A stretch of DNA of 64,000 nt from NCBI RefSeq assembly GCF_000425865.1, contig NZ_AUEG01000001.1:248001-312000 (forward strand), written 5' to 3'. This document shows positions 1 through 64,000 of this stretch, in pieces. The notes beneath the pieces were generated by a model. It searched no databases. It had not been told where the DNA came from and saw only the letters and a list, made by a program, of their open reading frames with translations. Position numbers and translations under genes: made by a program. This DNA is from Lacticigenium naphthae DSM 19658 (lineage in GTDB: Bacteria; Bacillota; Bacilli; Lactobacillales; Carnobacteriaceae_A). Positions within the stretch are counted from its first letter, which is position 1. Each line of letters opens with the position of its first letter.

Positions 1-869
1 TTTAAATGTGATTTGAAGTCCATTTCTTTATAGAACGCAATAAGTTTTTCCATATTTTTCCCCGAATAATTTAATGCATCTAGTTCCACATCAATAGGTG
101 CGTCTGTATCAATAGTAGCCAGTCTTTTACTTAAAAATGCTGTTTCTTTTTCGTTGATCAAATTCTCTTTGCGCTTACTTTTTTTCATTTCATCTATGTG
201 TTCGTATAGATTCTCAATTGTTTCATATTCTTTAAGCAATTTAAGTGCCGTTTTTTCACCTATATTTGTAACACCTGGGATGTTATCAGAACTATCCCCG
301 GCTAGACCTTTCATATCAATAATTTGTTTCGGCGTAATCCCAAATTCTTCTTCGATATATTCTACGGAGTATTCTTGGATGTCACTAACCCCTTTTTTTG
401 TAATATCTATTCTGACACTTGGGGTTGCTAGTTGAGTTAAGTCTCGGTCTCCGGTTAAAATAACGACTTCATACTCTTCCATTTCAGCTCTTTCAGATAA
501 GGTACCAATGATATCATCCGCTTCATAATTTGGAAGCTCGTAAAATTTCATTCCAAATGCTTCGATCAGTTCTCTTATATATGGAATCTGCTCAGAAAAC
601 TCACCCGGCATACTCGACCTTCCACCCTTGTACTCTTTAAAGAACTCATGTCGGAAAGTGGTTTTCCCGGCATCAAAAGCTACTAAGACATGGGTTGGAT
701 TTTCCTTATTGATTACAGATTCCAACATGTTATGAAATCCATATAATGCATTTGTATGGAGGCCATTCTTATTTTTGAATTTTTGAAGTTGACCATGTAA
801 TCCGTAGAAGGCACGAAAAGCTACACTTAATCCATCAATTAGTAATAATTTCTTTTTGTTTTCCGTCAT
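1..869 (-). CDS. polA: DNA polymerase I, N-terminal part (cut by window edge)
   Basis: The visible 289 codons are the 5'-nuclease (flap endonuclease) domain of DNA polymerase I, which removes RNA primers and damaged strands during Okazaki-fragment maturation and repair. Seen near the start are LLLIDGLSVAFRAFYG and VAFDAGKTTFRHE, then NYEADDIIGT and LTGDRDLTQLA, and the helix-hairpin-helix area DMKGLAGDSSDNIPGVTNIGEKTA; the acidic metal ligands of the family sit in these blocks. The ATG at 869 follows a GGGAG ribosome site. The reading frame is open to base 1, so the 3'-5' exonuclease-like and polymerase domains lie outside the window. It is separated from murC by a hairpin terminator, so it probably has its own transcript. 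Confidence 0.95.
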   Translation of the reverse strand, partial: MTENKKKLLLIDGLSVAFRAFYGLHGQLQKFKNKNGLHTNALYGFHNMLESVINKENPTHVLVAFDAGKTTFRHEFFKEYKGGRSSMPGEFSEQIPYIRELIEAFGMKFYELPNYEADDIIGTLSERAEMEEYEVVILTGDRDLTQLATPSVRIDITKKGVSDIQEYSVEYIEEEFGITPKQIIDMKGLAGDSSDNIPGVTNIGEKTALKLLKEYETIENLYEHIDEMKKSKRKENLINEKETAFLSKRLATIDTDAPIDVELDALNYSGKNMEKLIAFYKEMDFKSHL

Positions 870-960
870 ATTGTTCTCCCTTATACATTATAGTCTTCAT
901 TTGTTGAACTGTTTCTATACTATTCTATCAAAAACTCTTCGTACAAGCGAATAACGATAC

Positions 961-1011
961 AAAAAAGCTATGATAATCTTTTAACTCAAAAGAAGACTAT
1001 CATAGCTTTTT
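961..1011 (-). terminator. Rho-independent terminator after murC
   Basis: An imperfect inverted repeat (AAAGCTATGAT paired with ATCATAGCTTT) with an interior loop is followed on the minus strand by a run of T. It begins just past the murC stop codon and separates murC from polA. Confidence 0.8.
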
Positions 1012-1013
1012 GT

Positions 1014-2345
1014 TTAGTTATTTCTCGGTGTAGTTTGACTCAACAATTTTTCGTATGCTTGTTCAAATTTTTGAACATCTCCTGCGCCCATAAATATTAC
1101 GACGCTGTCATGATGTTTGAGTAGTGGAGATACATTATCCTCTAAAAGAATAGTAGCACCTTTAGAAATTTTTTCAGCTAAATTTTGGATTGTAACTTCA
1201 CCTTTCTCTTCACGAGCAGAGGAAAAAATATCACACAAAAATATACTATCCGCTAAATTTAAAGCTTCACCAAATTCACTTAATAGCGCAACCGTCCTCG
1301 TGAAAGTGTGCGGTTGAAATACTGCTATAATTTCTTTGTGTGGGTATTTTTGCCTTGCAGAATCAAGTGTTGCTCTGATTTCTGCAGGATGATGCGCGTA
1401 ATCGTCTATGATGATAACATCTTCTATTGATTTTTCGGTGAATCTTCTTTTTACACCTTTAAAAGTCAATAATCTATCTTGTACTTTTTCCATATCTAAA
1501 TTTTCGTAATGACAGAATGCTATGACAGATAAGGCATTTAGTATTGTGTGTTTTCCAAATGTTGGTATAGTAAAATGACCAAAAAATTCCCCTCTTACAT
1601 AAACATCAAATGAGGAACCTTCTTCAGATCTCGTCACATTTTTAGCTCGAAAATCATTAAATTCAGAAAAACCATAATATATAACGGGAACGGGAGCTGC
1701 TAACTCTCTTAATCGACTGTCATCTCCACAAGCAAAAATTCCTTTTTTAACCTGCTTAGACAATTGTTCGAAAGCAGAAAAAACATCATCTATATCAGAA
1801 AAATAATCTGGATGATCAAAATCAACGTTTGTGATAATAGCATAGTCCGGATGATAAGCCAAGAAATGTCTTCGATATTCACAAGCTTCTAAGACAAAGA
1901 AATCCGCATTTTGGATGCCTTTTCCGGTCCCATCTCCAATAAGATAACTTGTTTTTTCAATTCCGCTCATAACGTGAGATAAAAGACCGGTAGTGCTTGT
2001 TTTTCCGTGAGAACCTGTAATAGCTATGCTAGTATAATCATTCATGAATTCGCCTAGGAAATCATGATAGCGTAATACTGGAACACCTAACTCCTTGGCT
2101 CTCACAATTTCTTCATGACTATCTGGGAAAGCATTCCCAGCAATTACAGTCATCTTTGGTTTGATGTTGTCCTTATCAAAAATCAACATAGGAATCTGTT
2201 CTTCTTCTAAATTCTGTTGTGTAAAAAAATACTTTTTGATATCTGATCCTTGCACTTTGTAACCTTTATCATGCAATAGTAAGGCCAAAGCACTCATACC
2301 CGATCCTTTAATTCCCACAAAGTGGTAAAGAGTGTCTTGATTCAT
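1014..2345 (-). CDS. murC: UDP-N-acetylmuramate--L-alanine ligase
   Basis: MurC adds the first amino acid, L-alanine, to UDP-MurNAc in cytoplasmic peptidoglycan precursor synthesis, using ATP. The 443-residue length is normal for the family. The N-terminal Rossmann part shows [11 protein letters not shown], the ATP-binding P-loop is [12 protein letters not shown] near residue 110, the central Mur ligase domain has [10 protein letters not shown], and the C-terminal domain has [10 protein letters not shown] and FQPHTFTRT. The start has a strong TTGGAGGAAA site. It is the last gene of a pepA-ytpR-relic-murC run and is followed by a terminator. In B. subtilis the neighbouring upstream genes are ytpR and sftA (ytpS), which matches this layout except for the relic. 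Confidence 0.97.
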
Positions 2346-2468
2346 TTATTTATTTCCTCCAATTAACGTTACCCATAATACGTTTCTATTCTAATCCCTT
2401 TTGCTAGTATACTATAACGGATTGATTGACTTTTTGCTATAAAACATTAAAAAAATCACATTTTCTGT

Positions 2469-2924
2469 TCATTCTGTTTTATCTGAAAATAAACTAGACA
2501 TGTTTTTATTCCTAGCTAATTGATTCTTTTGATCTTCTTCTATAATTCCAGTTAGTGTTTTTTTTAATCCTTTTCTTTTTATCAAACTGGGTGTTTGGCT
2601 CTTCTGTTTTGAAGATTTCTTTAATTTTAGCTGATTTTTCATGAAGTTTTCAAATAATATGAATTCATTTGATGATTTCTTTAAATTATCTTTTAGTGCT
2701 GAATAATTTATTTTTTCGACAACAGGTTTTTGACTATATCCGTAATAAGGTGATGGGATTTTTTTAACTTGAAACGGTGTCGAGTTTCGTTTGTACGAAT
2801 TCTCTTTGCTTATATAATTCGATTGGACTGTTTTTTCTTCAAAATTTTTGGGCAACTCGTGAATAAATTTAGAAGAAAAGAGAGCATTTTTTTCAGTATT
2901 TTTATGCGTTTCCTTATTTACCAT
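2469..2924 (-). CDS. Short basic protein at the sftA position; probable SftA N-terminal relic
   Basis: A 151-codon lysine- and serine-rich, low-complexity protein with no membrane segment, no Walker motif and no domain I can name with certainty. The stretch TPFQVKKIPSPYYGY (about residues 50-64) resembles, from memory, the conserved linker motif (PF-x-x-x-E-V-P-S-P-I-Y-G-Y/F) of the soluble DNA translocase SftA/YtpS. In Bacilli that gene sits exactly here, between ytpR and murC. The whole FtsK-type motor is missing, and only 123 bp separate this stop from murC. The ATG at 2924 is preferred because AAGGAAGAG lies about 8 bases upstream; a longer version from 2951 has no ribosome site. It could be a decaying fragment or a kept short protein; I cannot tell which. 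Confidence 0.6.
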   Translation of the reverse strand: MVNKETHKNTEKNALFSSKFIHELPKNFEEKTVQSNYISKENSYKRNSTPFQVKKIPSPYYGYSQKPVVEKINYSALKDNLKKSSNEFILFENFMKNQLKLKKSSKQKSQTPSLIKRKGLKKTLTGIIEEDQKNQLARNKNMSSLFSDKTE

Positions 2925-2954
2925 GTCTCTCTTCCTTTCTACACTCATCATTTA

Positions 2955-3563
2955 TTACATAAACTTAATGCCTGTTTCGGCATCATCATCTAAAATCAGA
3001 ATCCCTTTTCCTTCTCGATCCGATTCAATATTCAATTCTTTCGCAGAACAAATCATCCCATAGCTTTTTGTTCCTTTTAATTCTCCCGGCCATATGACCA
3101 TTCCGTCAGGCATGATGGCTCCTATTTTAGCTACTACCACTTTTTTGTTTTCTTGAACATTAGATGCCCCACAAACAATTTGAACAATATTTCCATTATC
3201 AATTTCTGTTTGGGTAACATTGAGATGGTCTGACCCTTCAACTGGATGACACTCTTTTATTTTCCCTACTACAAACTTTGGTTCGCTATCTTGAATCAAA
3301 GTATAGTCAATTCCTTCTTTTTCTAACAAACCATTGAGCTTCGCTATTTGATTTTGATCTAATTGAAGAGGGCCATTTTTTTCAAACACTAAATAATTTG
3401 AAGCATGAAAAACATTCATTCCCAATATATCGTCTGTATCTTTATCTTTAATAACTACAACGTCTCCAAATTTTTTTGCTTTCTGATCTTCTAATTTGCT
3501 TTGAGAAAACATCAGAATCAAAACATCGTTCAACCCTCTATTGTTATAGGTGCTAATCAGCAT
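2955..3563 (-). CDS. ytpR: YtpR-family tRNA-binding domain protein
   Basis: 202 residues. The N-terminal half (about 1-90) matches the DUF4479-type domain of YtpR, and the C-terminal half (about 95-200) is an OB-fold tRNA-binding module like that of the phenylalanyl-tRNA synthetase beta chain and Arc1/EMAP: VGKIKECHPVEGSDHLNVTQ, then QIVCGASNV, AKIGAIMPDGMVI, ELKGTKSYGMICSAKELNI. The cellular role of YtpR is not firmly established; RNA binding is inferred from the fold. The ATG follows AAGGAGATAAGTAA. It lies 20 bp after pepA, so the two are probably co-transcribed. Confidence 0.9.
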   Translation of the reverse strand: MLISTYNNRGLNDVLILMFSQSKLEDQKAKKFGDVVVIKDKDTDDILGMNVFHASNYLVFEKNGPLQLDQNQIAKLNGLLEKEGIDYTLIQDSEPKFVVGKIKECHPVEGSDHLNVTQTEIDNGNIVQIVCGASNVQENKKVVVAKIGAIMPDGMVIWPGELKGTKSYGMICSAKELNIESDREGKGILILDDDAETGIKFM

Positions 3564-3582
3564 TTACTTATCTCCTTAATTT

Positions 3583-4662
3583 TCAAAATTTTCGTTTTAT
3601 CGTATCCAATGTACTTTTATCGAGACTTTTGACAACATGTAAAACCATTTCCTTAGCCGCTGCGTAATCATCTATATGAAATATAGATTGATGGGTGTGA
3701 ATGTAACGTGCGGGAACTCCAATAACACTACTTGGTATACCTTCATTTTGAACATGAGCTGCAACAGCATCCGTTCCTCCCTTGGAAACAAAATATTGAT
3801 AAGGTATATCATGTGTTTCAGCTGTATCCAATAAGAATTCGCGCATACCTTTTTGTAAAATCATTCCCGGATCTTGAATTCTAAGCAGGAACCCTTTTCC
3901 CAATTGACCGAATTCTTCATTATTTCCATTCGCATCGTTAGCAGGTGAACAATCCACTGCAAAAAAAGCATCGGGTTTAAATTTATTCACAGCCCCTTTT
4001 ACGCCTCTAAGACCAACCTCTTCTTGTACGTTAGCCCCTGCTATAAGAGTATTCGGTAATTCCTGATTTTGTAATTCTTTTAGAGCTTCGAGAACAACTG
4101 TTACGCCATAACGATTGTCCCAAGCTTTTCCTAATATTTTTTTCCCGTTTGCCATTTTAATCGTTTCCGAATAAGGAGCTATAGGGTCTCCTGGACGTAC
4201 TCCGTATTCCATTGCTTCTTCCCTTGAGTCAAAACCAGCGTCAAATAGAATGTCTTCTATAGAAAGTTCTTTAGATTCTCCTTTTTTCCCTCTTAGTAGA
4301 TGTGGTGGTACGGAAGAAGAAACACAAGGATAATCTCCTTTTCTCGTCTGCAAAGTAAAGCGTTGAGAAGAAACTACATAAGGATTCCAGCCTCCCATAG
4401 GTAATACTTGGAATAGTCCATTTTTATTGATTCTCGAAACCATAAATCCTACTTCATCCATATGAGCAGCAATCATTAAACGCGGAGCTTGACTATCCTT
4501 ATTTCTGCGGATACCAAAAACTCCTCCTAATCCATCCATTTGCACTTCATCTACAAGTGGTGTCATTTCTTTTTTCATAAAGTCTCTTACTTGATGTTCA
4601 AATCCTGAAACACCTTGAAGCTCTGTAACTTTTTTTATCAAATTAAAAGTTTGGTTATTCAT
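3583..4662 (-). CDS. pepA: M42-family glutamyl aminopeptidase
   Basis: A cytoplasmic metallo-aminopeptidase of family M42 (PepA of lactic-acid bacteria, YtoP of B. subtilis), which removes N-terminal Glu/Asp and other residues from peptides. 359 residues from the chosen start. Metal-binding and catalytic blocks are visible: AAHMDEVGFMV, KAWDNRYG, GANVQEEVGLRGV (Glu-Glu base and ligand), AVDCSPA and a late RYIHTHQSIFH. The ATG at 4662 starts the conserved part (MNNQTFNLIKKV). A further ATG at 4719 lies at the predicted transcription start and is unlikely to be used. The ribosome site AAAGGAGG is unusually far from 4662 because a hairpin lies between them (see hairpin entry). Confidence 0.92.
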   Translation of the reverse strand: MNNQTFNLIKKVTELQGVSGFEHQVRDFMKKEMTPLVDEVQMDGLGGVFGIRRNKDSQAPRLMIAAHMDEVGFMVSRINKNGLFQVLPMGGWNPYVVSSQRFTLQTRKGDYPCVSSSVPPHLLRGKKGESKELSIEDILFDAGFDSREEAMEYGVRPGDPIAPYSETIKMANGKKILGKAWDNRYGVTVVLEALKELQNQELPNTLIAGANVQEEVGLRGVKGAVNKFKPDAFFAVDCSPANDANGNNEEFGQLGKGFLLRIQDPGMILQKGMREFLLDTAETHDIPYQYFVSKGGTDAVAAHVQNEGIPSSVIGVPARYIHTHQSIFHIDDYAAAKEMVLHVVKSLDKSTLDTIKRKF

Positions 4663-4668
4663 AAAAAT

Positions 4669-4687
4669 CCCAACAATATCTATTGGG
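4669..4687 (-). promoter_or_regulatory. Hairpin between the Shine-Dalgarno and pepA start
   Basis: On the minus strand CCCAATA and TGTTGGG can pair (7 bp, one G-U) around a 5-base loop. The hairpin lies between the Shine-Dalgarno AAAGGAGG (4694-4701) and the pepA ATG (4660-4662) and is followed by five T. Folded, it would bring the ribosome site close to the ATG; it could also act as a weak attenuator. Confidence 0.45.
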
Positions 4688-4726
4688 GTCCCGCCTCCTT
4701 TATACTTATTTCTAATCATCTGTTAT

Positions 4727-4755
4727 ATTATACATGAAATACTGATTGTTTTTAA
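4727..4755 (-). promoter_or_regulatory. Promoter of the pepA-ytpR-murC run
   Basis: A perfect -10 TATAAT (4727-4732) with a weak -35 TTAAAA (4750-4755) at 17-bp spacing. It predicts a leader of roughly 55-60 nt before the pepA ATG at 4662. Confidence 0.6.
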
Positions 4756-4770
4756 CTATCTTCTCCCTGA

Positions 4771-4798
4771 TTGTTCTTATTAATTCTGTTTCTAAAAT
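4771..4798 (+). promoter_or_regulatory. Possible promoter of the PepSY-like gene
   Basis: TTGTTC (4771-4776) and TAAAAT (4793-4798) are spaced 16 bp apart, about 60 bp before the ATG at 4860. The area is very AT-rich, so chance matches are likely. Confidence 0.35.
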
Positions 4799-4859
4799 TT
4801 CTATGTTATTATTAAAATAATTAATTAAAGTATTTTTATTATAAAAAGGAGGATTACAC

Positions 4860-5192
4860 ATGATACAAACACCTAAAAAATTTCTAGCAATAAGTGCAAG
4901 TGTATTAATAGGATTGGGCGCTTTACTGGGTTGGACGGGTCACTATTTTTATAGTACTAAAAAAACAATCAATGCTGACGACATTTTAAAGAAAGTTAAA
5001 AAACATTTCCTGGAAGAAGGGCCTATAGAAGGATCTTGGATAGAATTAACAAAAGTTCCTTTACGGAAGTTTGCTTATGATACTGATGTCTACTACGGAG
5101 GGGTTTCTCGTCTAGAAGAAAGCGAGCTTGTGCAATATGAATTCATTGCCGATGCTTACACAGGTAGTATCATGGACTTATACCGCGTATAA
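4860..5192 (+). CDS. Small membrane-anchored PepSY-like protein
   Basis: 110 residues. A hydrophobic segment at about residues 9-31 (FLAISASVLIGLGALLGW...) looks like an uncleaved signal anchor or signal peptide without a lipobox, so the rest should be extracellular. The C-terminal part ends in YEFIADAYTGSIMDLYRV, the typical last strands of a PepSY-type module, a fold found in peptidase propeptides and small secreted proteins. The start has AAAAGGAGGATTACAC just before the ATG. It is divergent from pepA and followed by a strong terminator, so it is monocistronic. Function unknown; any link to the M42 peptidase next door is speculation. Confidence 0.75.
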   Translation: MIQTPKKFLAISASVLIGLGALLGWTGHYFYSTKKTINADDILKKVKKHFLEEGPIEGSWIELTKVPLRKFAYDTDVYYGGVSRLEESELVQYEFIADAYTGSIMDLYRV

Positions 5193-5200
5193 ACTTAATA

Positions 5201-5257
5201 AAAAGACCCCAGCGAAGAATCTGTATTAGCTAAAGATTCTTCGTTGGGGTTTTTTTA
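5201..5257. terminator. Bidirectional terminator between the PepSY-like gene and trmB
   Basis: CCCCAGCGAAGAATC pairs with GATTCTTCGTTGGGG (5207-5249), with T runs on both strands. It serves the plus-strand gene ending at 5192 and trmB on the minus strand. Confidence 0.9.
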
Positions 5258-5280
5258 AAAATAATAATTCCCTTAATTTT

Positions 5281-5922
5281 TCAATTGTTAAAAGTTGCTA
5301 TGACCCGGTAAATGCGGTTTCCTTTTTTGGAAAACTTTTCTTCATATTCAGTCATAATATTTCCCTCAAATGAACTTTCATGTAAATTCAACCAAACTTC
5401 CTTTAAAGTCATTCCGAATTCAGAAAAACTGACAAGAGAATATTCAAATAAATTTTGATTATCTGTTTTTAGAATTAATTCACCTGAATTATCCATAACT
5501 GAAGAATATGATTCGAGGAAGGTGCGATACGTTAGCCTTCTTTTTTCATGTCTGTTTTTTGGCCAAGGATCAGAGAAATTCAAATATATCCTAGCAACTT
5601 CATTTACTTCAAAAAATTCTTTTAAGTTCGCTGCATCAAGTTGTAGTATTTGCAGATTAGGCAATTTTTCTTCTAATTGTTTTTCTAAAACAGATATTAC
5701 TACACTCGTTTGTAATTCGATCCCTATAAAATTGATTTCAGGATATGTTTTGGCCATTTCAACTATAAATCGTCCTTTTCCAGTGCCGATTTCTAAATGA
5801 ATCGGATGAGTATTGCCAAAGCGTTTTCCCCATTTGCCTTTCCAATCAGTTGGATTAAGTGTGACAAATTCTGGATGTTTTTCTAAAAAATCTTTTGCAC
5901 CTGGTTTGTGTCTAAGTCTCAT
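5281..5922 (-). CDS. trmB: tRNA (guanine-N7)-methyltransferase
   Basis: TrmB methylates G46 in the variable loop of tRNA using S-adenosylmethionine. 213 residues, normal for the family. The SAM-binding motif is [16 protein letters not shown] (about residues 42-57), followed by [11 protein letters not shown]; the family signature [16 protein letters not shown] is intact. The ATG at 5922 begins the conserved [11 protein letters not shown] and has AAAGGAGA 10 bases upstream; an in-frame ATG at 5949 has no such site. It follows ytmP with a 67-bp gap, as in other Bacilli where ytmP and trmB are neighbours. Confidence 0.96.
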
Positions 5923-5989
5923 TGCATGTGATCTCCTTTCGTATTCCAAAAAAAGAAATGAGGTCAGTGGGATACACGTAACCTCAATC

Positions 5990-6769
5990 TCATTTTGCTA
6001 AATATTCTTTTAATAACACAATTTTTTCGTTCATTAAATGATAACGTGTTTGATGATGAAATAGTTTTATTTGCTGTATTAAAACAAATAGAACATACCA
6101 GTGAATTCTTTTTAAGAGCATGGGAGAAACGTCTACGCCATAATCCTTTAACCATTTTTCCCAAGCATTTTCTTCAATATAGTTGCTGAATAACATTCCA
6201 ATATCATAAGCAGGATCAGCTAATATTGCCGAATCCCAGTCGACTAAATACAATGTATCTGTTTCGGATTGCAACCAATTTTTTTTATTCACATCCCCGT
6301 GACAAACAGTCATTTCATTTTCAGCAATAGTTATTGAACTATTCTCTAATCTATTTAACCCCTCAATAATTAATGGATGTTGTCTTAAATCTAAAGGTAG
6401 ATCTAATTTTAACGATATCAAAAAATCACTTGGAGCTAGTTTCCTTCCTCCAACTCTTAAAAGCATCCGCCTTAAAGTAGACGAATAATGAATTCTATTC
6501 ATCAGTTGGGCAACCTTTGCTGATGACATCTCATGATTTTTTAATGTCCGTCCATTACACCATTCTTGAGCAGTTAATACATCCCCATTCCCGATTCGCT
6601 TAGTCCATATTAATCGAGGAGTCACTCCTTCAACTGATAATGCTGCTAAAAAAGGAGAAGAGTTTCGCTTCAAAAATAGTTTTTCTTCATTTTTTATTCC
6701 CATATAAGCTTGCCCAGTATCCCCTCCTATGGGGTGCAATTTCCATCCTGTTTCTCGTTCAAGTTCCAT
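5990..6769 (-). CDS. ytmP: YtmP-like phosphotransferase (aminoglycoside/choline kinase fold)
   Basis: 259 residues of the APH-like kinase fold. The catalytic loop is [10 protein letters not shown] (HxDxxxxN type) and the metal-binding Asp is in [17 protein letters not shown]. No membrane segment. In Bacilli this gene is the steady neighbour of trmB; its substrate is not known to me. It is unlikely to be a true antibiotic-resistance gene, because the gene pair is a conserved chromosomal one and the protein is ordinary for these organisms. The start has GGGGAATGAATA before the ATG. It is preceded by a promoter about 175 bp upstream and a structured leader. Confidence 0.85.
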
Positions 6770-6817
6770 TATTCATTCCCCATTTAACTGTTTTTATCAG
6801 TGCTTATAAGATTAGAG

Positions 6818-6936
6818 TGAAAAAGTGGAGACTCCCCCCACTTAAACTTTGCTTGTTAACTGCAAAAATCAGCTTACTTTTGCTGAATTTATTTTATTTT
6901 TATTTAAAAACTATTTTTGTCCGTTTGTTACTCTCG
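6818..6936 (-). ncRNA. Candidate leader RNA or small RNA before ytmP
   Basis: A strong promoter (6943-6971) predicts a start near 6936. The RNA would contain one hairpin at 6860-6885 and a second at 6823-6843 that is followed by five U, like an intrinsic terminator. It would give either an independent RNA of about 115 nt or an attenuated leader of ytmP-trmB. No known riboswitch or T-box motif was recognised and there is no open reading frame with a ribosome site. Confidence 0.4.
6820..6843 (-). terminator. Attenuator-like hairpin in the ytmP leader
   Basis: AAGTGG (minus strand, 6843-6838) pairs with CCACTT (6828-6823) around a 9-base loop and is followed by a T run. It lies after the ytmP promoter and about 50 bp before the ytmP start. 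The 6-bp stem is short. Confidence 0.5.
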
Positions 6937-6942
6937 ATTACT

Positions 6943-6971
6943 ATTGTAGAGAGAAATTGACTACTCGTCAA
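6943..6971 (-). promoter_or_regulatory. Strong promoter upstream of ytmP
   Basis: -35 TTGACG (6966-6971) and -10 TACAAT (6943-6948) with exactly 17 bp between them, just downstream of ecsB. Confidence 0.75.
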
Positions 6972-7003
6972 GCATTGTCTCTAAAATTATGGTTATTTTA
7001 TAT

Positions 7004-8227
7004 TTATCTTTTCATCATGATTTGAAGTCGTTTAGGCGTGTATTTGTAAATGAAATAATAAATAAATAGTGATCCCGCTAAGACTATGGTTATGCCCTCT
7101 GATAATCCAACAAAGGAAAACGCAACGATAGCATAACTTATATTTGCTGATCCTAATAAATATAATAGCATTTTAGTTAAAGCAGCATAAAGACTTTCTT
7201 TTTGGACAGGATAAATTTCTAACAAACTTTGCTCATCAAAATAATTTATAAGCGGAATTAATTGAAAACCTATTAGATATAAAGAAACAATACTAAAGCC
7301 AACAATCAATAAAAAACTATCAACTAAAGGTAGTAAAACAAGTGTCAGAACCAATAAACGAGAATATAATCCACTATATGTTTGGGTGCGAAAAAAAACA
7401 CGTAAAAAAAGGTAATAAAAAACATTTGCTGAATCGTGTTGGAAGAAATAAATGAGTTTATCAAAATACTTTCTTCTTTTTGGTTTTGAAATGACTATTG
7501 AAACATCTGTAAACAAGTTTATAAAACGATATATACTGTATAAACGTGTCTTTTCAAAAACAATGGCTTTCTCCCAATCCATTCGTTTAGTATTCCATTT
7601 TGAAACAATCAAATATGAACTACTTGCTACGAAAACAATTGCAAAAATTAAGCCAGTAATTATTGACTGATACAAACTTAAATAAAGGACAATTATATTT
7701 CCTAAGAAAATTAAAACTTTCCCTATCGCTAAGCTTCTATTTGATAGTAATTTCATAGAAAGCAGTTGGCTGATAAGTTGAACGTATTTTAATAGGACTA
7801 AAATAATAAATAAAAGACCAATAGTGAGGCTTGTTATTTCAGATGTTAGAATTAATACTGGCATACTGATATAACTAAGGATGATTAAAAACAAGCTTGG
7901 AAAAATCATGCTGAAAAAAGTATTTTTTAATACGGTCTCATTTATTTGTTTTTCCTTTGGTAAAAGATAAACCGCATCGCCTTCTTTAATATATGTTGCT
8001 ATCCTACCAATATATATTGAAGAAAGTAGAATAATCAATACCCCCTCCTTAATCCATGGAGAATCCACTGTTAGGGTTTTTAGATATTCAGAATAGGAAT
8101 AGCCTAACCCGCCCATTAAGAAAATCAAGACCAAAACAAAATGATCATTAAAGACATATTTAAGATAACGACTGATTGTTTTGTACTGTTCGCGTATCCT
8201 TCTTTTCCATATTATTTCGATGCTCAT
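7004..8227 (-). CDS. ecsB: ABC transporter permease EcsB
   Basis: 407 residues with many hydrophobic segments (first cluster about residues 25-80, then 105-200 and 290-400): an integral membrane protein. It is the membrane partner of EcsA. In B. subtilis loss of Ecs impairs secretion, competence and the intramembrane protease RasP; the transported substrate is not settled. Assignment rests on the topology, the size and the direct overlap with ecsA (ATG inside the last 4 bases of ecsA), with ribosome site AGAAGGAAAG. Operon hit/ecsA/ecsB order is as in B. subtilis, here with hit divergent. Confidence 0.88.
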   Translation of the reverse strand: MSIEIIWKRRIREQYKTISRYLKYVFNDHFVLVLIFLMGGLGYSYSEYLKTLTVDSPWIKEGVLIILLSSIYIGRIATYIKEGDAVYLLPKEKQINETVLKNTFFSMIFPSLFLIILSYISMPVLILTSEITSLTIGLLFIILVLLKYVQLISQLLSMKLLSNRSLAIGKVLIFLGNIIVLYLSLYQSIITGLIFAIVFVASSSYLIVSKWNTKRMDWEKAIVFEKTRLYSIYRFINLFTDVSIVISKPKRRKYFDKLIYFFQHDSANVFYYLFLRVFFRTQTYSGLYSRLLVLTLVLLPLVDSFLLIVGFSIVSLYLIGFQLIPLINYFDEQSLLEIYPVQKESLYAALTKMLLYLLGSANISYAIVAFSFVGLSEGITIVLAGSLFIYYFIYKYTPKRLQIMMKR

Positions 8228-8961
8228 AATAACTTTCCTTCTTCTTTAGTTAATTCGATATATAAATCATCCAAAGAGGCGTTCGGCTGCTTAAATTGGG
8301 TTCGTAGTTCCTCTAAAGTTCCAGAAGCATATACTTCACCCTTATGCAGAATCACGAAAGAGTCGCAATACTTTTCAGCGGTTGCCAGCACATGGGTTGA
8401 CATTAAAACAGACGCTCCCTTTTCCTTTTCTTCTACAAGCAATTTTAACAAATCATTAATTGCAATAGGATCTAAGCCGAGGAAAGGTTCATCAATAATA
8501 AATAATTGCGGACTGACCATGAAAGCTGTTACGATCATAACTTTTTGCTTCATTCCTTTTGAAAAAAAAGAAGGAAACCATTCTAGTCTATCTTCCAACC
8601 GAAAAATCTTAAGCAATTCTATGGCCCTTGTCCAAGATTTTTCAGATAAATCATATGCCATCATTGTAATTTCGAGGTGTTCTTTTAATGTCAATTCCTC
8701 GTACAAAACTGGAGTTTCAGGTACAAAACCTATTTTTTTGCGATAATCATTGGGACTATCATCTAGTGTTATCCCATCCAGTGTGATCGATCCTTCGAAT
8801 GGAGCAAGTAAGCCGATAACGTTTTTTATTGTAGTACTTTTACCGGCGCCGTTTAAGCCGATCAACCCTACTATTTCTCTATCTTTTACGGAAAAAGATA
8901 CATTCTTTAAGACTGGGAGTTGCGTATATCCACCAGTTAAATTATTAATTTCTAAGCTCAC
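8224..8961 (-). CDS. ecsA: ABC transporter ATP-binding protein EcsA
   Basis: 245 residues with a complete ABC ATPase: Walker A GLNGAGKSTT, Q-loop FVPETPVLY, a signature FSKGMKQKV (serine variant region SKGMKQK instead of LSGGQ, usual for EcsA), Walker B LFIIDEPFLGLDP and the switch His in STHV. It powers EcsB. The start is set at GTG 8961 because AAAGGAG lies 8 bases before it; the in-frame GTG at 8970 would abut the ribosome site. Faces hit across a 160-bp divergent promoter region. Confidence 0.93.
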   Translation of the reverse strand: MSLEINNLTGGYTQLPVLKNVSFSVKDREIVGLIGLNGAGKSTTIKNVIGLLAPFEGSITLDGITLDDSPNDYRKKIGFVPETPVLYEELTLKEHLEITMMAYDLSEKSWTRAIELLKIFRLEDRLEWFPSFFSKGMKQKVMIVTAFMVSPQLFIIDEPFLGLDPIAINDLLKLLVEEKEKGASVLMSTHVLATAEKYCDSFVILHKGEVYASGTLEELRTQFKQPNASLDDLYIELTKEEGKLL

Positions 8962-9059
8962 ATCATTCACTCCTTTAATAAACCAATTTTACCATAGAAA
9001 AAAACTACTTTCCTTATTTAATCTTGCTGGTGAATTTTATACAACAAAATACCTTCTGA

Positions 9060-9088
9060 TTCACAATTCAAGTGTTTTATGCTACATT
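9060..9088 (+). promoter_or_regulatory. Promoter of hit-ytxH
   Basis: -35 TTCACA (9060-9065) and -10 TACATT (9083-9088) with a 17-bp spacer, and TGC just before the -10 (extended -10). Confidence 0.6.
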
Positions 9089-9123
9089 TTAAGTACCAAT
9101 GCTAATAGAAAAGAGGGTTCAGA

Positions 9124-9552
9124 ATGTCAAATTGCGTTTTTTGTAAGATAATAAACAATGAAATCCCTTCGAAAAAAGTTTACGAAGATGACTCAATTTT
9201 AGCTATACTTGACATTTCTCAAGTTACACCAGGTCACACACTGATTATACCAAAAAAACACGTTCCGAATATTTATGAATATACTCCAGAATTTGCAGCT
9301 GAGATATTTTCAAGACTGCCAGCGGTAGCAAAGGCTGTAGGTTCTTTTGATCCTTCTGTTAAAGGGCTTAATATTCTAATTAATAATGGAGAGCTTGCGT
9401 CACAGACGGTATTTCATAGTCATATTCATTTACTCCCACGATATACAGAGGATGATGATTTTGGTTTGAAATGGGCTGACAATTCTTCCCAATATGATGA
9501 AGAAAAATTAAAAACAATTCAACAATCTATCAAAGATAATGTGGAGGGATAA
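9124..9552 (+). CDS. hit: HIT-family nucleotide hydrolase/binding protein
   Basis: 142 residues of the Hint subgroup of HIT proteins. The N-terminal zinc-type CVFCKIINNEIPSKKVYED and the histidine triad HSHIHLLPR (HxHxHxx) are intact. Family members hydrolyse nucleoside phosphoramidates and adenylated compounds in the cytoplasm. It sits next to ecsAB, as in most Bacilli, but is divergent from it. Ribosome site GAGGG lies 6 bases before the ATG. Two bases separate its stop from the next gene, so the pair is an operon. Confidence 0.95.
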   Translation: MSNCVFCKIINNEIPSKKVYEDDSILAILDISQVTPGHTLIIPKKHVPNIYEYTPEFAAEIFSRLPAVAKAVGSFDPSVKGLNILINNGELASQTVFHSHIHLLPRYTEDDDFGLKWADNSSQYDEEKLKTIQQSIKDNVEG

Positions 9553-9554
9553 AT

Positions 9555-9923
9555 ATGTCGAAATTCGGATTTGGAAAAGGTTTGTTAACAGGAGTGATTG
9601 CTGGCGGAATATACGGTTTAGTAAAGACCCCTCGTACAGGCAAAGAAAATCAAGAAATCGCTAAGGAATATATTGATGATGCAGCTTATCATTTTGATGA
9701 TGTAACTTTAAAAGTTAAAAATTTGAAAAATTCCATTCAAAGATTAGTGGACGAAGGAAAAACAATTAACGAATCTGTAGTTCCTGCAGTCGAAAAAACA
9801 GTGAAAGAATTTCAATACGATATGGAACCTCGAGTTAGAAGGATTCAAGAAAAAATGGATAAAATAAATGATGATGTTGAACAATTAAATCAAGCTTTTC
9901 CTGATAACAATGTAAATCAATAG
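9555..9923 (+). CDS. YtxH-domain protein (YhaH-like)
   Basis: 122 residues. A short glycine-rich hydrophobic N-terminus (FGKGLLTGVIAGGIYGLV) is followed by KTPRTGKEN, the typical start of YtxH-type proteins, and then by a long amphipathic, probably coiled-coil helix rich in K, E and D (about residues 40-120). It is likely membrane-associated. B. subtilis has the similar yhaH at this position beside hit. The molecular role is unknown; members are often stress-induced. Ribosome site GGAGGG overlaps the hit stop. Confidence 0.8.
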   Translation: MSKFGFGKGLLTGVIAGGIYGLVKTPRTGKENQEIAKEYIDDAAYHFDDVTLKVKNLKNSIQRLVDEGKTINESVVPAVEKTVKEFQYDMEPRVRRIQEKMDKINDDVEQLNQAFPDNNVNQ

Positions 9924-9938
9924 CTATGAAAGTTGGTC

Positions 9939-9971
9939 AAGAGTTGAAAATTCATTTTTCAACTCTTTTTA
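9939..9971 (+). terminator. Terminator after ytxH
   Basis: AAGAGTTGAAAA pairs with TTTTCAACTCTT around a short loop, followed by T residues. Confidence 0.85.
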
Positions 9972-10037
9972 ATTTTGAATTATTTATGAAGAATCTAAAC
10001 AAAAACTGTGTAGATTCCAATTAGTACTTCAAATTCA

Positions 10038-10066
10038 TTTATTCTCTACTCTTTCTATGCTATATT
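10038..10066 (+). promoter_or_regulatory. Promoter of prsA
   Basis: -10 TATATT (10061-10066) preceded by TGC (extended -10) and a weak -35 TTTATT (10038-10043) at 17-bp spacing. Confidence 0.55.
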
Positions 10067-10124
10067 AATTAGGAGTCGAAGAGATTCAACAAAACTAATA
10101 GAATTTAGGATGTGTAATTTAGAA

Positions 10125-11078
10125 ATGAAAAAATATATTTTAAGTGCAATTTTATTATCGGGATTGACTTTAGCTGGATGTTCTGGTGAAGATGTTGCTT
10201 CGTCAACTGCCGGAAAAATCAATCAAGACGACTTTTATGAAGAAATGAAAGAGAACTACGGTTCTGCAGTTTTACAACAAATGCTTTTAGAAGATGTTCT
10301 TAACGAAAAGTATGGTGATGTTGTTACAGATGAAAGACTCGATGAAACTTACAATCAAGAAGTCGAACGTTTTGGTGGAGAAGAAGCTTTAGAATACGCA
10401 CTCCAGAGCCAAGGAATTAGTGCTGAAGATTATAAAGCTAACATTCGTTTAAACCTTCTAGTTGAAGAAGCAGTCAAAGAGAATGCTGACTTTAGCAAGG
10501 AAGAAATTCAAGCTGCCTATGATGAGTATCAGCCTACCGTAACGGCTGCTCATATTCTTGTTGAAGAAGAAGAAAAAGCAGTCGATTTGATTTCTCAAAT
10601 AAATGAGGGTGCAGACTTTGCTGAATTAGCAAAAGAACACTCTACTGATACTGGTTCTGCTGAACAAGGTGGAGAACTAACATTTGGACCGGGTGAAATG
10701 GTTCCAGAATTTGAAACTGCAGCTTATAGTTTAGATGAAGGTGAAGTTGCTCAAGAACCCGTTAAATCAGAATATGGTTACCATATAGTCAAGACTATTG
10801 AAAAAAGTGAAAAAGGCTCTTTAGAAGATGAAAGTGAAAATATTGAGTCTCTCCTATTAGAAGAAAAATTAGCAGATGATGCGTATGTACAATCAGTACT
10901 CTCTAAGATAGTTCAAGATGCAAACATTCAAATTATGGATGATGATCTTTCAGATGCAATGCAAGCGTTCATGCCAGCTCCTGAAGTAGAAGAAACTGAA
11001 GGTATGGAAGATTCTGCTCAAGAAGCTCCTGAAGACTCTGAGACAACTGATACCGCTGATGGTGAAGATAGCGAATAA
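10125..11078 (+). CDS. prsA: Foldase lipoprotein PrsA (parvulin-type prolyl isomerase)
   Basis: 317 residues. A lipoprotein signal peptide ends in LAGC with the lipidated Cys at residue 19, so the protein is anchored outside the membrane. An N-terminal chaperone part is followed by a PpiC/parvulin domain at about residues 130-235 (TAAHILVEEEEKA, QGGELTFGPGEMVPEFE, SEYGYHIVKTIE). PrsA assists folding of secreted proteins after Sec export. The C-terminal 45 residues are acidic and low-complexity (many E, D, T). ATG 10125 is chosen because the in-frame ATG at 10110 abuts the AGG site and would lengthen the signal peptide with polar residues. Neighbour of yhaM as in B. subtilis. Confidence 0.94.
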   Translation: MKKYILSAILLSGLTLAGCSGEDVASSTAGKINQDDFYEEMKENYGSAVLQQMLLEDVLNEKYGDVVTDERLDETYNQEVERFGGEEALEYALQSQGISAEDYKANIRLNLLVEEAVKENADFSKEEIQAAYDEYQPTVTAAHILVEEEEKAVDLISQINEGADFAELAKEHSTDTGSAEQGGELTFGPGEMVPEFETAAYSLDEGEVAQEPVKSEYGYHIVKTIEKSEKGSLEDESENIESLLLEEKLADDAYVQSVLSKIVQDANIQIMDDDLSDAMQAFMPAPEVEETEGMEDSAQEAPEDSETTDTADGEDSE

Positions 11079-11092
11079 CTTAATTACAACGT

Positions 11093-11128
11093 AAAAGAGG
11101 TCGAGACATTGTCTCGACCTCTTTTTTT
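11093..11128. terminator. Bidirectional terminator between prsA and yhaM
   Basis: AAAAGAGGTCGAGAC pairs perfectly with GTCTCGACCTCTTTT around a 3-base loop; T runs follow on both strands. Confidence 0.93.
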
Positions 11129-11163
11129 GTTACACATTTAAACTTTTTCAATTAAAAATTTTT

Positions 11164-12111
11164 TTATTCTTTTATGTTTGGATTATAGAAAGAGCGATTA
11201 TCTAGCCCAAATATTCTTTCGGTAAAAGTCCCGGGTTGAGTTTTATCCAGCGTATCATTCAGCATTGCAATAGAGGCATCTAGATTGTCTATAAAATACA
11301 AAACCTCAGCTTCTCTCAATTTAGGACGAGTAGGAGAACCATATTCAAGATGTCCATGGTGAGACAAGACCATATGTTTCAATAAAATAATATCTTCTAA
11401 TGATTGATCGATTTTCAGTGCTTCACATGCTTGAGAAATTTCTTCATCTACTAGGACTATGTGTCCGATCATGTTTCCTTCTAAAGTATATTCAGTTGTA
11501 GCCGGATCAGTTAATTCAATTACTTTCCCTAAATCATGGAGCAGTAACCCCGAAAATAGCAATGGTTTGTTTAAATTGTATTGCTCAGATAAGAACCTTG
11601 CAATCTTCAACATTGACACTGTATGAAAGGCTAAGCCTCCACTAAACGCATGGTGAATTTTTTTTGCTGCTGGCATTTGAAAGAAAGCTTTTTTATGTTT
11701 ATTCAAAATATAGCGGACAATCCGGTTCATATTGGCATTTGTAATTTCAAAAATAGCTTCATTGACTAACTCTGCCATTTCTTCAGTCTTCATGGGAGCT
11801 CTTTCTATATATAATTCAGGTGCTTTGGGCTCACCATTCTCGGCTAAACGCATTGAAAATATTTTCAGTTGGGGGTGACCTTGGTATAATTCCCTTTTAC
11901 CATTAATTTTAACGACTTCCCCTGCCAAATAGGTTGTTATATCCTCTTCAGATGCATCCCAATATTTTGCATCCATTTGCCCACTTGTGTCTTGAAAAGT
12001 AAATGCAATAAATTTTTTCCCGTTTTTCGCTACTCGTTCATCTGCATTCTTAACTAACAAAAAAATGTCCACTGTGTCATCATTTTGATGTTCATATAAT
12101 TTTTTATTCAT
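11164..12111 (-). CDS. yhaM: 3'-5' exoribonuclease YhaM
   Basis: 315 residues. An N-terminal OB-fold nucleic-acid-binding domain (about 10-90: VDIFLLVKNADERVAKNGKKFIAF and KYWDAS) is followed by an HD hydrolase domain with FHTVSMLKIA and LLHDLGK. YhaM trims RNA 3' ends, and in B. subtilis also acts on DNA, with a metal. It is the last gene of a yhaO-yhaN-yhaM operon; the gap to yhaN is 32 bp. Ribosome site GGGAGG precedes the ATG. Confidence 0.95.
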   Translation of the reverse strand: MNKKLYEHQNDDTVDIFLLVKNADERVAKNGKKFIAFTFQDTSGQMDAKYWDASEEDITTYLAGEVVKINGKRELYQGHPQLKIFSMRLAENGEPKAPELYIERAPMKTEEMAELVNEAIFEITNANMNRIVRYILNKHKKAFFQMPAAKKIHHAFSGGLAFHTVSMLKIARFLSEQYNLNKPLLFSGLLLHDLGKVIELTDPATTEYTLEGNMIGHIVLVDEEISQACEALKIDQSLEDIILLKHMVLSHHGHLEYGSPTRPKLREAEVLYFIDNLDASIAMLNDTLDKTQPGTFTERIFGLDNRSFYNPNIKE

Positions 12112-12143
12112 TATTGGCTCCTCCCGGTATCTTTATTTTTTCA

Positions 12144-14966
12144 TTATAACATGGTTATTTGGGCAGAAGATAGACGTTCTTCGTATGGACGATTAAAAGT
12201 AAAGAAGAGTATTTGATGGGTCACACTAAATTCCTGCAACAAATCCCACATTCTATCATTACGTTCAGAATCAAAATTGACGAACCCTTCATCAATTAAG
12301 ATGGGTAACATCATTTTATCTTCGATATTTTTGATAAATGCTAAACGCAAAGAAATATAGAGTTGTTCAGCGGTCCCTCTTGATAACTCATTTGCTCCAA
12401 AAAATTGCCCCTCCTTATTCAACACGTTCACTCTATCTTCTTCAATATGAACACTTCTATATTTATTCATAGTTAAATACGAAAAATAAATGGATGCGTC
12501 CTCAATCGTTTGAGGTGTTCTATCTTTTTTAGCGAAGCTTAAAGTTTTCTCAATCAGCGCAGCAGCTAGTTTTCGTTTCACCCAAGCATCGACCAGTTCT
12601 TGTATTTCAGCTTGTTCACTAGCTAAGTCTTGCATGAGTGCGGTTAGGGTCCCATCTTTCTCTAATTGGTCAATTTCAACTTTTTTTCTTGCATTATCAT
12701 TTCTAAGTTCTACAACTTCTTCAACTGAACTTCTGATTTTTTCATTTAATTGTTTGATATTCTCTTCTAATTGTTCACTCGTTTGATAATTAGAATGTTG
12801 TTTAATTAGATCCACGGTTTCATCAATATGCTTTACCTGTTCTTGTATCATTGCCATTCTATCTTTTTTCCGTTGATAGTCTTCTATGCTCTTATATTTC
12901 AACTTCATTTCTTCTTCGTTACTCACTTCATATTTTTTTAAAAACATCATTTTTTCATTTAGCAGATGTCGTTGAGTTTTAACTAGACGATTCAAATCGT
13001 ATTTTATCGAATCGATTTTTGCAATATTCTCTTTTTTTTGATTTTTTTCATTTTTAGCTTTTTCAATCAGTTGTTGGATATCTTTAAAAATCAGACTATA
13101 TTCTTCAGATAAATTGACAAACTCTTCAAATACCTGCATTTCTCTGACCCATTCATCTAACCTGTTTTTGACTTTCTCTATTTCTGCTTCTAGATTATTC
13201 AACTCTGTTGCATACTGATTTATCTTTTCAAATAGAGTCCCTTCAAGTAGATCAATCGGCCTGAATGAATTGGGTATTTGTTTTTTTTCTAAAAATATAT
13301 TCCACTTTTTTAAAATTGTTTCTTTATCCGTTAAGTTTTTTTCCAAACTGGCATTTAAACTAAGAATCTCTCTTTCTACATTATCCAGTTCAGCTAACTT
13401 TTCTTGCCAATTCTTTCGCCATTCTTTTTGATGAATAAATTCTTCATAGGTCCAATCAGTTTCCTTTTGTTTGTTTTTAATGAATTTCCTATCTTTATAG
13501 TGTTTAAATGAAATTCCAGCTAGAGCGATCAATGAAACTAACGCAGTCGCTTTGTTATTAGAAAAAATCAGTAATAATATCATCAGCATAGATAATCCTA
13601 TTATGGCAACCCAAAAGGTCATAGGTGCATACATTTTTACAGATCTTCCTGTATTTTTATTCTGATCGTTTTCATAGTAAAATTCAGCTTTATTATATTT
13701 TTCTGGGGGATGTAACTTCATTTCTAGTTCATCAATTTCTTTTAATAATTGTTCCTTTTTATATTCACTATGATTTTGTTCTTTTATATATTTTTCTCTT
13801 AATGACTTCAGATTTTGTATCTCCTGATTCTTTCTTTCAATAAGCTCCATTTCATCTTCAGCAAAAACAATTGGCAACTGAATAGTTAAAGGAAATCCAT
13901 GTTTCAATTGTTCATGATACAAACTACTTTTGGCTTTTTCATTTTCTTTCATCAGATGTTGATAGTCACTAATTTTTTCTCGGATAAAATCAGAGTTTTC
14001 AAGCATCGATTTTATGTCATCGTTGTTCTTTTGATAAAATCTTAACTCTTTTGAAATGCTAAATACTTGCTGGTATTCTTCCAGTTTAGTTTGTGATTCA
14101 TTTAAAGATTTTTGTATAGTTGCTAACTCTTTATTGTAATGTTGCAGCTGATAAAGACCATCTTTAGGTAAGAAGGTAACAGATGTTTTCTCTACCTCAT
14201 ACCTCAATTTTTCCAGTTCATTTAATTGGTTCCAGTATTTTTTTATTTCATCTTTTTGTTTTTTTTCATTTTTAAATTCTTCTATTGTTAGTTCAATGCT
14301 ACTCAGTTTTTCTTCGTTAATATTGAGATCTTTTTTTAACGTATTGTATGTTTTAAATGATTCTTTGGCTCTATTGACATTCGTTTGTTTTTTCTTTAAA
14401 ACCATTAATTTTTTATTGATTTCGGGGACTCTTCCAGTTGGTTTAAATAATTTTGTAGCATCTTTATTTAACTTGTCAGCTTCTTCTAAATATCTTTCGG
14501 TACCCAATGTTCCTGCACTTAAAAAATACCTTTCCAATTTAGCACGATTGAATTTGTGAACATTTCTAAGTCCCTCTAAGTCTAATGAAAAAATACTATT
14601 ATACCAATCTTTATTCATACCATAAAGTATTTCACTCAGTTTGTCATCTGACCCTACAGACCCATCAGAAAAAAGCACACTCACTTCTCCACTGCCTTTT
14701 CCCTTTATCCTCTCTATTTCAACCAATCCGTATCTTTGATCTTCAATAATTATTTTCCCACCATATTGACTGCCTATTTTCGGTTCATAACGTAATTCTG
14801 AACTGATTTTACTTGGAAATCCAAATAAGATGCTATGGATAAAGGAAAGTAAAGTAGATTTTCCAGCTTCATTTTCTCCATAAATTATATGAAGATTATC
14901 TGAAAAATCAAACTGAGCATCCACCCATTTCCCATATCCATAAATGAATAGTTTTTTAACTTTCAT
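12144..14966 (-). CDS. yhaN: YhaN-type AAA ATPase, Rad50/SbcC-like
   Basis: 940 residues. Walker A is YGENEAGKSTLLSF near residue 33. Two long coiled-coil arms (about 160-440 and 500-800) flank a hydrophobic stretch at about 445-490 (MTFWVAIIGLSML..., then ATALVSLIALAGI), which resembles two membrane-like helices in the place of a hook. The C-terminal lobe has ELSRGTAEQLYISLRLAF (ABC signature) and LPILIDEGFVNFD (Walker B). It most likely forms a Mre11/Rad50-like complex with YhaO for DNA end processing. The start is ATG 14966 (AAAGGAG 9 bases upstream), overlapping yhaO by 11 bp. The inserted hydrophobic pair is unlike classic SbcC. Confidence 0.9.
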   Translation of the reverse strand: MKVKKLFIYGYGKWVDAQFDFSDNLHIIYGENEAGKSTLLSFIHSILFGFPSKISSELRYEPKIGSQYGGKIIIEDQRYGLVEIERIKGKGSGEVSVLFSDGSVGSDDKLSEILYGMNKDWYNSIFSLDLEGLRNVHKFNRAKLERYFLSAGTLGTERYLEEADKLNKDATKLFKPTGRVPEINKKLMVLKKKQTNVNRAKESFKTYNTLKKDLNINEEKLSSIELTIEEFKNEKKQKDEIKKYWNQLNELEKLRYEVEKTSVTFLPKDGLYQLQHYNKELATIQKSLNESQTKLEEYQQVFSISKELRFYQKNNDDIKSMLENSDFIREKISDYQHLMKENEKAKSSLYHEQLKHGFPLTIQLPIVFAEDEMELIERKNQEIQNLKSLREKYIKEQNHSEYKKEQLLKEIDELEMKLHPPEKYNKAEFYYENDQNKNTGRSVKMYAPMTFWVAIIGLSMLMILLLIFSNNKATALVSLIALAGISFKHYKDRKFIKNKQKETDWTYEEFIHQKEWRKNWQEKLAELDNVEREILSLNASLEKNLTDKETILKKWNIFLEKKQIPNSFRPIDLLEGTLFEKINQYATELNNLEAEIEKVKNRLDEWVREMQVFEEFVNLSEEYSLIFKDIQQLIEKAKNEKNQKKENIAKIDSIKYDLNRLVKTQRHLLNEKMMFLKKYEVSNEEEMKLKYKSIEDYQRKKDRMAMIQEQVKHIDETVDLIKQHSNYQTSEQLEENIKQLNEKIRSSVEEVVELRNDNARKKVEIDQLEKDGTLTALMQDLASEQAEIQELVDAWVKRKLAAALIEKTLSFAKKDRTPQTIEDASIYFSYLTMNKYRSVHIEEDRVNVLNKEGQFFGANELSRGTAEQLYISLRLAFIKNIEDKMMLPILIDEGFVNFDSERNDRMWDLLQEFSVTHQILFFTFNRPYEERLSSAQITML

Positions 14967-16197
14967 TCTCACTATCTCCTTTAGTTCCTATCAAATGAGT
15001 CAACTCTTCTATTGACTCGTTTACAATTTTCTTTCGATAATCTTCATCTCTTGGTTGGAGAAAAGAAAACTCAGCATTGTTTTTAAATAAATCATTCGTG
15101 ATTCTATTAAATTCTTCTTCGGATAGTAAACTTTCTATAGCTTTTTCCCATTCTTCTGGGAACATCTTTTTCAGAGCAAGTTCCTTAAAATCACCTGTTA
15201 AGTGTACATTACATTTATATACCCATACAAAATTTCTCCCTATTTTATTCAACTGTAAAATATCCAAGAAATCATCCGATACCAATTTATTGTACAAATC
15301 ATTGGAAATATTTTTGACATTGAGCTTCAAACGAACAAAATAGTTTTTTTCTGTCATTTTCATTTTCTTTAACTGAGTGAGTATTTCTTGAATGATTGTA
15401 TTTAATGAATTTAATTCAGTACAATTTATATCTAGTGTTTGCCAAATGATTTGGCTTGCTTCTTGAAAAACGATCTCATTTCCCCAATCAGCCAATTTAA
15501 CTGAAAGAAAACCCTTCGTTCCTTCTTCATTTTTATGTCTACCTTGAATATTCCCAGAGTAATAAACCGGAGGATGCGAGGAAAGTTGCTGTCTTTTATG
15601 GATGTGTCCCAAAGCCCAGTAATCGTATCCTTTATCTTTTAAGTCTCGGATTGTAAAAGGAGCATATTTTGCATGTTTTGCAGCATTACCTTCATTATAT
15701 CCATGTAGTAAGCCAATTTGCCATGCATCCTCATTTTTTTTAGTGGGATAACCATCTGTTTTATTTTCTTCGATCCATCTAGAATTATAGCTGAATCCCG
15801 TTAAATTGACTTTCTCATTTTTATCAGTCACCAACTGAACAGTTTCCGGTTGGATACCAAAAACATAGACATTGTCCGGCATATCCATTGTTAAATTCAA
15901 ATCACTAATGAAGTCGTGATTTCCATGGACTATGTATACTGGTATTGCTGATTCATTTAACCGTTCCAATTCTTTTTTTAAAAATGCCTGTGCTTTTATA
16001 CTCCTATCTTCCGAATCATAAATATCCCCTACCAATAACATAAAATCTATTTTTTCTATAATAGCATTTGAAACTATCTGATGAAATGCATCGAAAGTAG
16101 AGTTTCTTACTTCTTTCCATAAATTTTCTGGTAGATACCTTAGTCCTTTAAACGGACTATCTAAATGTAAATCAGCCACATGGAAAAAATGAATCAT
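14956..16197 (-). CDS. yhaO: YhaO-type DNA exonuclease, Mre11/SbcD-like metallophosphoesterase
   Basis: 413 residues. Metal-binding motifs of calcineurin-like nucleases are in order: HVADLHLDSPF, LLVGDIYDSED, VHGNHDF, GLLHGY and ALGHIHKRQ. The C-terminal 170 residues form the partner-binding part. It is the nuclease subunit expected to work with YhaN. ATG 16197 is chosen: GAAGGA lies about 10 bases upstream, whereas the GTG at 16206 overlaps that site. First gene of the operon with yhaN and yhaM, which pairs DNA and RNA exonucleases in one transcript. Confidence 0.93.
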   Translation of the reverse strand: MIHFFHVADLHLDSPFKGLRYLPENLWKEVRNSTFDAFHQIVSNAIIEKIDFMLLVGDIYDSEDRSIKAQAFLKKELERLNESAIPVYIVHGNHDFISDLNLTMDMPDNVYVFGIQPETVQLVTDKNEKVNLTGFSYNSRWIEENKTDGYPTKKNEDAWQIGLLHGYNEGNAAKHAKYAPFTIRDLKDKGYDYWALGHIHKRQQLSSHPPVYYSGNIQGRHKNEEGTKGFLSVKLADWGNEIVFQEASQIIWQTLDINCTELNSLNTIIQEILTQLKKMKMTEKNYFVRLKLNVKNISNDLYNKLVSDDFLDILQLNKIGRNFVWVYKCNVHLTGDFKELALKKMFPEEWEKAIESLLSEEEFNRITNDLFKNNAEFSFLQPRDEDYRKKIVNESIEELTHLIGTKGDSENES

Positions 16198-16263
16198 TTG
16201 AATCACTTCCTTCAGTTAAAGTATTCTAAAAAAAAGGGGGGGACATATGTTCTTTTTCGTTTC

Positions 16264-16294
16264 AAAAAAAGCTCGCTGCTCAACAGCGAGCTTT
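16264..16294 (-). terminator. Terminator after yheA
   Basis: GCTCGCTG and CAGCGAGC pair around a short loop, followed on the minus strand by seven T. Confidence 0.92.
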
Positions 16295-16307
16295 CAACAT
16301 TCACTTT

Positions 16308-16652
16308 TTATGCTTGGTATAATTCACGAACAGGTTTAAGAATAACTTGATTTACATCATCGATCATTTGGCCTACCTGTTTTTCTGCTTCAAGCAAGTC
16401 ATTGATCACTTCGTTATTTCCTATTTTGCCTGATAATTCTTGTGCTTTTTGAACTTCTGGTTCAGAAATTTCTTGACCTGACATTTGTTTTTGTTGTAAA
16501 TTTTGTTGAACCTCACGAAATTCTTGGAAAAGAGGATTTGCTTCTTCGTCAGCTTGAACTTTTGCGAAAGCTTTTTTCAAATTAAGATATACATCTGTCT
16601 CTCTTAATTCTTTTTCTAATTGGTTTGCTGTATCATAAACATTTACAGTCAT
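16308..16652 (-). CDS. yheA: YlbF/YmcA-family protein YheA (UPF0342)
   Basis: 114 residues, all alpha-helical in character, rich in Q, E and K, matching the YlbF/YmcA superfamily (TANQLEKELRETDVYLNLKKAF, EANPLFQEFREVQ, VQKAQELSGKIGNNEVI). The YlbF and YmcA relatives act in a complex affecting RNase Y activity in B. subtilis; YheA itself has no firmly known role. ATG 16652 has AAGGG about 9 bases upstream; the ATG at 16661 abuts it. Monocistronic: own promoter upstream and own terminator. Confidence 0.88.
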   Translation of the reverse strand: MTVNVYDTANQLEKELRETDVYLNLKKAFAKVQADEEANPLFQEFREVQQNLQQKQMSGQEISEPEVQKAQELSGKIGNNEVINDLLEAEKQVGQMIDDVNQVILKPVRELYQA

Positions 16653-16692
16653 ATTTCCCATCCCTTCAATTCATTGATTTCTTACTTTACTA

Positions 16693-16721
16693 ATTGTAAC
16701 ATTAATTAGAATAGCTTCCAA
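16693..16721 (-). promoter_or_regulatory. Promoter of yheA
   Basis: -35 TTGGAA (16716-16721), 17-bp spacer, -10 TACAAT (16693-16698) preceded by TGT. Confidence 0.75.
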
Positions 16722-16740
16722 CCGCCAATTTCTGGCTTTA

Positions 16741-18870
16741 TTAATTAGTGATTTTATCTTTTATAAAATCAAAAACATCTCTCGTCCGTTCCTTGAGGAT
16801 AGACGTTCCCTCTTTCACTTGTTCTTCTACTCTTTTTATCGTCTCTTTTAGATTCCCGTTCATATATGGAGAATCTTTGCTTTCGGCTAAGCTAGCTGCA
16901 TCTTCAGTATCAAACGTGGTTTGTTCGGTATACGGCAGCATTTTTTCTAATTGTAACTCTAATACTTCTCCAATTCCTTTGGAACTTGTGCTGTTTAGGT
17001 AGTGATCTGTCGTAGTATAATCATAACCCATCCAACTAGCAACTACTAAATCTGGTGTATAACCAACAACCCACTGATCATTGACCCCAACTCTGGAATC
17101 TGTTTGAGTAGTTCCTGTTTTACCTGCTACTGAAAATCCATCTGGTTTATTATTTTTAGCAGTTCCATTCTCGAAAACACCTAACAAAAGACTATTCATT
17201 GTTTCAGCATTTTCAGCAGAGGTGACTTTTGTTTCTTTTACTTCCGTATTATCCACAACAACTGCACCAGTTGCATCAACAATTTTTGTTATTAAATGTC
17301 CTTCTTTTCTTATTCCTTCATTTGCAAATGTACTATATGCACTAGCCATTTCCAAAGGAGAAACACCGTTTAGCATACCTCCTAGAGCTAGTGAAGATAA
17401 ATTCTCATCTTCTTTTGAAATTGTTAAGCCGAACGCTCTTGCTTTTTTCGCTGAACGTTCAATACCTACTTCATTCAATAGCCAGACGGTCGGTGCATTC
17501 AAACTTTTTTCTACAGCTTCATAAAACGGCACTTTCCCAGTAGGAGAATACGTTTTGGATAAATTTTCTGGTGTAAAATCATCTTCTCCATAGGTCAATT
17601 TTTCATCAACTAGTAAATCATCTACGTCAAATCCTGCTTCTAAGGCAGGTGCAAACACTCCGATTGGTTTCATTACTGATCCAGGCTGTCTTTCCATCTG
17701 TGTAGCTCGATTATATCCTCTAAAAGTATATTCTCCTCTTCCACCGACAAGAGCTGTGACACCGCCTGTTTTGGGGTCTATTGAAACAGAAGCACTTTGG
17801 GCTAAAGTTCCATCTGGTGCCTGTTCGAACAAACTATCTTCTTGGAAAACTTCATCCATTGCTTGCTGATGGTTAGGATTTAAACTCGTATAGACCTTGT
17901 ACCCACTATTAAGCAAATCTTCTTCAAGAAAACCGTATTCCTTAATGGCTTCATTAATTACTGCATCAAAATAATATGGATAGCGATAGCCATTTTGAGA
18001 ATTAAATTGGTCGGATAAAATCAATTCTGTATCTTGGGCGCTCTTTTTATCTTCTTCGCTAATTTTATTGTTTGTCTCCATGAGAGACAAAACAATCGCT
18101 CTTCGTTCTTTCGAACGTTCCCTATTATCGATCGGATTATAATGCGAAGGTGCTTTTAGCATTCCGGCTAGCGTTGCTGCTTCAGCCAGTTCTATGTCTT
18201 CAGCATTTTTTCCAAAGTATTTCATTGAAGCATCTTCTACTCCCCAAACACCTTGACCAAAATAAGCATTGTTTAAATACATTTCGAATATTTCTTCTTT
18301 CTCATATGTTTTTTCTATTTCAACTGCAATTAATAATTCTTTTAGTTTACGCAGTAAGGTTTGGTCTAAGTTAAGATACGCATTTTTTGCTAATTGCTGC
18401 GTTATCGTGCTCCCCCCACCAACAATACTTCCTTTATTGATTACAAATCCAAAAGCTGCTCGAGCTATTCCAATTGGATCAAAACCGTAATGGGTATAAA
18501 ATCGTTTATCTTCAGTAGATAAAACTGCATCTTGTATTTCCAAATCTATTTGTTCCAGTTTAACGAATGTGCCTTTTTGAGCATACAACGTCCCTGCTTC
18601 TTCGCCGGTATGATCATAAATTGTAGTAGTTTGTTGCAAGGATGCCTGTAAGGATTTTATATTTTGATTTTTAGCTTGATAAAATAATAAGCTAAAAGTA
18701 ACCAATAAAGACGTCATAATCAAAAGTAAGGATATTTTGGTCAAATGAAACTTTTTCCAATGCTTTTTAATAAATTTCCTTGAAGAAATCAAAAGAGGTT
18801 TTAGCCATTTCCAAAATCCAAGACTAATTTCTTTAAATATTTTTTTGTATTTTTCCAGATTCATAATCAT
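16741..18870 (-). CDS. Class A penicillin-binding protein (PBP1A/PBP2A type)
   Basis: 709 residues. A basic cytoplasmic tail of about 45 residues leads to one membrane anchor (about 46-66), a glycosyltransferase-51 domain (TEDKRFYTHYGFDP, GGSTITQQLAKN, KELLIAVEIEKTYEKEEI) and a transpeptidase domain with the active-site Ser in PGSVMKP, SLNAPT as the SxN motif and AGKTGTT as the KTG box. It polymerises and cross-links peptidoglycan outside the membrane. The last 60 residues are charged and helical. Closest in context is B. subtilis PbpF (PBP2C), which lies in the same chromosome region, but I would not assign a symbol. ATG 18870 or 18864 are both possible starts (AAGG site). Confidence 0.93.
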   Translation of the reverse strand: MIMNLEKYKKIFKEISLGFWKWLKPLLISSRKFIKKHWKKFHLTKISLLLIMTSLLVTFSLLFYQAKNQNIKSLQASLQQTTTIYDHTGEEAGTLYAQKGTFVKLEQIDLEIQDAVLSTEDKRFYTHYGFDPIGIARAAFGFVINKGSIVGGGSTITQQLAKNAYLNLDQTLLRKLKELLIAVEIEKTYEKEEIFEMYLNNAYFGQGVWGVEDASMKYFGKNAEDIELAEAATLAGMLKAPSHYNPIDNRERSKERRAIVLSLMETNNKISEEDKKSAQDTELILSDQFNSQNGYRYPYYFDAVINEAIKEYGFLEEDLLNSGYKVYTSLNPNHQQAMDEVFQEDSLFEQAPDGTLAQSASVSIDPKTGGVTALVGGRGEYTFRGYNRATQMERQPGSVMKPIGVFAPALEAGFDVDDLLVDEKLTYGEDDFTPENLSKTYSPTGKVPFYEAVEKSLNAPTVWLLNEVGIERSAKKARAFGLTISKEDENLSSLALGGMLNGVSPLEMASAYSTFANEGIRKEGHLITKIVDATGAVVVDNTEVKETKVTSAENAETMNSLLLGVFENGTAKNNKPDGFSVAGKTGTTQTDSRVGVNDQWVVGYTPDLVVASWMGYDYTTTDHYLNSTSSKGIGEVLELQLEKMLPYTEQTTFDTEDAASLAESKDSPYMNGNLKETIKRVEEQVKEGTSILKERTRDVFDFIKDKITN

Positions 18871-18909
18871 TCAATCCTTACTATGTCAATTTATCCTAGT
18901 TAGTTTACC

Positions 18910-18954
18910 AAAAAAACTCACAGGAAACATCCATCTTTAGGATGAACCTGTGAA
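18910..18954 (-). terminator. Terminator after nrnA
   Basis: CACAGGTTCATCC and GGATGTTTCCTGTG pair around a short loop; seven T follow on the minus strand. Confidence 0.85.
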
Positions 18955-18968
18955 TTCTTTTTACTTTC

Positions 18969-19925
18969 TTATTTTTTCTGTTGAACTGCATCTGTCAATT
19001 CATTAAGAATCTCGCTGATTTCTTTTTCATCTTTTGCATTTGCACCGCTTGCTAGAGGATGACCTCCACCCTCATGTTTCTTAGCGATTTCATTGATGAC
19101 TGTCCTTTTAGATCGTATCCGACAACGATAAGCTTTATTTTGTTGTTGAACAAATATGACCCAGGCTTCTATGCCCTGAATACCCCCTGGCAAAGAAACT
19201 ACTGCGGAGGTGTCACTATCTACCAAGTCAAAATCTTTTAATATTTTCTTTGTGAGCACAATGTGTCCGACACCCACTGAATTCACCTGAAGATTTTGTA
19301 AAACGTATCCTTTTAATCGCGCAATTTTAAGCTCAACTTGATTCATCGCATCATTAACTTCTGTATGGGAGAATTCTTGTTCCATTAAAAATCCCGCCAA
19401 TTCCATTGTTTTAGTTGAGGTCGCCGGATAAAGAAAGCGATTGGTGTCTCCCACTATACCTGCATACAATAATCGAGCAGCCTCCGAATTCAGGGTAAGT
19501 TCAGGAGTTGATTTCACTAAATCAGCGATGAGTTCACATGTGCTACTGCTCGAAGCATCCACCCATTGAATCGATCCATAGGGTTCTTCGTTCGGATGAT
19601 GATCAATTTTAATGATATCTTTTCCCTCGGAGTAATTTCTATCTGAAATCCTATCCGTGTTTGCAGTATCAACTACGATTACAAGTGCATTTGAATAAGT
19701 ATCGGATTCGATTGAATCCATTGAAGAAAGAAAACTCAAATCACCTGGGTCATCTCCTACAATATATACTTCTTTATCAGGGTAATTGTGTTGAATAACT
19801 TCCTTTAACCCTGCTTGGGAACCGATTGCATCTGGATCCGGTCTCACATGGCGGTGAATGATTATTCGTTTATACTCTCTTATTTTTTCAAGAATATCTT
19901 TTTTTATATTTGAGTTTCTATTCAA
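18969..19925 (-). CDS. nrnA: Bifunctional oligoribonuclease / pAp phosphatase NrnA
   Basis: 318 residues of the DHH/DHHA1 family. DHH-domain motifs RHVRPDPDAIGSQ, VDTANTDR and IDHHPNEE are followed by the DHHA1 motif EGGGHPLASGA. NrnA degrades nano-RNAs to mononucleotides and dephosphorylates 3'-phosphoadenosine 5'-phosphate; members also process c-di-AMP-derived pApA. The start is TTG 19925: AGGAGG sits 7 bases upstream and overlaps the end of the preceding gene, and no ATG is placed correctly. The DHHA1 block keeps GGGH. Transcribed after the YtoI-type gene with an 11-bp gap. Confidence 0.95.
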   Translation of the reverse strand: MNRNSNIKKDILEKIREYKRIIIHRHVRPDPDAIGSQAGLKEVIQHNYPDKEVYIVGDDPGDLSFLSSMDSIESDTYSNALVIVVDTANTDRISDRNYSEGKDIIKIDHHPNEEPYGSIQWVDASSSSTCELIADLVKSTPELTLNSEAARLLYAGIVGDTNRFLYPATSTKTMELAGFLMEQEFSHTEVNDAMNQVELKIARLKGYVLQNLQVNSVGVGHIVLTKKILKDFDLVDSDTSAVVSLPGGIQGIEAWVIFVQQQNKAYRCRIRSKRTVINEIAKKHEGGGHPLASGANAKDEKEISEILNELTDAVQQKK

Positions 19926-19936
19926 TTAACTTCCTC

Positions 19937-21262
19937 CTAATTTTTTTGAATCAATTGGCAAACGACAATAGCCTTAGCTGCTAATCCATTCTCGCTGTAT
20001 AATTCAATATCCATCCTCGCTGATTTTCTTCCTATATCAAATATCTTTGGAATGATCGTGATCTCCGCACCAAATTGAATCAATTTGAAGTAATGAAGAC
20101 TCATTTGTTCGACTACCAAATTTCGCTTATGAACGCTTGCCAAAGCTTTATAAGCCGATTCAGAAACGACCTCACTTAATACTCCAAATGAAATCGTACC
20201 TACATTGTTTGTCATTTGAGGGGTCACAGAAAATTTTAATTCCATCGTTTCGCTTGATTCCATAGTCTCTTCTGGAACTTTTATTAGTCGGTTAATTTGG
20301 TCTGCAATAGTGTCTCCCATTTGAGGTTGTCTTTGAGCAGATTGCATTGCTTTCATCACATCTTGTCTAGAAATAATTCCCTTAAGGGTCAAATCATCTT
20401 TCACCACTGGCATTACTTCTAAACCGTCCCAAATCATTGTATGAGCAACACTTGCTACGCTCATGTGAGTTTTTACATAATAGGGATTTCTTGTCATGAC
20501 GCGATCGATTTTCATTTTATCTTGTTTACCAATGACATCTTTAGCTGTAACTATACCAACCAATCGATTACTTTTTCCTACTATTGGAAAGCGAGTATGT
20601 CCACTCGCTTCATTCAATTTACGGTAATCATCAACGGTATCATCAACGGATAAATACTCTGTCTGATTTAGTTTAGTATAAATATCTTCGGTCAACATAA
20701 TTTCTTTTTTAATTAGTTGATCAGTCATTGCACGGTTAATCATGGCTGCCACAGTGAACGTATCGTATGAAGTGGTCATCAAAGGTAATTCTTTTCCATT
20801 TGCTAAATCAATAATTTCTTTTTCTGTTCCAAATCCACCAGTTATCAGCACTGCTGCTCCGTTTTCTAAAGCTAATCGCTGTGCTTCTTCTCGATTCCCC
20901 ACTATCATTAGCGATTCTTTGGAGATATATCGGACCATAGCTTCTTCTTTCATTGCTCCAATAATAAATTTAGTCAGTGTTTTTTGGAGTCCCTTCTCTC
21001 CTCCTAAAACCTCTCCTTCAATCACACTTAATACTTCTGAAAAAGTTAAATTTTTAATGGCCTCTTTCCGCTTTTTTTCTATCCGTATAGTTCCCACCCT
21101 TTGAATAGTAGATACTAATCCATGGTTTTCTGCATCTTTGATTGCACGATAAGCTGTTCCTTCACTTACATCCATAGCTTTTGCGATCAATCTTACGGAT
21201 ATTTTTTCTCCTATAGGTAGTGATTCAATATGCTTAATTATTTTTTCATGTTTAGTAGCCAT
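19937..21262 (-). CDS. ytoI: YtoI-type regulator: HTH, DRTGG, two CBS and hotdog domains
   Basis: 441 residues. In order: a winged-helix-like N-terminus (about 1-65, MDVSEGTAYRAIKDAENHGLV), a DRTGG domain (about 70-180, containing ITGGFGTEKEIIDLA), two CBS motifs (about 190-310, RVMTRNPYYV and VVKDDLTLKGIISRQDVM) and a C-terminal hotdog/thioesterase-like fold (about 335-440). CBS pairs bind adenine nucleotides, so it may be a nucleotide-sensing transcription regulator, but its ligand and targets are unknown. In B. subtilis ytoI also lies next to nrnA (ytqI), which suggests a shared nucleotide theme. Ribosome site GGAG 8 bases before the ATG. Confidence 0.88.
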   Translation of the reverse strand: MATKHEKIIKHIESLPIGEKISVRLIAKAMDVSEGTAYRAIKDAENHGLVSTIQRVGTIRIEKKRKEAIKNLTFSEVLSVIEGEVLGGEKGLQKTLTKFIIGAMKEEAMVRYISKESLMIVGNREEAQRLALENGAAVLITGGFGTEKEIIDLANGKELPLMTTSYDTFTVAAMINRAMTDQLIKKEIMLTEDIYTKLNQTEYLSVDDTVDDYRKLNEASGHTRFPIVGKSNRLVGIVTAKDVIGKQDKMKIDRVMTRNPYYVKTHMSVASVAHTMIWDGLEVMPVVKDDLTLKGIISRQDVMKAMQSAQRQPQMGDTIADQINRLIKVPEETMESSETMELKFSVTPQMTNNVGTISFGVLSEVVSESAYKALASVHKRNLVVEQMSLHYFKLIQFGAEITIIPKIFDIGRKSARMDIELYSENGLAAKAIVVCQLIQKN

Positions 21263-21300
21263 AAATGTATCTCCATTCTTAACTCGCTAAATTAGATAAA

Positions 21301-22446
21301 TTAAAAATTTTCGTAGTTTGTTTCTTTTCGTTTCCAAAGAGGTAGTTCTATATTTTCATACAAAATTGGATCTAAATTAGTTACTGTTATTCCTAATAAT
21401 CTTATCCCTCTTTGTAGAGTATTATTTTCTTCCCAAAGATCTTGAGCAATATAACTTAGTTGTTCTTCATCTTTAATATAATAATTCATCGTTTTCCTTC
21501 TTGTAATGGTTTCAAAGTCGCTATACCGGATTTTTAGAACAGCTGTTTTTCCATGTTTTTTTACTTTCATTAAACTTTCTATAACTTGTTTCGCTAATTC
21601 GCTTAATGCTGATCTTATTTCAGATTCTGTTTTCAAATCTTTTGAAAAGGTTGTTTCTTTTCCAACTGATTTCCGATTTCTATCTGGAGAAACAACGGAA
21701 TGATCAATTCCTCTTACTTTAAGATATAATGAATAGCCCATTTTCCCAAAACCTTTGATCAATTTCATTTCGCTCATTTCGTATAAATCTTTTCCATTAT
21801 AAATCGATAATTCATGCATACGCTCCACTGTTTTTTTACCCACACCATAATATTTTTCTATAGGCAAAGTCATCAAAAATTCATGGGCGTCTTCCGGAGT
21901 GATGGTAGTTATTCCTGACGGTTTTTTATAGTCAGAGGCTAATTTGGCAATGAATTTGTTATAAGAAACACCGGCGGAACTTGTTAACCGCGTTTTTTCC
22001 CAAATTTCTCTTTGGATTTGATGTGCAAGAACCGTTGCACTTTTAATTCCTTTTTTATTATTTGTAACATCTAAATAGGCTTCATCCAGAGATAAAGGCT
22101 CAAAAACATCTGTATAACTTTTAAAAATTTCTCTGATTTCCTTTGAAACATCTCGATACAAATCATAATGTCCGGATATAAATATCCCTTTAGGACAAAG
22201 TTCATAAGCCTTTTGTGCACTCATAGCTGAGTGAATACCGTATTTTCTAGCCTCATAACTTGCGGTCGCGACAACACCCCTACCTCCACTTTCCTTTGGA
22301 TGTTTTGCAATAATAACTGGTTTTCCCTCGAGTGAAGGATTTTCTCTTATTTCTACAGAGGCAAAAAAAGCATCCATGTCAATGTGAATGATTTTTCGGT
22401 TGGTTTCTATCTTAGGATCATCAAAAGTCAATACGCCATATTTCAT
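21301..22446 (-). CDS. dinB: DNA polymerase IV (Y-family)
   Basis: 381 residues. Y-family polymerase catalytic motifs are intact: IHIDMDAFFASVE (first Asp and steric gate Phe), YEARKYGI, and PLSLDEAYLDVT (Asp-Glu), then a helix-hairpin-helix thumb (YYGVGKKTVERMHELSI) and a little-finger domain from about 245. It copies past damaged bases at low fidelity. Ribosome site GGAGG lies 8 bases before the ATG. The -10-like TATAAT lies in the upstream region; only a very degenerate LexA-like sequence was seen there. Stand-alone gene, bounded by a terminator upstream. Confidence 0.96.
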   Translation of the reverse strand: MKYGVLTFDDPKIETNRKIIHIDMDAFFASVEIRENPSLEGKPVIIAKHPKESGGRGVVATASYEARKYGIHSAMSAQKAYELCPKGIFISGHYDLYRDVSKEIREIFKSYTDVFEPLSLDEAYLDVTNNKKGIKSATVLAHQIQREIWEKTRLTSSAGVSYNKFIAKLASDYKKPSGITTITPEDAHEFLMTLPIEKYYGVGKKTVERMHELSIYNGKDLYEMSEMKLIKGFGKMGYSLYLKVRGIDHSVVSPDRNRKSVGKETTFSKDLKTESEIRSALSELAKQVIESLMKVKKHGKTAVLKIRYSDFETITRRKTMNYYIKDEEQLSYIAQDLWEENNTLQRGIRLLGITVTNLDPILYENIELPLWKRKETNYENF

Positions 22447-22506
22447 AGACCGTCCCTCCTCACTCTATTATAAAACACACATTCCTAAAGAGCTATGCAG
22501 ATAATG

Positions 22507-22536
22507 AAAAAAGTCTGGATTCGATATCCAGACTTC
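22507..22536 (-). terminator. Terminator after comN
   Basis: AAGTCTGGAT pairs with ATCCAGACTT around a 5-base loop, followed by six T on the minus strand; it insulates comN from dinB. Confidence 0.92.
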
Positions 22537-22567
22537 CTTATTCCATTGTTGAGTTCTTTTCGTTTGA

Positions 22568-22846
22568 TTACAGTAATCCTTCTAGATTGATTTCTTGAAG
22601 AGATACGTGTGTTGTTTGAGCTTTTACTGATTCATAATTAAAATAATCGTTTGGCTCTAGGCTCATTATATCTGCTACTTGGCTATAATACTTCGCAGGA
22701 ATTTGTCTCTTCCATTTAAATTGAATAAAAAAATCCCATAAATCTACGGGCTCTATTTCAGTATATCCAGATTTCATAAAATCAGCAACTTTGTATTTAA
22801 TCCAATATTCGTACATTGAAAAAGAATAAAGAGGCGGTTGAGACAT
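22568..22846 (-). CDS. comN: ComN-like post-transcriptional regulator
   Basis: 92 residues resembling ComN (YrzD) of B. subtilis, with the pattern YEYWIKYKVADFMKSGY, DLWDFFIQFKWK and a tail rich in aromatic residues. B. subtilis ComN controls comE mRNA after transcription and localises with DivIVA. In Bacilli the gene lies near the yajC/secDF region; here it is between dinB and yajC with its own terminator. Ribosome site AAGGAGG precedes the ATG. The match is by motif recall, not by alignment. Confidence 0.8.
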   Translation of the reverse strand: MSQPPLYSFSMYEYWIKYKVADFMKSGYTEIEPVDLWDFFIQFKWKRQIPAKYYSQVADIMSLEPNDYFNYESVKAQTTHVSLQEINLEGLL

Positions 22847-22870
22847 AAGACATCCTCCTTCAAAAATTAA

Positions 22871-22909
22871 ATAAAAAGAGTTGAGACACGTGCCTCAACC
22901 CTTTTTATT
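22871..22909 (-). terminator. Terminator after yajC
   Basis: An inverted repeat GGGTTGAGGC/GTCTCAACTC with a short loop is followed on the minus strand by TTTTTATTT. Confidence 0.85.
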
Positions 22910-22943
22910 TAAAAGAATAGTTTGTAGAATCTTTTTTATACTA

Positions 22944-23270
22944 TTATTCAGCAGAATCAGTTGGGCGGTTGTTACCTAACTCTTCAGTTGATGTAACAGT
23001 TGATGATCCTTTTTCCACTACCTTGGAAATGGCACGTCTTTCAAAAGTTAAATAGATGCCTTCACAATCAAGAATAACTGTGTGTGCCTCTGTATTTACT
23101 TCATCTATGATACCGTTTAAGCCACCGATAGTAACAACACTATCTCCTTTTTCCAGAGAATCAAGCATTTTCTGAGTTTCTTTTGCTTGTTTTTGTTGCG
23201 GACGAATCATCATAAAATACATAATTCCGATAATTACTACGAAAGGTAAAAAACTAAAAATAAACTCCAT
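22944..23270 (-). CDS. yajC: Preprotein translocase subunit YajC
   Basis: 108 residues with one N-terminal membrane helix (about 4-20, FIFSFLPFVVIIGIMYFMM) followed by the signature IRPQQKQAKETQKMLDSLEKGDSVVTIGGLNG. YajC associates with SecDF at the Sec translocase. Next to tgt and queA as in many bacteria; the gap to tgt is 130 bp. Ribosome site AGGA lies just before the ATG. No sign of the secDF genes nearby in the window. Confidence 0.95.
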   Translation of the reverse strand: MEFIFSFLPFVVIIGIMYFMMIRPQQKQAKETQKMLDSLEKGDSVVTIGGLNGIIDEVNTEAHTVILDCEGIYLTFERRAISKVVEKGSSTVTSTEELGNNRPTDSAE

Positions 23271-23399
23271 TATTCATTCCTCCATTTTCTTACGATACTT
23301 TCTTACCATAACAAACTTTTTTTGAAATTACTACACTTAATTATAGTGTTATTCTACTTCTTTGCCTCATAAATCGATTAAACATCCAACAATAAATCT

Positions 23400-24593
<1,194 letters not shown>

Positions 24594-24741
24594 TTAGTCA
24601 AACTGGATTAATAGCTTTTTACACATGTTACTTCTTAACCAATGCCTTTAAAGTAGGTTTTTTAATCCATTTCCGGTATTCCTTCTTTCTTTCCTTGCAT
24701 TAAAAGTATAAAAGTGATTTCCCTCAGACATCGAAGTTTTG

Positions 24742-24761
24742 TAAAACAACAACTTGTTTTA
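24742..24761 (-). repeat. Perfect inverted repeat between queA and tgt
   Basis: TAAAACAA and TTGTTTTA flank a 4-base loop, 48 bp after the queA stop codon. It could be a weak terminator of queA, but no clear T run follows. I see nothing else in the 263-bp gap apart from the tgt promoter. Confidence 0.4.
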
Positions 24762-24808
24762 GAATGGGCAACACTATTTGGATCAACTCTCTTGTATTCA
24801 CAATTTTT

Positions 24809-25840
24809 TTATTTTACAAACATGGCGTCCCCAAAACTGAAAAACCGATATTTTCCATTCACTGCATGTTGATAGGCTTCTAATACAAATTCTCTCCCAG
24901 CAAATGCACTTACCAACATGATTAATGTCGATTTGGGTAGATGGAAATTTGTAATAAAAGCATCTACTACACTAAATGTATATCCTGGTGCAATGAATAT
25001 ATCCGTCCATCCACTGTCAGCTCTAAGTTCTCCTTGATATTTTGTTCCAATTGTTTCCAAAGTGCGAATAGATGTTGTTCCAACAGCGACAATTTTATTC
25101 CCATTTTTTCTTGTTTCATTTAATATTTCTGCGGCTTCTTGGCTTAGTTGATAGAATTCTGAATGCATTTTGTGATCTTCAACATTCTCGACACTAACTG
25201 GTCTGAAGGTCCCTAAACCAACATGAAGAGTTAAAAAGACCAGCTTTACGCCTTTTCCTTTTATTTCTTCTAGTAACTCATTAGTGAAATGTAAACCTGC
25301 AGTAGGGGCAGCCGCTGAACCGTTCTCTTTTGCATAAACTGTTTGGTATCGCTCCTGATCCTTTAATCGCTCTTTAATATAAGGAGGTAACGGCATTTCT
25401 CCAAGTGACTCTAATACCTCAAGGAAGATTCCTTCATAGGAAAATTCAATTATTCTCCCACCATGTTCAAGTTCTTCTACTATTTCCCCTTTGAGCCTTC
25501 CATCTCCGAAGGTTACCTTTGTACCTTTTTTTGCTCTTTTTGCCGGTTTAACAAGGGTTTCCCATTTGTCTCCCGCAACGTTCTTCAATAAGAGCAATTC
25601 TAAATGACCATCGGTTTCAACTTTCTGACCATACAAACGTGCTGGGAGAACACGCGTATTATTCATTACTAAAGCGTCACCTGTTGATAATTCTTTAATA
25701 ATATCTGTGAACTGTGTGTCCACGATTTCTTTCTCTTTTGAATCTAGAATCATTAATTTAGAACCTGAACGATTACTTAATGGGGTTTGTGCAATTAATT
25801 CTTCTGGTAATTTATAGTCAAAATCTTCAGTTGATAACAT
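24809..25840 (-). CDS. queA: S-adenosylmethionine:tRNA ribosyltransferase-isomerase
   Basis: 343 residues. QueA transfers and isomerises the ribosyl moiety of SAM onto preQ1-modified tRNA to give epoxyqueuosine. Typical blocks are [15 protein letters not shown] at the start, [43 protein letters not shown] and TTSIRTLE, and [18 protein letters not shown] near the end. Placed 26 bp after ruvB, so ruvA-ruvB-queA form one run in the usual Firmicute order. Confidence 0.97.
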
Positions 25841-25865
25841 AAAATACTTTTTCTCCTTTTATTTT

Positions 25866-26870
25866 CTACGGATTAGTAGGAAAGGGTATGTTCATATGCT
25901 CATAACCTCGAGCAGTGACCATTCTTCCACGGGGTGTTCGTTGAATAAATCCAACTTGAAGTAAATAAGGTTCAATCATATCTTCTATTGTTTCTGTATC
26001 TTCACTAATATTAGCTGCTAAAGTAGATAACCCTACTGGGCCCCCACTATACATTTGGATCATTGTCATGAGTAGTTTCTGATCGACTGAGTCCAATCCT
26101 TCCTTATCTACCCTTAACAATTCTAAAGCTAGTGACGCTGCATTTTTCGTGACTGTTCCATCACCTTTAACTTGAGCAAAATCCCGCACCCTCTTCAGTA
26201 GCCGGTTAGCTATTCTTGGAGTTCCTCTTGATCGTCTAGCGACCTCTAGTGAACCTTCTGCATTTATAATCGTATCGAGCACTTCCGCAGATCGCAATAC
26301 AATTTTATCCAGTTCTTTAACTGTATAATACTCCATGTGTGCTAGAATACCAAATCGATCTCTGAGAGGCGCAGATAGTAGCCCTGCTCGCGTTGTTGCA
26401 CCTATTAAGGTAAAGGGAGGCAGAGGGAAATGAACTGGATGAGCCGACGGTCCTTGCCCCACTATGATATCTATATAAAAATCTTCCATCGCAGAGTACA
26501 AGATTTCTTCTACCATACGAGGAAGACGATGAATTTCGTCTATAAAAAGAATATCACCAGGATTTAATTCATTTAGCAAAGCAACCAAATCCCCTGATTT
26601 CTCAATAGCAGGGCCACTCGTTGTCCGAATTTCCACATTCATTTCATTCGCAATGACCATAGCAAGCGTTGTCTTCCCAAGTCCGGGCGGTCCATAAAGT
26701 AATACATGATCCAATGCTTCTTCTCTTTTTTTTGCTGCTTCAATATAGATCGAGAGCTCTTGTTTTACTTTTTCTTGACCTATATATTCTTTTAACCTTT
26801 GTGGACGAAGAGATTGTTCAATTGAGTCTTCATCTAGCTGGACTTCTGTCGATACCACGCGTTCATCCAT
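25866..26870 (-). CDS. ruvB: Holliday junction helicase motor RuvB
   Basis: 334 residues. AAA+ ATPase with Walker [12 protein letters not shown], Walker [10 protein letters not shown], sensor 1 [10 protein letters not shown] and an arginine-finger region PLRDRFG, followed by a winged-helix DNA-binding domain (about 255-334). RuvB hexamers pump DNA through the RuvA-bound junction in recombination repair. Lies 20 bp after ruvA, so the two are co-transcribed. No motif missing. Confidence 0.97.
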
Positions 26871-26890
26871 TTCTATCCCTCCTCTCTACC

Positions 26891-27493
26891 TTATTTTTTC
26901 ATTAATAGTGTCAAAGCATTGCGAATGTATTCGTCTGTGGATTCATACGATTTTTGCTCGAGAATTTTTCTTACTCTTTTAATTTCTTTCAAATTATATC
27001 CTAGAGCACTCAAGGCTTCCAAAGCTTCTTCTAATTCTTGATTTCCTCGCTCTAAACTTTGGAAATAAGTAGTGTCTTCCATTCCAACTGATAAAGCCAG
27101 TTCGCCCAGTTTTCCTTTCAAATCTAAAACCATTTGCGCAGCTGTTTTTTTACCAACGCCAGGAAATTTCATTAGAAACTTTACATTTTCTTCTTCGATG
27201 GCCTGAATCAATCCATAATGATCTTCATTAGCTAATATAGCTAGACCACTTTTGGGTCCGATTCCGGATACATTGATCAGTTTTTTAAAGAGCTGTTTTT
27301 CCTCATATGTCCGGAAACCAAAAAGCAATATGGAATCTTGGTGAACATCTTGATAAACATAAACCACAATTTCATTCCCTATTTTAAATCGATACGGATT
27401 TGCTGCATGAACTAAGTAGCCAACACCTTGTACATCAATTACAATGGCGGTTGGTGTAATAGTTTCGATTGTTCCTTTCAAATATTCAAACAT
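26891..27493 (-). CDS. ruvA: Holliday junction-binding protein RuvA
   Basis: 200 residues. N-terminal OB fold (MFEYLKGTIETITPTAIVID), central tandem helix-hairpin-helix repeats (LINVSGIGPKSGLAIL and LMKFPGVGKKTAAQMV) and a C-terminal domain that contacts RuvB (LEALSALGYNLKEIKRV). It recognises four-way junctions. ATG 27493 has GGAG 6 bases upstream; the in-frame ATG at 27517 has none and would add residues not found in the family. Preceded by a promoter with a palindrome over its -10. Confidence 0.96.
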   Translation of the reverse strand: MFEYLKGTIETITPTAIVIDVQGVGYLVHAANPYRFKIGNEIVVYVYQDVHQDSILLFGFRTYEEKQLFKKLINVSGIGPKSGLAILANEDHYGLIQAIEEENVKFLMKFPGVGKKTAAQMVLDLKGKLGELALSVGMEDTTYFQSLERGNQELEEALEALSALGYNLKEIKRVRKILEQKSYESTDEYIRNALTLLMKK

Positions 27494-27540
27494 AGCTATC
27501 TCCATTTCATTAAGCAAAAGTCACTGTATATTCCTCTCAC

Positions 27541-27562
27541 ATTTTACCATATTTCATGGTAA
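27541..27562 (-). promoter_or_regulatory. Extended -10 promoter of ruvA with overlapping palindrome
   Basis: On the minus strand TGGTAAAAT forms an extended -10. It is overlapped by a perfect inverted repeat TTACCAT-5-ATGGTAA (27544-27562), shaped like a repressor operator. It does not match the LexA consensus. Confidence 0.45.
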
Positions 27563-27601
27563 GATTCATCATTACTCTATTTTACTTACTATTTGCACTG
27601 C

Positions 27602-27640
27602 AAAAAAAAAAGAAGAACAGAATGGATTATACTGTCCTTA
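27602..27640 (-). terminator. Probable terminator after msrB
   Basis: GGACAG and CTGTTC can pair around a loop of about 10 bases, with a long T run (ten T after TTCT) on the minus strand. The stem is short. Confidence 0.55.
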
Positions 27641-27661
27641 CTTTTAAATGAAAAACTCTAA

Positions 27662-28099
27662 TCAAAACAACTTTTTGTATTCACTGTATCCTTCTTTTTC
27701 CAAATCTTCGACGGGTATGAATCGTAAGGCAGCTGAATTGATACAATACCTCAATCCTCCAGCTTCTTTAGGGCCATCAGGAAAAACATGTCCCAAATGA
27801 GAATTGCTCTCTAGGCTTCGTACTTCTATGCGTCTCATTCCAAATTTCTTATCAACTTTTTCTTCAATGCCTTGTTTTTCAATTGGCTTAGTAAACGAAG
27901 GCCATCCACACCCTGCATCATACTTATCTTTGGACGAAAACAAGGGTTCTCCACTGACCACATCTACATATATGCCTTCTTCATAAAAATCGTCATATTC
28001 TCCAGTAAACGGTCTTTCAGTAGCATTATTTTGTGTTACTTCAAATTGCTGTTTTGTCAGTCTGTTTTTTAATTCTTTTTCTGAATAATTTGATTTCAT
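27662..28099 (-). CDS. msrB: Peptide methionine-R-sulfoxide reductase
   Basis: 145 residues. MsrB reduces the R form of methionine sulfoxide in oxidised proteins. CGWPSFTKP and RVE-type RRIEVRS are present, and the catalytic Cys is in [11 protein letters not shown] near the C-terminus. The paired CxxC zinc motifs of some homologues are absent ([10 protein letters not shown] in their place), as in many Gram-positive MsrB. Ribosome site AAGGAG 9 bases before the ATG. It follows the DUF937 gene at 13 bp, likely one transcript. Confidence 0.96.
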
Positions 28100-28112
28100 A
28101 ATTCATGGCTCC

Positions 28113-28727
28113 TTATTCTTTATCAAAGATGCTTCCTAAAGCATCTTTGGCATTATCTAAAGCATTATTTGATTGCGAACTAGGCTTCTTTGTAGATCCA
28201 CCTAGTACGGAGGACAATATATCTCCAATATCTGAGGAGGGGGATTGTTTTCTAACACTACCACTTAAATCACCAAGTAAATCAGAGACACCTGATCCCG
28301 TCATCTGATTGCTTGAACCACTTCTCTTCGCTAACATACTAAGTGCCAATGGCGCTAGCATAGCTAAAATTGATTTCACTTTAGGCGACTCCACTCCCGT
28401 CTTTTGAGAAAGACGGCTTTCAACCTCTTGTTCATTTGATCCAAAAGCCATGTCTAATAATTGATTTCCTTCCCTTTCCTCAGCTTGTTGGAAGAAATTC
28501 GATAAATGATCTGTATCATCATCGGAATGTTTTGACACAGAAGATGCCAATTCTGCTGATACTTTTTCATCTTGATTCGTTCGTTGATTTAATCCTTCCA
28601 TAATCATTGGGAGTCCCATTTGAGCAACTTTTTGAACTTCTGTTGTATTCACCTGAGTTTTTTTTGCTATGGGATCTAAACTATCCTGATTCATTAACTG
28701 ATTCATAATTGTAGACACAATATCCAT
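28113..28727 (-). CDS. DUF937-type protein of unknown function
   Basis: 204 residues. The N-terminal half is helical (STIMNQLMNQDSLDPIAKKTQVNTTEVQKVAQMGLPMIMEGL) with a repeated pattern of small hydrophobic helices, as in DUF937/YidB-like proteins. Then come a short hydrophobic patch ILAMLAPLALSMLA (about 126-140) and a serine- and glycine-rich tail with SDLLGDL and DILSSVLGG repeats. No signal peptide or catalytic motif seen. Cytoplasmic or surface-associated role unknown. ATG 28727 has GAGGAGAG upstream. Lies with msrB in one transcript. Confidence 0.7.
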   Translation of the reverse strand: MDIVSTIMNQLMNQDSLDPIAKKTQVNTTEVQKVAQMGLPMIMEGLNQRTNQDEKVSAELASSVSKHSDDDTDHLSNFFQQAEEREGNQLLDMAFGSNEQEVESRLSQKTGVESPKVKSILAMLAPLALSMLAKRSGSSNQMTGSGVSDLLGDLSGSVRKQSPSSDIGDILSSVLGGSTKKPSSQSNNALDNAKDALGSIFDKE

Positions 28728-28812
28728 ATGCTCTCTCCTCATTCATATTTATTTAATTGTATGTCAAATTTTCAAGTAAAAGCAAATAAGAGGCTTATCC
28801 TTATCCGTATAG

Positions 28813-28842
28813 AAAAAACTCACTAAAGTAAACTTTAGTGAG
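28813..28842 (-). terminator. Terminator overlapping the mutL stop codon
   Basis: CTCACTAAAG and CTTTAGTGAG pair perfectly around TTTA (28819-28842), and six T follow on the minus strand. The mutL TAA (28835-28837) lies inside the first arm. Confidence 0.95.
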
Positions 28843-30760
28843 GATCTTGTATACGTTTAAACATTTTCTCCATATCAATAGTTGAAAAATGAACGATAAC
28901 TGGACGACCATGAGGACAATTATATGGATTTTTTGTTTGCTTCAGTTCTTCTAGCAAAGCTCTAGCCTCCAAATCACTCAAATAGTGATTCGCCTTAATT
29001 GAGCGTTTGCAGCTCATCATGATGGCAGTAGCTTCTTTGAATTTTGCTAAACTAAGTTCCTGCTTTTCTAAAAGAAAATCGATCATTTCCTTAACTGTAT
29101 CTTCTTCTTGACCATGTTTAAACCACGAAGGATGTGCTCGCATCAGAAAACTATTTTGTCCAAAATCTTCTAAGAAAATACCAGCTTCTTCCAAAGTTAC
29201 TTTGTACTCTTTGATCACAAGAGCATCATTTACTGGATAATCTAATACGATCGGCGTCAACAGCTCTTGTAAAACTGTGCCTTCCTCTGCAATCGTTGAA
29301 CGATAATACTCGTACTTGATTCTTTCCTGTGCTGCATGCTGATCAATGAAAAATAACCCTTCTTCATTTTGTGCAATCAGATATGTTCCATGCATTTGAC
29401 CGATATAATCTAAACGAGGAAATGGTTTTTCCCCATCAGTCTTTTTCGCTTTATTTTCCATAAGTCTATCGACAATAGCAAGTGTATTTTCATTATCATG
29501 AATTTTTTCGCTTCTTTTTGTAAGTTCACCTTGTTCACTTAATGAAGTATCTTGTTTTTGATGATCCTCTTCATTATTTTTGTTTACAAGTATGGATGCC
29601 TTCGATTCATCCACTGTAGTATCCAGCTCATCTTTTCTATTTTCCTTGAAATAGTTGAGTTTATTTTGATCAGTCAACTCATTATTCTCAATAAACCTAA
29701 TATTTTCTTGATGGTAGGTGTTTTTGTTGTGCTGAGACTGTCCACTTGTAATGTTTTCTAATGCATTTGGGATGCGTCGAGTGGGACTTATGGCTTTACT
29801 TACTGCTTCTTCCACTAGTCGAGCAAGCTCTTTTTCATCACTGATACGAATTTCCTGTTTAGTAGGATGGACATTTACATCTAACAACAGTGGATCCATA
29901 TCAATTTTCACTACCGCTACTGGATATCTTCCAACCATCAATTTAGAACCGTAGCCTTTTACCACAGCATTCCTTAATAAAAAATTATTTATATATCTTC
30001 CATTTACAATTAAAGTGATATACCTTTTAGACGCTCTTGTCAGTTCAGGTAAAGAAACGAACCCTGCAACAGAAAAATTTAAATTGGTATTTTGAATAGT
30101 TCTCATTTTTTTCCCAGCGTCTACTCCATATATTCCTGCTATTGCTTGCCGGGTTTCTCCATTTCCTGGAGTTTTGATCAGGTGATTTCCATCATGTATC
30201 AGATGAAAAGAAATAGTGGGATGAGCTAATGCTAACCTGTTCACTATATCTGTAATATGCGCTAGTTCTGTTTGCAGTGTTTTAAGATATTTTAGTCGTG
30301 CAGGAGTATTGAAAAAAATATTTTCAACTACCACTCTAGTTCCTTTTCTGCTCGAACTGGATATATCCTCAACAACTTCCCCACCAATTAAAACCATTTT
30401 TTTGCCATTCGAACCTTCTACAGCTGTCTCGATCGTCATATGTGAAACCGAAGCAATACTTGGTAGTGCTTCCCCTCGAAAGCCAAGTGAACGAATACGA
30501 AATAAATCTTCATCTGAGTGTATCTTACTTGTTGCATGACGTTCAAAAGCTCTTGCAACTTCGGCTGAGGGGATCCCTTCTCCATTATCTCGTACTTCAA
30601 TTTTATTCAATCCAGCTTCTTCCACTATGACTGTAATATGTGTGCTTTTTGCATCAATAGCATTCTCAACTAGTTCCTTAACAACTGAGGCAGGCCTTTC
30701 GATGACTTCTCCTGCAGCAATTTGATTCGCTAAAGTAGGAGACAGAATTGAAATTCTCAT
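28835..30760 (-). CDS. mutL: DNA mismatch repair endonuclease MutL
   Basis: 641 residues. GHKL ATPase N-terminus ([42 protein letters not shown]) and a C-terminal endonuclease and dimer domain with [14 protein letters not shown] (the DQHA(x)2E(x)4E metal motif) and [11 protein letters not shown]. The middle (about 330-450) is a charged, low-complexity linker of N, Q, D, E and K. MutL couples mismatch recognition by MutS to nicking. The ATG overlaps the mutS stop by 4 bp. Ends in a strong terminator. Confidence 0.97.
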
Positions 30761-33360
30761 ACTCTTCCTCCATCCTCGTTTAATTTCCCTTGCAAACGAT
30801 TGATTGTATTTAGAGCTTCCAGAGGTGTTAAATTAATTAAAGAAATATCCTTGATCTCATTTAATACTGTTTCTTCATTCGGATTCTGTGCAGAGAACAA
30901 CGAGAGCTGATTTTCTTTAAGAGTCTCTTTTTCGGAACGAGAAATTTCTTCATACTCGGTGTCCATTTCTTTTATTTTATTTTTATTTTCTAAAACACTT
31001 AAGACTTGTTCTGCTCTAGATAACAAAGAAATCGGTAAACCTGCTAATTTAGCCACTTGGATACCGTAACTTTTATCAGCTGAACCCTCCATCATTTTAT
31101 GAAGGAAAACTAAGTTTCCATCCTCTTCAATAGCTCCTACATGAATGTTTTTTAATCGATTTAATCTCGTTTCTAATTCAGTTAATTCATGATAATGAGT
31201 AGAAAACAAAGTTTTTGCACCGATATTTTCATGAACATATTCAATTATCGCCTCAGCTAAGGCCATCCCATCAAATGTGGCTGTTCCTCTTCCAATTTCG
31301 TCGAAAAGTAACAGGCTTTTTCTAGTTGCTTGAGTTAATGCCAAGTTAGCTTCCATCATTTCCACCATGAAAGTACTTTGACCACCAATTAGATCATCCA
31401 TGGCTCCTATACGCGTAAAAATCTTATCAAACAAAGGTAAAGACGCTTTTTTTGCAGGTACAAAGCTTCCCATTTGAGCCATCACAACAGTTAAGGCTAA
31501 CTGTCTCATATACGTGCTTTTCCCGGACATGTTAGGCCCTGTGATCAGAAGAATATCGACATCTTGATTAAATAAAACATCATTAGGGACATATGATTGC
31601 TCACCTAAAACTTTTTCGACTACAGGATGACGTCCATCTTTAATTTCAATTTCTTCATTCGTACTATGAAATTCAGGTCGAGTGTAGTGGTACTGTTCTG
31701 CTATTGATGCAAAGGATTGTAGAACATCAATTTCTGCAATAACTTTTGCTAAAGATTGAATTGCTTCTAACTCTTTTTTTACTTCTTCTCTAATTTCTAA
31801 AAAAAGACTATATTCTAAAGCTTTCGATTTTTCCTCAGCTTCTAATATTAGACTTTCTTTTTCTTTAAGCTCTGGGGTAATAAATCGTTCTGCATTCGTC
31901 AATGTTTGTTTCCTGTCGTATGTTCCCTCAGGTAACTTCTGCAAATGAGATTTCGTTATTTCTATATAATAGCCAAAAACTTTGTTAAAACCAATCTTCA
32001 GGTTTCTTATCCCCGTCTTATCTCTTTCTTTTTTTTCTAACTCCGCAATCCATTTTTTTCCATTCCGCATGGCATCTCTGTATTCATCCAGTTTAGAATT
32101 AAATCCATCTTTGATTAATTCCCCATCAGTTATCGATTGGGGAGGTTCATCCATAATTGCTCCTTCAATCAAAGTAGAAATATGTCTTACAGAAACAAGT
32201 TTTCCTAACTTTTTTTCCCAAATTTCATCATTCATCAACGAAATTGTTTCTTTAATGATAGGGATTTCATTCAAGGAATAATTTAATTGTTTGAGTTCTC
32301 TACCATTTACATTACCAAAAGCTATTCTCCCAGCCAATCTCTCTAAATCATAAACATTTTCCAAATGATCAACCAATTCTATTCTTTCAAAAAAGTGATT
32401 CAACAGAGAGGCGACAGTATCTAGTCTTTCCTCAATTTCTTTCTTTTGGATCAATGGCTGATTTATCCATTTTTTTAAGAGTCTACCACCCATGGCTGTT
32501 TTTGTTTCATCTAGTAACCACAACAATGTCCCTTTTCTAGATCCATCTCTTAACGATTCGGTCAGCTCTAAATTTCTTTTTGCTGCTTTTCCCATTTGCA
32601 TAAAATGTGCCGCTTCATAATTTTCTGCTTCTTGCAAATGATCCAAACTGCGCATTTGTGTTTCATATAAATAACCGACTAAGTGTGATAGAGCAGTCTG
32701 TTGTGCTATCGGGAAATCTACTGGAATATGTTTATCTAATTCAGCCTCGCTTTTTTTTGAAGTATACGTTGATATATATAAACCTAGATTCTTTTCAATC
32801 TCATTTTGTAATTCGAGATATTCTCCCTCAGGAAAAACAATCTCTTTTGAATGGATACTGAATAGTTCATTTAATAAATCTTCTTTTGAATTTAAACTCG
32901 TAACCTTGCATTCACCTGTAGATAAATCTGCATAAGCTAAATGGTAAGATTCATCTATATAGATTGCAGATAAATAATTGTTCTCTTTTGCTTTCATGTT
33001 CTTTGACTCAATTACTGTACCCGGAGTAATTAATTGAACAACTTCTCTTTTTACCATTCCTTTAGCTTCTTTAGGATCTTCAACTTGTTCACAAATTGCA
33101 ACTTTATAGCCTTTTTCTATTAACGTATCAATATGTTGTTGTGCTGAATGGTATGGCACTCCACACATAGGAATAGGTTCATCTGCATTTTTATTCCGAC
33201 TTGTTAAAGTTAATTCCAATATCTTAGAAGCTTTTATAGCATCTTCGTGGAACATTTCATAAAAATCACCTAGACGATAAAATAAAAAAGCATCCGTATA
33301 GTTTGATTTAATTGAATGATATTGTTCCATCATTGGTGTCATTTTTGTTTTTTGAGGCAT
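30757..33360 (-). CDS. mutS: DNA mismatch recognition protein MutS
   Basis: 867 residues. N-terminal mismatch-recognition domain with [12 protein letters not shown] (the Phe-x-Glu wedge), connector, lever and clamp regions, and an ATPase with Walker [15 protein letters not shown], Walker [16 protein letters not shown] and [12 protein letters not shown]. The C-terminus carries a charged tail ending [12 protein letters not shown]. MutS binds mismatches and recruits MutL. ATG 33360 is chosen over GTG 33372; the ribosome site (AAGTGGGTG) is weak. mutS and mutL form an operon, with ymdB 24 bp upstream. Confidence 0.97.
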
Positions 33361-33384
33361 CTTTTCACCCACTTAAATGATTTA

Positions 33385-34185
33385 TTAATTAAAAAATGGT
33401 GTGTCCGAATCAATACGTATCGTTTCGATTGATTTAGCTTTTCCAGTTTTGTCATCTAATTCTATATAGCATCCATTTATTTGTTTTCTACCTTCGTCAG
33501 GAACTTCAAAACGGACTGGCATTTGTGTCATAAACTTATAAATAACTGGCTCTTTCTTTACACCGATTATACCATCATAAAAACCTGTCATTCCAGCGTC
33601 TGTTAAATAGGCTGTTCCCTCAGGTAATATTCTAGCATCATTCGTTTGTACATGTGTATGTGTTCCGATTACAGCAGAAACTCTTCCGTCAACATACCAT
33701 CCAAAAGCCAGCTTTTCACTTGTCGTTTCCGCATGAAAATCGATGAAAATGATAGGCGTTCTTTCTTGTGCTTGCTTTATCAACTCGTCAGCTTTTCTAA
33801 AAGGATCATCCAAATCCATAGTAAATGTTCGTCCATGAAGATTTATTACAGCAATTTCAAGATGATTGATTTTTACATATACAATTCCTTTTCCAGGAGT
33901 TGAATCTTCAGGGTAGTTTGCTGGTCTGATCAATTTTTTTGCATCGTCAATAAATTCAAAAATATCTTGATTATCCCAAGTATGATTCCCCATTGTTACT
34001 ACATCAACGCCTGCTTGCAAAAATTCTTTGTAATTTTTTTCAGTGATCCCCCGACCATTCGCAGAATTTTCACCATTTAATATTGTTAATTGTGGTTTAT
34101 ATTTGTTCTTTAATTTGGGTAGATATTGTTCAACCATTTCTCTTCCAATAGAGCCTACAACATCACCGATAAATAATAATTTCAT
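33385..34185 (-). CDS. ymdB: YmdB-type metallophosphoesterase / 2',3'-cyclic nucleotide phosphodiesterase
   Basis: 266 residues of the YmdB family. Metal-binding motifs are FIGDVVGSIGR, LNGENSANGRG, MGNHTWDN, FIDFHAETTSEK and GTHTHVQTND. The B. subtilis protein is a cyclic phosphodiesterase that affects biofilm and nanotube formation. It sits downstream of rny (RNase Y), as in B. subtilis, but a hairpin terminator separates the two, so it may also have partial read-through. The conserved gene pair suggests a link to RNA turnover; the link is inference. Confidence 0.93.
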   Translation of the reverse strand: MKLLFIGDVVGSIGREMVEQYLPKLKNKYKPQLTILNGENSANGRGITEKNYKEFLQAGVDVVTMGNHTWDNQDIFEFIDDAKKLIRPANYPEDSTPGKGIVYVKINHLEIAVINLHGRTFTMDLDDPFRKADELIKQAQERTPIIFIDFHAETTSEKLAFGWYVDGRVSAVIGTHTHVQTNDARILPEGTAYLTDAGMTGFYDGIIGVKKEPVIYKFMTQMPVRFEVPDEGRKQINGCYIELDDKTGKAKSIETIRIDSDTPFFN

Positions 34186-34241
34186 TTATTTTTCCTCTTT
34201 CCATTCAACTGTTTCTATTTTAGCAGTTTTGGATGATAAAT

Positions 34242-34275
34242 CAAAATGAGGCGAGGAGCATTCCCCGCCTCATTG
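34242..34275 (-). terminator. Terminator between rny and ymdB
   Basis: AATGAGGCG and CGCCTCATT pair with an interior GGGA/CTCC region; TTTTGATTT follows on the minus strand. The T run is short, so read-through into ymdB is plausible. Confidence 0.75.
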
Positions 34276-34283
34276 ATTAAATT

Positions 34284-35843
34284 TTATTTCGCATATTCAA
34301 TGGCTCTAGTTTCGCGTATGACCGTTACTTTAATATGTCCTGGATAATCCATTTCACTTTCTATTTTCTTACGAACGTCTCTTGCAAGTTTTGATGTCAT
34401 CACATCATCAAGTTTTTCGGGTTTAACAATGATTCGTATTTCCCGTCCAGCTTGAATAGCATAACTTTGTTTTACACCTTCAAAACTATTAGAAATACTT
34501 TCTAATTTTTCTAAACGATGTAGATAGTGTTCAAGTGACTCACTTCTTGCTCCTGGTCTAGCAGCTGATATAGAGTCAGCAGCTTCAACTAAAACTGCAA
34601 TAGTCGATTCTGCCTCGACATCTCCATGGTGAGAAGCAATTGCGTTAACCACAGTATTGTTTTCCTTGTACCTCATTGCAATTTCTGCTCCGATTTCTAC
34701 ATGAGATCCTTCCACTTCACTGTCTAACGCTTTTCCAATATCGTGTAACAATCCAGCTCTCTTGGCTAAGTTGACATCTTCACCCAACTCCGCTGCAAGA
34801 ATACCAGCTAACTTGGCAACCTCAATAGAATGGTTTAATACATTTTGGCCGTAACTTGTGCGGAAATGTAGTCTTCCTAGAATCTTAATCAAGTCTGGGT
34901 GAATAGAATGAATTCCCACTGTGAAAGTAGCTTCTTCTCCTATTTCTCGAATTCGTTCATCCATTTCTTTTCTAGATTTCTCAACCATTTCTTCAATTCT
35001 ACCTGGATGAATTCTACCATCTTGAATTAATTTTTCTAATGTCATTTTAGCAATTTCTCTTCGAATCGGATCATATCCACTCAACACTACTGCTTCAGGA
35101 GTATCATCAATAATTAAATCCATTCCTGTCAGCGTTTCGATTGTCCGGATATTCCGCCCTTCTCTCCCTATGATTCTACCCTTCATATCGTCATTTGGTA
35201 AATTCACTACGGAAACAGTTGTTTCGGAAACTTGATCAGCCGCACATCTCTGTATAGCTTGAGTAACCAAACTTTTCGCTTTTTTATCTGCTTCATTTTT
35301 AGCTTTTTCTTCTGATTGTTTAACCATTACGGCAACATCATGAGATAGAGCCTCTTCTGTTTGATTAAGAATAATTCCTTTTGCCTCTTCTTTAGTTAAT
35401 GCAGCAACTTGTTCTAGTTTTTTCTCTTGTTTCTCAACTAATTCAAGTGCTTCAGCTTCTAAAGCATCAATTTTTCTTTGCTTCTCTGTCAGACGTTCAT
35501 CTCGAGATTGCAAAGAACTTTCTCTTTTATCCAGTGTTTCACTTTTTCGGTCCAAGCTATCTTGCCTTTGATCCAAACGATTTTCTTGTCTAGACACTTC
35601 TGAGCGACGTTCTTTTAGCTCAGCATCAATTTCTGCTCGATATGCATGAATCTCTTCTTTTGCCTCCAACAACGCTTCTTTTTTTAGTGTTTCAGCTTCT
35701 TTGTTTGCATCTTCAATTATACGAGAAGCTGTATTTCTAGAATCAGACAAGCGTTGATTGTAATTTTTTTTGCTGATCGCAAAACCGAGTCCAAAACCTA
35801 CTATTAAAGTAACGATAGCGAAGGCTAAAGTTAGTATATCCAT
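34284..35843 (-). CDS. rny: Ribonuclease Y
   Basis: 519 residues, typical length. One N-terminal membrane helix (about 4-22), a long coiled coil (about 25-195, rich in E, K, R, D), a KH domain ([19 protein letters not shown]) and an HD domain ([34 protein letters not shown]). RNase Y is the membrane-tethered endonuclease that starts mRNA decay in many Firmicutes. GGAGGTGATC is a near-perfect ribosome site. Strong own promoter at 35932-35960. Confidence 0.97.
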
Positions 35844-35931
35844 TTGATCACCTCCGTATCATTATTTTTATTTCTTTTTAAATGCTAAATTGTTTGAAAG
35901 ATTTTAAAAAATAAATTTAACACATAATATA

Positions 35932-35960
35932 ATTTTATAGTTATCTTCCTTTTCTGTCAA
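35932..35960 (-). promoter_or_regulatory. Strong promoter of rny
   Basis: Consensus -35 TTGACA (35955-35960), 17-bp spacer, -10 TAAAAT (35932-35937). Confidence 0.85.
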
Positions 35961-36003
35961 CCTGAATAAATATTTTCCAGTACAATTACTCCCTAATCTA
36001 TAT

Positions 36004-36060
36004 AAAAAAAAACAAAAATGAAGTTGCCTTCCTTCTTAAAGGAAACCTTCTCCATTTTTG
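36004..36060 (-). terminator. Terminator after recA
   Basis: AAAAATGGAGAAGG and its partner near 36013-36030 pair, with AAGGTTTCC pairing imperfectly with GGAAGGCAACTT; a T run follows on the minus strand. Confidence 0.85.
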
Positions 36061-36115
36061 TATAATCCTGATTGATTTCTTTTAAAGTACACTTATATTG
36101 TGCAATATTTATTGT

Positions 36116-37168
36116 CTATTTGACGTCTATTTCTTCTAGTGATTCTTCTTTTGGTTTTTTAGGAGTTTCTTCCGGTGCTTCTCCAAAACCGTAAGCATAC
36201 CGTACTTTAGCTTCAATTTCATTTCTAAATTCAGGATTTTCTTCCATATAGCGTTTAGCATTTTCTCTTCCTTGGCCTATCCGTTCATCACCATAAGAAT
36301 ACCATGCTCCAGCTTTTTTGATGATTTCCATGTCTGATCCCATATCAACTAATTCGCCAACTTGTGAGATACCATATCCGTACATCATGTCAACTTCTGC
36401 CACTTTAAATGGAGGAGCAACTTTATTTTTAACTACTTTTATTTTTGCGCGGTTTCCCATTACATCTGTTCCATGTTTAATAGTTTCCGCTCTTCTGACT
36501 TCAAGTCGGACTGTAGAATAAAATTTAAGAGCACGTCCGCCTGGTGTAGTTTCTGGATTACCAAACATTACTCCTACTTTTTCCCTGATTTGGTTGATAA
36601 ATAGAGCAATTGTTTTGGTTTTACTTATTGAACCAGAGAGTTTTCTCAAGGCTTGGGACATTAACCGAGCTTGCAACCCTATATGTGTATCTCCCATTTC
36701 TCCTTCAATTTCAGCTCTGGGCACTAATGCTGCTACTGAGTCAATTACTACGATATCTATAGCACCACTTGAAACAAGCGCATCAGCAATTTCTAAGGCT
36801 TGTTCCCCAGTATCTGGTTGAGACAAGAGTAATTCATCAACATCTACCCCTAACGCACGGGCGTATTTAGGGTCTAATGCATGCTCTGCATCGATAAAGG
36901 CAGCAGTTCCTCCGTATTTTTGAACAGAAGCAATAGCATGTAAGGCTACAGTTGTTTTACCTGAACTTTCTGGACCATATACTTCAATTATTCTACCTCG
37001 AGGGTATCCACCCACACCTAGAGCTACGTCTAAAGCTAGAGATCCACTCGGGACTGTAGAAACCTCAAAGTCTATTTTTTCTCCCATTTTCATGATGGAT
37101 CCTTTTCCATAACTCTTTTCGATTTTTTTTAATGCAGCTTCTAACGCTTTTTTACGGTCTTCTGACAT
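36116..37168 (-). CDS. recA: Recombinase RecA
   Basis: 350 residues, complete. Walker [10 protein letters not shown] at residues 65-73, Walker [11 protein letters not shown], the L1/L2 loops and QALRKLSG are intact. RecA forms filaments on single-stranded DNA, drives strand exchange and triggers LexA self-cleavage. Tail is acidic (EEIDVK). Ribosome site AAGGAGG before the ATG; upstream a consensus promoter and a LexA box, so SOS control is expected. cinA lies directly upstream, as in other Bacilli; a terminator follows. Confidence 0.98.
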
Positions 37169-37223
37169 TTTTTATATTCCTCCTTGGGAATTTTCATTTA
37201 GAAATTCCAACCTCAATAAACTT

Positions 37224-37252
37224 ATTCTATCTTTTCTCTTCAAAGAAATCAA
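37224..37252 (-). promoter_or_regulatory. Promoter of recA
   Basis: -35 TTGATT (37247-37252), 17-bp spacer, -10 TAGAAT (37224-37229), about 55 bp before the recA ATG. Confidence 0.8.
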
Positions 37253-37260
37253 GCCAAAAC

Positions 37261-37274
37261 AGAACAATTGTTCG
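37261..37274 (-). promoter_or_regulatory. LexA (SOS) box upstream of recA
   Basis: The minus strand reads CGAACAATTGTTCT, matching the Firmicute LexA consensus CGAACNNNNGTTCG at 13 of 14 positions counting N as matches. It lies just upstream of the recA -35 and 3 bp after the cinA stop. Confidence 0.85.
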
Positions 37275-37277
37275 ATT

Positions 37278-38552
37278 TTATTTTTCTGTCTTTTCTATTA
37301 TATCCACTATCTCTAAATTCAAGATTAACCGACGAATCAATTCTAATGCGTTAAGGACTGATCGATTCCGATTTTTACTTCTTTGATAGGGAAAGTGAAA
37401 TTCTTTCGCAAATGGTGTTTTTTCATCAAACGCAATCCCAACCCAAACAGTTCCGATATCTTTATTTTCTAACAACCCAGGACCTGCTACGCCGGTTAGT
37501 GAAACACCGATTTTAGCATCATATTTATCTTTTATTTTTTCCGCCATCTCTATTGCACATTCTGAGCTGACTACCCCAAAATCCTCTATAGTTTTTTTGT
37601 CGATCCCGAGCATCTCTTTTTTTGTTCTTTCGCTATAAGTGACCATGCCGCCTTCACAAATCGAGCTTGCCCCTGACCCTTGCGTTATACTACTTAAAAA
37701 AGCTCCTCCTGTTAAACTTTCTGCTGCTGTTATGGTTAATTTGTTTTCTATCAATAAATCTTTAACGACTTCTGACAAGCTTTTATCACCATATCCAAAA
37801 TGGAAATCTCCTACAAGATATACTATTTCTTTTACAATCCCATCAATAAACTGATCACATTGTATATTCGTAGATCCATTTGCAGTTATTCTTACTGACA
37901 GGTCACCTTCATGAGCATAAATAGCTATTGTAGGATTAGTCTGTTTCTCAATCAACTCATCTAGTTCTTCAGCTAATTTCGCTTCAGTCAATCCAAAAAA
38001 ACGAAGAGTTTTCGATTTAAAAATGTCTTGATTTAAAGTACGTTCAATTAATTTTGGCATGACCTCTTCACCAAACATTGGTTCTAATTCACTTGGTGGT
38101 CCAGGTAATACTACATAGGTTATATCATTTAGTTCAATGAACATCCCTACAGCCATTCCAGTTTTATTCTTTAAGATAGAAGAACCTTCTATTACCAATG
38201 CTTGAAGTTGATTGTTTTCTGGCATAGTGAGCCCCGATTCTTCATGAAATGATATAATTTTATCTTCCGTCTCTCTATCTAAAACAAGAGGAATATTTAG
38301 AAAATTCGAAAGTACCATTTTCGTTCGATCATCTTTTGTAGGACCAAGTCCGCCCGTGAGAATTACGATATCTGCTCTTCTGGTAGCAACTTCTAACGTA
38401 TCTTTTATTCGTTCATCATTATCACCGACAGTTATTTGATGATACACTTCAATTCCAAGAGAAGCTAACTCCTTTGAAAGAAAAGCAGCGTTTGTATTGA
38501 CAATTTGTCCCAGTAATAACTCTGTTCCAACCGTAATGATTTCTGCTATCAT
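37278..38552 (-). CDS. cinA: CinA, competence/damage-inducible protein
   Basis: 424 residues with two parts: an N-terminal MoCF/COG1058 domain (about 1-170, TVGTELLLGQIVNTNA, TGGLGPTKDDRT, PGPPSELEPMF) and a C-terminal PncC-type domain (about 260-410, TAAESLTGGAFLS and SLTGVAGPG) that deamidates nicotinamide mononucleotide. In streptococci cinA is co-expressed with recA during competence; here recA follows immediately and has its own SOS promoter. Ribosome site GGAGG precedes the ATG. Confidence 0.95.
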   Translation of the reverse strand: MIAEIITVGTELLLGQIVNTNAAFLSKELASLGIEVYHQITVGDNDERIKDTLEVATRRADIVILTGGLGPTKDDRTKMVLSNFLNIPLVLDRETEDKIISFHEESGLTMPENNQLQALVIEGSSILKNKTGMAVGMFIELNDITYVVLPGPPSELEPMFGEEVMPKLIERTLNQDIFKSKTLRFFGLTEAKLAEELDELIEKQTNPTIAIYAHEGDLSVRITANGSTNIQCDQFIDGIVKEIVYLVGDFHFGYGDKSLSEVVKDLLIENKLTITAAESLTGGAFLSSITQGSGASSICEGGMVTYSERTKKEMLGIDKKTIEDFGVVSSECAIEMAEKIKDKYDAKIGVSLTGVAGPGLLENKDIGTVWVGIAFDEKTPFAKEFHFPYQRSKNRNRSVLNALELIRRLILNLEIVDIIEKTEK

Positions 38553-38643
38553 TTATTTTCCTCCATATACATAAGTACGTATTTCTTTGTAGTTTATTTT
38601 ATCATATAATACACTTACTATTTTATTCGAAAGACGTGCATTC

Positions 38644-38678
38644 AAAAAAACAGAAACTGTTTAAACAGTTTCTGTTTT
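38644..38678 (-). terminator. Terminator after pgsA
   Basis: AAACAGAAACTG and CAGTTTCTGTTT pair perfectly around a few bases; T residues follow on the minus strand. Confidence 0.92.
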
Positions 38679-38690
38679 CCGTTAGTCTAT

Positions 38691-39272
38691 TTAAAAAGAA
38701 TCAGCAAATACTTTTCTGTTTTTATAGAAATAGTCTATCCCCGAATAAAGAGTGAAAAACAAACAAATATAGAGTAATATTTGCGCCATCGGAATTCCGA
38801 TAGCGTTAAAAGGGAAATTATTTAAAAACAGTAATACGATCGCCAACATTTGAGTTGCCGTTTTAATCTTTCCAGGCCAAGCTGCTGCTAAGACCATACC
38901 ACCTTGTTCGACCAAGAGTAATCTTAACCCTGTTACTGCCAACTCACGGCACACAATTAAAGCAACTACCCAGGCTGGAGCAAGTTCTAATTCAACTAAG
39001 AGTATAAAAGCAGTCATCACTAACATTTTATCAGCTAATGGATCAGCAAACTTCCCAAAATTAGTAACAATTCCTTGTTTTCGGGCAATTTTGCCATCCA
39101 ACCAATCTGTTATGCTTGCGATTGAAAAAAGAAAAGCTGCTAAGAACAATTGCAAAGAGATAGAAGATCCTGCAATCATATAATTGGCTCCATTTACTGG
39201 GAAAACAACTATCCCTATAAATAGGGGGATAATTAAAATTCTAAATACTGTTAATTTATTGGGCAAGTTCAC
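38691..39272 (-). CDS. pgsA: CDP-diacylglycerol--glycerol-3-phosphate 3-phosphatidyltransferase
   Basis: 193 residues, an integral membrane enzyme that makes phosphatidylglycerol phosphate. The CDP-alcohol phosphotransferase signature DG-x2-AR-x8-G-x3-D-x3-D is seen in DGKIARKQGIVTNFGKFADPLAD, with several hydrophobic segments on both sides. It is the last gene of a ymfI-rodZ-pgsA run, in the order found in Bacilli (ymfI-ymfM-pgsA-cinA-recA). Its terminator separates it from cinA. Confidence 0.96.
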   Translation of the reverse strand: MNLPNKLTVFRILIIPLFIGIVVFPVNGANYMIAGSSISLQLFLAAFLFSIASITDWLDGKIARKQGIVTNFGKFADPLADKMLVMTAFILLVELELAPAWVVALIVCRELAVTGLRLLLVEQGGMVLAAAWPGKIKTATQMLAIVLLFLNNFPFNAIGIPMAQILLYICLFFTLYSGIDYFYKNRKVFADSF

Positions 39273-39308
39273 AAAAATATCCTCCAGTTTCTAAACATTT
39301 CTTCAAAT

Positions 39309-40208
39309 TTAAGGATTGATTTGGAATTCAATATCTTGTCTAACTATTCCTTCCGCTTCCGGAGCATATTCTACTACTTGTTCTCCAATAGTGATGACAG
39401 TAGCTGAAGCATTTCCGATGACCAAATTTACAGACTTGTTATTTGAACCAATTGTCGTCTGTAGTGATTGACCGTCTGTGATTAGTCCCTGTTCGATTTC
39501 TGAACCATCTACTTTAATGCTCACCCAACTATCCCCATTTTCAGCTGTTAGAGAAAGGCTAATGTCTTCATTCACAGAAGTTAAAGTATAAATAGTCGAC
39601 GAACCATTTGATGATTCTAATTGTAACGATGGATCCTCAGTCTCTTCTTCAGAAGAATCTTTGTCTTTTTCAGTTTCAGTTTCATCAACATCTTCTTGCA
39701 TTGAATTTTCTTCATTATTTTCTTCAGGGTTTTCTTCATTTTCTTCAGATGTATCAACTACAATATTAGTTGTTTCGTCTTCTACAAAAAACGAGTTTTC
39801 AGAATCACTATTTGTACGGATAGCAAAATAGATAGCCAATACAATAGTCATAACTAAAAAAACTACAAGTATCGTAGGGAGATTATCTTTTATGGAATCT
39901 CCAAATGAGGACCCTCGAGATTGTGACCTTGTTTGCGTACTTGTCAATTTTTCAGTGTACGGTTGATCCTTAGGTCCAGGAATATAGTCCGTATATTCAG
40001 ATAAAAGATTTTCGCCATTTAACCCGACAGTATCCGCATATTGTTTTATAAATGCACGTACATAAAAGTTTCCAGGAAGAACATCTAAGTTTCCTTCTTC
40101 AATTGCAACTAGATACCGTTTTTGAATTTTGGTAATTTGCTGTAAATCATCTAACGTATATCCTTTTTCTATTCTTGCTGCCTTAAGCTTTTCGCCTACT
40201 TCACTCAC
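39309..40208 (-). CDS. rodZ: RodZ-like membrane protein with cytoplasmic HTH (YmfM)
   Basis: 299 residues. N-terminal Cro/CI-type HTH (about 1-70: GEKLKAARIEKGYTLDDLQQI), basic linker, one membrane helix (about 110-127, LPTILVVFLVMTIVLAIYFAI), an acidic E/D/S-rich linker (about 140-195) and a C-terminal extracellular DUF4115 domain. In rods RodZ links MreB to the elongation machinery; in cocci and short rods it still helps envelope synthesis. B. subtilis YmfM is the orthologue. Co-directional with ymfI and pgsA. Confidence 0.9.
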   Translation of the reverse strand: MSEVGEKLKAARIEKGYTLDDLQQITKIQKRYLVAIEEGNLDVLPGNFYVRAFIKQYADTVGLNGENLLSEYTDYIPGPKDQPYTEKLTSTQTRSQSRGSSFGDSIKDNLPTILVVFLVMTIVLAIYFAIRTNSDSENSFFVEDETTNIVVDTSEENEENPEENNEENSMQEDVDETETEKDKDSSEEETEDPSLQLESSNGSSTIYTLTSVNEDISLSLTAENGDSWVSIKVDGSEIEQGLITDGQSLQTTIGSNNKSVNLVIGNASATVITIGEQVVEYAPEAEGIVRQDIEFQINP

Positions 40209-40302
40209 GTATACTCACCTACCCGTTTCATTTCATGAGTTCTTGTAACCATATCAAAAAAATTATAACATATATCACACGGTCCGTATAGGGACAATCT
40301 TT

Positions 40303-41028
40303 TCAAATTGGCCAACCTCCACTAATAGTGATGGCTTGTCCCGTTAAATAACCTGATTCTTTTTGCAAAAGCTGTTTAACCCAAAAACTTATATCTAAGG
40401 GATCTCCCATTCTACCCAACGGAATATTTTGCGTTAGTTCTTCTCTTTCACTTACTGTTAATTGTTGATTCATTTTGGTTTCAATAGCTCCTGGCAGAAC
40501 CGCATTTACTGTTATTCCTAAACTCGCAACTTCCTTACTATATGCTTTAACAAAGGATACTTGAGCCCCTTTAGTTGTACTATAAAATACTTCCATTGCA
40601 CTTCCATATTCCGCATAGACTGAGCTGATAAAAACAATTCTACCTTGTGAGGACTTAGAAAGTTTTTCCTGTAAGAGCTGTATTAATCTAACCGGGGTCT
40701 TCACATGGACTTTCCACATATCATCCATAGCTTGAGACGAAAGTTGATCTAAGAGATTGTAGTCTGTGTATCCATTTGCAAAAACTACTCCATCCAACGA
40801 GAATATCCCCTCTACGAAAAAACCGATTTTATCCTCTTCAGTCATATCCAACTGGTAACCAAAAAACTCCTGATCTGTATACGCCTCACTAAATTCTCTG
40901 ACGAGTCGATCGACCCTGTTCATTTGGGTGTTAGCGTGGAGATATAATGACCAACCATCCTCAGCTAATAATTTGGCAATAGAAGCCCCGATATCTCCAC
41001 TTGCTCCCATAATCAATACATGTTTCAT
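40303..41028 (-). CDS. ymfI: SDR-family reductase YmfI (EF-P 5-aminopentanone reductase)
   Basis: 241 residues of the short-chain dehydrogenase family. Cofactor-binding GASGDIGASIAKLL near residue 8, catalytic SSVYAEYG with YSTTKGA (Tyr-x3-Lys) and a C-terminal GQAITISGG. In B. subtilis YmfI reduces 5-aminopentanone on EF-P Lys32 to 5-aminopentanol; that activity is transferred here by homology and gene neighbourhood. It has an own promoter at 41196-41225, inside the gap on its 5' side, and ribosome site AGAGGAG. efp (61618-62175) keeps the target lysine. Confidence 0.85.
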   Translation of the reverse strand: MKHVLIMGASGDIGASIAKLLAEDGWSLYLHANTQMNRVDRLVREFSEAYTDQEFFGYQLDMTEEDKIGFFVEGIFSLDGVVFANGYTDYNLLDQLSSQAMDDMWKVHVKTPVRLIQLLQEKLSKSSQGRIVFISSVYAEYGSAMEVFYSTTKGAQVSFVKAYSKEVASLGITVNAVLPGAIETKMNQQLTVSEREELTQNIPLGRMGDPLDISFWVKQLLQKESGYLTGQAITISGGWPI

Positions 41029-41195
41029 TTGATCTCCTCTTTCAATAGTACAAAAATCAGTACAAAAACTGCTACTCTTTTCCGGTTAATTTCATTGAAT
41101 ACAGGAATGCCTGATCGTCTTTTTATTACCATAAATCCTATTTGATTTTCCAATTAGATAATGGAGACTAGCTTGTTCTTATCTGTAAATACTTC

Positions 41196-41225
41196 ATTAT
41201 AAAGATAGAATTCTCAAACATTCAA
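41196..41225 (-). promoter_or_regulatory. Promoter of ymfI-rodZ-pgsA
   Basis: -35 TTGAAT (41220-41225), 18-bp spacer and a perfect -10 TATAAT (41196-41201), about 170 bp before ymfI and inside the gene-poor gap. Confidence 0.6.
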
Positions 41226-41267
41226 TTAGATAAACAAATGTTTAACTTCTGAAAAACGACTTCCTGC

Positions 41268-41474
41268 TTACTCTATAATTGAAAGAAATACACGGAAACT
41301 ACATTGATTTAGCATAACAGTAAAAAACCTTGACATTAAAAGCATACTATTGGTTCTCTTGTACTCTTGATCTTTATAACCGATTTTACTTCTTACTTAT
41401 TTTGAGTATGCTTCAGTCAAATCTTTTTACATGAAGTCAATATTGGTGAAAAGATCATCTAATGGACCTCCATC
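41268..41474 (-). pseudogene. Possible degenerate M16 peptidase fragment (ymfF/ymfH position)
   Basis: A 69-codon stretch on the minus strand broken by two in-frame stops reads DGGPLDDLFTNIDFM, then KDLTEAYSK, then KIGYKDQEYKRTNSMLLM. The last part faintly recalls the middle of YmfH-type M16 peptidases. No start or ribosome site is visible. The 671-bp gap between ymfI and nupQ holds no intact gene; in many Bacilli ymfF and ymfH (M16 zinc peptidase-like) occupy this spot. The resemblance is weak and could be chance. Confidence 0.25.
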
Positions 41475-41662
41475 CTTAAAAAGACACCCTGAAGCTCACT
41501 CTGCTATTCAATTCACTTAATTTTAAGATAGTACTACAGCCTGACCATCTTTTTCTTCGGAACTAAGCATCTTTTTTTCAATTTCATACTTACGAATTCC
41601 TATAGATTTTAAACACTGATCTATATTACTACATGATAACCACAAACAAAGAATTATTCCAC

Positions 41663-41693
41663 AAAAAAAGCTGGGAAAGCCCAGCTTTTTTTT
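41663..41693. terminator. Bidirectional terminator after nupQ
   Basis: AAAGCTGGG and CCCAGCTTT pair around a 4-base loop; T runs follow on both strands. It ends the nupOPQ transcript. Confidence 0.93.
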
Positions 41694-41699
41694 AAATAG

Positions 41700-42656
41700 T
41701 TATTTTGATTTAATATATGTTTTACCATTTGCTGCAGGTCCTCTTGATTTACCAATTACAAATACTAAAGCTAAGATTGTAATGATATAAGGAGCAACTT
41801 GCAACCATACTGAAGGAATATCTTGGATCACTGGAATATAATTACCTGTTACAGCTAAACTTTGTGCAAATCCAAAGAATATCGCTGCTCCCATAGCTCC
41901 TAAAGGATTCCATTTACCAAAGATCATAGCTGCCATTGAAATAAACCCTTGACCAGCTATAGTAGAAGCGGAGAAGTTACTTGCGATCGCTTGAGCTTGA
42001 ATTGCTCCACCCATACCTCCCAAGAAACCTGAAAGTAAAACACCAGCATATTTCATTAAGTAAACATTAATTCCTAATGTATCAGCTGCTTGCGGATGTT
42101 CTCCAACGGAACGTAAACGTAATCCGAATTTAGTTTTGAATAATAGGAACCAACATAAAATAGCAATTCCGATACCTACGAAAGCAGGCAGGGATGTATT
42201 TGTAAATAAAATTGGCCCAATGAAAGGAATATCTGAAAGTACAGGGAATGTGAAGAAACCAAACCGTGCTTTTATAAAATCTGTTTGTCTAGCACCATAA
42301 ATAATATTTGTCAAAAATACGGCTAAAGCTGGTGCCATTAAATTAATAACCGTTCCCGATATGATATGATCTGCACGCCAGTGCACTGTTGCTACAGCAT
42401 GGAAAAAAGAAAATACAAATCCAATTGCTCCACCGACCAACATTCCTATCCAAGGGGTTAGAGATCCGAAAGTATCCGCCATTGCAAGGTTAAATACGAC
42501 TGAAGAAAAAGCACCCATCACCATAATTCCTTCTAACCCCACATTGACAATCCCACTTCGCTCAGAGAAAGTACCTCCCAAGGCTGTTAGTATCAAAGGA
42601 GCAGAATAGATTAAAGCTGATGCGATAACATTTTGTAAAACAGCAGTTACATTCAT
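41700..42656 (-). CDS. nupQ: Nucleoside ABC transporter permease (NupQ/YufQ type)
   Basis: 318 residues, highly hydrophobic, typical of the BMP-family permease (RbsC/YufQ-like): GTFSERSGIVNVGLEGIMVMGAF near the start and GRLYF-like membrane helices, GAIQAQAIASNFSA, and IAGQGFISMAAMIFGKWNPLG towards the end. It pairs with NupP to carry nucleosides. Overlaps nupP by 4 bp. Sequence ends before a strong terminator. Confidence 0.92.
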   Translation of the reverse strand: MNVTAVLQNVIASALIYSAPLILTALGGTFSERSGIVNVGLEGIMVMGAFSSVVFNLAMADTFGSLTPWIGMLVGGAIGFVFSFFHAVATVHWRADHIISGTVINLMAPALAVFLTNIIYGARQTDFIKARFGFFTFPVLSDIPFIGPILFTNTSLPAFVGIGIAILCWFLLFKTKFGLRLRSVGEHPQAADTLGINVYLMKYAGVLLSGFLGGMGGAIQAQAIASNFSASTIAGQGFISMAAMIFGKWNPLGAMGAAIFFGFAQSLAVTGNYIPVIQDIPSVWLQVAPYIITILALVFVIGKSRGPAANGKTYIKSK

Positions 42657-43801
42657 TCTTTATCCTCCTTCTTATCTGCTTTTTCCGTTCCGGATAAAGA
42701 CTCTGGTGTTCCACTCGCTTTATCAGAATCATGTTTTTCTATAGGTCCAGCAGTTTTCTTTTTATTTCTTTCAAGGAAAAAGCGAATGACATAATTTGCT
42801 CCTACAAAGAAAATTATAAAGGCAATTACTATATCAACTACTTCACTTGGTACACCTACTGCTAAAGGCATACTTGAACCACCAATTTTTAAAGCACCAA
42901 ATAATAAAGCAGCAAATATGATCCCAATAGGATTACTCAAGCCGAGTAATGCAACAGCCAATCCATCAAAACCTAGGGTAGGGACGGCACCTTGAACAAA
43001 TACATTTTGGAAATTACCCAAACCTTCCATTGCTCCACCAAGTCCTGCCAACGCTCCACTTAATAACATGGAAACAATGATTGTTCGTTTTGTGCTCATT
43101 CCTGCATATTTGGAAGCCATCGGGTTTAATCCAACAGCCCGAATTTCATAGCCCGTTGTTGTTTTCTTAATTAATACCCAAACAAGAAATGCCATTATTA
43201 AAGAAATAAATATTCCCGCGTGCAATGTTGAATTATTAGTTAAATCAGTCAGCCATTCCATCCTTAAGCTAGCAGCCTCAGGAATTCTTGGAGTTGAATC
43301 ATTTGAATCTGTCATTACATTTCTAATTAAATAATTAACAGTATATAGCGATGTATGATTAAGCATGATTGTAACAATAACTTCACTTACTCCAAAAAAC
43401 GCACGTAAGAAACCTGCAATACCTGCCCATAAAGCACCCGCTAGAACACCTGCTAAAATACTGAGCGGCAATAAAATTGGACTAGGCAGACTAGGAAAAG
43501 ATATAGCAAACCAAACTGATCCCGTCCAACCAAGTAACGCTTGTCCAGCAACTCCGATATTAAAGAACCCCGCAATGTTCGCTAAAGCAAAGCCTAAAGC
43601 TGTCATTATTAACGGAGCAGTTTGTCTCAATGTTTCCCCGATATAGAATGGAGTCCCAAAAGCCCCTTTGAACATTGCACTATACCCTTCAATCGGATTG
43701 AAGTTAAATACGAGCATAATAATTGCGCCTATGAGAAATCCCATTAAAACAGACAGAATCGGGACGAGTAAATTATTTAAAGTTTGTCTTTTATCATTCA
43801 T
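42653..43801 (-). CDS. nupP: Nucleoside ABC transporter permease (NupP/YufP type)
   Basis: 382 residues with around eight to ten membrane segments and typical family motifs (GFALANIAGFFNIGVAGQALLGW, GFLRAFFGVSEVIVTIMLNHTS, GLGGAMEGLGN, GFDGLAVALLGLSNPIGII). The last 50 residues are a charged cytoplasmic tail (KKKTAGPIEKHDSDKASG...EKADKKEDKE), not seen in every homologue. Overlaps both nupO and nupQ by 8 and 4 bp, so translation is coupled. Confidence 0.92.
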   Translation of the reverse strand: MNDKRQTLNNLLVPILSVLMGFLIGAIIMLVFNFNPIEGYSAMFKGAFGTPFYIGETLRQTAPLIMTALGFALANIAGFFNIGVAGQALLGWTGSVWFAISFPSLPSPILLPLSILAGVLAGALWAGIAGFLRAFFGVSEVIVTIMLNHTSLYTVNYLIRNVMTDSNDSTPRIPEAASLRMEWLTDLTNNSTLHAGIFISLIMAFLVWVLIKKTTTGYEIRAVGLNPMASKYAGMSTKRTIIVSMLLSGALAGLGGAMEGLGNFQNVFVQGAVPTLGFDGLAVALLGLSNPIGIIFAALLFGALKIGGSSMPLAVGVPSEVVDIVIAFIIFFVGANYVIRFFLERNKKKTAGPIEKHDSDKASGTPESLSGTEKADKKEDKE

Positions 43802-45368
43802 GAATTGTTTCCTCCTCTGCTGTTGGATTTTCGACAGAAGCTCTCGCTTTTTCTAAGGAAGATCCTGCCATTAGCAAACCTAATTCTTCTTCTGATGTTT
43901 CTTCAGGTTTAACGATAGCAGCAATTTTTCCTTCATACATAACAGCAATTCTATCTGAAACATTCATAACTTCGTCCAATTCAAAACTTACTAATAATAC
44001 CGCACGATCATTATCCCTTTGTTCAATCAAACGTGAATGAATATACTCGATTGCTCCTACATCTAATCCTCTAGTAGGTTGTGCAGCAATCAGTAAAGAA
44101 GGATTTCTATCCACTTCTCTTGCGATAATCGCTTTTTGCTGATTACCTCCGGAAAGTGAAGCGATTGGTTCAGAAACAGATTGTAGCCGGACATCAAACT
44201 CTTCAGCCAATTTTTCAGCATAACTACGCATTTTACCCTGATTCAGAAAACCATTCTTACTTAATGGCTCTTTGTAATAGGTCTGCAAAGCCATGTTTTC
44301 TTCCACAGACATAGGTAAGACTAATCCTACTCTATGACGATCTTCAGGTATATGTCCCAATCCAGATTCTGTAATTTTTCGCGGTACATTATTTTGAATT
44401 TCCTTACCTTGTAATGTTATCTTTCCACTTTCCACTTTTGTCATTCCTGAAATAGCCTGAATTAATTCCGATTGCCCATTGCCATCAATTCCCGCAATTC
44501 CCAAAACTTCTCCAGCATGAACTTCTAGTGAAAGTCCTTTTACTTTTTCAATCCCTCGAGAGTCTTTAACTGTGATATTATCTACCGAAAGAATTGTTTC
44601 TTTTGGTTCGGAGGGTACTTTATCTACTTTAAATGAAACAGAACGGCCGACCATCATATTTGCAAGCTCTTGTTGACTTGTTTCCTTGACGTTTACTGTA
44701 TCTATACTTTTCCCTCTCCGTATAACCGTACATCTATCTGCAACTCGCTTAATTTCATCCAGTTTGTGGGTAATAATAATAATAGATTTTCCTTCTTTTG
44801 TTAATGAGCGCATAATTTTAATTAGTTCGTCAATTTCTTGAGGAGTCAAAACTGCTGTTGGTTCATCTAAAATTAAAATTTCTGCTCCACGATAGATTAC
44901 TTTTAAAATTTCCGCACGTTGTTGCATTCCTACTGTAATATCCTCAACTCGAGCAGAAGGATCAACTATCAATCCATAGCGATCTGAGAGTTCTTTAATT
45001 TCTTTCCGCGCTGATTTTTGATCTAAAAAACCTGATTTTGTTTTTTCACTACCTAAAATAATGTTTTCCGTAACAGTGAAATCATCTACCAGCATAAAGT
45101 GCTGATGCACCATGCCTATTCCTAAAAGATTAGCAGCGTTAGGTGAGTCAATCGTCGCTTTCTCACCGTTGACCAGTATATCACCAGATGTTGGTTCGAG
45201 TAATCCAGATAAGATATTCATCAAAGTCGATTTCCCTGCTCCATTTTCGCCTAGAAGAGCGTGGATTTCTCCTTTTTTAACACTTAAATTAATATTGTCA
45301 TTCGCTTTAAAATTACCGAATTGTTTAGTAATTCCACGCATCTCAATAACATTTTCAATTTGTGACAC
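43794..45368 (-). CDS. nupO: Nucleoside ABC transporter ATP-binding protein (NupO/YufO type)
   Basis: 524 residues with two ABC modules. First: Walker A LLGENGAGKSTL, Walker B ILILDEPTAVLTP. Second (from about 250) is degenerate in its P-loop (AGIDGNGQSELIQ) and has signature LSGGNQQKA and SLLIAAQPTRGLDVG, the usual sugar/nucleoside-type tandem pattern. It energises the NupPQ permease. Start is GTG 45368 with an upstream AGGGAGTGAAGGG site. Sits 213 bp after bmpA; a terminator lies in that gap, so expression may be from read-through. Confidence 0.94.
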   Translation of the reverse strand: MSQIENVIEMRGITKQFGNFKANDNINLSVKKGEIHALLGENGAGKSTLMNILSGLLEPTSGDILVNGEKATIDSPNAANLLGIGMVHQHFMLVDDFTVTENIILGSEKTKSGFLDQKSARKEIKELSDRYGLIVDPSARVEDITVGMQQRAEILKVIYRGAEILILDEPTAVLTPQEIDELIKIMRSLTKEGKSIIIITHKLDEIKRVADRCTVIRRGKSIDTVNVKETSQQELANMMVGRSVSFKVDKVPSEPKETILSVDNITVKDSRGIEKVKGLSLEVHAGEVLGIAGIDGNGQSELIQAISGMTKVESGKITLQGKEIQNNVPRKITESGLGHIPEDRHRVGLVLPMSVEENMALQTYYKEPLSKNGFLNQGKMRSYAEKLAEEFDVRLQSVSEPIASLSGGNQQKAIIAREVDRNPSLLIAAQPTRGLDVGAIEYIHSRLIEQRDNDRAVLLVSFELDEVMNVSDRIAVMYEGKIAAIVKPEETSEEELGLLMAGSSLEKARASVENPTAEEETIHE

Positions 45369-45517
45369 TGTCCCTTCACTCCCTTACTTCTTCTATAAAA
45401 TAATACTTTCTCATTATACACAATAAATAGGCTTTCATACAGTTAAATAAAACAATTGTTTATATTTTTTAACCGCTTTCTTAATTTTATAGATATCACG
45501 CAAAAAAATCAACCATA

Positions 45518-45552
45518 AAAAAAAAAAGATCGGAGATATGATCTCCGATCTT
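45518..45552 (-). terminator. Terminator between bmpA and nupO
   Basis: AAGATCGGAGAT pairs with ATCTCCGATCTT around a short loop; about ten T follow on the minus strand. It should lower nupOPQ expression relative to bmpA. Confidence 0.93.
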
Positions 45553-45581
45553 GGAAACTTCTCAAAAAACTTAAAGTAGTT

Positions 45582-46673
45582 TTATTGAGGTGCTTCAGGT
45601 ACTTCAATTTCTCCGTCTATAATTTGTTGTCTATATTCTTCAACGCTAGCCCAAGCTTCATCAGACAAGTTTCCTTGAACTAAGTCAACTCCGTCATCAG
45701 CTAAACCAAAGTTACTTATTTCGCCACCAGGGAAGTTACCTTCCATTGATTGGTTAGCAAGGTCTTGAACAGCTTGACCTACGCCTTTGATTGTTGAAGT
45801 CAAAGTTAGGTTTCCATCACTATAGTTACCTTCTTCTGATTGGTCACGGTCAACACCGATAACCCATAGGTCATTGTCAGATCCAGCATTCATGCGGTCA
45901 ATTGCTTCAGAGAATACACCGTTTCCTGTGTCTCCAGATGCGTGATAAATTATGTCAGCCCCATTACTGAACATACCTGCTGCAATTTGTTTACCTGTAG
46001 CAGCATCTCCAAACGATCCTGCGTATTGAACATCGACTGTAATATCTTCATTTACTGCTTCAACACCAGCAACGAATCCTGCTTCAAAGCGGTCAATAAC
46101 AGCACTTTCTTGTCCTCCAACAAAACCTACATAATCAGTTTGAGTTGTTTCAGCAGCTGCTACACCAGCCAAGAATGCTGCTTCATGATCTTTAAACAAA
46201 ACAGATGCTACATTATCTTCTTCGATAACTTCATCGATGATAACAAAATGTTGATCAGGATTTTGAGTAGCTACGTCAGCCATTGCTGGTTGAAGTTTGT
46301 ATCCAATTCCATAAATCAAGTCAAAATCAGATTGTAAAGCTGTGTTTAAGTTTGTAACAAATTGAGAATCATCATCTGATTGAATATATGTATATCCATC
46401 AGAACCTTCTTCAAGTCCGTGTTCTTCTCCCCATGCTTCCATACCTTCCCAAGCTGATTGGTTAAATGATTTGTCATCGACTCCGCCGATATCAGTAACC
46501 ATAACTACTGAGAATTCACCATTTGCAGAACTTTCTTCAGTAGTATCTTCTGTTGTTTCAGAAGTATCTGTTGTGTCCACTGTTTCTTCTGCGTCTTCTC
46601 CACCACATGCTGCAAGAACAAATGTTGAAGCAAATCCTAAAGCAATTAAACTTCTAAGATTTCTTTTCTTCAC
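45582..46673 (-). CDS. bmpA: BMP-family nucleoside-binding lipoprotein (NupN/BmpA)
   Basis: 363 residues. Lipoprotein signal with box LAAC; the lipidated Cys is residue 23, so the solute-binding domain sits outside the membrane. BMP-family motifs: VMVTDIGGVDDKSFNQSAWEG, GFVGGQESAVIDRFEAGFVAG, IIYHASGDTGNGVF and VIGVDRDQSEEG. It captures nucleosides for NupOPQ. A T/E/D/S-rich linker follows the signal. The start is GTG 46673, because GGGGG lies 8 bases upstream and the lipid signal begins there; an in-frame ATG at 46763 would precede the signal with polar residues. Confidence 0.93.
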   Translation of the reverse strand: MKKRNLRSLIALGFASTFVLAACGGEDAEETVDTTDTSETTEDTTEESSANGEFSVVMVTDIGGVDDKSFNQSAWEGMEAWGEEHGLEEGSDGYTYIQSDDDSQFVTNLNTALQSDFDLIYGIGYKLQPAMADVATQNPDQHFVIIDEVIEEDNVASVLFKDHEAAFLAGVAAAETTQTDYVGFVGGQESAVIDRFEAGFVAGVEAVNEDITVDVQYAGSFGDAATGKQIAAGMFSNGADIIYHASGDTGNGVFSEAIDRMNAGSDNDLWVIGVDRDQSEEGNYSDGNLTLTSTIKGVGQAVQDLANQSMEGNFPGGEISNFGLADDGVDLVQGNLSDEAWASVEEYRQQIIDGEIEVPEAPQ

Positions 46674-46784
46674 TATAAAAACCCCCGTATTATGTTGTAG
46701 TATGAAATAGAAGTCATTTCCTACTCCATCCTCATGGAATATGTTACCATTTTTTCCGAACAAAGGAAAGTCTATTTACGATAA

Positions 46785-46800
46785 TTGAAACCGTTTTTCA
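46785..46800. promoter_or_regulatory. cre-like palindrome upstream of bmpA
   Basis: The plus strand reads TTGAAACCGTTTTTCA. It has the TGAAA-CCG-T core and a TCA end of a CcpA catabolite site but contains one extra T. It lies about 110 bp upstream of the bmpA start, in the bmpA promoter region. Low confidence. Confidence 0.3.
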
Positions 46801-46828
46801 TAAAAATTGTTTGGAAGTTAATCGTTTT

Positions 46829-49102
46829 CTAATCATTTTCACCATCTGGCTTAGAAATATTTACTACTCTAGGCTTGCTTCCCTCAGAAGGACCTACTAT
46901 ACCACGCATTTCCATTTCATCGATCATACGAGCTGCTCGATTGTATCCAATTCGAAAACGACGCTGAAGCAAAGAAATACTCGCTGTCTGCATATCTACG
47001 ATTAATTCAACTGCATCATCAAACAATTCATCTTCTGCTTCACCCTGTGCAGTTTTAGGCTCTTCTTTTGGAATCATTTCTTCCACATAATTAGCTTCTT
47101 GTTGGTTCTTGACAAAGTTGACGACAGCTTCAACTTCATTATCTGAAATAAATGCTCCCTGGACCCGAGTCGGTTTGTTTTGACCCATAGGTTGAAAAAG
47201 CATATCCCCTTTCCCTAGTAATTTTTCAGCCCCATTTGCATCTAAAATCGTCCTTGAATCAGTACCACTTGAAACAGCAAAAGCTATTCTTGATGGAACG
47301 TTTGCCTTTATGATTCCAGTAATAACATCCACACTTGGTCTTTGAGTAGCTAAAATCATATGTATTCCAGCTGCTCTTGCCATTTGGGCTAAGCGAATAA
47401 TAGCATCTTCTACCTCATTACTTGCAACCATCATCAAATCAGCCAGCTCATCAACAATCACAACGATAAATGGGAGTTCAGGCAGAATTTCCTCAGCCTC
47501 CTCATTCTTATGTTTGATAAATTTATTGTATCCCTCCATGTTTCTTGTTCCACTAGCTGCAAACAGTTCATACCGTCTTTCCATTTCTTGAACAACCTTT
47601 TGCAAGGCTTGAGCTGCTTTTTTAGGATTGGTTACAACTGGGGTCAACAAATGAGGAATCCCATTATAGACATTCAGTTCTACCATTTTGGGATCGATCA
47701 TCATCAATTTAACTTCATTCGGTTTTGCCTTCATAAGCAAACTAGTAATTACCCCATTGATACAAACTGATTTACCACTACCTGTTGCACCAGCGACAAG
47801 TAGATGGGGCATTTTGGATAGATCTGCCATAGAAATTTGCCCTGATATATCTCTCCCAAGCGGTACTTCTAACATTTTTTCTTTATTTTTCGTTTGACTT
47901 TCAATCACATCTTTAAAAGAAACTAAACTGACTTCACTATTAGGAACTTCGATACCAATCATCGCTTTCCCAGGAATAGGTGCCTCCATTCGGATATCCT
48001 TGGCTGCTAAGGCCAATGCGATATCGTCTGTTAGTCCTACGATCTTGCTCACCTTTACGCCCGTAGCAGGCTGAATTTCATACTTTGTAACAGCCGGACC
48101 AAGATTAGCTTTGGTGACAGTAGCATCGACTCCGAAACTTTGAAATGTTTCTTCTAATTTCTCTACATTTTTTTGAATAAGGGAATATTCTTGGGACTGA
48201 TCCGTCGGTTCTATTCTATCCAATAGCGTAACTGGCGGTAATGCATAGTCCTCATTTTCAACTTCTCCATTAATCTCAAAATCAACATTAGAATCCTCTG
48301 CTTCATTATTTTTCACTTCTGAAGATTCTTGATAGCTATTAATTTTTAGTTGGCTGGGTTCGATTGTTGCTTGCTTCACGGATTCTTTTTCAACAAACTG
48401 TTTTTTGTCAGATATGCCCTCATTATTTGACTGTTGTTTGTTCTTATCATCTTGCACTACTTTTACTTTTTTGCGACTTTTTCTTTCAGAAAATGATAGA
48501 GCTGCTCTCATTTTCTCTGCAAAAATCTTTCCTGTTTTTTTCGAAAAATCAAAAAAATGTTTAGATGTTTGTTTGTATGGTAATTCGAACAATAAAATAA
48601 TACCACTAGAAAACAATAGAAGTGTAATGAGAAAAGTTCCTATGTGAGAAAACAAAAAATAGCTCACACCATACATAAGAGCACCAATCATTCCTCCACC
48701 TAAAGATTGTGTTAACGTATTTCCTAAAAAGTCTGCTAAAAAAAATCTCCAAGTAGCTACGATTACATTTAGCTGCGGATTAATTACAGGTCCAAAAAGT
48801 CGTGCATGTAGAAAAACAAGTAAGCTGATAAATAGTAAGCTAACTGCAAAAACTTTGTTTTTTGATAGTGTAGGGCTCTTCCCTTTGAACAAAAAAGCAA
48901 TTCCAAAAACAATTCCCAGTATACTTAATACCATATATGCTTCACCTGCAACTAAACGATACATATTAGCAGCTAGTCGACCAACAAATCCCCATCTAGT
49001 TAAAGAAAAGAAACTAATAACTGTCAGAAGCAAACCGAGTACTTCGAAGGGAATCATCCTATTCTTTTTTCTAGGTCTTCCTCGTTTCTTTTTCTGGGCC
49101 AT
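46829..49102 (-). CDS. ftsK: DNA translocase FtsK/SpoIIIE family
   Basis: 757 residues. A basic start (MAQKKKRGRPRKK) is followed by about four to five membrane helices (about 16-170), a charged linker (about 175-275), a RecA-like motor (about 300-670; Walker A GATGSGKSVCING, Walker B FIVVIVDELADLM) and a C-terminal winged-helix gamma domain (about 690-745, ASISLLQRRFRIGYNRAARM) that reads KOPS/SRS-type sequences. It moves chromosome ends through the division septum. It appears to be the only complete FtsK-type translocase in the window; a remnant of the second, soluble type (SftA) lies at 2469-2924. Divergent from acyP. Confidence 0.95.
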   Translation of the reverse strand: MAQKKKRGRPRKKNRMIPFEVLGLLLTVISFFSLTRWGFVGRLAANMYRLVAGEAYMVLSILGIVFGIAFLFKGKSPTLSKNKVFAVSLLFISLLVFLHARLFGPVINPQLNVIVATWRFFLADFLGNTLTQSLGGGMIGALMYGVSYFLFSHIGTFLITLLLFSSGIILLFELPYKQTSKHFFDFSKKTGKIFAEKMRAALSFSERKSRKKVKVVQDDKNKQQSNNEGISDKKQFVEKESVKQATIEPSQLKINSYQESSEVKNNEAEDSNVDFEINGEVENEDYALPPVTLLDRIEPTDQSQEYSLIQKNVEKLEETFQSFGVDATVTKANLGPAVTKYEIQPATGVKVSKIVGLTDDIALALAAKDIRMEAPIPGKAMIGIEVPNSEVSLVSFKDVIESQTKNKEKMLEVPLGRDISGQISMADLSKMPHLLVAGATGSGKSVCINGVITSLLMKAKPNEVKLMMIDPKMVELNVYNGIPHLLTPVVTNPKKAAQALQKVVQEMERRYELFAASGTRNMEGYNKFIKHKNEEAEEILPELPFIVVIVDELADLMMVASNEVEDAIIRLAQMARAAGIHMILATQRPSVDVITGIIKANVPSRIAFAVSSGTDSRTILDANGAEKLLGKGDMLFQPMGQNKPTRVQGAFISDNEVEAVVNFVKNQQEANYVEEMIPKEEPKTAQGEAEDELFDDAVELIVDMQTASISLLQRRFRIGYNRAARMIDEMEMRGIVGPSEGSKPRVVNISKPDGEND

Positions 49103-49245
49103 ACTTTCTCCTCATTTCTAATTTATATTCTTGTTTATTATACACAAAATCACTTTGGATAGTAACAGGGTTGGTATTTTTGATTTATATAAAAGACGTG
49201 ATAAACTATAAGTATAACTTTACAATTCGAAAGGGAGTTTTTTTG

Positions 49246-49635
49246 ATGGCCTCATTATTTGATAAATTTATGAAGAAACAAAACACCAAAAACTCTGATC
49301 ATTCATCAACTTCTACTATAGAATATCTAAACGAACCACCCTCTGATTCACAAGAGGTCAGTATAGAAGTTCGAATATTCGGTCGTGTTCAAGGGGTCGG
49401 ATTTCGTTACACAACAAAACAACTTGCTGATGAGTTGGGAGTCGTTGGACGAGTGAGAAATGAAAATGACGGTTCTGTGTATGTCCAAGGATCAGCAAAA
49501 AAAAATATTATAGACAAATTCATTACAGAACTAAGCAATTCTCCCTCTCCGAGTGGCAGAGTAGAACATCTGGAAGTGAAGTACATCAAAGAACAAGACA
49601 TTAAAGATAAAGATGATTTTAGGATAACTAATTGA
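49246..49635 (+). CDS. acyP: Acylphosphatase with N-terminal extension
   Basis: 129 residues. The acylphosphatase domain is at about 45-129: EVRIFGRVQGVGFRYTTKQ carries the catalytic Arg, and VRNENDGSVYVQG the catalytic Asn. It hydrolyses acyl phosphates such as 1,3-bisphosphoglycerate. The first 40 residues (MASLFDKFMKKQNTKNSDHSS...) are polar and not part of the usual ~90-residue enzyme. ATG 49246 has AAGGGAG upstream; earlier in-frame ATGs lack it. Directly upstream of yidC, as in other lactic-acid bacteria. Confidence 0.92.
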   Translation: MASLFDKFMKKQNTKNSDHSSTSTIEYLNEPPSDSQEVSIEVRIFGRVQGVGFRYTTKQLADELGVVGRVRNENDGSVYVQGSAKKNIIDKFITELSNSPSPSGRVEHLEVKYIKEQDIKDKDDFRITN

Positions 49636-49714
49636 AAAAAAATATTTTATACTGTATAGTTTACAATAGTATTTTAATTTCACTATTACAAACTAACATA
49701 AAGGACAGTGTAGA

Positions 49715-50659
49715 ATGAAAAAACGTACAAAAAAATTACTGTTATCCACCTCTTTACTTAGTCTCATGCTCTTTTTATCAGGATGTATGCGTTTTGACGA
49801 TTCAGGAGATCCAACAGGATTTGTTTATGATAATTTAGTAGTTCCCACCCAAGAAGTTATTATTTGGTTGGCAGATTCACTCGGTGGAAGTTTCGGTCTA
49901 GCGATCATTGTAATTACCATCGTTGTCCGACTAACTATTTTACCTCTAGGTCTAAGTCAGCAAAAGAAAACAACAACTCAACAAGTTAAAATGGGTTCTG
50001 TAAAACATATCACCGATGAAATACAGGCTGAGATGAAGGCCGCACAGACCCCAGAAGAAAAGCAAGAATTACAAAAGGAACTTATGCAAGTTTATTCAGA
50101 AAATAATATTAATCCAATGGGCGGGATAGGTTGTTTACCATTGCTCATTCAATTACCAATTTTTACTGCTATGTTTCAAGCAATCAACTTATCGCAAGAA
50201 ATAGCTCAATCTACCTTTTTTGGAATTTCACTGGGTGAGAGGAGTATTCTACTAGCTGTATTAGCAGGTGCTGTTTATTATCTCCAATCGCGTGTTATGA
50301 TGGCAGGAATGTCTGAAGAACAGAAACAACAATCAAAAACAATGATGTTATTAAGTCCTGTTATGATTTTGTTTTTCTCTTTGACTGGACCAGCCGGATT
50401 ATCTCTTTACTGGTTAGCAGGCGGAATCGTTGCAATAATTCAGTCTTATATAACTAATAATTACTACAAACCCAAAATTGAAGCTGATATCAGAGAAAAA
50501 CAAGGGGATACCACCCAAGTAACCCGAAAGAAATCTGAAAGTTTACCAAAAAGAAAAGATGTTACGCCCCCAAGAAATAAAAGAAATGCAAAATCGACTT
50601 TTGAAACTAAAGATAACTCAAAAGGTAGAAATGCAGGTAAACAACAAAAAAATAAATAA
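49715..50659 (+). CDS. yidC: Membrane protein insertase YidC (lipoprotein type, OxaA2-like)
   Basis: 314 residues. A signal peptide ends in LSGC with the lipidated Cys at residue 24, then comes the 60KD-IMP/Oxa1 domain with five membrane helices (GSFGLAIIVITIVVRLTILPL, NPMGGIGCLPLLIQLPIFTAMF, GISLGERSILLAVLAGAVYYL, MMLLSPVMILFFSLTGPAGLSLYWLAGG). The conserved Arg in VVRLTI sits in the groove. It inserts membrane proteins with or without Sec. The C-terminal 55 residues are basic (KK, RK, NK), typical for ribosome contact. Terminator follows. Confidence 0.96.
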   Translation: MKKRTKKLLLSTSLLSLMLFLSGCMRFDDSGDPTGFVYDNLVVPTQEVIIWLADSLGGSFGLAIIVITIVVRLTILPLGLSQQKKTTTQQVKMGSVKHITDEIQAEMKAAQTPEEKQELQKELMQVYSENNINPMGGIGCLPLLIQLPIFTAMFQAINLSQEIAQSTFFGISLGERSILLAVLAGAVYYLQSRVMMAGMSEEQKQQSKTMMLLSPVMILFFSLTGPAGLSLYWLAGGIVAIIQSYITNNYYKPKIEADIREKQGDTTQVTRKKSESLPKRKDVTPPRNKRNAKSTFETKDNSKGRNAGKQQKNK

Positions 50660-50663
50660 CCAA

Positions 50664-50697
50664 AAAAGCAGCTAAGGGAATCCCTTAGCTGCTTTTT
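50664..50697. terminator. Bidirectional terminator between yidC and the histidine kinase
   Basis: GCAGCTAAGGG and CCCTTAGCTGC pair around a 3-base loop; T runs on both strands. The kinase stop codon (50697-50699) abuts it. Confidence 0.93.
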
Positions 50698-52250
50698 CAT
50701 TCGGCTTTGTTGGTGGTCTTTTTATCGCTATCCCCTTCGGTTATAGGAAGTATAATACGAAAAACTGAGCCATAATTTAATACGCTTTCTGCCCAAATCT
50801 TCCCACCGTAACCTTGTATAAGTTCTTTTGCAATAGATAAACCTAGCCCATTTCCACCTTTATGTCGACTTCTTGCTTTATCAATTCTATAAAAACGATT
50901 AAAGATTTTTTCAGTATCTTCTTCAGACATTCCTTCACCAAAATCTTGAATCGCAATTTGAGCCGTCGTTCCTTCGGTTGCAATAGATACATGAACTTCT
51001 TTTCGATCTCTAGAGTATTTCACAGCATTATCCAACAGAATTATCAATATTTGCTCTAAATGATTTCTATAAATCGATACATTTATTTCTTTTTCGGTTG
51101 CGTCGTCTAAATTAAAAATAAAATCTTCATGAATCATTCTAAAATTATTTACAGTTTGCATGATCACTTCTCTAAGTGGGGTGCTCTCATTTTTATAATG
51201 AATTTCAACCTGTTCTGCTCGAGAGAGATCTAACATTTCCTGTACTAATTTTTTCATTCTGCCAATTTCTTGTAAGGATGCTTCTAAAGATTCTTCCAGC
51301 ACTTCCGGATCATCTTTTCCCCATCTATTCAATAATTTTAAATGACCTTCTACAACAGCAACAGGTGTGCGTAATTCGTGAGAGACGTCCTCAACGAATA
51401 ATTTTTGGTTTTCAATATTTCTTTGCATTCGATCTAGCATATCATTATAAGCGTTTGCCAGCTCTGTCAACTCGTCATTGCCGCCACCCACATCGATTCG
51501 TTCTTCTGATTGAGGATCTTTACGAATAACGTTAATAGCTGCAGTCATCTTTCTAATCGGATTTAAAAAATTTAGTGCAAGCAAAAAACCGAAAATCCCA
51601 CTGAAGACTAAAGCAATAATACCCGTAACAACAATGGCAAATAAAACACGATCGGTTAATTCGTGAAAAGCAACCAATTCATCAATGATCTGTACATTCC
51701 CAATTTTTTCATTATTCATAGAGGAATAAACTGGTGTTGAGGCAGACAAAATAGTCCTTCGATTTAACTGTAAGGTTTCAATTTCAAATTGTTCTGTGAT
51801 GATCCTTGTTCTATCACTTGGAACAGACTCATAGACCAAACGATTTTGATCATTGTAAACCCGTATCACAATTCCCTCACTATTGATTCTTGAAAAAAGA
51901 GACTCTTGATACGGTACATTTTCTCCTATCGGTAGGTTCCCTTGTCCTAATGATGGATTTACTGAATCCTCCTCATTATCCGGAGTAGGATTAATAGCAG
52001 ATAAAATATCCTCTTCTGTGAGTGGTCCAGAAAAAATAATTAGCCTTTCAGATACAGTCGCAGTCATCTCTTGAAGATTTTCTCTTTCATTTTCTAACAT
52101 CATTCGTTCAAATCCGAAATATAAAATAGAAGAAAACAAAGTGTACGCTAAAAAAATTGCTACCGCTGTCCCGATCGTCCATTTCCATTTTAAAGAAATT
52201 CTTCTAGTAGACTTTTTTTTATCATCTATTTTAGAAAAAAATGTGTTCAC
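50697..52250 (-). CDS. Sensor histidine kinase (LisK/EtaS-like)
   Basis: 517 residues. Membrane helix 1 (about 27-47), an extracellular sensor part (about 50-190), membrane helix 2 (about 192-222), HAMP linker, a HisKA domain with the phospho-His in SHELRTPVAVVEG, and an HATPase domain (NAVKYSRD, FGEGMSEE, GGNGLGLSIAKEL). It probably senses envelope stress and phosphorylates the regulator next door; LisRK of Listeria and EtaRS of Enterococcus are the closest by architecture. The start is GTG 52250, which overlaps the regulator's TGA (GTGA), so translation is coupled. Confidence 0.93.
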   Translation of the reverse strand: MNTFFSKIDDKKKSTRRISLKWKWTIGTAVAIFLAYTLFSSILYFGFERMMLENERENLQEMTATVSERLIIFSGPLTEEDILSAINPTPDNEEDSVNPSLGQGNLPIGENVPYQESLFSRINSEGIVIRVYNDQNRLVYESVPSDRTRIITEQFEIETLQLNRRTILSASTPVYSSMNNEKIGNVQIIDELVAFHELTDRVLFAIVVTGIIALVFSGIFGFLLALNFLNPIRKMTAAINVIRKDPQSEERIDVGGGNDELTELANAYNDMLDRMQRNIENQKLFVEDVSHELRTPVAVVEGHLKLLNRWGKDDPEVLEESLEASLQEIGRMKKLVQEMLDLSRAEQVEIHYKNESTPLREVIMQTVNNFRMIHEDFIFNLDDATEKEINVSIYRNHLEQILIILLDNAVKYSRDRKEVHVSIATEGTTAQIAIQDFGEGMSEEDTEKIFNRFYRIDKARSRHKGGNGLGLSIAKELIQGYGGKIWAESVLNYGSVFRIILPITEGDSDKKTTNKAE

Positions 52251-52939
52251 TGTCTCATCACGTATCCTGTTCCTCTAACTGTTTGAATATAACTTTCTTC
52301 ACCTGGAACATCAATTTTATTTCTCAAATAGCGTATATAAACATCTACCACATTTGTCTCGACTTCCGTTTCGTAGCCCCATACTTTATTCAAGAGGACT
52401 TCTCTTGAAAGAACGATATTCACATTTTCCATTAGTTCAACTAGCAATTCATATTCGCGTTTTGTTAATTCAATCACTGTTTCATCTCTTCTAACAATAC
52501 GATTTTCCTTTTCCACAATTAAGTTCTTAAAGGTAACAGTCGTTTGTTTACGCGAACTTTCTTCATTTTCAATTGTGATACGTCTTAGCAATGCTCGCAT
52601 ACGTGCTAGTAATTCTTCGATTGCAAATGGCTTAACAATGTAATCATCTGCTCCATGATCTAATCCTGAAACTCTATCGATAACAGAATCTCTTGCAGTC
52701 ATCATGATGATCGGAACTGTACTCACTTGTCTAACCCTACGACAAACATCAATCCCATTTAATTCTGGCAACATTAGGTCAAGTAGGATCACATCCCACT
52801 CTTCAGATTCATCTAAAGCCGCTTCCAACCCTGTTCGTCCATTGAATCGAACAGCCGTTTCAAATCCTTCATGTTTCAACTCTAATTCAACAAACCGAGC
52901 TAAATTTTTTTCGTCTTCAATAATTAAGACTTTTCCCAT
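52247..52939 (-). CDS. OmpR-family response regulator (LisR/EtaR-like)
   Basis: 230 residues. The receiver domain has the acidic pair EDE, phospho-accepting Asp54 (LLDLMLPELNG) and Lys in KPFAIEELL; the C-terminal winged helix (about 130-230: LTKREYELLVELMENVNIVLSREVLLNKVWGYE, VVDVYIRYLRNKI, TVRGTGYVMR) binds DNA. Start at ATG 52939, with an AGGTAGG site about 9 bases upstream; an in-frame GTG at 52948 lies within that site. Cotranscribed with the kinase. Confidence 0.94.
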   Translation of the reverse strand: MGKVLIIEDEKNLARFVELELKHEGFETAVRFNGRTGLEAALDESEEWDVILLDLMLPELNGIDVCRRVRQVSTVPIIMMTARDSVIDRVSGLDHGADDYIVKPFAIEELLARMRALLRRITIENEESSRKQTTVTFKNLIVEKENRIVRRDETVIELTKREYELLVELMENVNIVLSREVLLNKVWGYETEVETNVVDVYIRYLRNKIDVPGEESYIQTVRGTGYVMRQ

Positions 52940-53086
52940 TGATGACACCTACCTTATACATTTTAGAATACGAATACTTTCTCATATAGTTAGCATTAGT
53001 TTACCATAGTTTTTTAAATATAAGAATGGACTCTTCTTTTTTTTGATTAATTGTTTAAGCACAAAGACAAACTAGCGTAAATAAAT

Positions 53087-53114
53087 AGAAATGGCAGTCT
53101 AGACTGCCATTTCT
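53087..53114 (-). terminator. Palindrome after gnd
   Basis: A perfect 28-bp palindrome (AGAAATGGCAGTCT and its complement) with no loop bases beyond the centre, followed on the minus strand by a weak T-rich run. Terminator of gnd. Confidence 0.7.
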
Positions 53115-53139
53115 AAAAAAATATATTCAACGTAAAGAA

Positions 53140-54579
53140 TTAATCAGTTTTTATTTGACCATCATTTCCGTACCAATCAAAGTGATAAGATCCTTCTTTA
53201 TCTGTTCTTTCATAGGTATGTGCTCCGAAATAATCTCTTTGTGCTTGGATTATATTTGCTGGTAAACGTGCGGTTCTGTATGAATCATAATATGCGATAG
53301 CAGAAGAAAATGCTGGAACTGGAACACCAGATTTTACAGCTATACCTACTAAATCTCTTATCGAATCTTGATAATTCTTAGTAATGTCTATAAAGTAATC
53401 ATCCAGTAAAAGATTCTTTATTTCTGGAGAACGATCATATGCATCGGTGATTTTTTGTAGGAAACGTGCACGTATTATACAACCCGCTCTAAATATTTTG
53501 GCAATTTCACCATACTTTAGATCCCAATTGTATTCTTCACTTGCTGTTCTCATTTGAGCAAATCCTTGAGCGTAACTCGTTATTTTACTAAAATATAAAG
53601 CCTGGCGAATTTGTTCGATCAAGACTTTTTTATCCCCATCAATTTTATATTCAGCAGGTTTTGGAAGAACTTTACTTGCTTCAACTCGTTCTTCTTTCAT
53701 TGCTGAAATATAACGTGCGAATACAGATTCTGTGATTATTGGTAACGGTATTCCCAAATCTAATGCACTTTGAGATGTCCACTTACCAGTGCCTTTATTC
53801 CCTGCTCGGTCCAAAATAATTTCAACCATTGGCTTTCCTGTTTCGGAATCAACCTTGGTCAATGCATCTGCGGTTATTTCGATAAGGAAACTATCAAGTT
53901 CTCCGGTATTCCATTCTTTGAATACTTCAGCAGTTTCATCAATAGATAAACCGACCACTTCACGAAGCAAATGATAGGCTTCAGCAATTAATTGCATGTC
54001 TCCGTATTCTATTCCATTATGCACCATTTTCACATAATGTCCTGCTCCATTTGGTCCAATATAGGCGACACACGACTCTCCATCACTAGGAGCTTTTGCT
54101 GCAATTTTTTCTAAAATAGGAGCCACTAAGTCATAAGCTTCTTTTTGTCCACCAGGCATGATTGCTGGTCCTTTTAATGCACCTTCTTCTCCACCCGAAA
54201 CACCTGTGCCGATGAAGTTGATTCCTGACTCAGCTAGTTCTTCACTTCTTCTCATAGTATCTTTAAAGAAAGTATTTCCTCCATCAATCAATAAATCACC
54301 TTTTTCTAAAAAAGGTAGTAATTGTTGAATTACTGCATCAGTACCTTTACCTGCCTGCACCATCAACATAATTTTTCTTGGTTTTTCTAACGATTCAACA
54401 AGTTCTTCTAAACTGTAAGTAGGGACTAAATTTTTGTCTGGATTTTCATTCATTACATCTTCTGTTTTCGATGTCGTACGATTGTAAATTGAAACAGAAT
54501 ATCCTCTGCTTTCAATATTCAAAGCTAAGTTACGCCCCATAACAGCCATTCCGACTACACCTATCTGTTGTTTGCTCAT
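53140..54579 (-). CDS. gnd: 6-phosphogluconate dehydrogenase, decarboxylating
   Basis: 479 residues. NADP-binding [15 protein letters not shown] at the N-terminus, substrate motif [19 protein letters not shown] and catalytic helix [13 protein letters not shown], ending in the all-helical domain with [10 protein letters not shown]...HFDW. It converts 6-phosphogluconate to ribulose-5-phosphate and CO2 with NADPH in the oxidative pentose-phosphate path. GAGGAGG ribosome site. Extended -10 promoter at 54629-54637. Monocistronic. Confidence 0.98.
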
Positions 54580-54628
54580 TAAAGAATTTCCTCCTCTATT
54601 TTTTATTGCTTATTCAGACTTCCTTATC

Positions 54629-54637
54629 ATTTTACCA
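54629..54637 (-). promoter_or_regulatory. Extended -10 promoter of gnd
   Basis: TGG followed by TAAAAT on the minus strand about 50 bp before the gnd ATG; no clear -35. Confidence 0.5.
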
Positions 54638-54729
54638 AAAAAACCTTGTTTTAGGAAACGCATCCTTTTATTCATCAGTTGTTCCAAAGTGTAAAAATAT
54701 CCCGTTTTATTGAAAGCTAGCTAAAACAT

Positions 54730-54758
54730 TTGATAGTCAACGGAATATAGTGTAAACT
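54730..54758 (+). promoter_or_regulatory. Promoter of the DUF4044 gene
   Basis: -35 TTGATA (54730-54735), 17-bp spacer, -10 TAAACT (54753-54758). Confidence 0.7.
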
Positions 54759-54791
54759 ACTTAAAGGAAATCAAATGGGCAGGTGAAAAAA

Positions 54792-54917
54792 ATGGAAAAC
54801 AAACACAATCAAAAAAAGAAAAAAAAGACTATGTCTAAAGTTTTTGTCTGGATAATGGTTATAATGATGACAAGCTCTATTTTTGCCTCATTACTCAGTA
54901 TACTTCCTGCTTTATAA
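54792..54917 (+). CDS. DUF4044-type single-helix membrane mini-protein
   Basis: 41 residues. A basic head (MENKHNQKKKKKTMSK) is followed by one membrane helix (VFVWIMVIMMTSSIFASLLSIL) with a short tail. This matches, from memory, the small DUF4044 proteins of lactic-acid bacteria; function unknown. It is easy to miss because of its size, but it has a clear promoter, ribosome site AGGTGAAAAAA before the ATG, and its own terminator. Not co-directional with recN or gnd. Confidence 0.8.
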   Translation: MENKHNQKKKKKTMSKVFVWIMVIMMTSSIFASLLSILPAL

Positions 54918-54941
54918 ACAAAATAATAAAAAAATTTTTGT

Positions 54942-54987
54942 GAACCCTGGATCCGTAATTATTTACGTATCCAGGGTTCTTTATTTT
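54942..54987. terminator. Bidirectional terminator between the DUF4044 gene and recN
   Basis: GAACCCTGGAT and ATCCAGGGTTC pair around a short AT-rich middle that can extend the stem; T runs follow on both strands. Confidence 0.92.
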
Positions 54988-54988
54988 T

Positions 54989-56689
54989 TTATTTTATTCT
55001 TTTTGCTTCATTTTTCAATTCTCGGGCTGTTTCCATAGTTAACTTAGTTATTTTCGTTCCTGCTAGCATTCTTGCTATTTCTTCTATAGCTTCTTTTTCT
55101 ATTAATTCATTTACATGCGTAATAGTTCTGTTTTTGCTTTCTTCTTTTTCAATCAAAAGATGCTGATCGGCCATAGCAGCAACCTGTGGAAGATGAGTAA
55201 TACAAAGAACTTGTGAATGGGAAGCAACAGAATATATTTTATTCGCAATTGCTTGAGCAACTCTTCCACTCACCCCAGTATCCACTTCATCAAAAATAAT
55301 ACTCGTAACTCCTTGCGATTTTGAAAATATTGTTTTCAGTGCCAAAATCATTCGAGAAAGCTCTCCGCCTGATGCGGTTTTATTTAAAGGTTTTAACGGC
55401 TCTCCAGGATTGGTAGAAACATAAAATTCCACAAAGTCCAACCCTTTTATGGTAGCATTTTTCTCGTTTAATTCGTTTACATCCTGTTTGAATTTCACTT
55501 CAAAGACAACTTTTTCCATATATAATTCTTTTAATTGTTCTTGAATTGATTTTTTTAACCTTTTTGCGATTTTTCTTCTCTCAGATGATAGCTCCTTGCC
55601 ACTTTCTATCACTTTTTTGGTAGCTAGGGCTAATTTCTTCGATAAGTCATCCATTCCTTCTTCTCTATTACGAAGCTTTTCTAGTTCCAACTGTGCTTCC
55701 CTAGCATAACTGTTTATCTCAATAATAGAATTGCCATATTTTCTTTTCAGCTGGTGAACGACTTCTAGTCTTTCTTCAATTTCGTTCAATCGTTCTTCAT
55801 CATACGCCAATGAATCCAATGCATGATATAAATCACTAGCTGCCTCTTGCAATTGATAAAAACTAGTTGAGACTAATTCTGCTATTCTTTTGTATTCTAC
55901 ATTCATTTCTTCTATAGACTGTAATGATTGCATAGCTTGCCCAATTGCATCCAAGCCATTTGTTTCATTTCCTTGGATAGCATCATAACTTGAAGAAAGA
56001 GATTCCATAATTTTTTGGTAGTTGGCCAAACGGGTTCGCTCTTCTTTTAGTTCTTCTTCCTCATTATCATTTACCAATGAAGCCGCTTCAATTTCTTCTA
56101 ATTGAAAGGATAGCATATCAATTCGTTGAGCTGCTTCTTGTTCATTATATTGCCATTCATTTAACTGTTTGTTTAAAGAATGATATTCATTGTAATAAGA
56201 TTGATATTCTTTTTTTAGTCGGACAAGTGCATGTGATCCAAATTGATCTAGTAGTTTTAAATGTTTTTCAACATGCATCAATTCCTGATGCTCATGCTGA
56301 CTGTGAATATCGATCAGGGATTCTCCAATCTTTCTTAATGTAGAGATTGTTACAATACTCCCATTGACTCGACATACATTTCTACCATTTGCATAGATTT
56401 CTCTTTGAATCATTATGACACTTTCATCGTATTCGATACTTTCTTGTAGTAATATTTTTTTTAATTCATCATTTTTTTCAGAACTAAATATACCCTCTAA
56501 AGAACATTTTTTTTCGCCAAAACGAACAAATTCACTAGATCCTCTTCCGCCTGCTAATAAACCGACCGCATCAATAATAATTGATTTCCCTGCCCCGGTT
56601 TCACCTGTAAGGACAGTCATCCCTTTTTTGAAAGATAATTCTAATGTTTCAATAATGGCAAAATTTTTGATAATCAATTCTTGGAGCAC
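54989..56689 (-). CDS. recN: DNA repair protein RecN
   Basis: 566 residues. SMC-like ATPase: Walker A GETGAGKSIIIDA near residue 32, coiled-coil arms (about 160-360), signature TASGGELSRMILALK and Walker B IIFDEVDTGVSG. RecN is recruited early to double-strand breaks. The start is GTG 56689 (GGGGG 9 bases upstream); the first residues LQELIIKNFAII are the conserved start. Following argR is the standard Firmicute order; only 22 bp separate them. Confidence 0.96.
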   Translation of the reverse strand: MLQELIIKNFAIIETLELSFKKGMTVLTGETGAGKSIIIDAVGLLAGGRGSSEFVRFGEKKCSLEGIFSSEKNDELKKILLQESIEYDESVIMIQREIYANGRNVCRVNGSIVTISTLRKIGESLIDIHSQHEHQELMHVEKHLKLLDQFGSHALVRLKKEYQSYYNEYHSLNKQLNEWQYNEQEAAQRIDMLSFQLEEIEAASLVNDNEEEELKEERTRLANYQKIMESLSSSYDAIQGNETNGLDAIGQAMQSLQSIEEMNVEYKRIAELVSTSFYQLQEAASDLYHALDSLAYDEERLNEIEERLEVVHQLKRKYGNSIIEINSYAREAQLELEKLRNREEGMDDLSKKLALATKKVIESGKELSSERRKIAKRLKKSIQEQLKELYMEKVVFEVKFKQDVNELNEKNATIKGLDFVEFYVSTNPGEPLKPLNKTASGGELSRMILALKTIFSKSQGVTSIIFDEVDTGVSGRVAQAIANKIYSVASHSQVLCITHLPQVAAMADQHLLIEKEESKNRTITHVNELIEKEAIEEIARMLAGTKITKLTMETARELKNEAKRIK

Positions 56690-56711
56690 GTATCAAATCC
56701 CCCTTTGCCAA

Positions 56712-57161
56712 TTATATAAAGGCAATTATTCTTCTTTGCATGTATAAAGCCTCTTCTTCGCCTTTACAGATAATCAATACAGTATCATCGCCGGAAATCG
56801 TACCAAACACTTCTTCATAATCTGCTGAATCAATGATTGCTCCCAATGCAAAAGCATTTCCAGGTTGTGTTTTGATCAGAACAAATTCTTTTTGAGTATC
56901 AATTGAAATAAAAGCATCTCTTAGCAGTCTTTCTAATTTACGTGCAGTATCGTAATTCATTTCTGGCGGGAGATTATATCTGTAACCACCTGACTTAGAA
57001 GGAACTTTTATCAATTGCAATTCTTTTATATCTCTTGATATCGTAGCTTGAGTGACCTCAATCCCTTTTTCCATTAGAATTCTCACTAGATCTTCTTGTT
57101 TTTCAATTATTTGTTCCTGAACGAGTTCTCTGATTAAGCTGTGCCGGTCTCTTTTATTCAT
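56712..57161 (-). CDS. argR: Arginine repressor ArgR/AhrC
   Basis: 149 residues. A winged-helix DNA-binding N-domain (about 1-70, with TQATISRDIKELQLIKVP) and a C-terminal oligomerisation and arginine-binding domain (GNAFALGAIIDSADYEEVFGTISGDDTVLIIC). It senses arginine and controls its synthesis and catabolism, though no arginine genes lie in this window. A candidate ARG box lies just upstream of the ATG, suggesting autoregulation. AGGAGGGG ribosome site. Adjacent to recN as in most Bacilli. Confidence 0.95.
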   Translation of the reverse strand: MNKRDRHSLIRELVQEQIIEKQEDLVRILMEKGIEVTQATISRDIKELQLIKVPSKSGGYRYNLPPEMNYDTARKLERLLRDAFISIDTQKEFVLIKTQPGNAFALGAIIDSADYEEVFGTISGDDTVLIICKGEEEALYMQRRIIAFI

Positions 57162-57178
57162 TTACAACCCCTCCTAAA

Positions 57179-57196
57179 GAAGCATAAATATACATA
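57179..57196 (-). promoter_or_regulatory. Candidate ARG box upstream of argR
   Basis: TATGTATATTTATGCTTC on the minus strand fits the ArgR operator shape (WNTGAATWWWWATTCANW) at most positions. It lies 18-35 bases before the argR ATG and just after a possible -10 TATACT. Confidence 0.45.
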
Positions 57197-57248
57197 TCTT
57201 TTCTTTAGTATACTGCACAAAATTGTATAAAAAAAGAATTATAGCTTA

Positions 57249-58061
57249 TTATTTTACACTTTGAGCAGATTTTACTGTTGCTTCAATATTAACTGATTCA
57301 GATATCTCCCCTATTGTTTCTTTGGATAATATCAAGTGCATTAAAAATTCCTTGTTTCCTTTTCCACCACTTATTGGAGAAACAGTCAAATCCATCACAT
57401 CATAACCTTCATGGGTTGCAAATTGAATTATATTTTCTAAAACTTCTTTATGGACATCACGATCCGTAACAATACCTTTATCTCCAACTTTTTCTCTGTT
57501 TGCTTCAAATTGAGGTTTTACAAGTGCAATTACATGTCCGTTCCGTTCCAATATCTTAGAGAGAACAGGAAGGATTTTTTTTAGAGAAATAAATGAAACA
57601 TCGATCGTTGCTACACTAGGTTTTCCGTATATAAAATCGTTTGCCGTAGAATTCCTGAAATTTGTTTGTTCCATTACTATTACTTTAGGATTATTTCTTA
57701 ACTTCCAATCCAATTGGTTCGTTCCAACATCTAATGCATAGCTCAATTTTGCTCCATATTGTAAAGCTGCATCAGTAAATCCCCCAGTTGAAGAACCAAT
57801 ATCGAGAACAATTTTATTTTTTACTGTGAAATCGAATATTTCTAGAGCTTTTTCTAACTTATAGCCTCCACGGCTAACATATTTCTTGTGTATTCCTTTT
57901 ACGTATAAATCTGTATTCACTGGAAAATAGTCTCCAGCTTTGTCAACACGGATTTCTTTCGATGTAAAAACTTTTCCAGTCATTATATAAGCTTGAGCTT
58001 TTTCAATTGTTTCTGCATACCCTTGTTCCACTAATAATTTGTCTGCTCGCTCTTTTTTCAT
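57249..58061 (-). CDS. tlyA: TlyA-family rRNA 2'-O-methyltransferase
   Basis: 270 residues: an N-terminal S4 RNA-binding domain (about 3-60, KKERADKLLVEQGYAETIEKA) and an FtsJ-like methyltransferase (VLDIGSSTGGFTDAALQYGA, YALDVGTNQLDW, FISLKKILP, ALVKPQFEA). TlyA methylates ribose of 16S and 23S rRNA in mycobacteria; the exact target in Firmicutes is not certain. In B. subtilis the gene (yqxC) sits between ispA/dxs and ahrC, as here. 5-bp gap to ispA. Confidence 0.94.
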   Translation of the reverse strand: MKKERADKLLVEQGYAETIEKAQAYIMTGKVFTSKEIRVDKAGDYFPVNTDLYVKGIHKKYVSRGGYKLEKALEIFDFTVKNKIVLDIGSSTGGFTDAALQYGAKLSYALDVGTNQLDWKLRNNPKVIVMEQTNFRNSTANDFIYGKPSVATIDVSFISLKKILPVLSKILERNGHVIALVKPQFEANREKVGDKGIVTDRDVHKEVLENIIQFATHEGYDVMDLTVSPISGGKGNKEFLMHLILSKETIGEISESVNIEATVKSAQSVK

Positions 58062-58066
58062 TTATT

Positions 58067-58972
58067 CTACCTGCCTATCTCTAAATCATTTATAAAAGAC
58101 AAAATCCCTTTGGAATTAAAAAATAGGTTGTTTTTATTTAGATACATAGAAAGTTCCTGCACAAGTATTTTGGCATCATTCATTTGATTTGCATATGATT
58201 TATACGCATTCTCTATTCCCAATAGACTTGGATAAGTGTTTTTTTCTCTCTTAATATCCGAACCAGCTGGTTTGCCTAATGTCTCTGTTGTTTCCACACG
58301 ATCTAGGATATCATCTCTTATTTGATAAGCTAACCCTATTTTATCTGCAATTTCGCCTAGTATAGTTATGACCTTTTTATCTTGTTTGGTCAAAATCCCA
58401 GCTGCTTGTAAAGCAAACCTCAATAATGCTCCAGTTTTTCTCAAATGGATCGATTCCAACTCCAACAACGTAATATTTTTATGCTCTGCTTCCATATCTG
58501 ATTGCTGGCCCCCAATCATGCCATTATGACCAGCCGCTTGAGCTAATAAAGTAATGAGCTCAATTTTAATTTTTGATTCATTTTGCGAATTCTTTCCAAT
58601 TATTTCAAATGCTTTTGTCAACAATGCATCACCAGCAAGAATTGCCGTTGATTCGTCAAACACTTTATGATTGGTGGGTTTCCCCCGTCTCAAATCATCA
58701 TCATCCATTGCTGGTAAATCATCGTGAATCAAAGAATAGGTATGCACTAATTCTAAAGCTATTGCAGAAGGATAACCATCTGCAATTGAGCCACCAAAAG
58801 ACTGGAGGGTCAATAAAAGCAATAAAGGTCGGAGCCTCTTTCCACCTGCTTCAAGAGAATAGCGCATAGAGGCTTCTAAAGTGGCTTGGTTTCCGAAGTC
58901 GGCTGTGAGTTCGTTCATCATTTTAATTTCGAATTTTTTGAGTTCCTGATTTGCAAAATATTCAAAAGCCAT
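58067..58972 (-). CDS. ispA: Farnesyl/geranylgeranyl diphosphate synthase IspA
   Basis: 301 residues, polyprenyl synthase. First Asp-rich motif DDLPAMDDDDLRRGKPT and second DDILD both present, with GGKRLRPLLL at the N-terminus. It condenses IPP with DMAPP to C15/C20 diphosphate for undecaprenol and quinones. Its ATG is coupled to the end of xseB. There is no dxs next to it, in line with a mevalonate-using lactic-acid bacterium. Confidence 0.96.
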   Translation of the reverse strand: MAFEYFANQELKKFEIKMMNELTADFGNQATLEASMRYSLEAGGKRLRPLLLLLTLQSFGGSIADGYPSAIALELVHTYSLIHDDLPAMDDDDLRRGKPTNHKVFDESTAILAGDALLTKAFEIIGKNSQNESKIKIELITLLAQAAGHNGMIGGQQSDMEAEHKNITLLELESIHLRKTGALLRFALQAAGILTKQDKKVITILGEIADKIGLAYQIRDDILDRVETTETLGKPAGSDIKREKNTYPSLLGIENAYKSYANQMNDAKILVQELSMYLNKNNLFFNSKGILSFINDLEIGR

Positions 58973-58973
58973 T

Positions 58974-59222
58974 TTATTCTCCTTGTAAATCTTTAGTTTC
59001 TAATTCATTTTCGAAAATTATTTCTTCTCCGTTTTCATCTACAATCTTTGTGAGAGTTTCTTCTGCGTCTTGTAATGTTTTCTTTAGTTTTTTACTTAAG
59101 GTAATGCCTTTTTTAAAGCTATCTAACGCTTCTTCTAAAGGAATATCTCCCCTTTCTAAGTTGTCAACGATCCCCTCTAGTTCATTTAATGAATCTTCAA
59201 ATTTCTTCTCTTTTTTAGTCAT
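58974..59222 (-). CDS. xseB: Exodeoxyribonuclease VII small subunit
   Basis: 82 residues from ATG 59222 (MTKKEKKFEDSLNELEGIVDNLERGDIPLEEALDSFKKG), the family signature of XseB. Paired helices bind the large subunit. GAGGGAAG is 7 bases upstream of the ATG; a longer ATG at 59270 has no ribosome site and would overlap xseA further. Overlaps xseA by 8 bp. Confidence 0.95.
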   Translation of the reverse strand: MTKKEKKFEDSLNELEGIVDNLERGDIPLEEALDSFKKGITLSKKLKKTLQDAEETLTKIVDENGEEIIFENELETKDLQGE

Positions 59223-60564
59223 TTCTCTTCCCTCTTTCAACTTTTGTAACTTGAGTTCCAACTTTTCCATTGAGTAAGTGGATAGCTACAGAATCTCCCT
59301 GTTCGACATCTTCGACAGATCGAACTACCTTCTGATCTTTTGTTACATAACTATAACCACGAGACATTATTTTTAATGGAGAAAGATGATCTAATGATTG
59401 AATAGTATAATTTGTTCGGTTATTTTTTTCTTTTAAATAATTTCTCATAAAATATATTAATTGTCTGTTTTTTTCATTGATATTTTCTCTATTTATTTCA
59501 ATATTGTTTTTGGGACTGCTATTTTTTAAACGCAATTGTAGCAAAGCTAACGATTGATTATTACTATTTAATTTTTCTCCAATCAATTGAACTGCTTTGT
59601 CCACTAATTGATCAATATTTTGATTATAAGTTTCATATAAACGTTCGGGCTGTTTAAAAATGTAAGATTTTCTGATCGTTCTTAATCTTTCCTTTAGTCT
59701 TTCTATTTTATTGAAATAAGCTTTCCCTGCACGCAATTCTAACTGTTTGATCTTTAAAATTTCTTCATTCAGAATAGGAACAGCCAGTTCTGCTGCCGCT
59801 GTTGGAGTGGCAGCTCTAATATCAGCAGCTAAATCCGCTAAGGTCGTGTCCGTTTCATGACCAACAGACGATATTACTGGAATATCTACTTGGGCTATTG
59901 CACGTGCAACTATTTCTTCATTAAAAGGAAATAGATCTTCAAAAGAACCCCCACCCCTTGCTATTATAAGGGTATCGAACGAATTAGTCTCTGCTACTGA
60001 AATCACATTTTTTGCAATCGATTTTGCAGCTTTTTCACCTTGAACATACGTAGGATAAATAACTAACTGAACAATGGGGTATCTCCTTTTTACAGTAGTA
60101 ATGATGTCTCTTATAACAGCCCCACTTGGACTAGTTATTATAGCAATTCGCTTTGGATGGTATGGTAAAGGTTTTTTTGGTAGAGAAAACAATCCTTCTT
60201 TTTGCAACTTGTTTTTTGTTTCTTCATAAGCTTGAAATAATTGGCCAATACCATCTGGTTCCATATGTTCAATATAAATTTGATAGTTCCCAGTTTTTTC
60301 ATACACGGAGATCCTTCCAATTACTAGAACTTTCATGCCTTCTTCTGGAGTAAACCGCATTTTTTTAAATGCGGTTTGAAACATAACTGCTGAAATTTTA
60401 GCTTTTTCATCTTTCAAACTAAAATATTGATGGCTGTTTGGTCTATTTCTCTTAAAATTGGAAATTTCCCCAGTTAAGTAAACTCTTTCCAAGTAAGGAT
60501 CTTTATCAAATTTGTACCGTATATATTGGCTCAATGCTGTTACGGTCAAATAAGTCGGCTGCAT
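59215..60564 (-). CDS. xseA: Exodeoxyribonuclease VII large subunit
   Basis: 449 residues. N-terminal OB domain (about 1-100, VTALSQYIRYKFDKDPYLERVYLTGEISNFKR), then a nuclease domain (ITSPSGAVIRDIITTVKRRYP, IARGGGSFEDLFPFNEE, DIPVISSVGHETDTTLADLAADIRAATPTAAAEL) and a coiled coil (about 265-400). With XseB it degrades single-stranded DNA to oligonucleotides. Own extended -10 promoter after a terminator downstream of nusB, so xseA starts a new transcript. Confidence 0.97.
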   Translation of the reverse strand: MQPTYLTVTALSQYIRYKFDKDPYLERVYLTGEISNFKRNRPNSHQYFSLKDEKAKISAVMFQTAFKKMRFTPEEGMKVLVIGRISVYEKTGNYQIYIEHMEPDGIGQLFQAYEETKNKLQKEGLFSLPKKPLPYHPKRIAIITSPSGAVIRDIITTVKRRYPIVQLVIYPTYVQGEKAAKSIAKNVISVAETNSFDTLIIARGGGSFEDLFPFNEEIVARAIAQVDIPVISSVGHETDTTLADLAADIRAATPTAAAELAVPILNEEILKIKQLELRAGKAYFNKIERLKERLRTIRKSYIFKQPERLYETYNQNIDQLVDKAVQLIGEKLNSNNQSLALLQLRLKNSSPKNNIEINRENINEKNRQLIYFMRNYLKEKNNRTNYTIQSLDHLSPLKIMSRGYSYVTKDQKVVRSVEDVEQGDSVAIHLLNGKVGTQVTKVERGKRND

Positions 60565-60590
60565 TCATGCACATCCTTTCTACACTGATT

Positions 60591-60599
60591 AGTTTAGCA
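60591..60599 (-). promoter_or_regulatory. Extended -10 promoter of xseA-xseB-ispA-tlyA
   Basis: TGC followed by TAAACT about 27 bp before the xseA ATG; no strong -35. Confidence 0.55.
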
Positions 60600-60666
60600 T
60601 AATTAATAGATTTTCGTACATGTCATTTTGTTTACCATTATTATTTATTTCATATCAACTACTATA

Positions 60667-60699
60667 TAAAAAAGGACTGAATGGTATCAGCCCTTTTTC
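60667..60699 (-). terminator. Terminator after nusB
   Basis: AAAAAGGGCTGA pairs with TTCAGTCCTTTTT around a short loop; T run on the minus strand. It ends the pepP-efp-asp23-nusB transcript. Confidence 0.85.
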
Positions 60700-60731
60700 A
60701 CGAAAAAAATATCAAGATTCAATACTAGTTT

Positions 60732-61160
60732 CTAATATTCTTTTTTTTCTGATTCAGCAATTGAAGAAAGAACACCGTTAATAAACTTACTCGATTTTTC
60801 ATCACTATATAACTTTGCTAGTTCAATTGCTTCATTCATCGCAACATTGTCAGGAACATCTTCACTCATTAATAATTCATAAGTAGCTAAACGTATTAAC
60901 TGTAAATCTGTCCTAGGCAACCGAGTGATTGACCAATGTTCTAAATGTTTTGAAATAATAGCATCCAAATCAACTTGTCTGTCAAGTACTCCTTGAACCA
61001 ATTGATTTAAGTAATCTGGTATATCAATATCTTCAACTTCCGTTTCTTCACTATTCAATGCATATTCAATGGCTTCTTCTATGCTTAGGTCTCCATGCGA
61101 AGAAATCTGAAACAATGCTTGTAGTGCTTTCTCTCTTATAAATCTTCTTGATACTTTCAC
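60732..61160 (-). CDS. nusB: Transcription antitermination factor NusB
   Basis: 142 residues. Start of the family signature RRFIREKALQALFQI is followed by helices ending in NEAIELAKLYSDEKSSKFINGVLSSI. NusB binds boxA with S10 and prevents premature termination of rRNA transcription. GTG 61160 lies one base after the asp23 stop and 9 bases after GAGG; an in-frame ATG further upstream (61169) is also possible but abuts the ribosome site. Coupled to asp23, as in Firmicutes (yqhY-nusB). Confidence 0.93.
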   Translation of the reverse strand: MKVSRRFIREKALQALFQISSHGDLSIEEAIEYALNSEETEVEDIDIPDYLNQLVQGVLDRQVDLDAIISKHLEHWSITRLPRTDLQLIRLATYELLMSEDVPDNVAMNEAIELAKLYSDEKSSKFINGVLSSIAESEKKEY

Positions 61161-61161
61161 T

Positions 61162-61581
61162 TTATTCATCCTCATCGTCTTCAAGATTTAATAAATCTTG
61201 TAAATCTAACTTGTCAGGAACTATGCCAGCAATGTGAATATTCACTTCAGACAAGTCTATATCAGTCATATAGTAAACCTGTTCTTTTATTTTTTGTTGA
61301 ATTTCCATTGCTACTTCTGGTACATTCACACCATATTTGAAATAAGTATAGACATCGATCACTAACCCATTTTCTGTCGAGGAAAGATGAACACCTTTTT
61401 TATGGCTTTTTTTTCCGAATAATTCTGTGACACCAGTAGCTATTCTTCCTTGCATTGCATAAACTCCATCTACTTCATTAACTGCAATTCCTGAAATCAC
61501 CTCAAGAACTTCTGGAGCCACTTCAATTTCTCCATAAGGATTTTGATGCTCTGAATAATTTTTCAATTTATCTTCGGCCAT
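61162..61581 (-). CDS. Asp23/Gls24-family protein (YqhY-like)
   Basis: 139 residues with the Asp23 fold: IEVAPEVLEVISGIAVNEVDGVYAM, KGVHLSSTENGLVIDVYTYFKYGVNVPEVAMEIQQKIKEQVYYMT and VNIHIAGIVPD. Ends in an acidic tail (LEDDEDE). B. subtilis YqhY lies at the same place before nusB, and its loss disturbs fatty-acid synthesis (acetyl-CoA carboxylase). The accBC genes that usually precede it are absent here, so the function need not be linked to them. Confidence 0.92.
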   Translation of the reverse strand: MAEDKLKNYSEHQNPYGEIEVAPEVLEVISGIAVNEVDGVYAMQGRIATGVTELFGKKSHKKGVHLSSTENGLVIDVYTYFKYGVNVPEVAMEIQQKIKEQVYYMTDIDLSEVNIHIAGIVPDKLDLQDLLNLEDDEDE

Positions 61582-61617
61582 TTTAATTCCTCCTTATAAC
61601 CCAATTCACTCATGAAA

Positions 61618-62175
61618 TTAAGCTCTCGATACATAAGAGCGGTCTTCTGTATTAACAATCAGCATGTCATCTTTATTTACAAAGAAAGGGACGTTAACTA
61701 CAGCTCCAGTTTCTAGAACGGCTGGTTTGGTTCCCCCAGATGATGTATCTCCTCGTATACCTGGCTCTGTTTCTGCAACTTTCAATTCAACCGTATTGGG
61801 TAAATCCACACCTAACATTTCGGAATCGTACATGATAATTTGAACTTCCATATTTTCCTTCATGAACAATAATTCGTCTTGAATTTGTTCACCCGGTATT
61901 TCAATTTGTTCATAGTTATCTGTGTCCATAAATACATGCGAACCGCCATCAGCATATAAATACTGCATACGTCGGTTATTTATTTGAGCTTTTGCTACTT
62001 TTTCACCAGCTCGGAATGTTTTTTCTTGAACCGCGCCAGTACGTAAATTTTTCAACTTTGAACGAACAAAGGCCGCTCCTTTACCTGGTTTCACATGTTG
62101 GAAATCTACTACTTTCCATAAATTCCCATCTACTTCAATAGTCAGTCCCTTTTTAAAATCATTTACTGATATCAT
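61618..62175 (-). CDS. efp: Elongation factor P
   Basis: 185 residues, three beta-barrel domains. The modified lysine is Lys32 in the loop [10 protein letters not shown] (domain I). Domain III ends with [24 protein letters not shown] helps the ribosome pass polyproline stretches. Bacillus-type EF-P is modified with 5-aminopentanol at this Lys, with YmfI (40303-41028) finishing the modification. ATG 62175 has AAGGGGG upstream. Confidence 0.97.
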
Positions 62176-62255
62176 TATTTGTCCCCCTTCGAACCTCTTC
62201 AATATTAGTCTACCATTTTTTTTTAAAAAAATCTGTTAGTAAAATTTTTTTCTTC

Positions 62256-63317
62256 TTACAGAATGATTAATTCTTTGGATAAGGTCATCAGGTTTTGATT
62301 CCCTGATTCAGTAATAAGTAAATCATCTTCGATTCTTACTCCGCCTAAACCAGGTATATAAATTCCCGGTTCATCGGTGATTACATTTCCGGGAACAAAT
62401 TTTTTGTCACTTTTAGAAGAAACAGCCGGACCTTCATGCACTTCCAAGCCTATTCCATGACCTGTCGAATGTCCGAAATGTTCACCGTAACCCTCTTCAC
62501 TTATATAGCCTCTTGATACTGCATCCAATTCTGCTCCAGTCATTCCTGGTTTGGCCGCTTCCAAGACTTTCAACTGTGCCTTACGGACAATAGCATAAAT
62601 CTTCTTCAATTCTTCTCCCGGATCACCTAAGGCAAATGTTCTTGTCATATCCGATACATATCCTTTATAGTAACAACCAAAATCAATTGTTATCATTTCG
62701 CCCTTCTGAACACGTTTTTCGCTAGCTACTCCATGAGGCATGGCTGAACGAACACCACTAGCAACAATCGTATCAAACGATACGCCAGTTGCCCCTTGTT
62801 TACGCATATAAAAATCCAATTCATTGGCGATCTCAATCTCAGTCATCCCAGGTTTTATGAAATCTAAAATATATTCGTAGGCGGCTTCGGTAATTTCTAT
62901 AGCTCTCTTAATTAGTTCTATTTCTTTTGGTTCTTTTATTTCCCGAAAATCCTCGATCAAGCCAGATGCTGAAATCAATTCACTATCAACAAGATCTTCT
63001 AGATTATCATAAGTAGATACTGTCACATGTTTTTCTTCAAATCCTAATTTTTCAATGGATTCTTTTTCACAAATATTGGCAACCTCGGCAAGTATATCTC
63101 CTTTATTTTCAATAATCGAAAAATTTTTAGCTTGTTCGCCAGCTTGCTCTGTGTACCGGAAATCAGTTACAAAATAAGCGGTATCTTTTGTTATCACACT
63201 CAATCCTGTTGTTCCTGTGAAATTTGATACATAACGTAAATTATACGGACTTGTAACGAGTATGGCATCTAATTTTCTTTCAACTAATTTTTCTTGAATT
63301 TTTTTTACACGTGACAT
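62256..63317 (-). CDS. pepP: Xaa-Pro aminopeptidase-like M24 peptidase (YqhT)
   Basis: 353 residues. A creatinase-like N-domain (about 1-125) and a metal-dependent M24 pita-bread domain (ITIDFGCYYKGYVSDMTRTF, GHSTGHGIGLEVHEGP, TDEPGIYIPGLGGVRIED) with all five metal ligands. It removes N-terminal residues before proline. ATG 63317 has AGGGGTGG upstream; the longer ATG at 63344 has none. In the efp operon, as in B. subtilis (yqhT-efp). Confidence 0.93.
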   Translation of the reverse strand: MSRVKKIQEKLVERKLDAILVTSPYNLRYVSNFTGTTGLSVITKDTAYFVTDFRYTEQAGEQAKNFSIIENKGDILAEVANICEKESIEKLGFEEKHVTVSTYDNLEDLVDSELISASGLIEDFREIKEPKEIELIKRAIEITEAAYEYILDFIKPGMTEIEIANELDFYMRKQGATGVSFDTIVASGVRSAMPHGVASEKRVQKGEMITIDFGCYYKGYVSDMTRTFALGDPGEELKKIYAIVRKAQLKVLEAAKPGMTGAELDAVSRGYISEEGYGEHFGHSTGHGIGLEVHEGPAVSSKSDKKFVPGNVITDEPGIYIPGLGGVRIEDDLLITESGNQNLMTLSKELIIL

Positions 63318-63455
63318 TTTTCCACCCCTATACCTAATTTTCACTTATACAAAATCTCTTCACTTTATTATAACAAAGTACTTATGAAAAGAAAATGAAA
63401 GGAAGACAAACTACCATTTTATTCAATGAAAAAGAAGTGGGCTATTTTTAAAAAT

Positions 63456-63492
63456 AATAAAAAACCAAGGGAAATATACTATCCTTGGTTGG
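63456..63492 (-). terminator. Terminator after the comG operon
   Basis: AACCAAGG and CCTTGGTT pair around a loop of about 12 bases; T run on the minus strand. It lies 60 bp after comGG. I see nothing else in the gap to pepP. Confidence 0.75.
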
Positions 63493-63548
63493 TAAAATTA
63501 TGCACTCTAATGACTTTTAGTTTGTTCGTACGTTTAGCACTATTATTT

Positions 63549-63884
63549 CTATTGATTTAAGCCTATACCTTCATTAAATTGATAGGTTTCACCTGAGTCT
63601 AATACTGCTGTGTAACAGAATATGTTCCTTTTCCCATCTTTAAAGACTTCTACTTCTCCTTCTTCAAATGTAAAAATTATGTCTTTCCAATCATCGGAAG
63701 AATCCCCTTTATTAATTTCAACCCGGGATAAATTGATCATAGTTTTTAGCGTATAGGATTCTATTATCATATTTTGTGTGACCTGCTGATTTTTATAGTT
63801 ATAGGTTCCAGCCAAAACTAACTGAATAACGACAAACAGAAGAAGCAAAACTGAAATGAGAATACTTCCTTTGTCCTCATTCAT
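63549..63884 (-). CDS. comGG: Probable competence minor pilin ComGG
   Basis: 111 residues. One N-terminal hydrophobic helix (about 8-26, ILISVLLLLFVVIQLVLAGTYN) without a clear prepilin-peptidase site (KGS before the helix), followed by an about 80-residue polar part. Position after comGF and before the operon terminator fits ComGG, a minor pseudopilin of the DNA-uptake pilus. Assignment rests mostly on position and topology. The ATG overlaps the comGF stop (ATGA). Confidence 0.65.
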   Translation of the reverse strand: MNEDKGSILISVLLLLFVVIQLVLAGTYNYKNQQVTQNMIIESYTLKTMINLSRVEINKGDSSDDWKDIIFTFEEGEVEVFKDGKRNIFCYTAVLDSGETYQFNEGIGLNQ

Positions 63885-64000
63885 CGATCATTTCCTGCAT
63901 TGTATAAGAATAAAGGAGTGCCGTGTACGAATTTTGATCTGCTAATTTCACCCTCAAAAACATATTACTGTTCTCTTGATAAAAACGGCATTCCTTCACA
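63877..64000 (-). CDS. comGF: ComGF-like minor pseudopilin, C-terminal end (cut by window edge)
   Basis: The last 40 codons run in from the edge: VKECRFYQENSNMFLRVKLADQNSYTALLY and end in TMQEMIDE. The pattern of strand residues, and the position directly before comGG, match the C-terminus of ComGF. The TGA (63877-63879) overlaps the comGG start. The N-terminal helix is outside the window, so the call is partial. Confidence 0.6.
   Translation of the reverse strand, partial: VKECRFYQENSNMFLRVKLADQNSYTALLYSYTMQEMIDE

Follow-up and report, generated by a model that had tools for sequence, protein, structure and literature searches.

SftA (YtpS) of Bacillus subtilis and other Bacilli is a soluble septal DNA translocase, encoded between ytpR and murC. 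According to work cited in PMC11790237, B. subtilis SftA binds the Z-ring with the support of SepF and FtsA, cells without SftA are slightly longer, and overexpression of SftA in an ezrA mutant blocks division. According to a review of Xer recombination (PMC5357621), it is an open question why some bacteria have two FtsK-like translocases.

In this work we have analyzed a short gene of Lacticigenium naphthae DSM 19658 in a DNA stretch of 64,000 nucleotides (the window). It resembles sftA in its location in the ytpR-murC slot, and its product resembles SftA in the PF.P..IPSPIYG motif and in corresponding to an extended, disordered N-terminal region devoid of transmembrane segments. Unlike SftA, the product is far shorter and has none of the FtsK_alpha, FtsK_SpoIIIE and FtsK_gamma domains. 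The membrane translocase FtsK/SpoIIIE encoded in the same window is homologous to the lost motor half and has no domain in common with the short protein. Our literature search found no description of a motorless SftA, and the gene, including its enterococcal versions, was found in no curated family of Pfam or NCBIfam.

The short gene and its neighbourhood

The ORF (Table 1) comprises 151 codons on the minus strand, from the ATG at 2924 to the stop at 2469-2471, and encodes a basic protein carrying TPFQVKKIPSPYYGY. The preliminary description had placed it between ytpR and murC, which was confirmed by the matches of both flanking genes to NF045760 and TIGR01082, respectively. It had also claimed that the motor was gone while the frame was kept, and this holds: the intact frame has no internal stop and its own Shine-Dalgarno sequence, and none of the three FtsK domains was found in the product by the Pfam search. 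An in-frame ATG at 2951, which starts 3 bp past the ytpR stop, would give a protein of 160 aa; it is the less likely start because the Shine-Dalgarno match is weaker there than for the ATG at 2924 (AAGGAAGAG). A weak terminator-like hairpin is located at 2966-2985 (minus strand) at the end of ytpR, directly upstream of the short gene, and an ORF of 110 aa whose N-terminal segment is hydrophobic lies beside pepA on the opposite strand (4860-5192, plus).

Table 1 Features of the short gene and its surroundings (window coordinates)
Feature	Position	Strand	Remark
Motorless SftA N-terminal protein (putative), 151 aa	2469..2924	-	main finding
Upstream extension by 9 codons if the ATG at 2951 is used	2925..2951	-	less likely start
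Motif TPFQVKKIPSPYYGY, residues 49-63, common to full-length SftA (PF.P..IPSPIYG)	2736..2780	-	
Motif INYSALKDNLKKSSNEFILFE, residues 72-92; family pattern Y..LK..L.K..DFILFE	2649..2711	-	short helices predicted
C-terminal motif GLKKTLTGIIEEDQ...SSLFSDK, residues 119-149	2478..2570	-	predicted helix 124-140
murC, downstream neighbour	1014..2345	-	TIGR01082
ytpR, upstream neighbour	2955..3563	-	NF045760
pepA (glutamyl aminopeptidase), next gene upstream of ytpR	3583..4719	-	
Genome's only full FtsK/SpoIIIE translocase	46829..49102	-	FtsK_alpha, motor and FtsK_gamma domains

Compared with Pfam and NCBIfam, the window protein matched no family at E 1 or better, and 14 aligned members of the short family gave two weak single-member matches and nothing else. 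Its predicted structure (mean pLDDT 64.6, pTM 0.20) is mostly of low confidence and mostly disordered, with three helices in an otherwise largely unstructured chain. The remaining full FtsK pointed out in the preliminary description proved to be the sole full translocase of the genome, in which a SepF gene was also found.

Relationship to the N-terminal region of SftA

When 40 relatives were searched, the matches were short ORFs of ~160-250 aa from the window's family (f1, 27 genomes in nine genera) and the N-termini of SftA proteins of 922-981 aa from family f2. In profile comparisons (hhalign) the f1 short proteins matched full-length f2 SftA with a probability of 99.7% (E 1.1e-25, 145 columns), Bacillaceae SftA N-termini with 96.2% (E 2.1e-9, 34 columns), and short proteins from f5a, f8 and f3 with 98.3%, 95.9% and 93.8%. 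Reversed-sequence controls were all below 5% (4.7% for f1 against Bacillaceae SftA) and gave E-values of 0.09 and 0.009 against 1e-25 and 2e-9 for the real profiles, hence the similarity is more than chance and the SftA likeness proposed earlier for the TPFQVKKIPSPYYGY segment is borne out. This segment corresponds to TPFKVQKIPSPYYGF in the full-length SftA of genome G033 and to RPFRPTEIPSPIYGF in full-length Bacillaceae SftA, and the C-terminal motif of the window protein has its counterpart, GLSRSLAGMIEEE, in full SftA of f2. The blocks common to the aligned proteins are a start M..YDGPSF, followed by PF.(V/A)..(I/V)PSP.YG, Y..LK..L.K..DFILFE and GL.R(S/T)L..(I/M)(I/M)EEE. The locus agrees as well, since full sftA occupies the ytpR-murC slot in f9 and in those Bacillaceae loci in which both neighbours are visible, as the preliminary description had assumed. 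Judged by these sequence comparisons, the window gene is almost certainly the SftA N-terminal region without the motor.

The window copy is the shortest in f1 and is without the N-terminal YDGPSF block. The helix-like start (MSWIKK / MGWFKDFFF) and the FRFPLI.D stretch of Bacillaceae-type SftA were observed neither in the window copy nor elsewhere in f1, whereas the start is present in the short proteins of genus g29; with the start absent, the localisation of the window protein could differ from that of full SftA. Long low-complexity repeats of the EPEP, QEV and EEPIAPV types occur in the linker or tail of SftA at loci L005/L214 (G033), L082 (G254) and L076 (G172).

Retention of the short gene and repeated loss of the motor

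The short gene is present in 26 of the 27 f1 genomes, and its absence from G010 is probably due to an assembly gap, as the murC match is missing there too. The locus comparison proposed in the preliminary description gave the same slot throughout the 22 mapped f1 loci, with ytpR as one neighbour in all of them and murC as the opposite neighbour in 21. Each of the 27 genomes encodes just one full FtsK/SpoIIIE (~760-840 aa); their other PF01580 matches are weaker, lie in separate frames of mostly 258-531 aa and look like mobile-element proteins. The dN/dS values (NG86) of the short gene in three unsaturated f1 pairs were 0.114, 0.235 and 0.146, and those of ytpR and murC in the same pairs 0.119-0.150 and 0.017-0.034. 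The short gene is thus under purifying selection, like ytpR, in the sister genera from which these pairs come; the proposed selection test was positive to this extent, the window's own genus being represented by one genome only. Intact frames across the family together with these values make a retained function, raised earlier as a possibility, very probable.

These data bear on two other explanations. The ORF might be a decaying remnant of a pseudogene that is still open by chance, which would suit the short window copy with its missing N-terminal block; the frames are nevertheless intact family-wide, dN/dS is 0.11-0.24 in the sister genera and separate lineages retain the same SftA region, and we regard such decay as very unlikely. 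The word relic, by which the gene had been described, is therefore wrong: the gene is not peculiar to this genome, and several other lineages carry such genes. Secondly, the persistence of the ytpR-murC slot in most lineages might mean that the segment is kept as DNA, e.g. for murC expression or translational coupling, and not for its protein. Constraint acts, however, at the protein level, and several Enterococcaceae have an intact short gene away from murC (by ~70 kb in G034), which makes a cis-regulatory reason highly improbable.

Outside f1, SftA N-termini without a motor (~110-450 aa) were found together with one full FtsK per genome in Enterococcaceae (f3), in other Lactobacillales families and in one family (f24) from a different order. 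In a translocase census of 295 Lactobacillales genomes, two full translocases were present in all sampled genomes of f2, in those of f7 (probably Listeria) with the exception of genus g29, and in some of f9; one was present in every sampled genome of f1, f3, f4, f5, f6 and f8. Among the lineages lacking the second motor, short ORFs that contain SftA motifs precede murC in f5 (after ytpR), f8, the f3 member G286 and g29, as well as in the f9 members G163, G047 and G278, the latter two being weak by eye. Named examples of short-gene loci are those of Alkalibacterium sp. 20 (L083; f1 genus g3 corresponds to Alkalibacterium), Enterococcus plantarum (L091), further Enterococcus (L087 and L097) and Vagococcus silagei (L156). 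The short members from f6 and f9 are weak and rest on short stretches; the single f6 protein matched the f8 and f3 profiles only (68-79%), through an FRFP stretch. The g29 proteins (280 and 323 aa) retain the helix-like start and IPSPVFGF and matched the Bacillaceae SftA profile with 94.5%; at L184 and L187 they have an additional conserved stretch at the C-terminus, EIQQIARVAAVEMTR.IRSK. No second full chromosomal translocase was found in any sampled genome carrying the short gene, so that neither a short gene beside full sftA nor a lack of SftA likeness, which would have spoken against the proposed origin, was encountered among them. In the f9 genera g50, g43 and g33 (L174, L178, L183, L189) ytpR directly adjoins murC, the motor and the N-terminal gene both being gone; as the entire gene has disappeared from several f9 genera, it is dispensable in some backgrounds.

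An ORF directly upstream of murC in f4 (Streptococcus-type) was considered as a further SftA homologue: it occupies the same slot and its string FPLVADNE is reminiscent of FRFPLIPD. Its profile probabilities were ≤0.7% and it was not counted. At loci L176, L185, L186 and L188 this ORF has 193-224 aa, lies a few bases upstream of murC, and has an FP.VADNE-like start and NNYDFLK.SQIYN near its end.

In an RpoB tree built from 30 Lactobacillales genomes, the short-form genus g29 forms the sister group of full-length f7 (100/100), f9 (100/100) contains both full and short forms, and f1 (100/100) groups with the full-SftA genomes of f2 (93/97). The minimum number of changes between the full and motorless states on this tree is five, with f4 entered as motorless only and not as an SftA homologue. 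The tree by itself cannot separate gain from loss; loss is the natural direction because SftA outside Lactobacillales is commonly full-length, and the presence of full SftA in outgroups and intervening clades points to repeated loss of the motor. In a class-wide search the matching frames outside the order were ~700-1350 aa long, except those of f24 and G450 and a single frame located at the edge of a contig. The many short forms in Lactobacillales could also be taken to mean that the short gene is ancestral and that full SftA arose by its fusion with a motor, but this is extremely improbable given that nearly all matches outside the order lie in long frames, and given the position of full f7 SftA as sister to the short g29 form.

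In f24, from another order, only short forms were found (matching frames of ~236-407 aa), and their dN/dS was 0.13-0.35. Each of the 32 f24 genomes tested has one full FtsK, and four have a second match in a frame of 1732-1735 aa, EssC-like by its size. Eight f24 ORFs examined closely (among them L264, which contains masked bases) lie between ytpR and murC and carry PSPIYG close to their N-terminus and P(V/L)NV.MT close to their C-terminus; in full SftA this latter motif (PxNVxMT) precedes the motor, and the f24 proteins stop there. In G450 (f48) the ytpR-murC slot holds an SftA of 627 aa (L271, G450:C8, ORF 4160-6043, reverse strand) with FRFP and DIPSAVHG motifs retained. Unlike the window protein it has retained a motor-like domain (PF01580, E 1e-11 only), in which the Walker A position reads YGNNEIDSS; FtsK_gamma was not found by the domain search. 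This SftA is apparently motor-dead, and motor function seems dispensable there. Hence f24 adds one further motor loss and G450 an inactivation of the motor.

Putative role of the short protein

Without a motor, DNA translocation by the window protein is not expected. By analogy to B. subtilis SftA, the short protein, which lacks alpha, motor and gamma domains and is predicted to be mostly disordered with short docking motifs, may bind the Z-ring through SepF and/or FtsA and adjust septum assembly, while DNA pumping would be left to the single membrane FtsK. We give this Z-ring/SepF mechanism an even chance. The whole explanation, i.e. a motorless SftA kept as a disordered Z-ring docking protein with FtsK doing the pumping, appears to us reasonably probable.

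The preliminary description had suggested that the short protein might be a partner of the remaining FtsK or act against it. In favour of this, the sampled motorless genomes each have one full chromosomal FtsK and no more, and the SftA N-terminus was formerly joined to a homologous motor. However, nothing in the short protein points to a motor-binding region, the partners of SftA named in PMC11790237 are SepF, FtsA and the Z-ring, and in some f9 genera FtsK is present alone, without the short gene. Either relation to FtsK is therefore unlikely, and docking at the Z-ring is preferred.

More generally, it is conceivable, at slightly less than even chance, that SftA of Bacilli has its conserved core function not in DNA pumping but in a motor-independent divisome role of its disordered N-terminal motifs, the motor being optional and lost many times so that a selected stand-alone protein remains. 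By losing the motor repeatedly while retaining the N-terminus, these bacteria provide a natural experiment that separates the two possible roles of SftA. The short protein offers the smallest conserved piece for Z-ring binding tests in species without any SftA motor, enterococci included, and the N-terminus probably does a cell-division job independent of the DNA pump.
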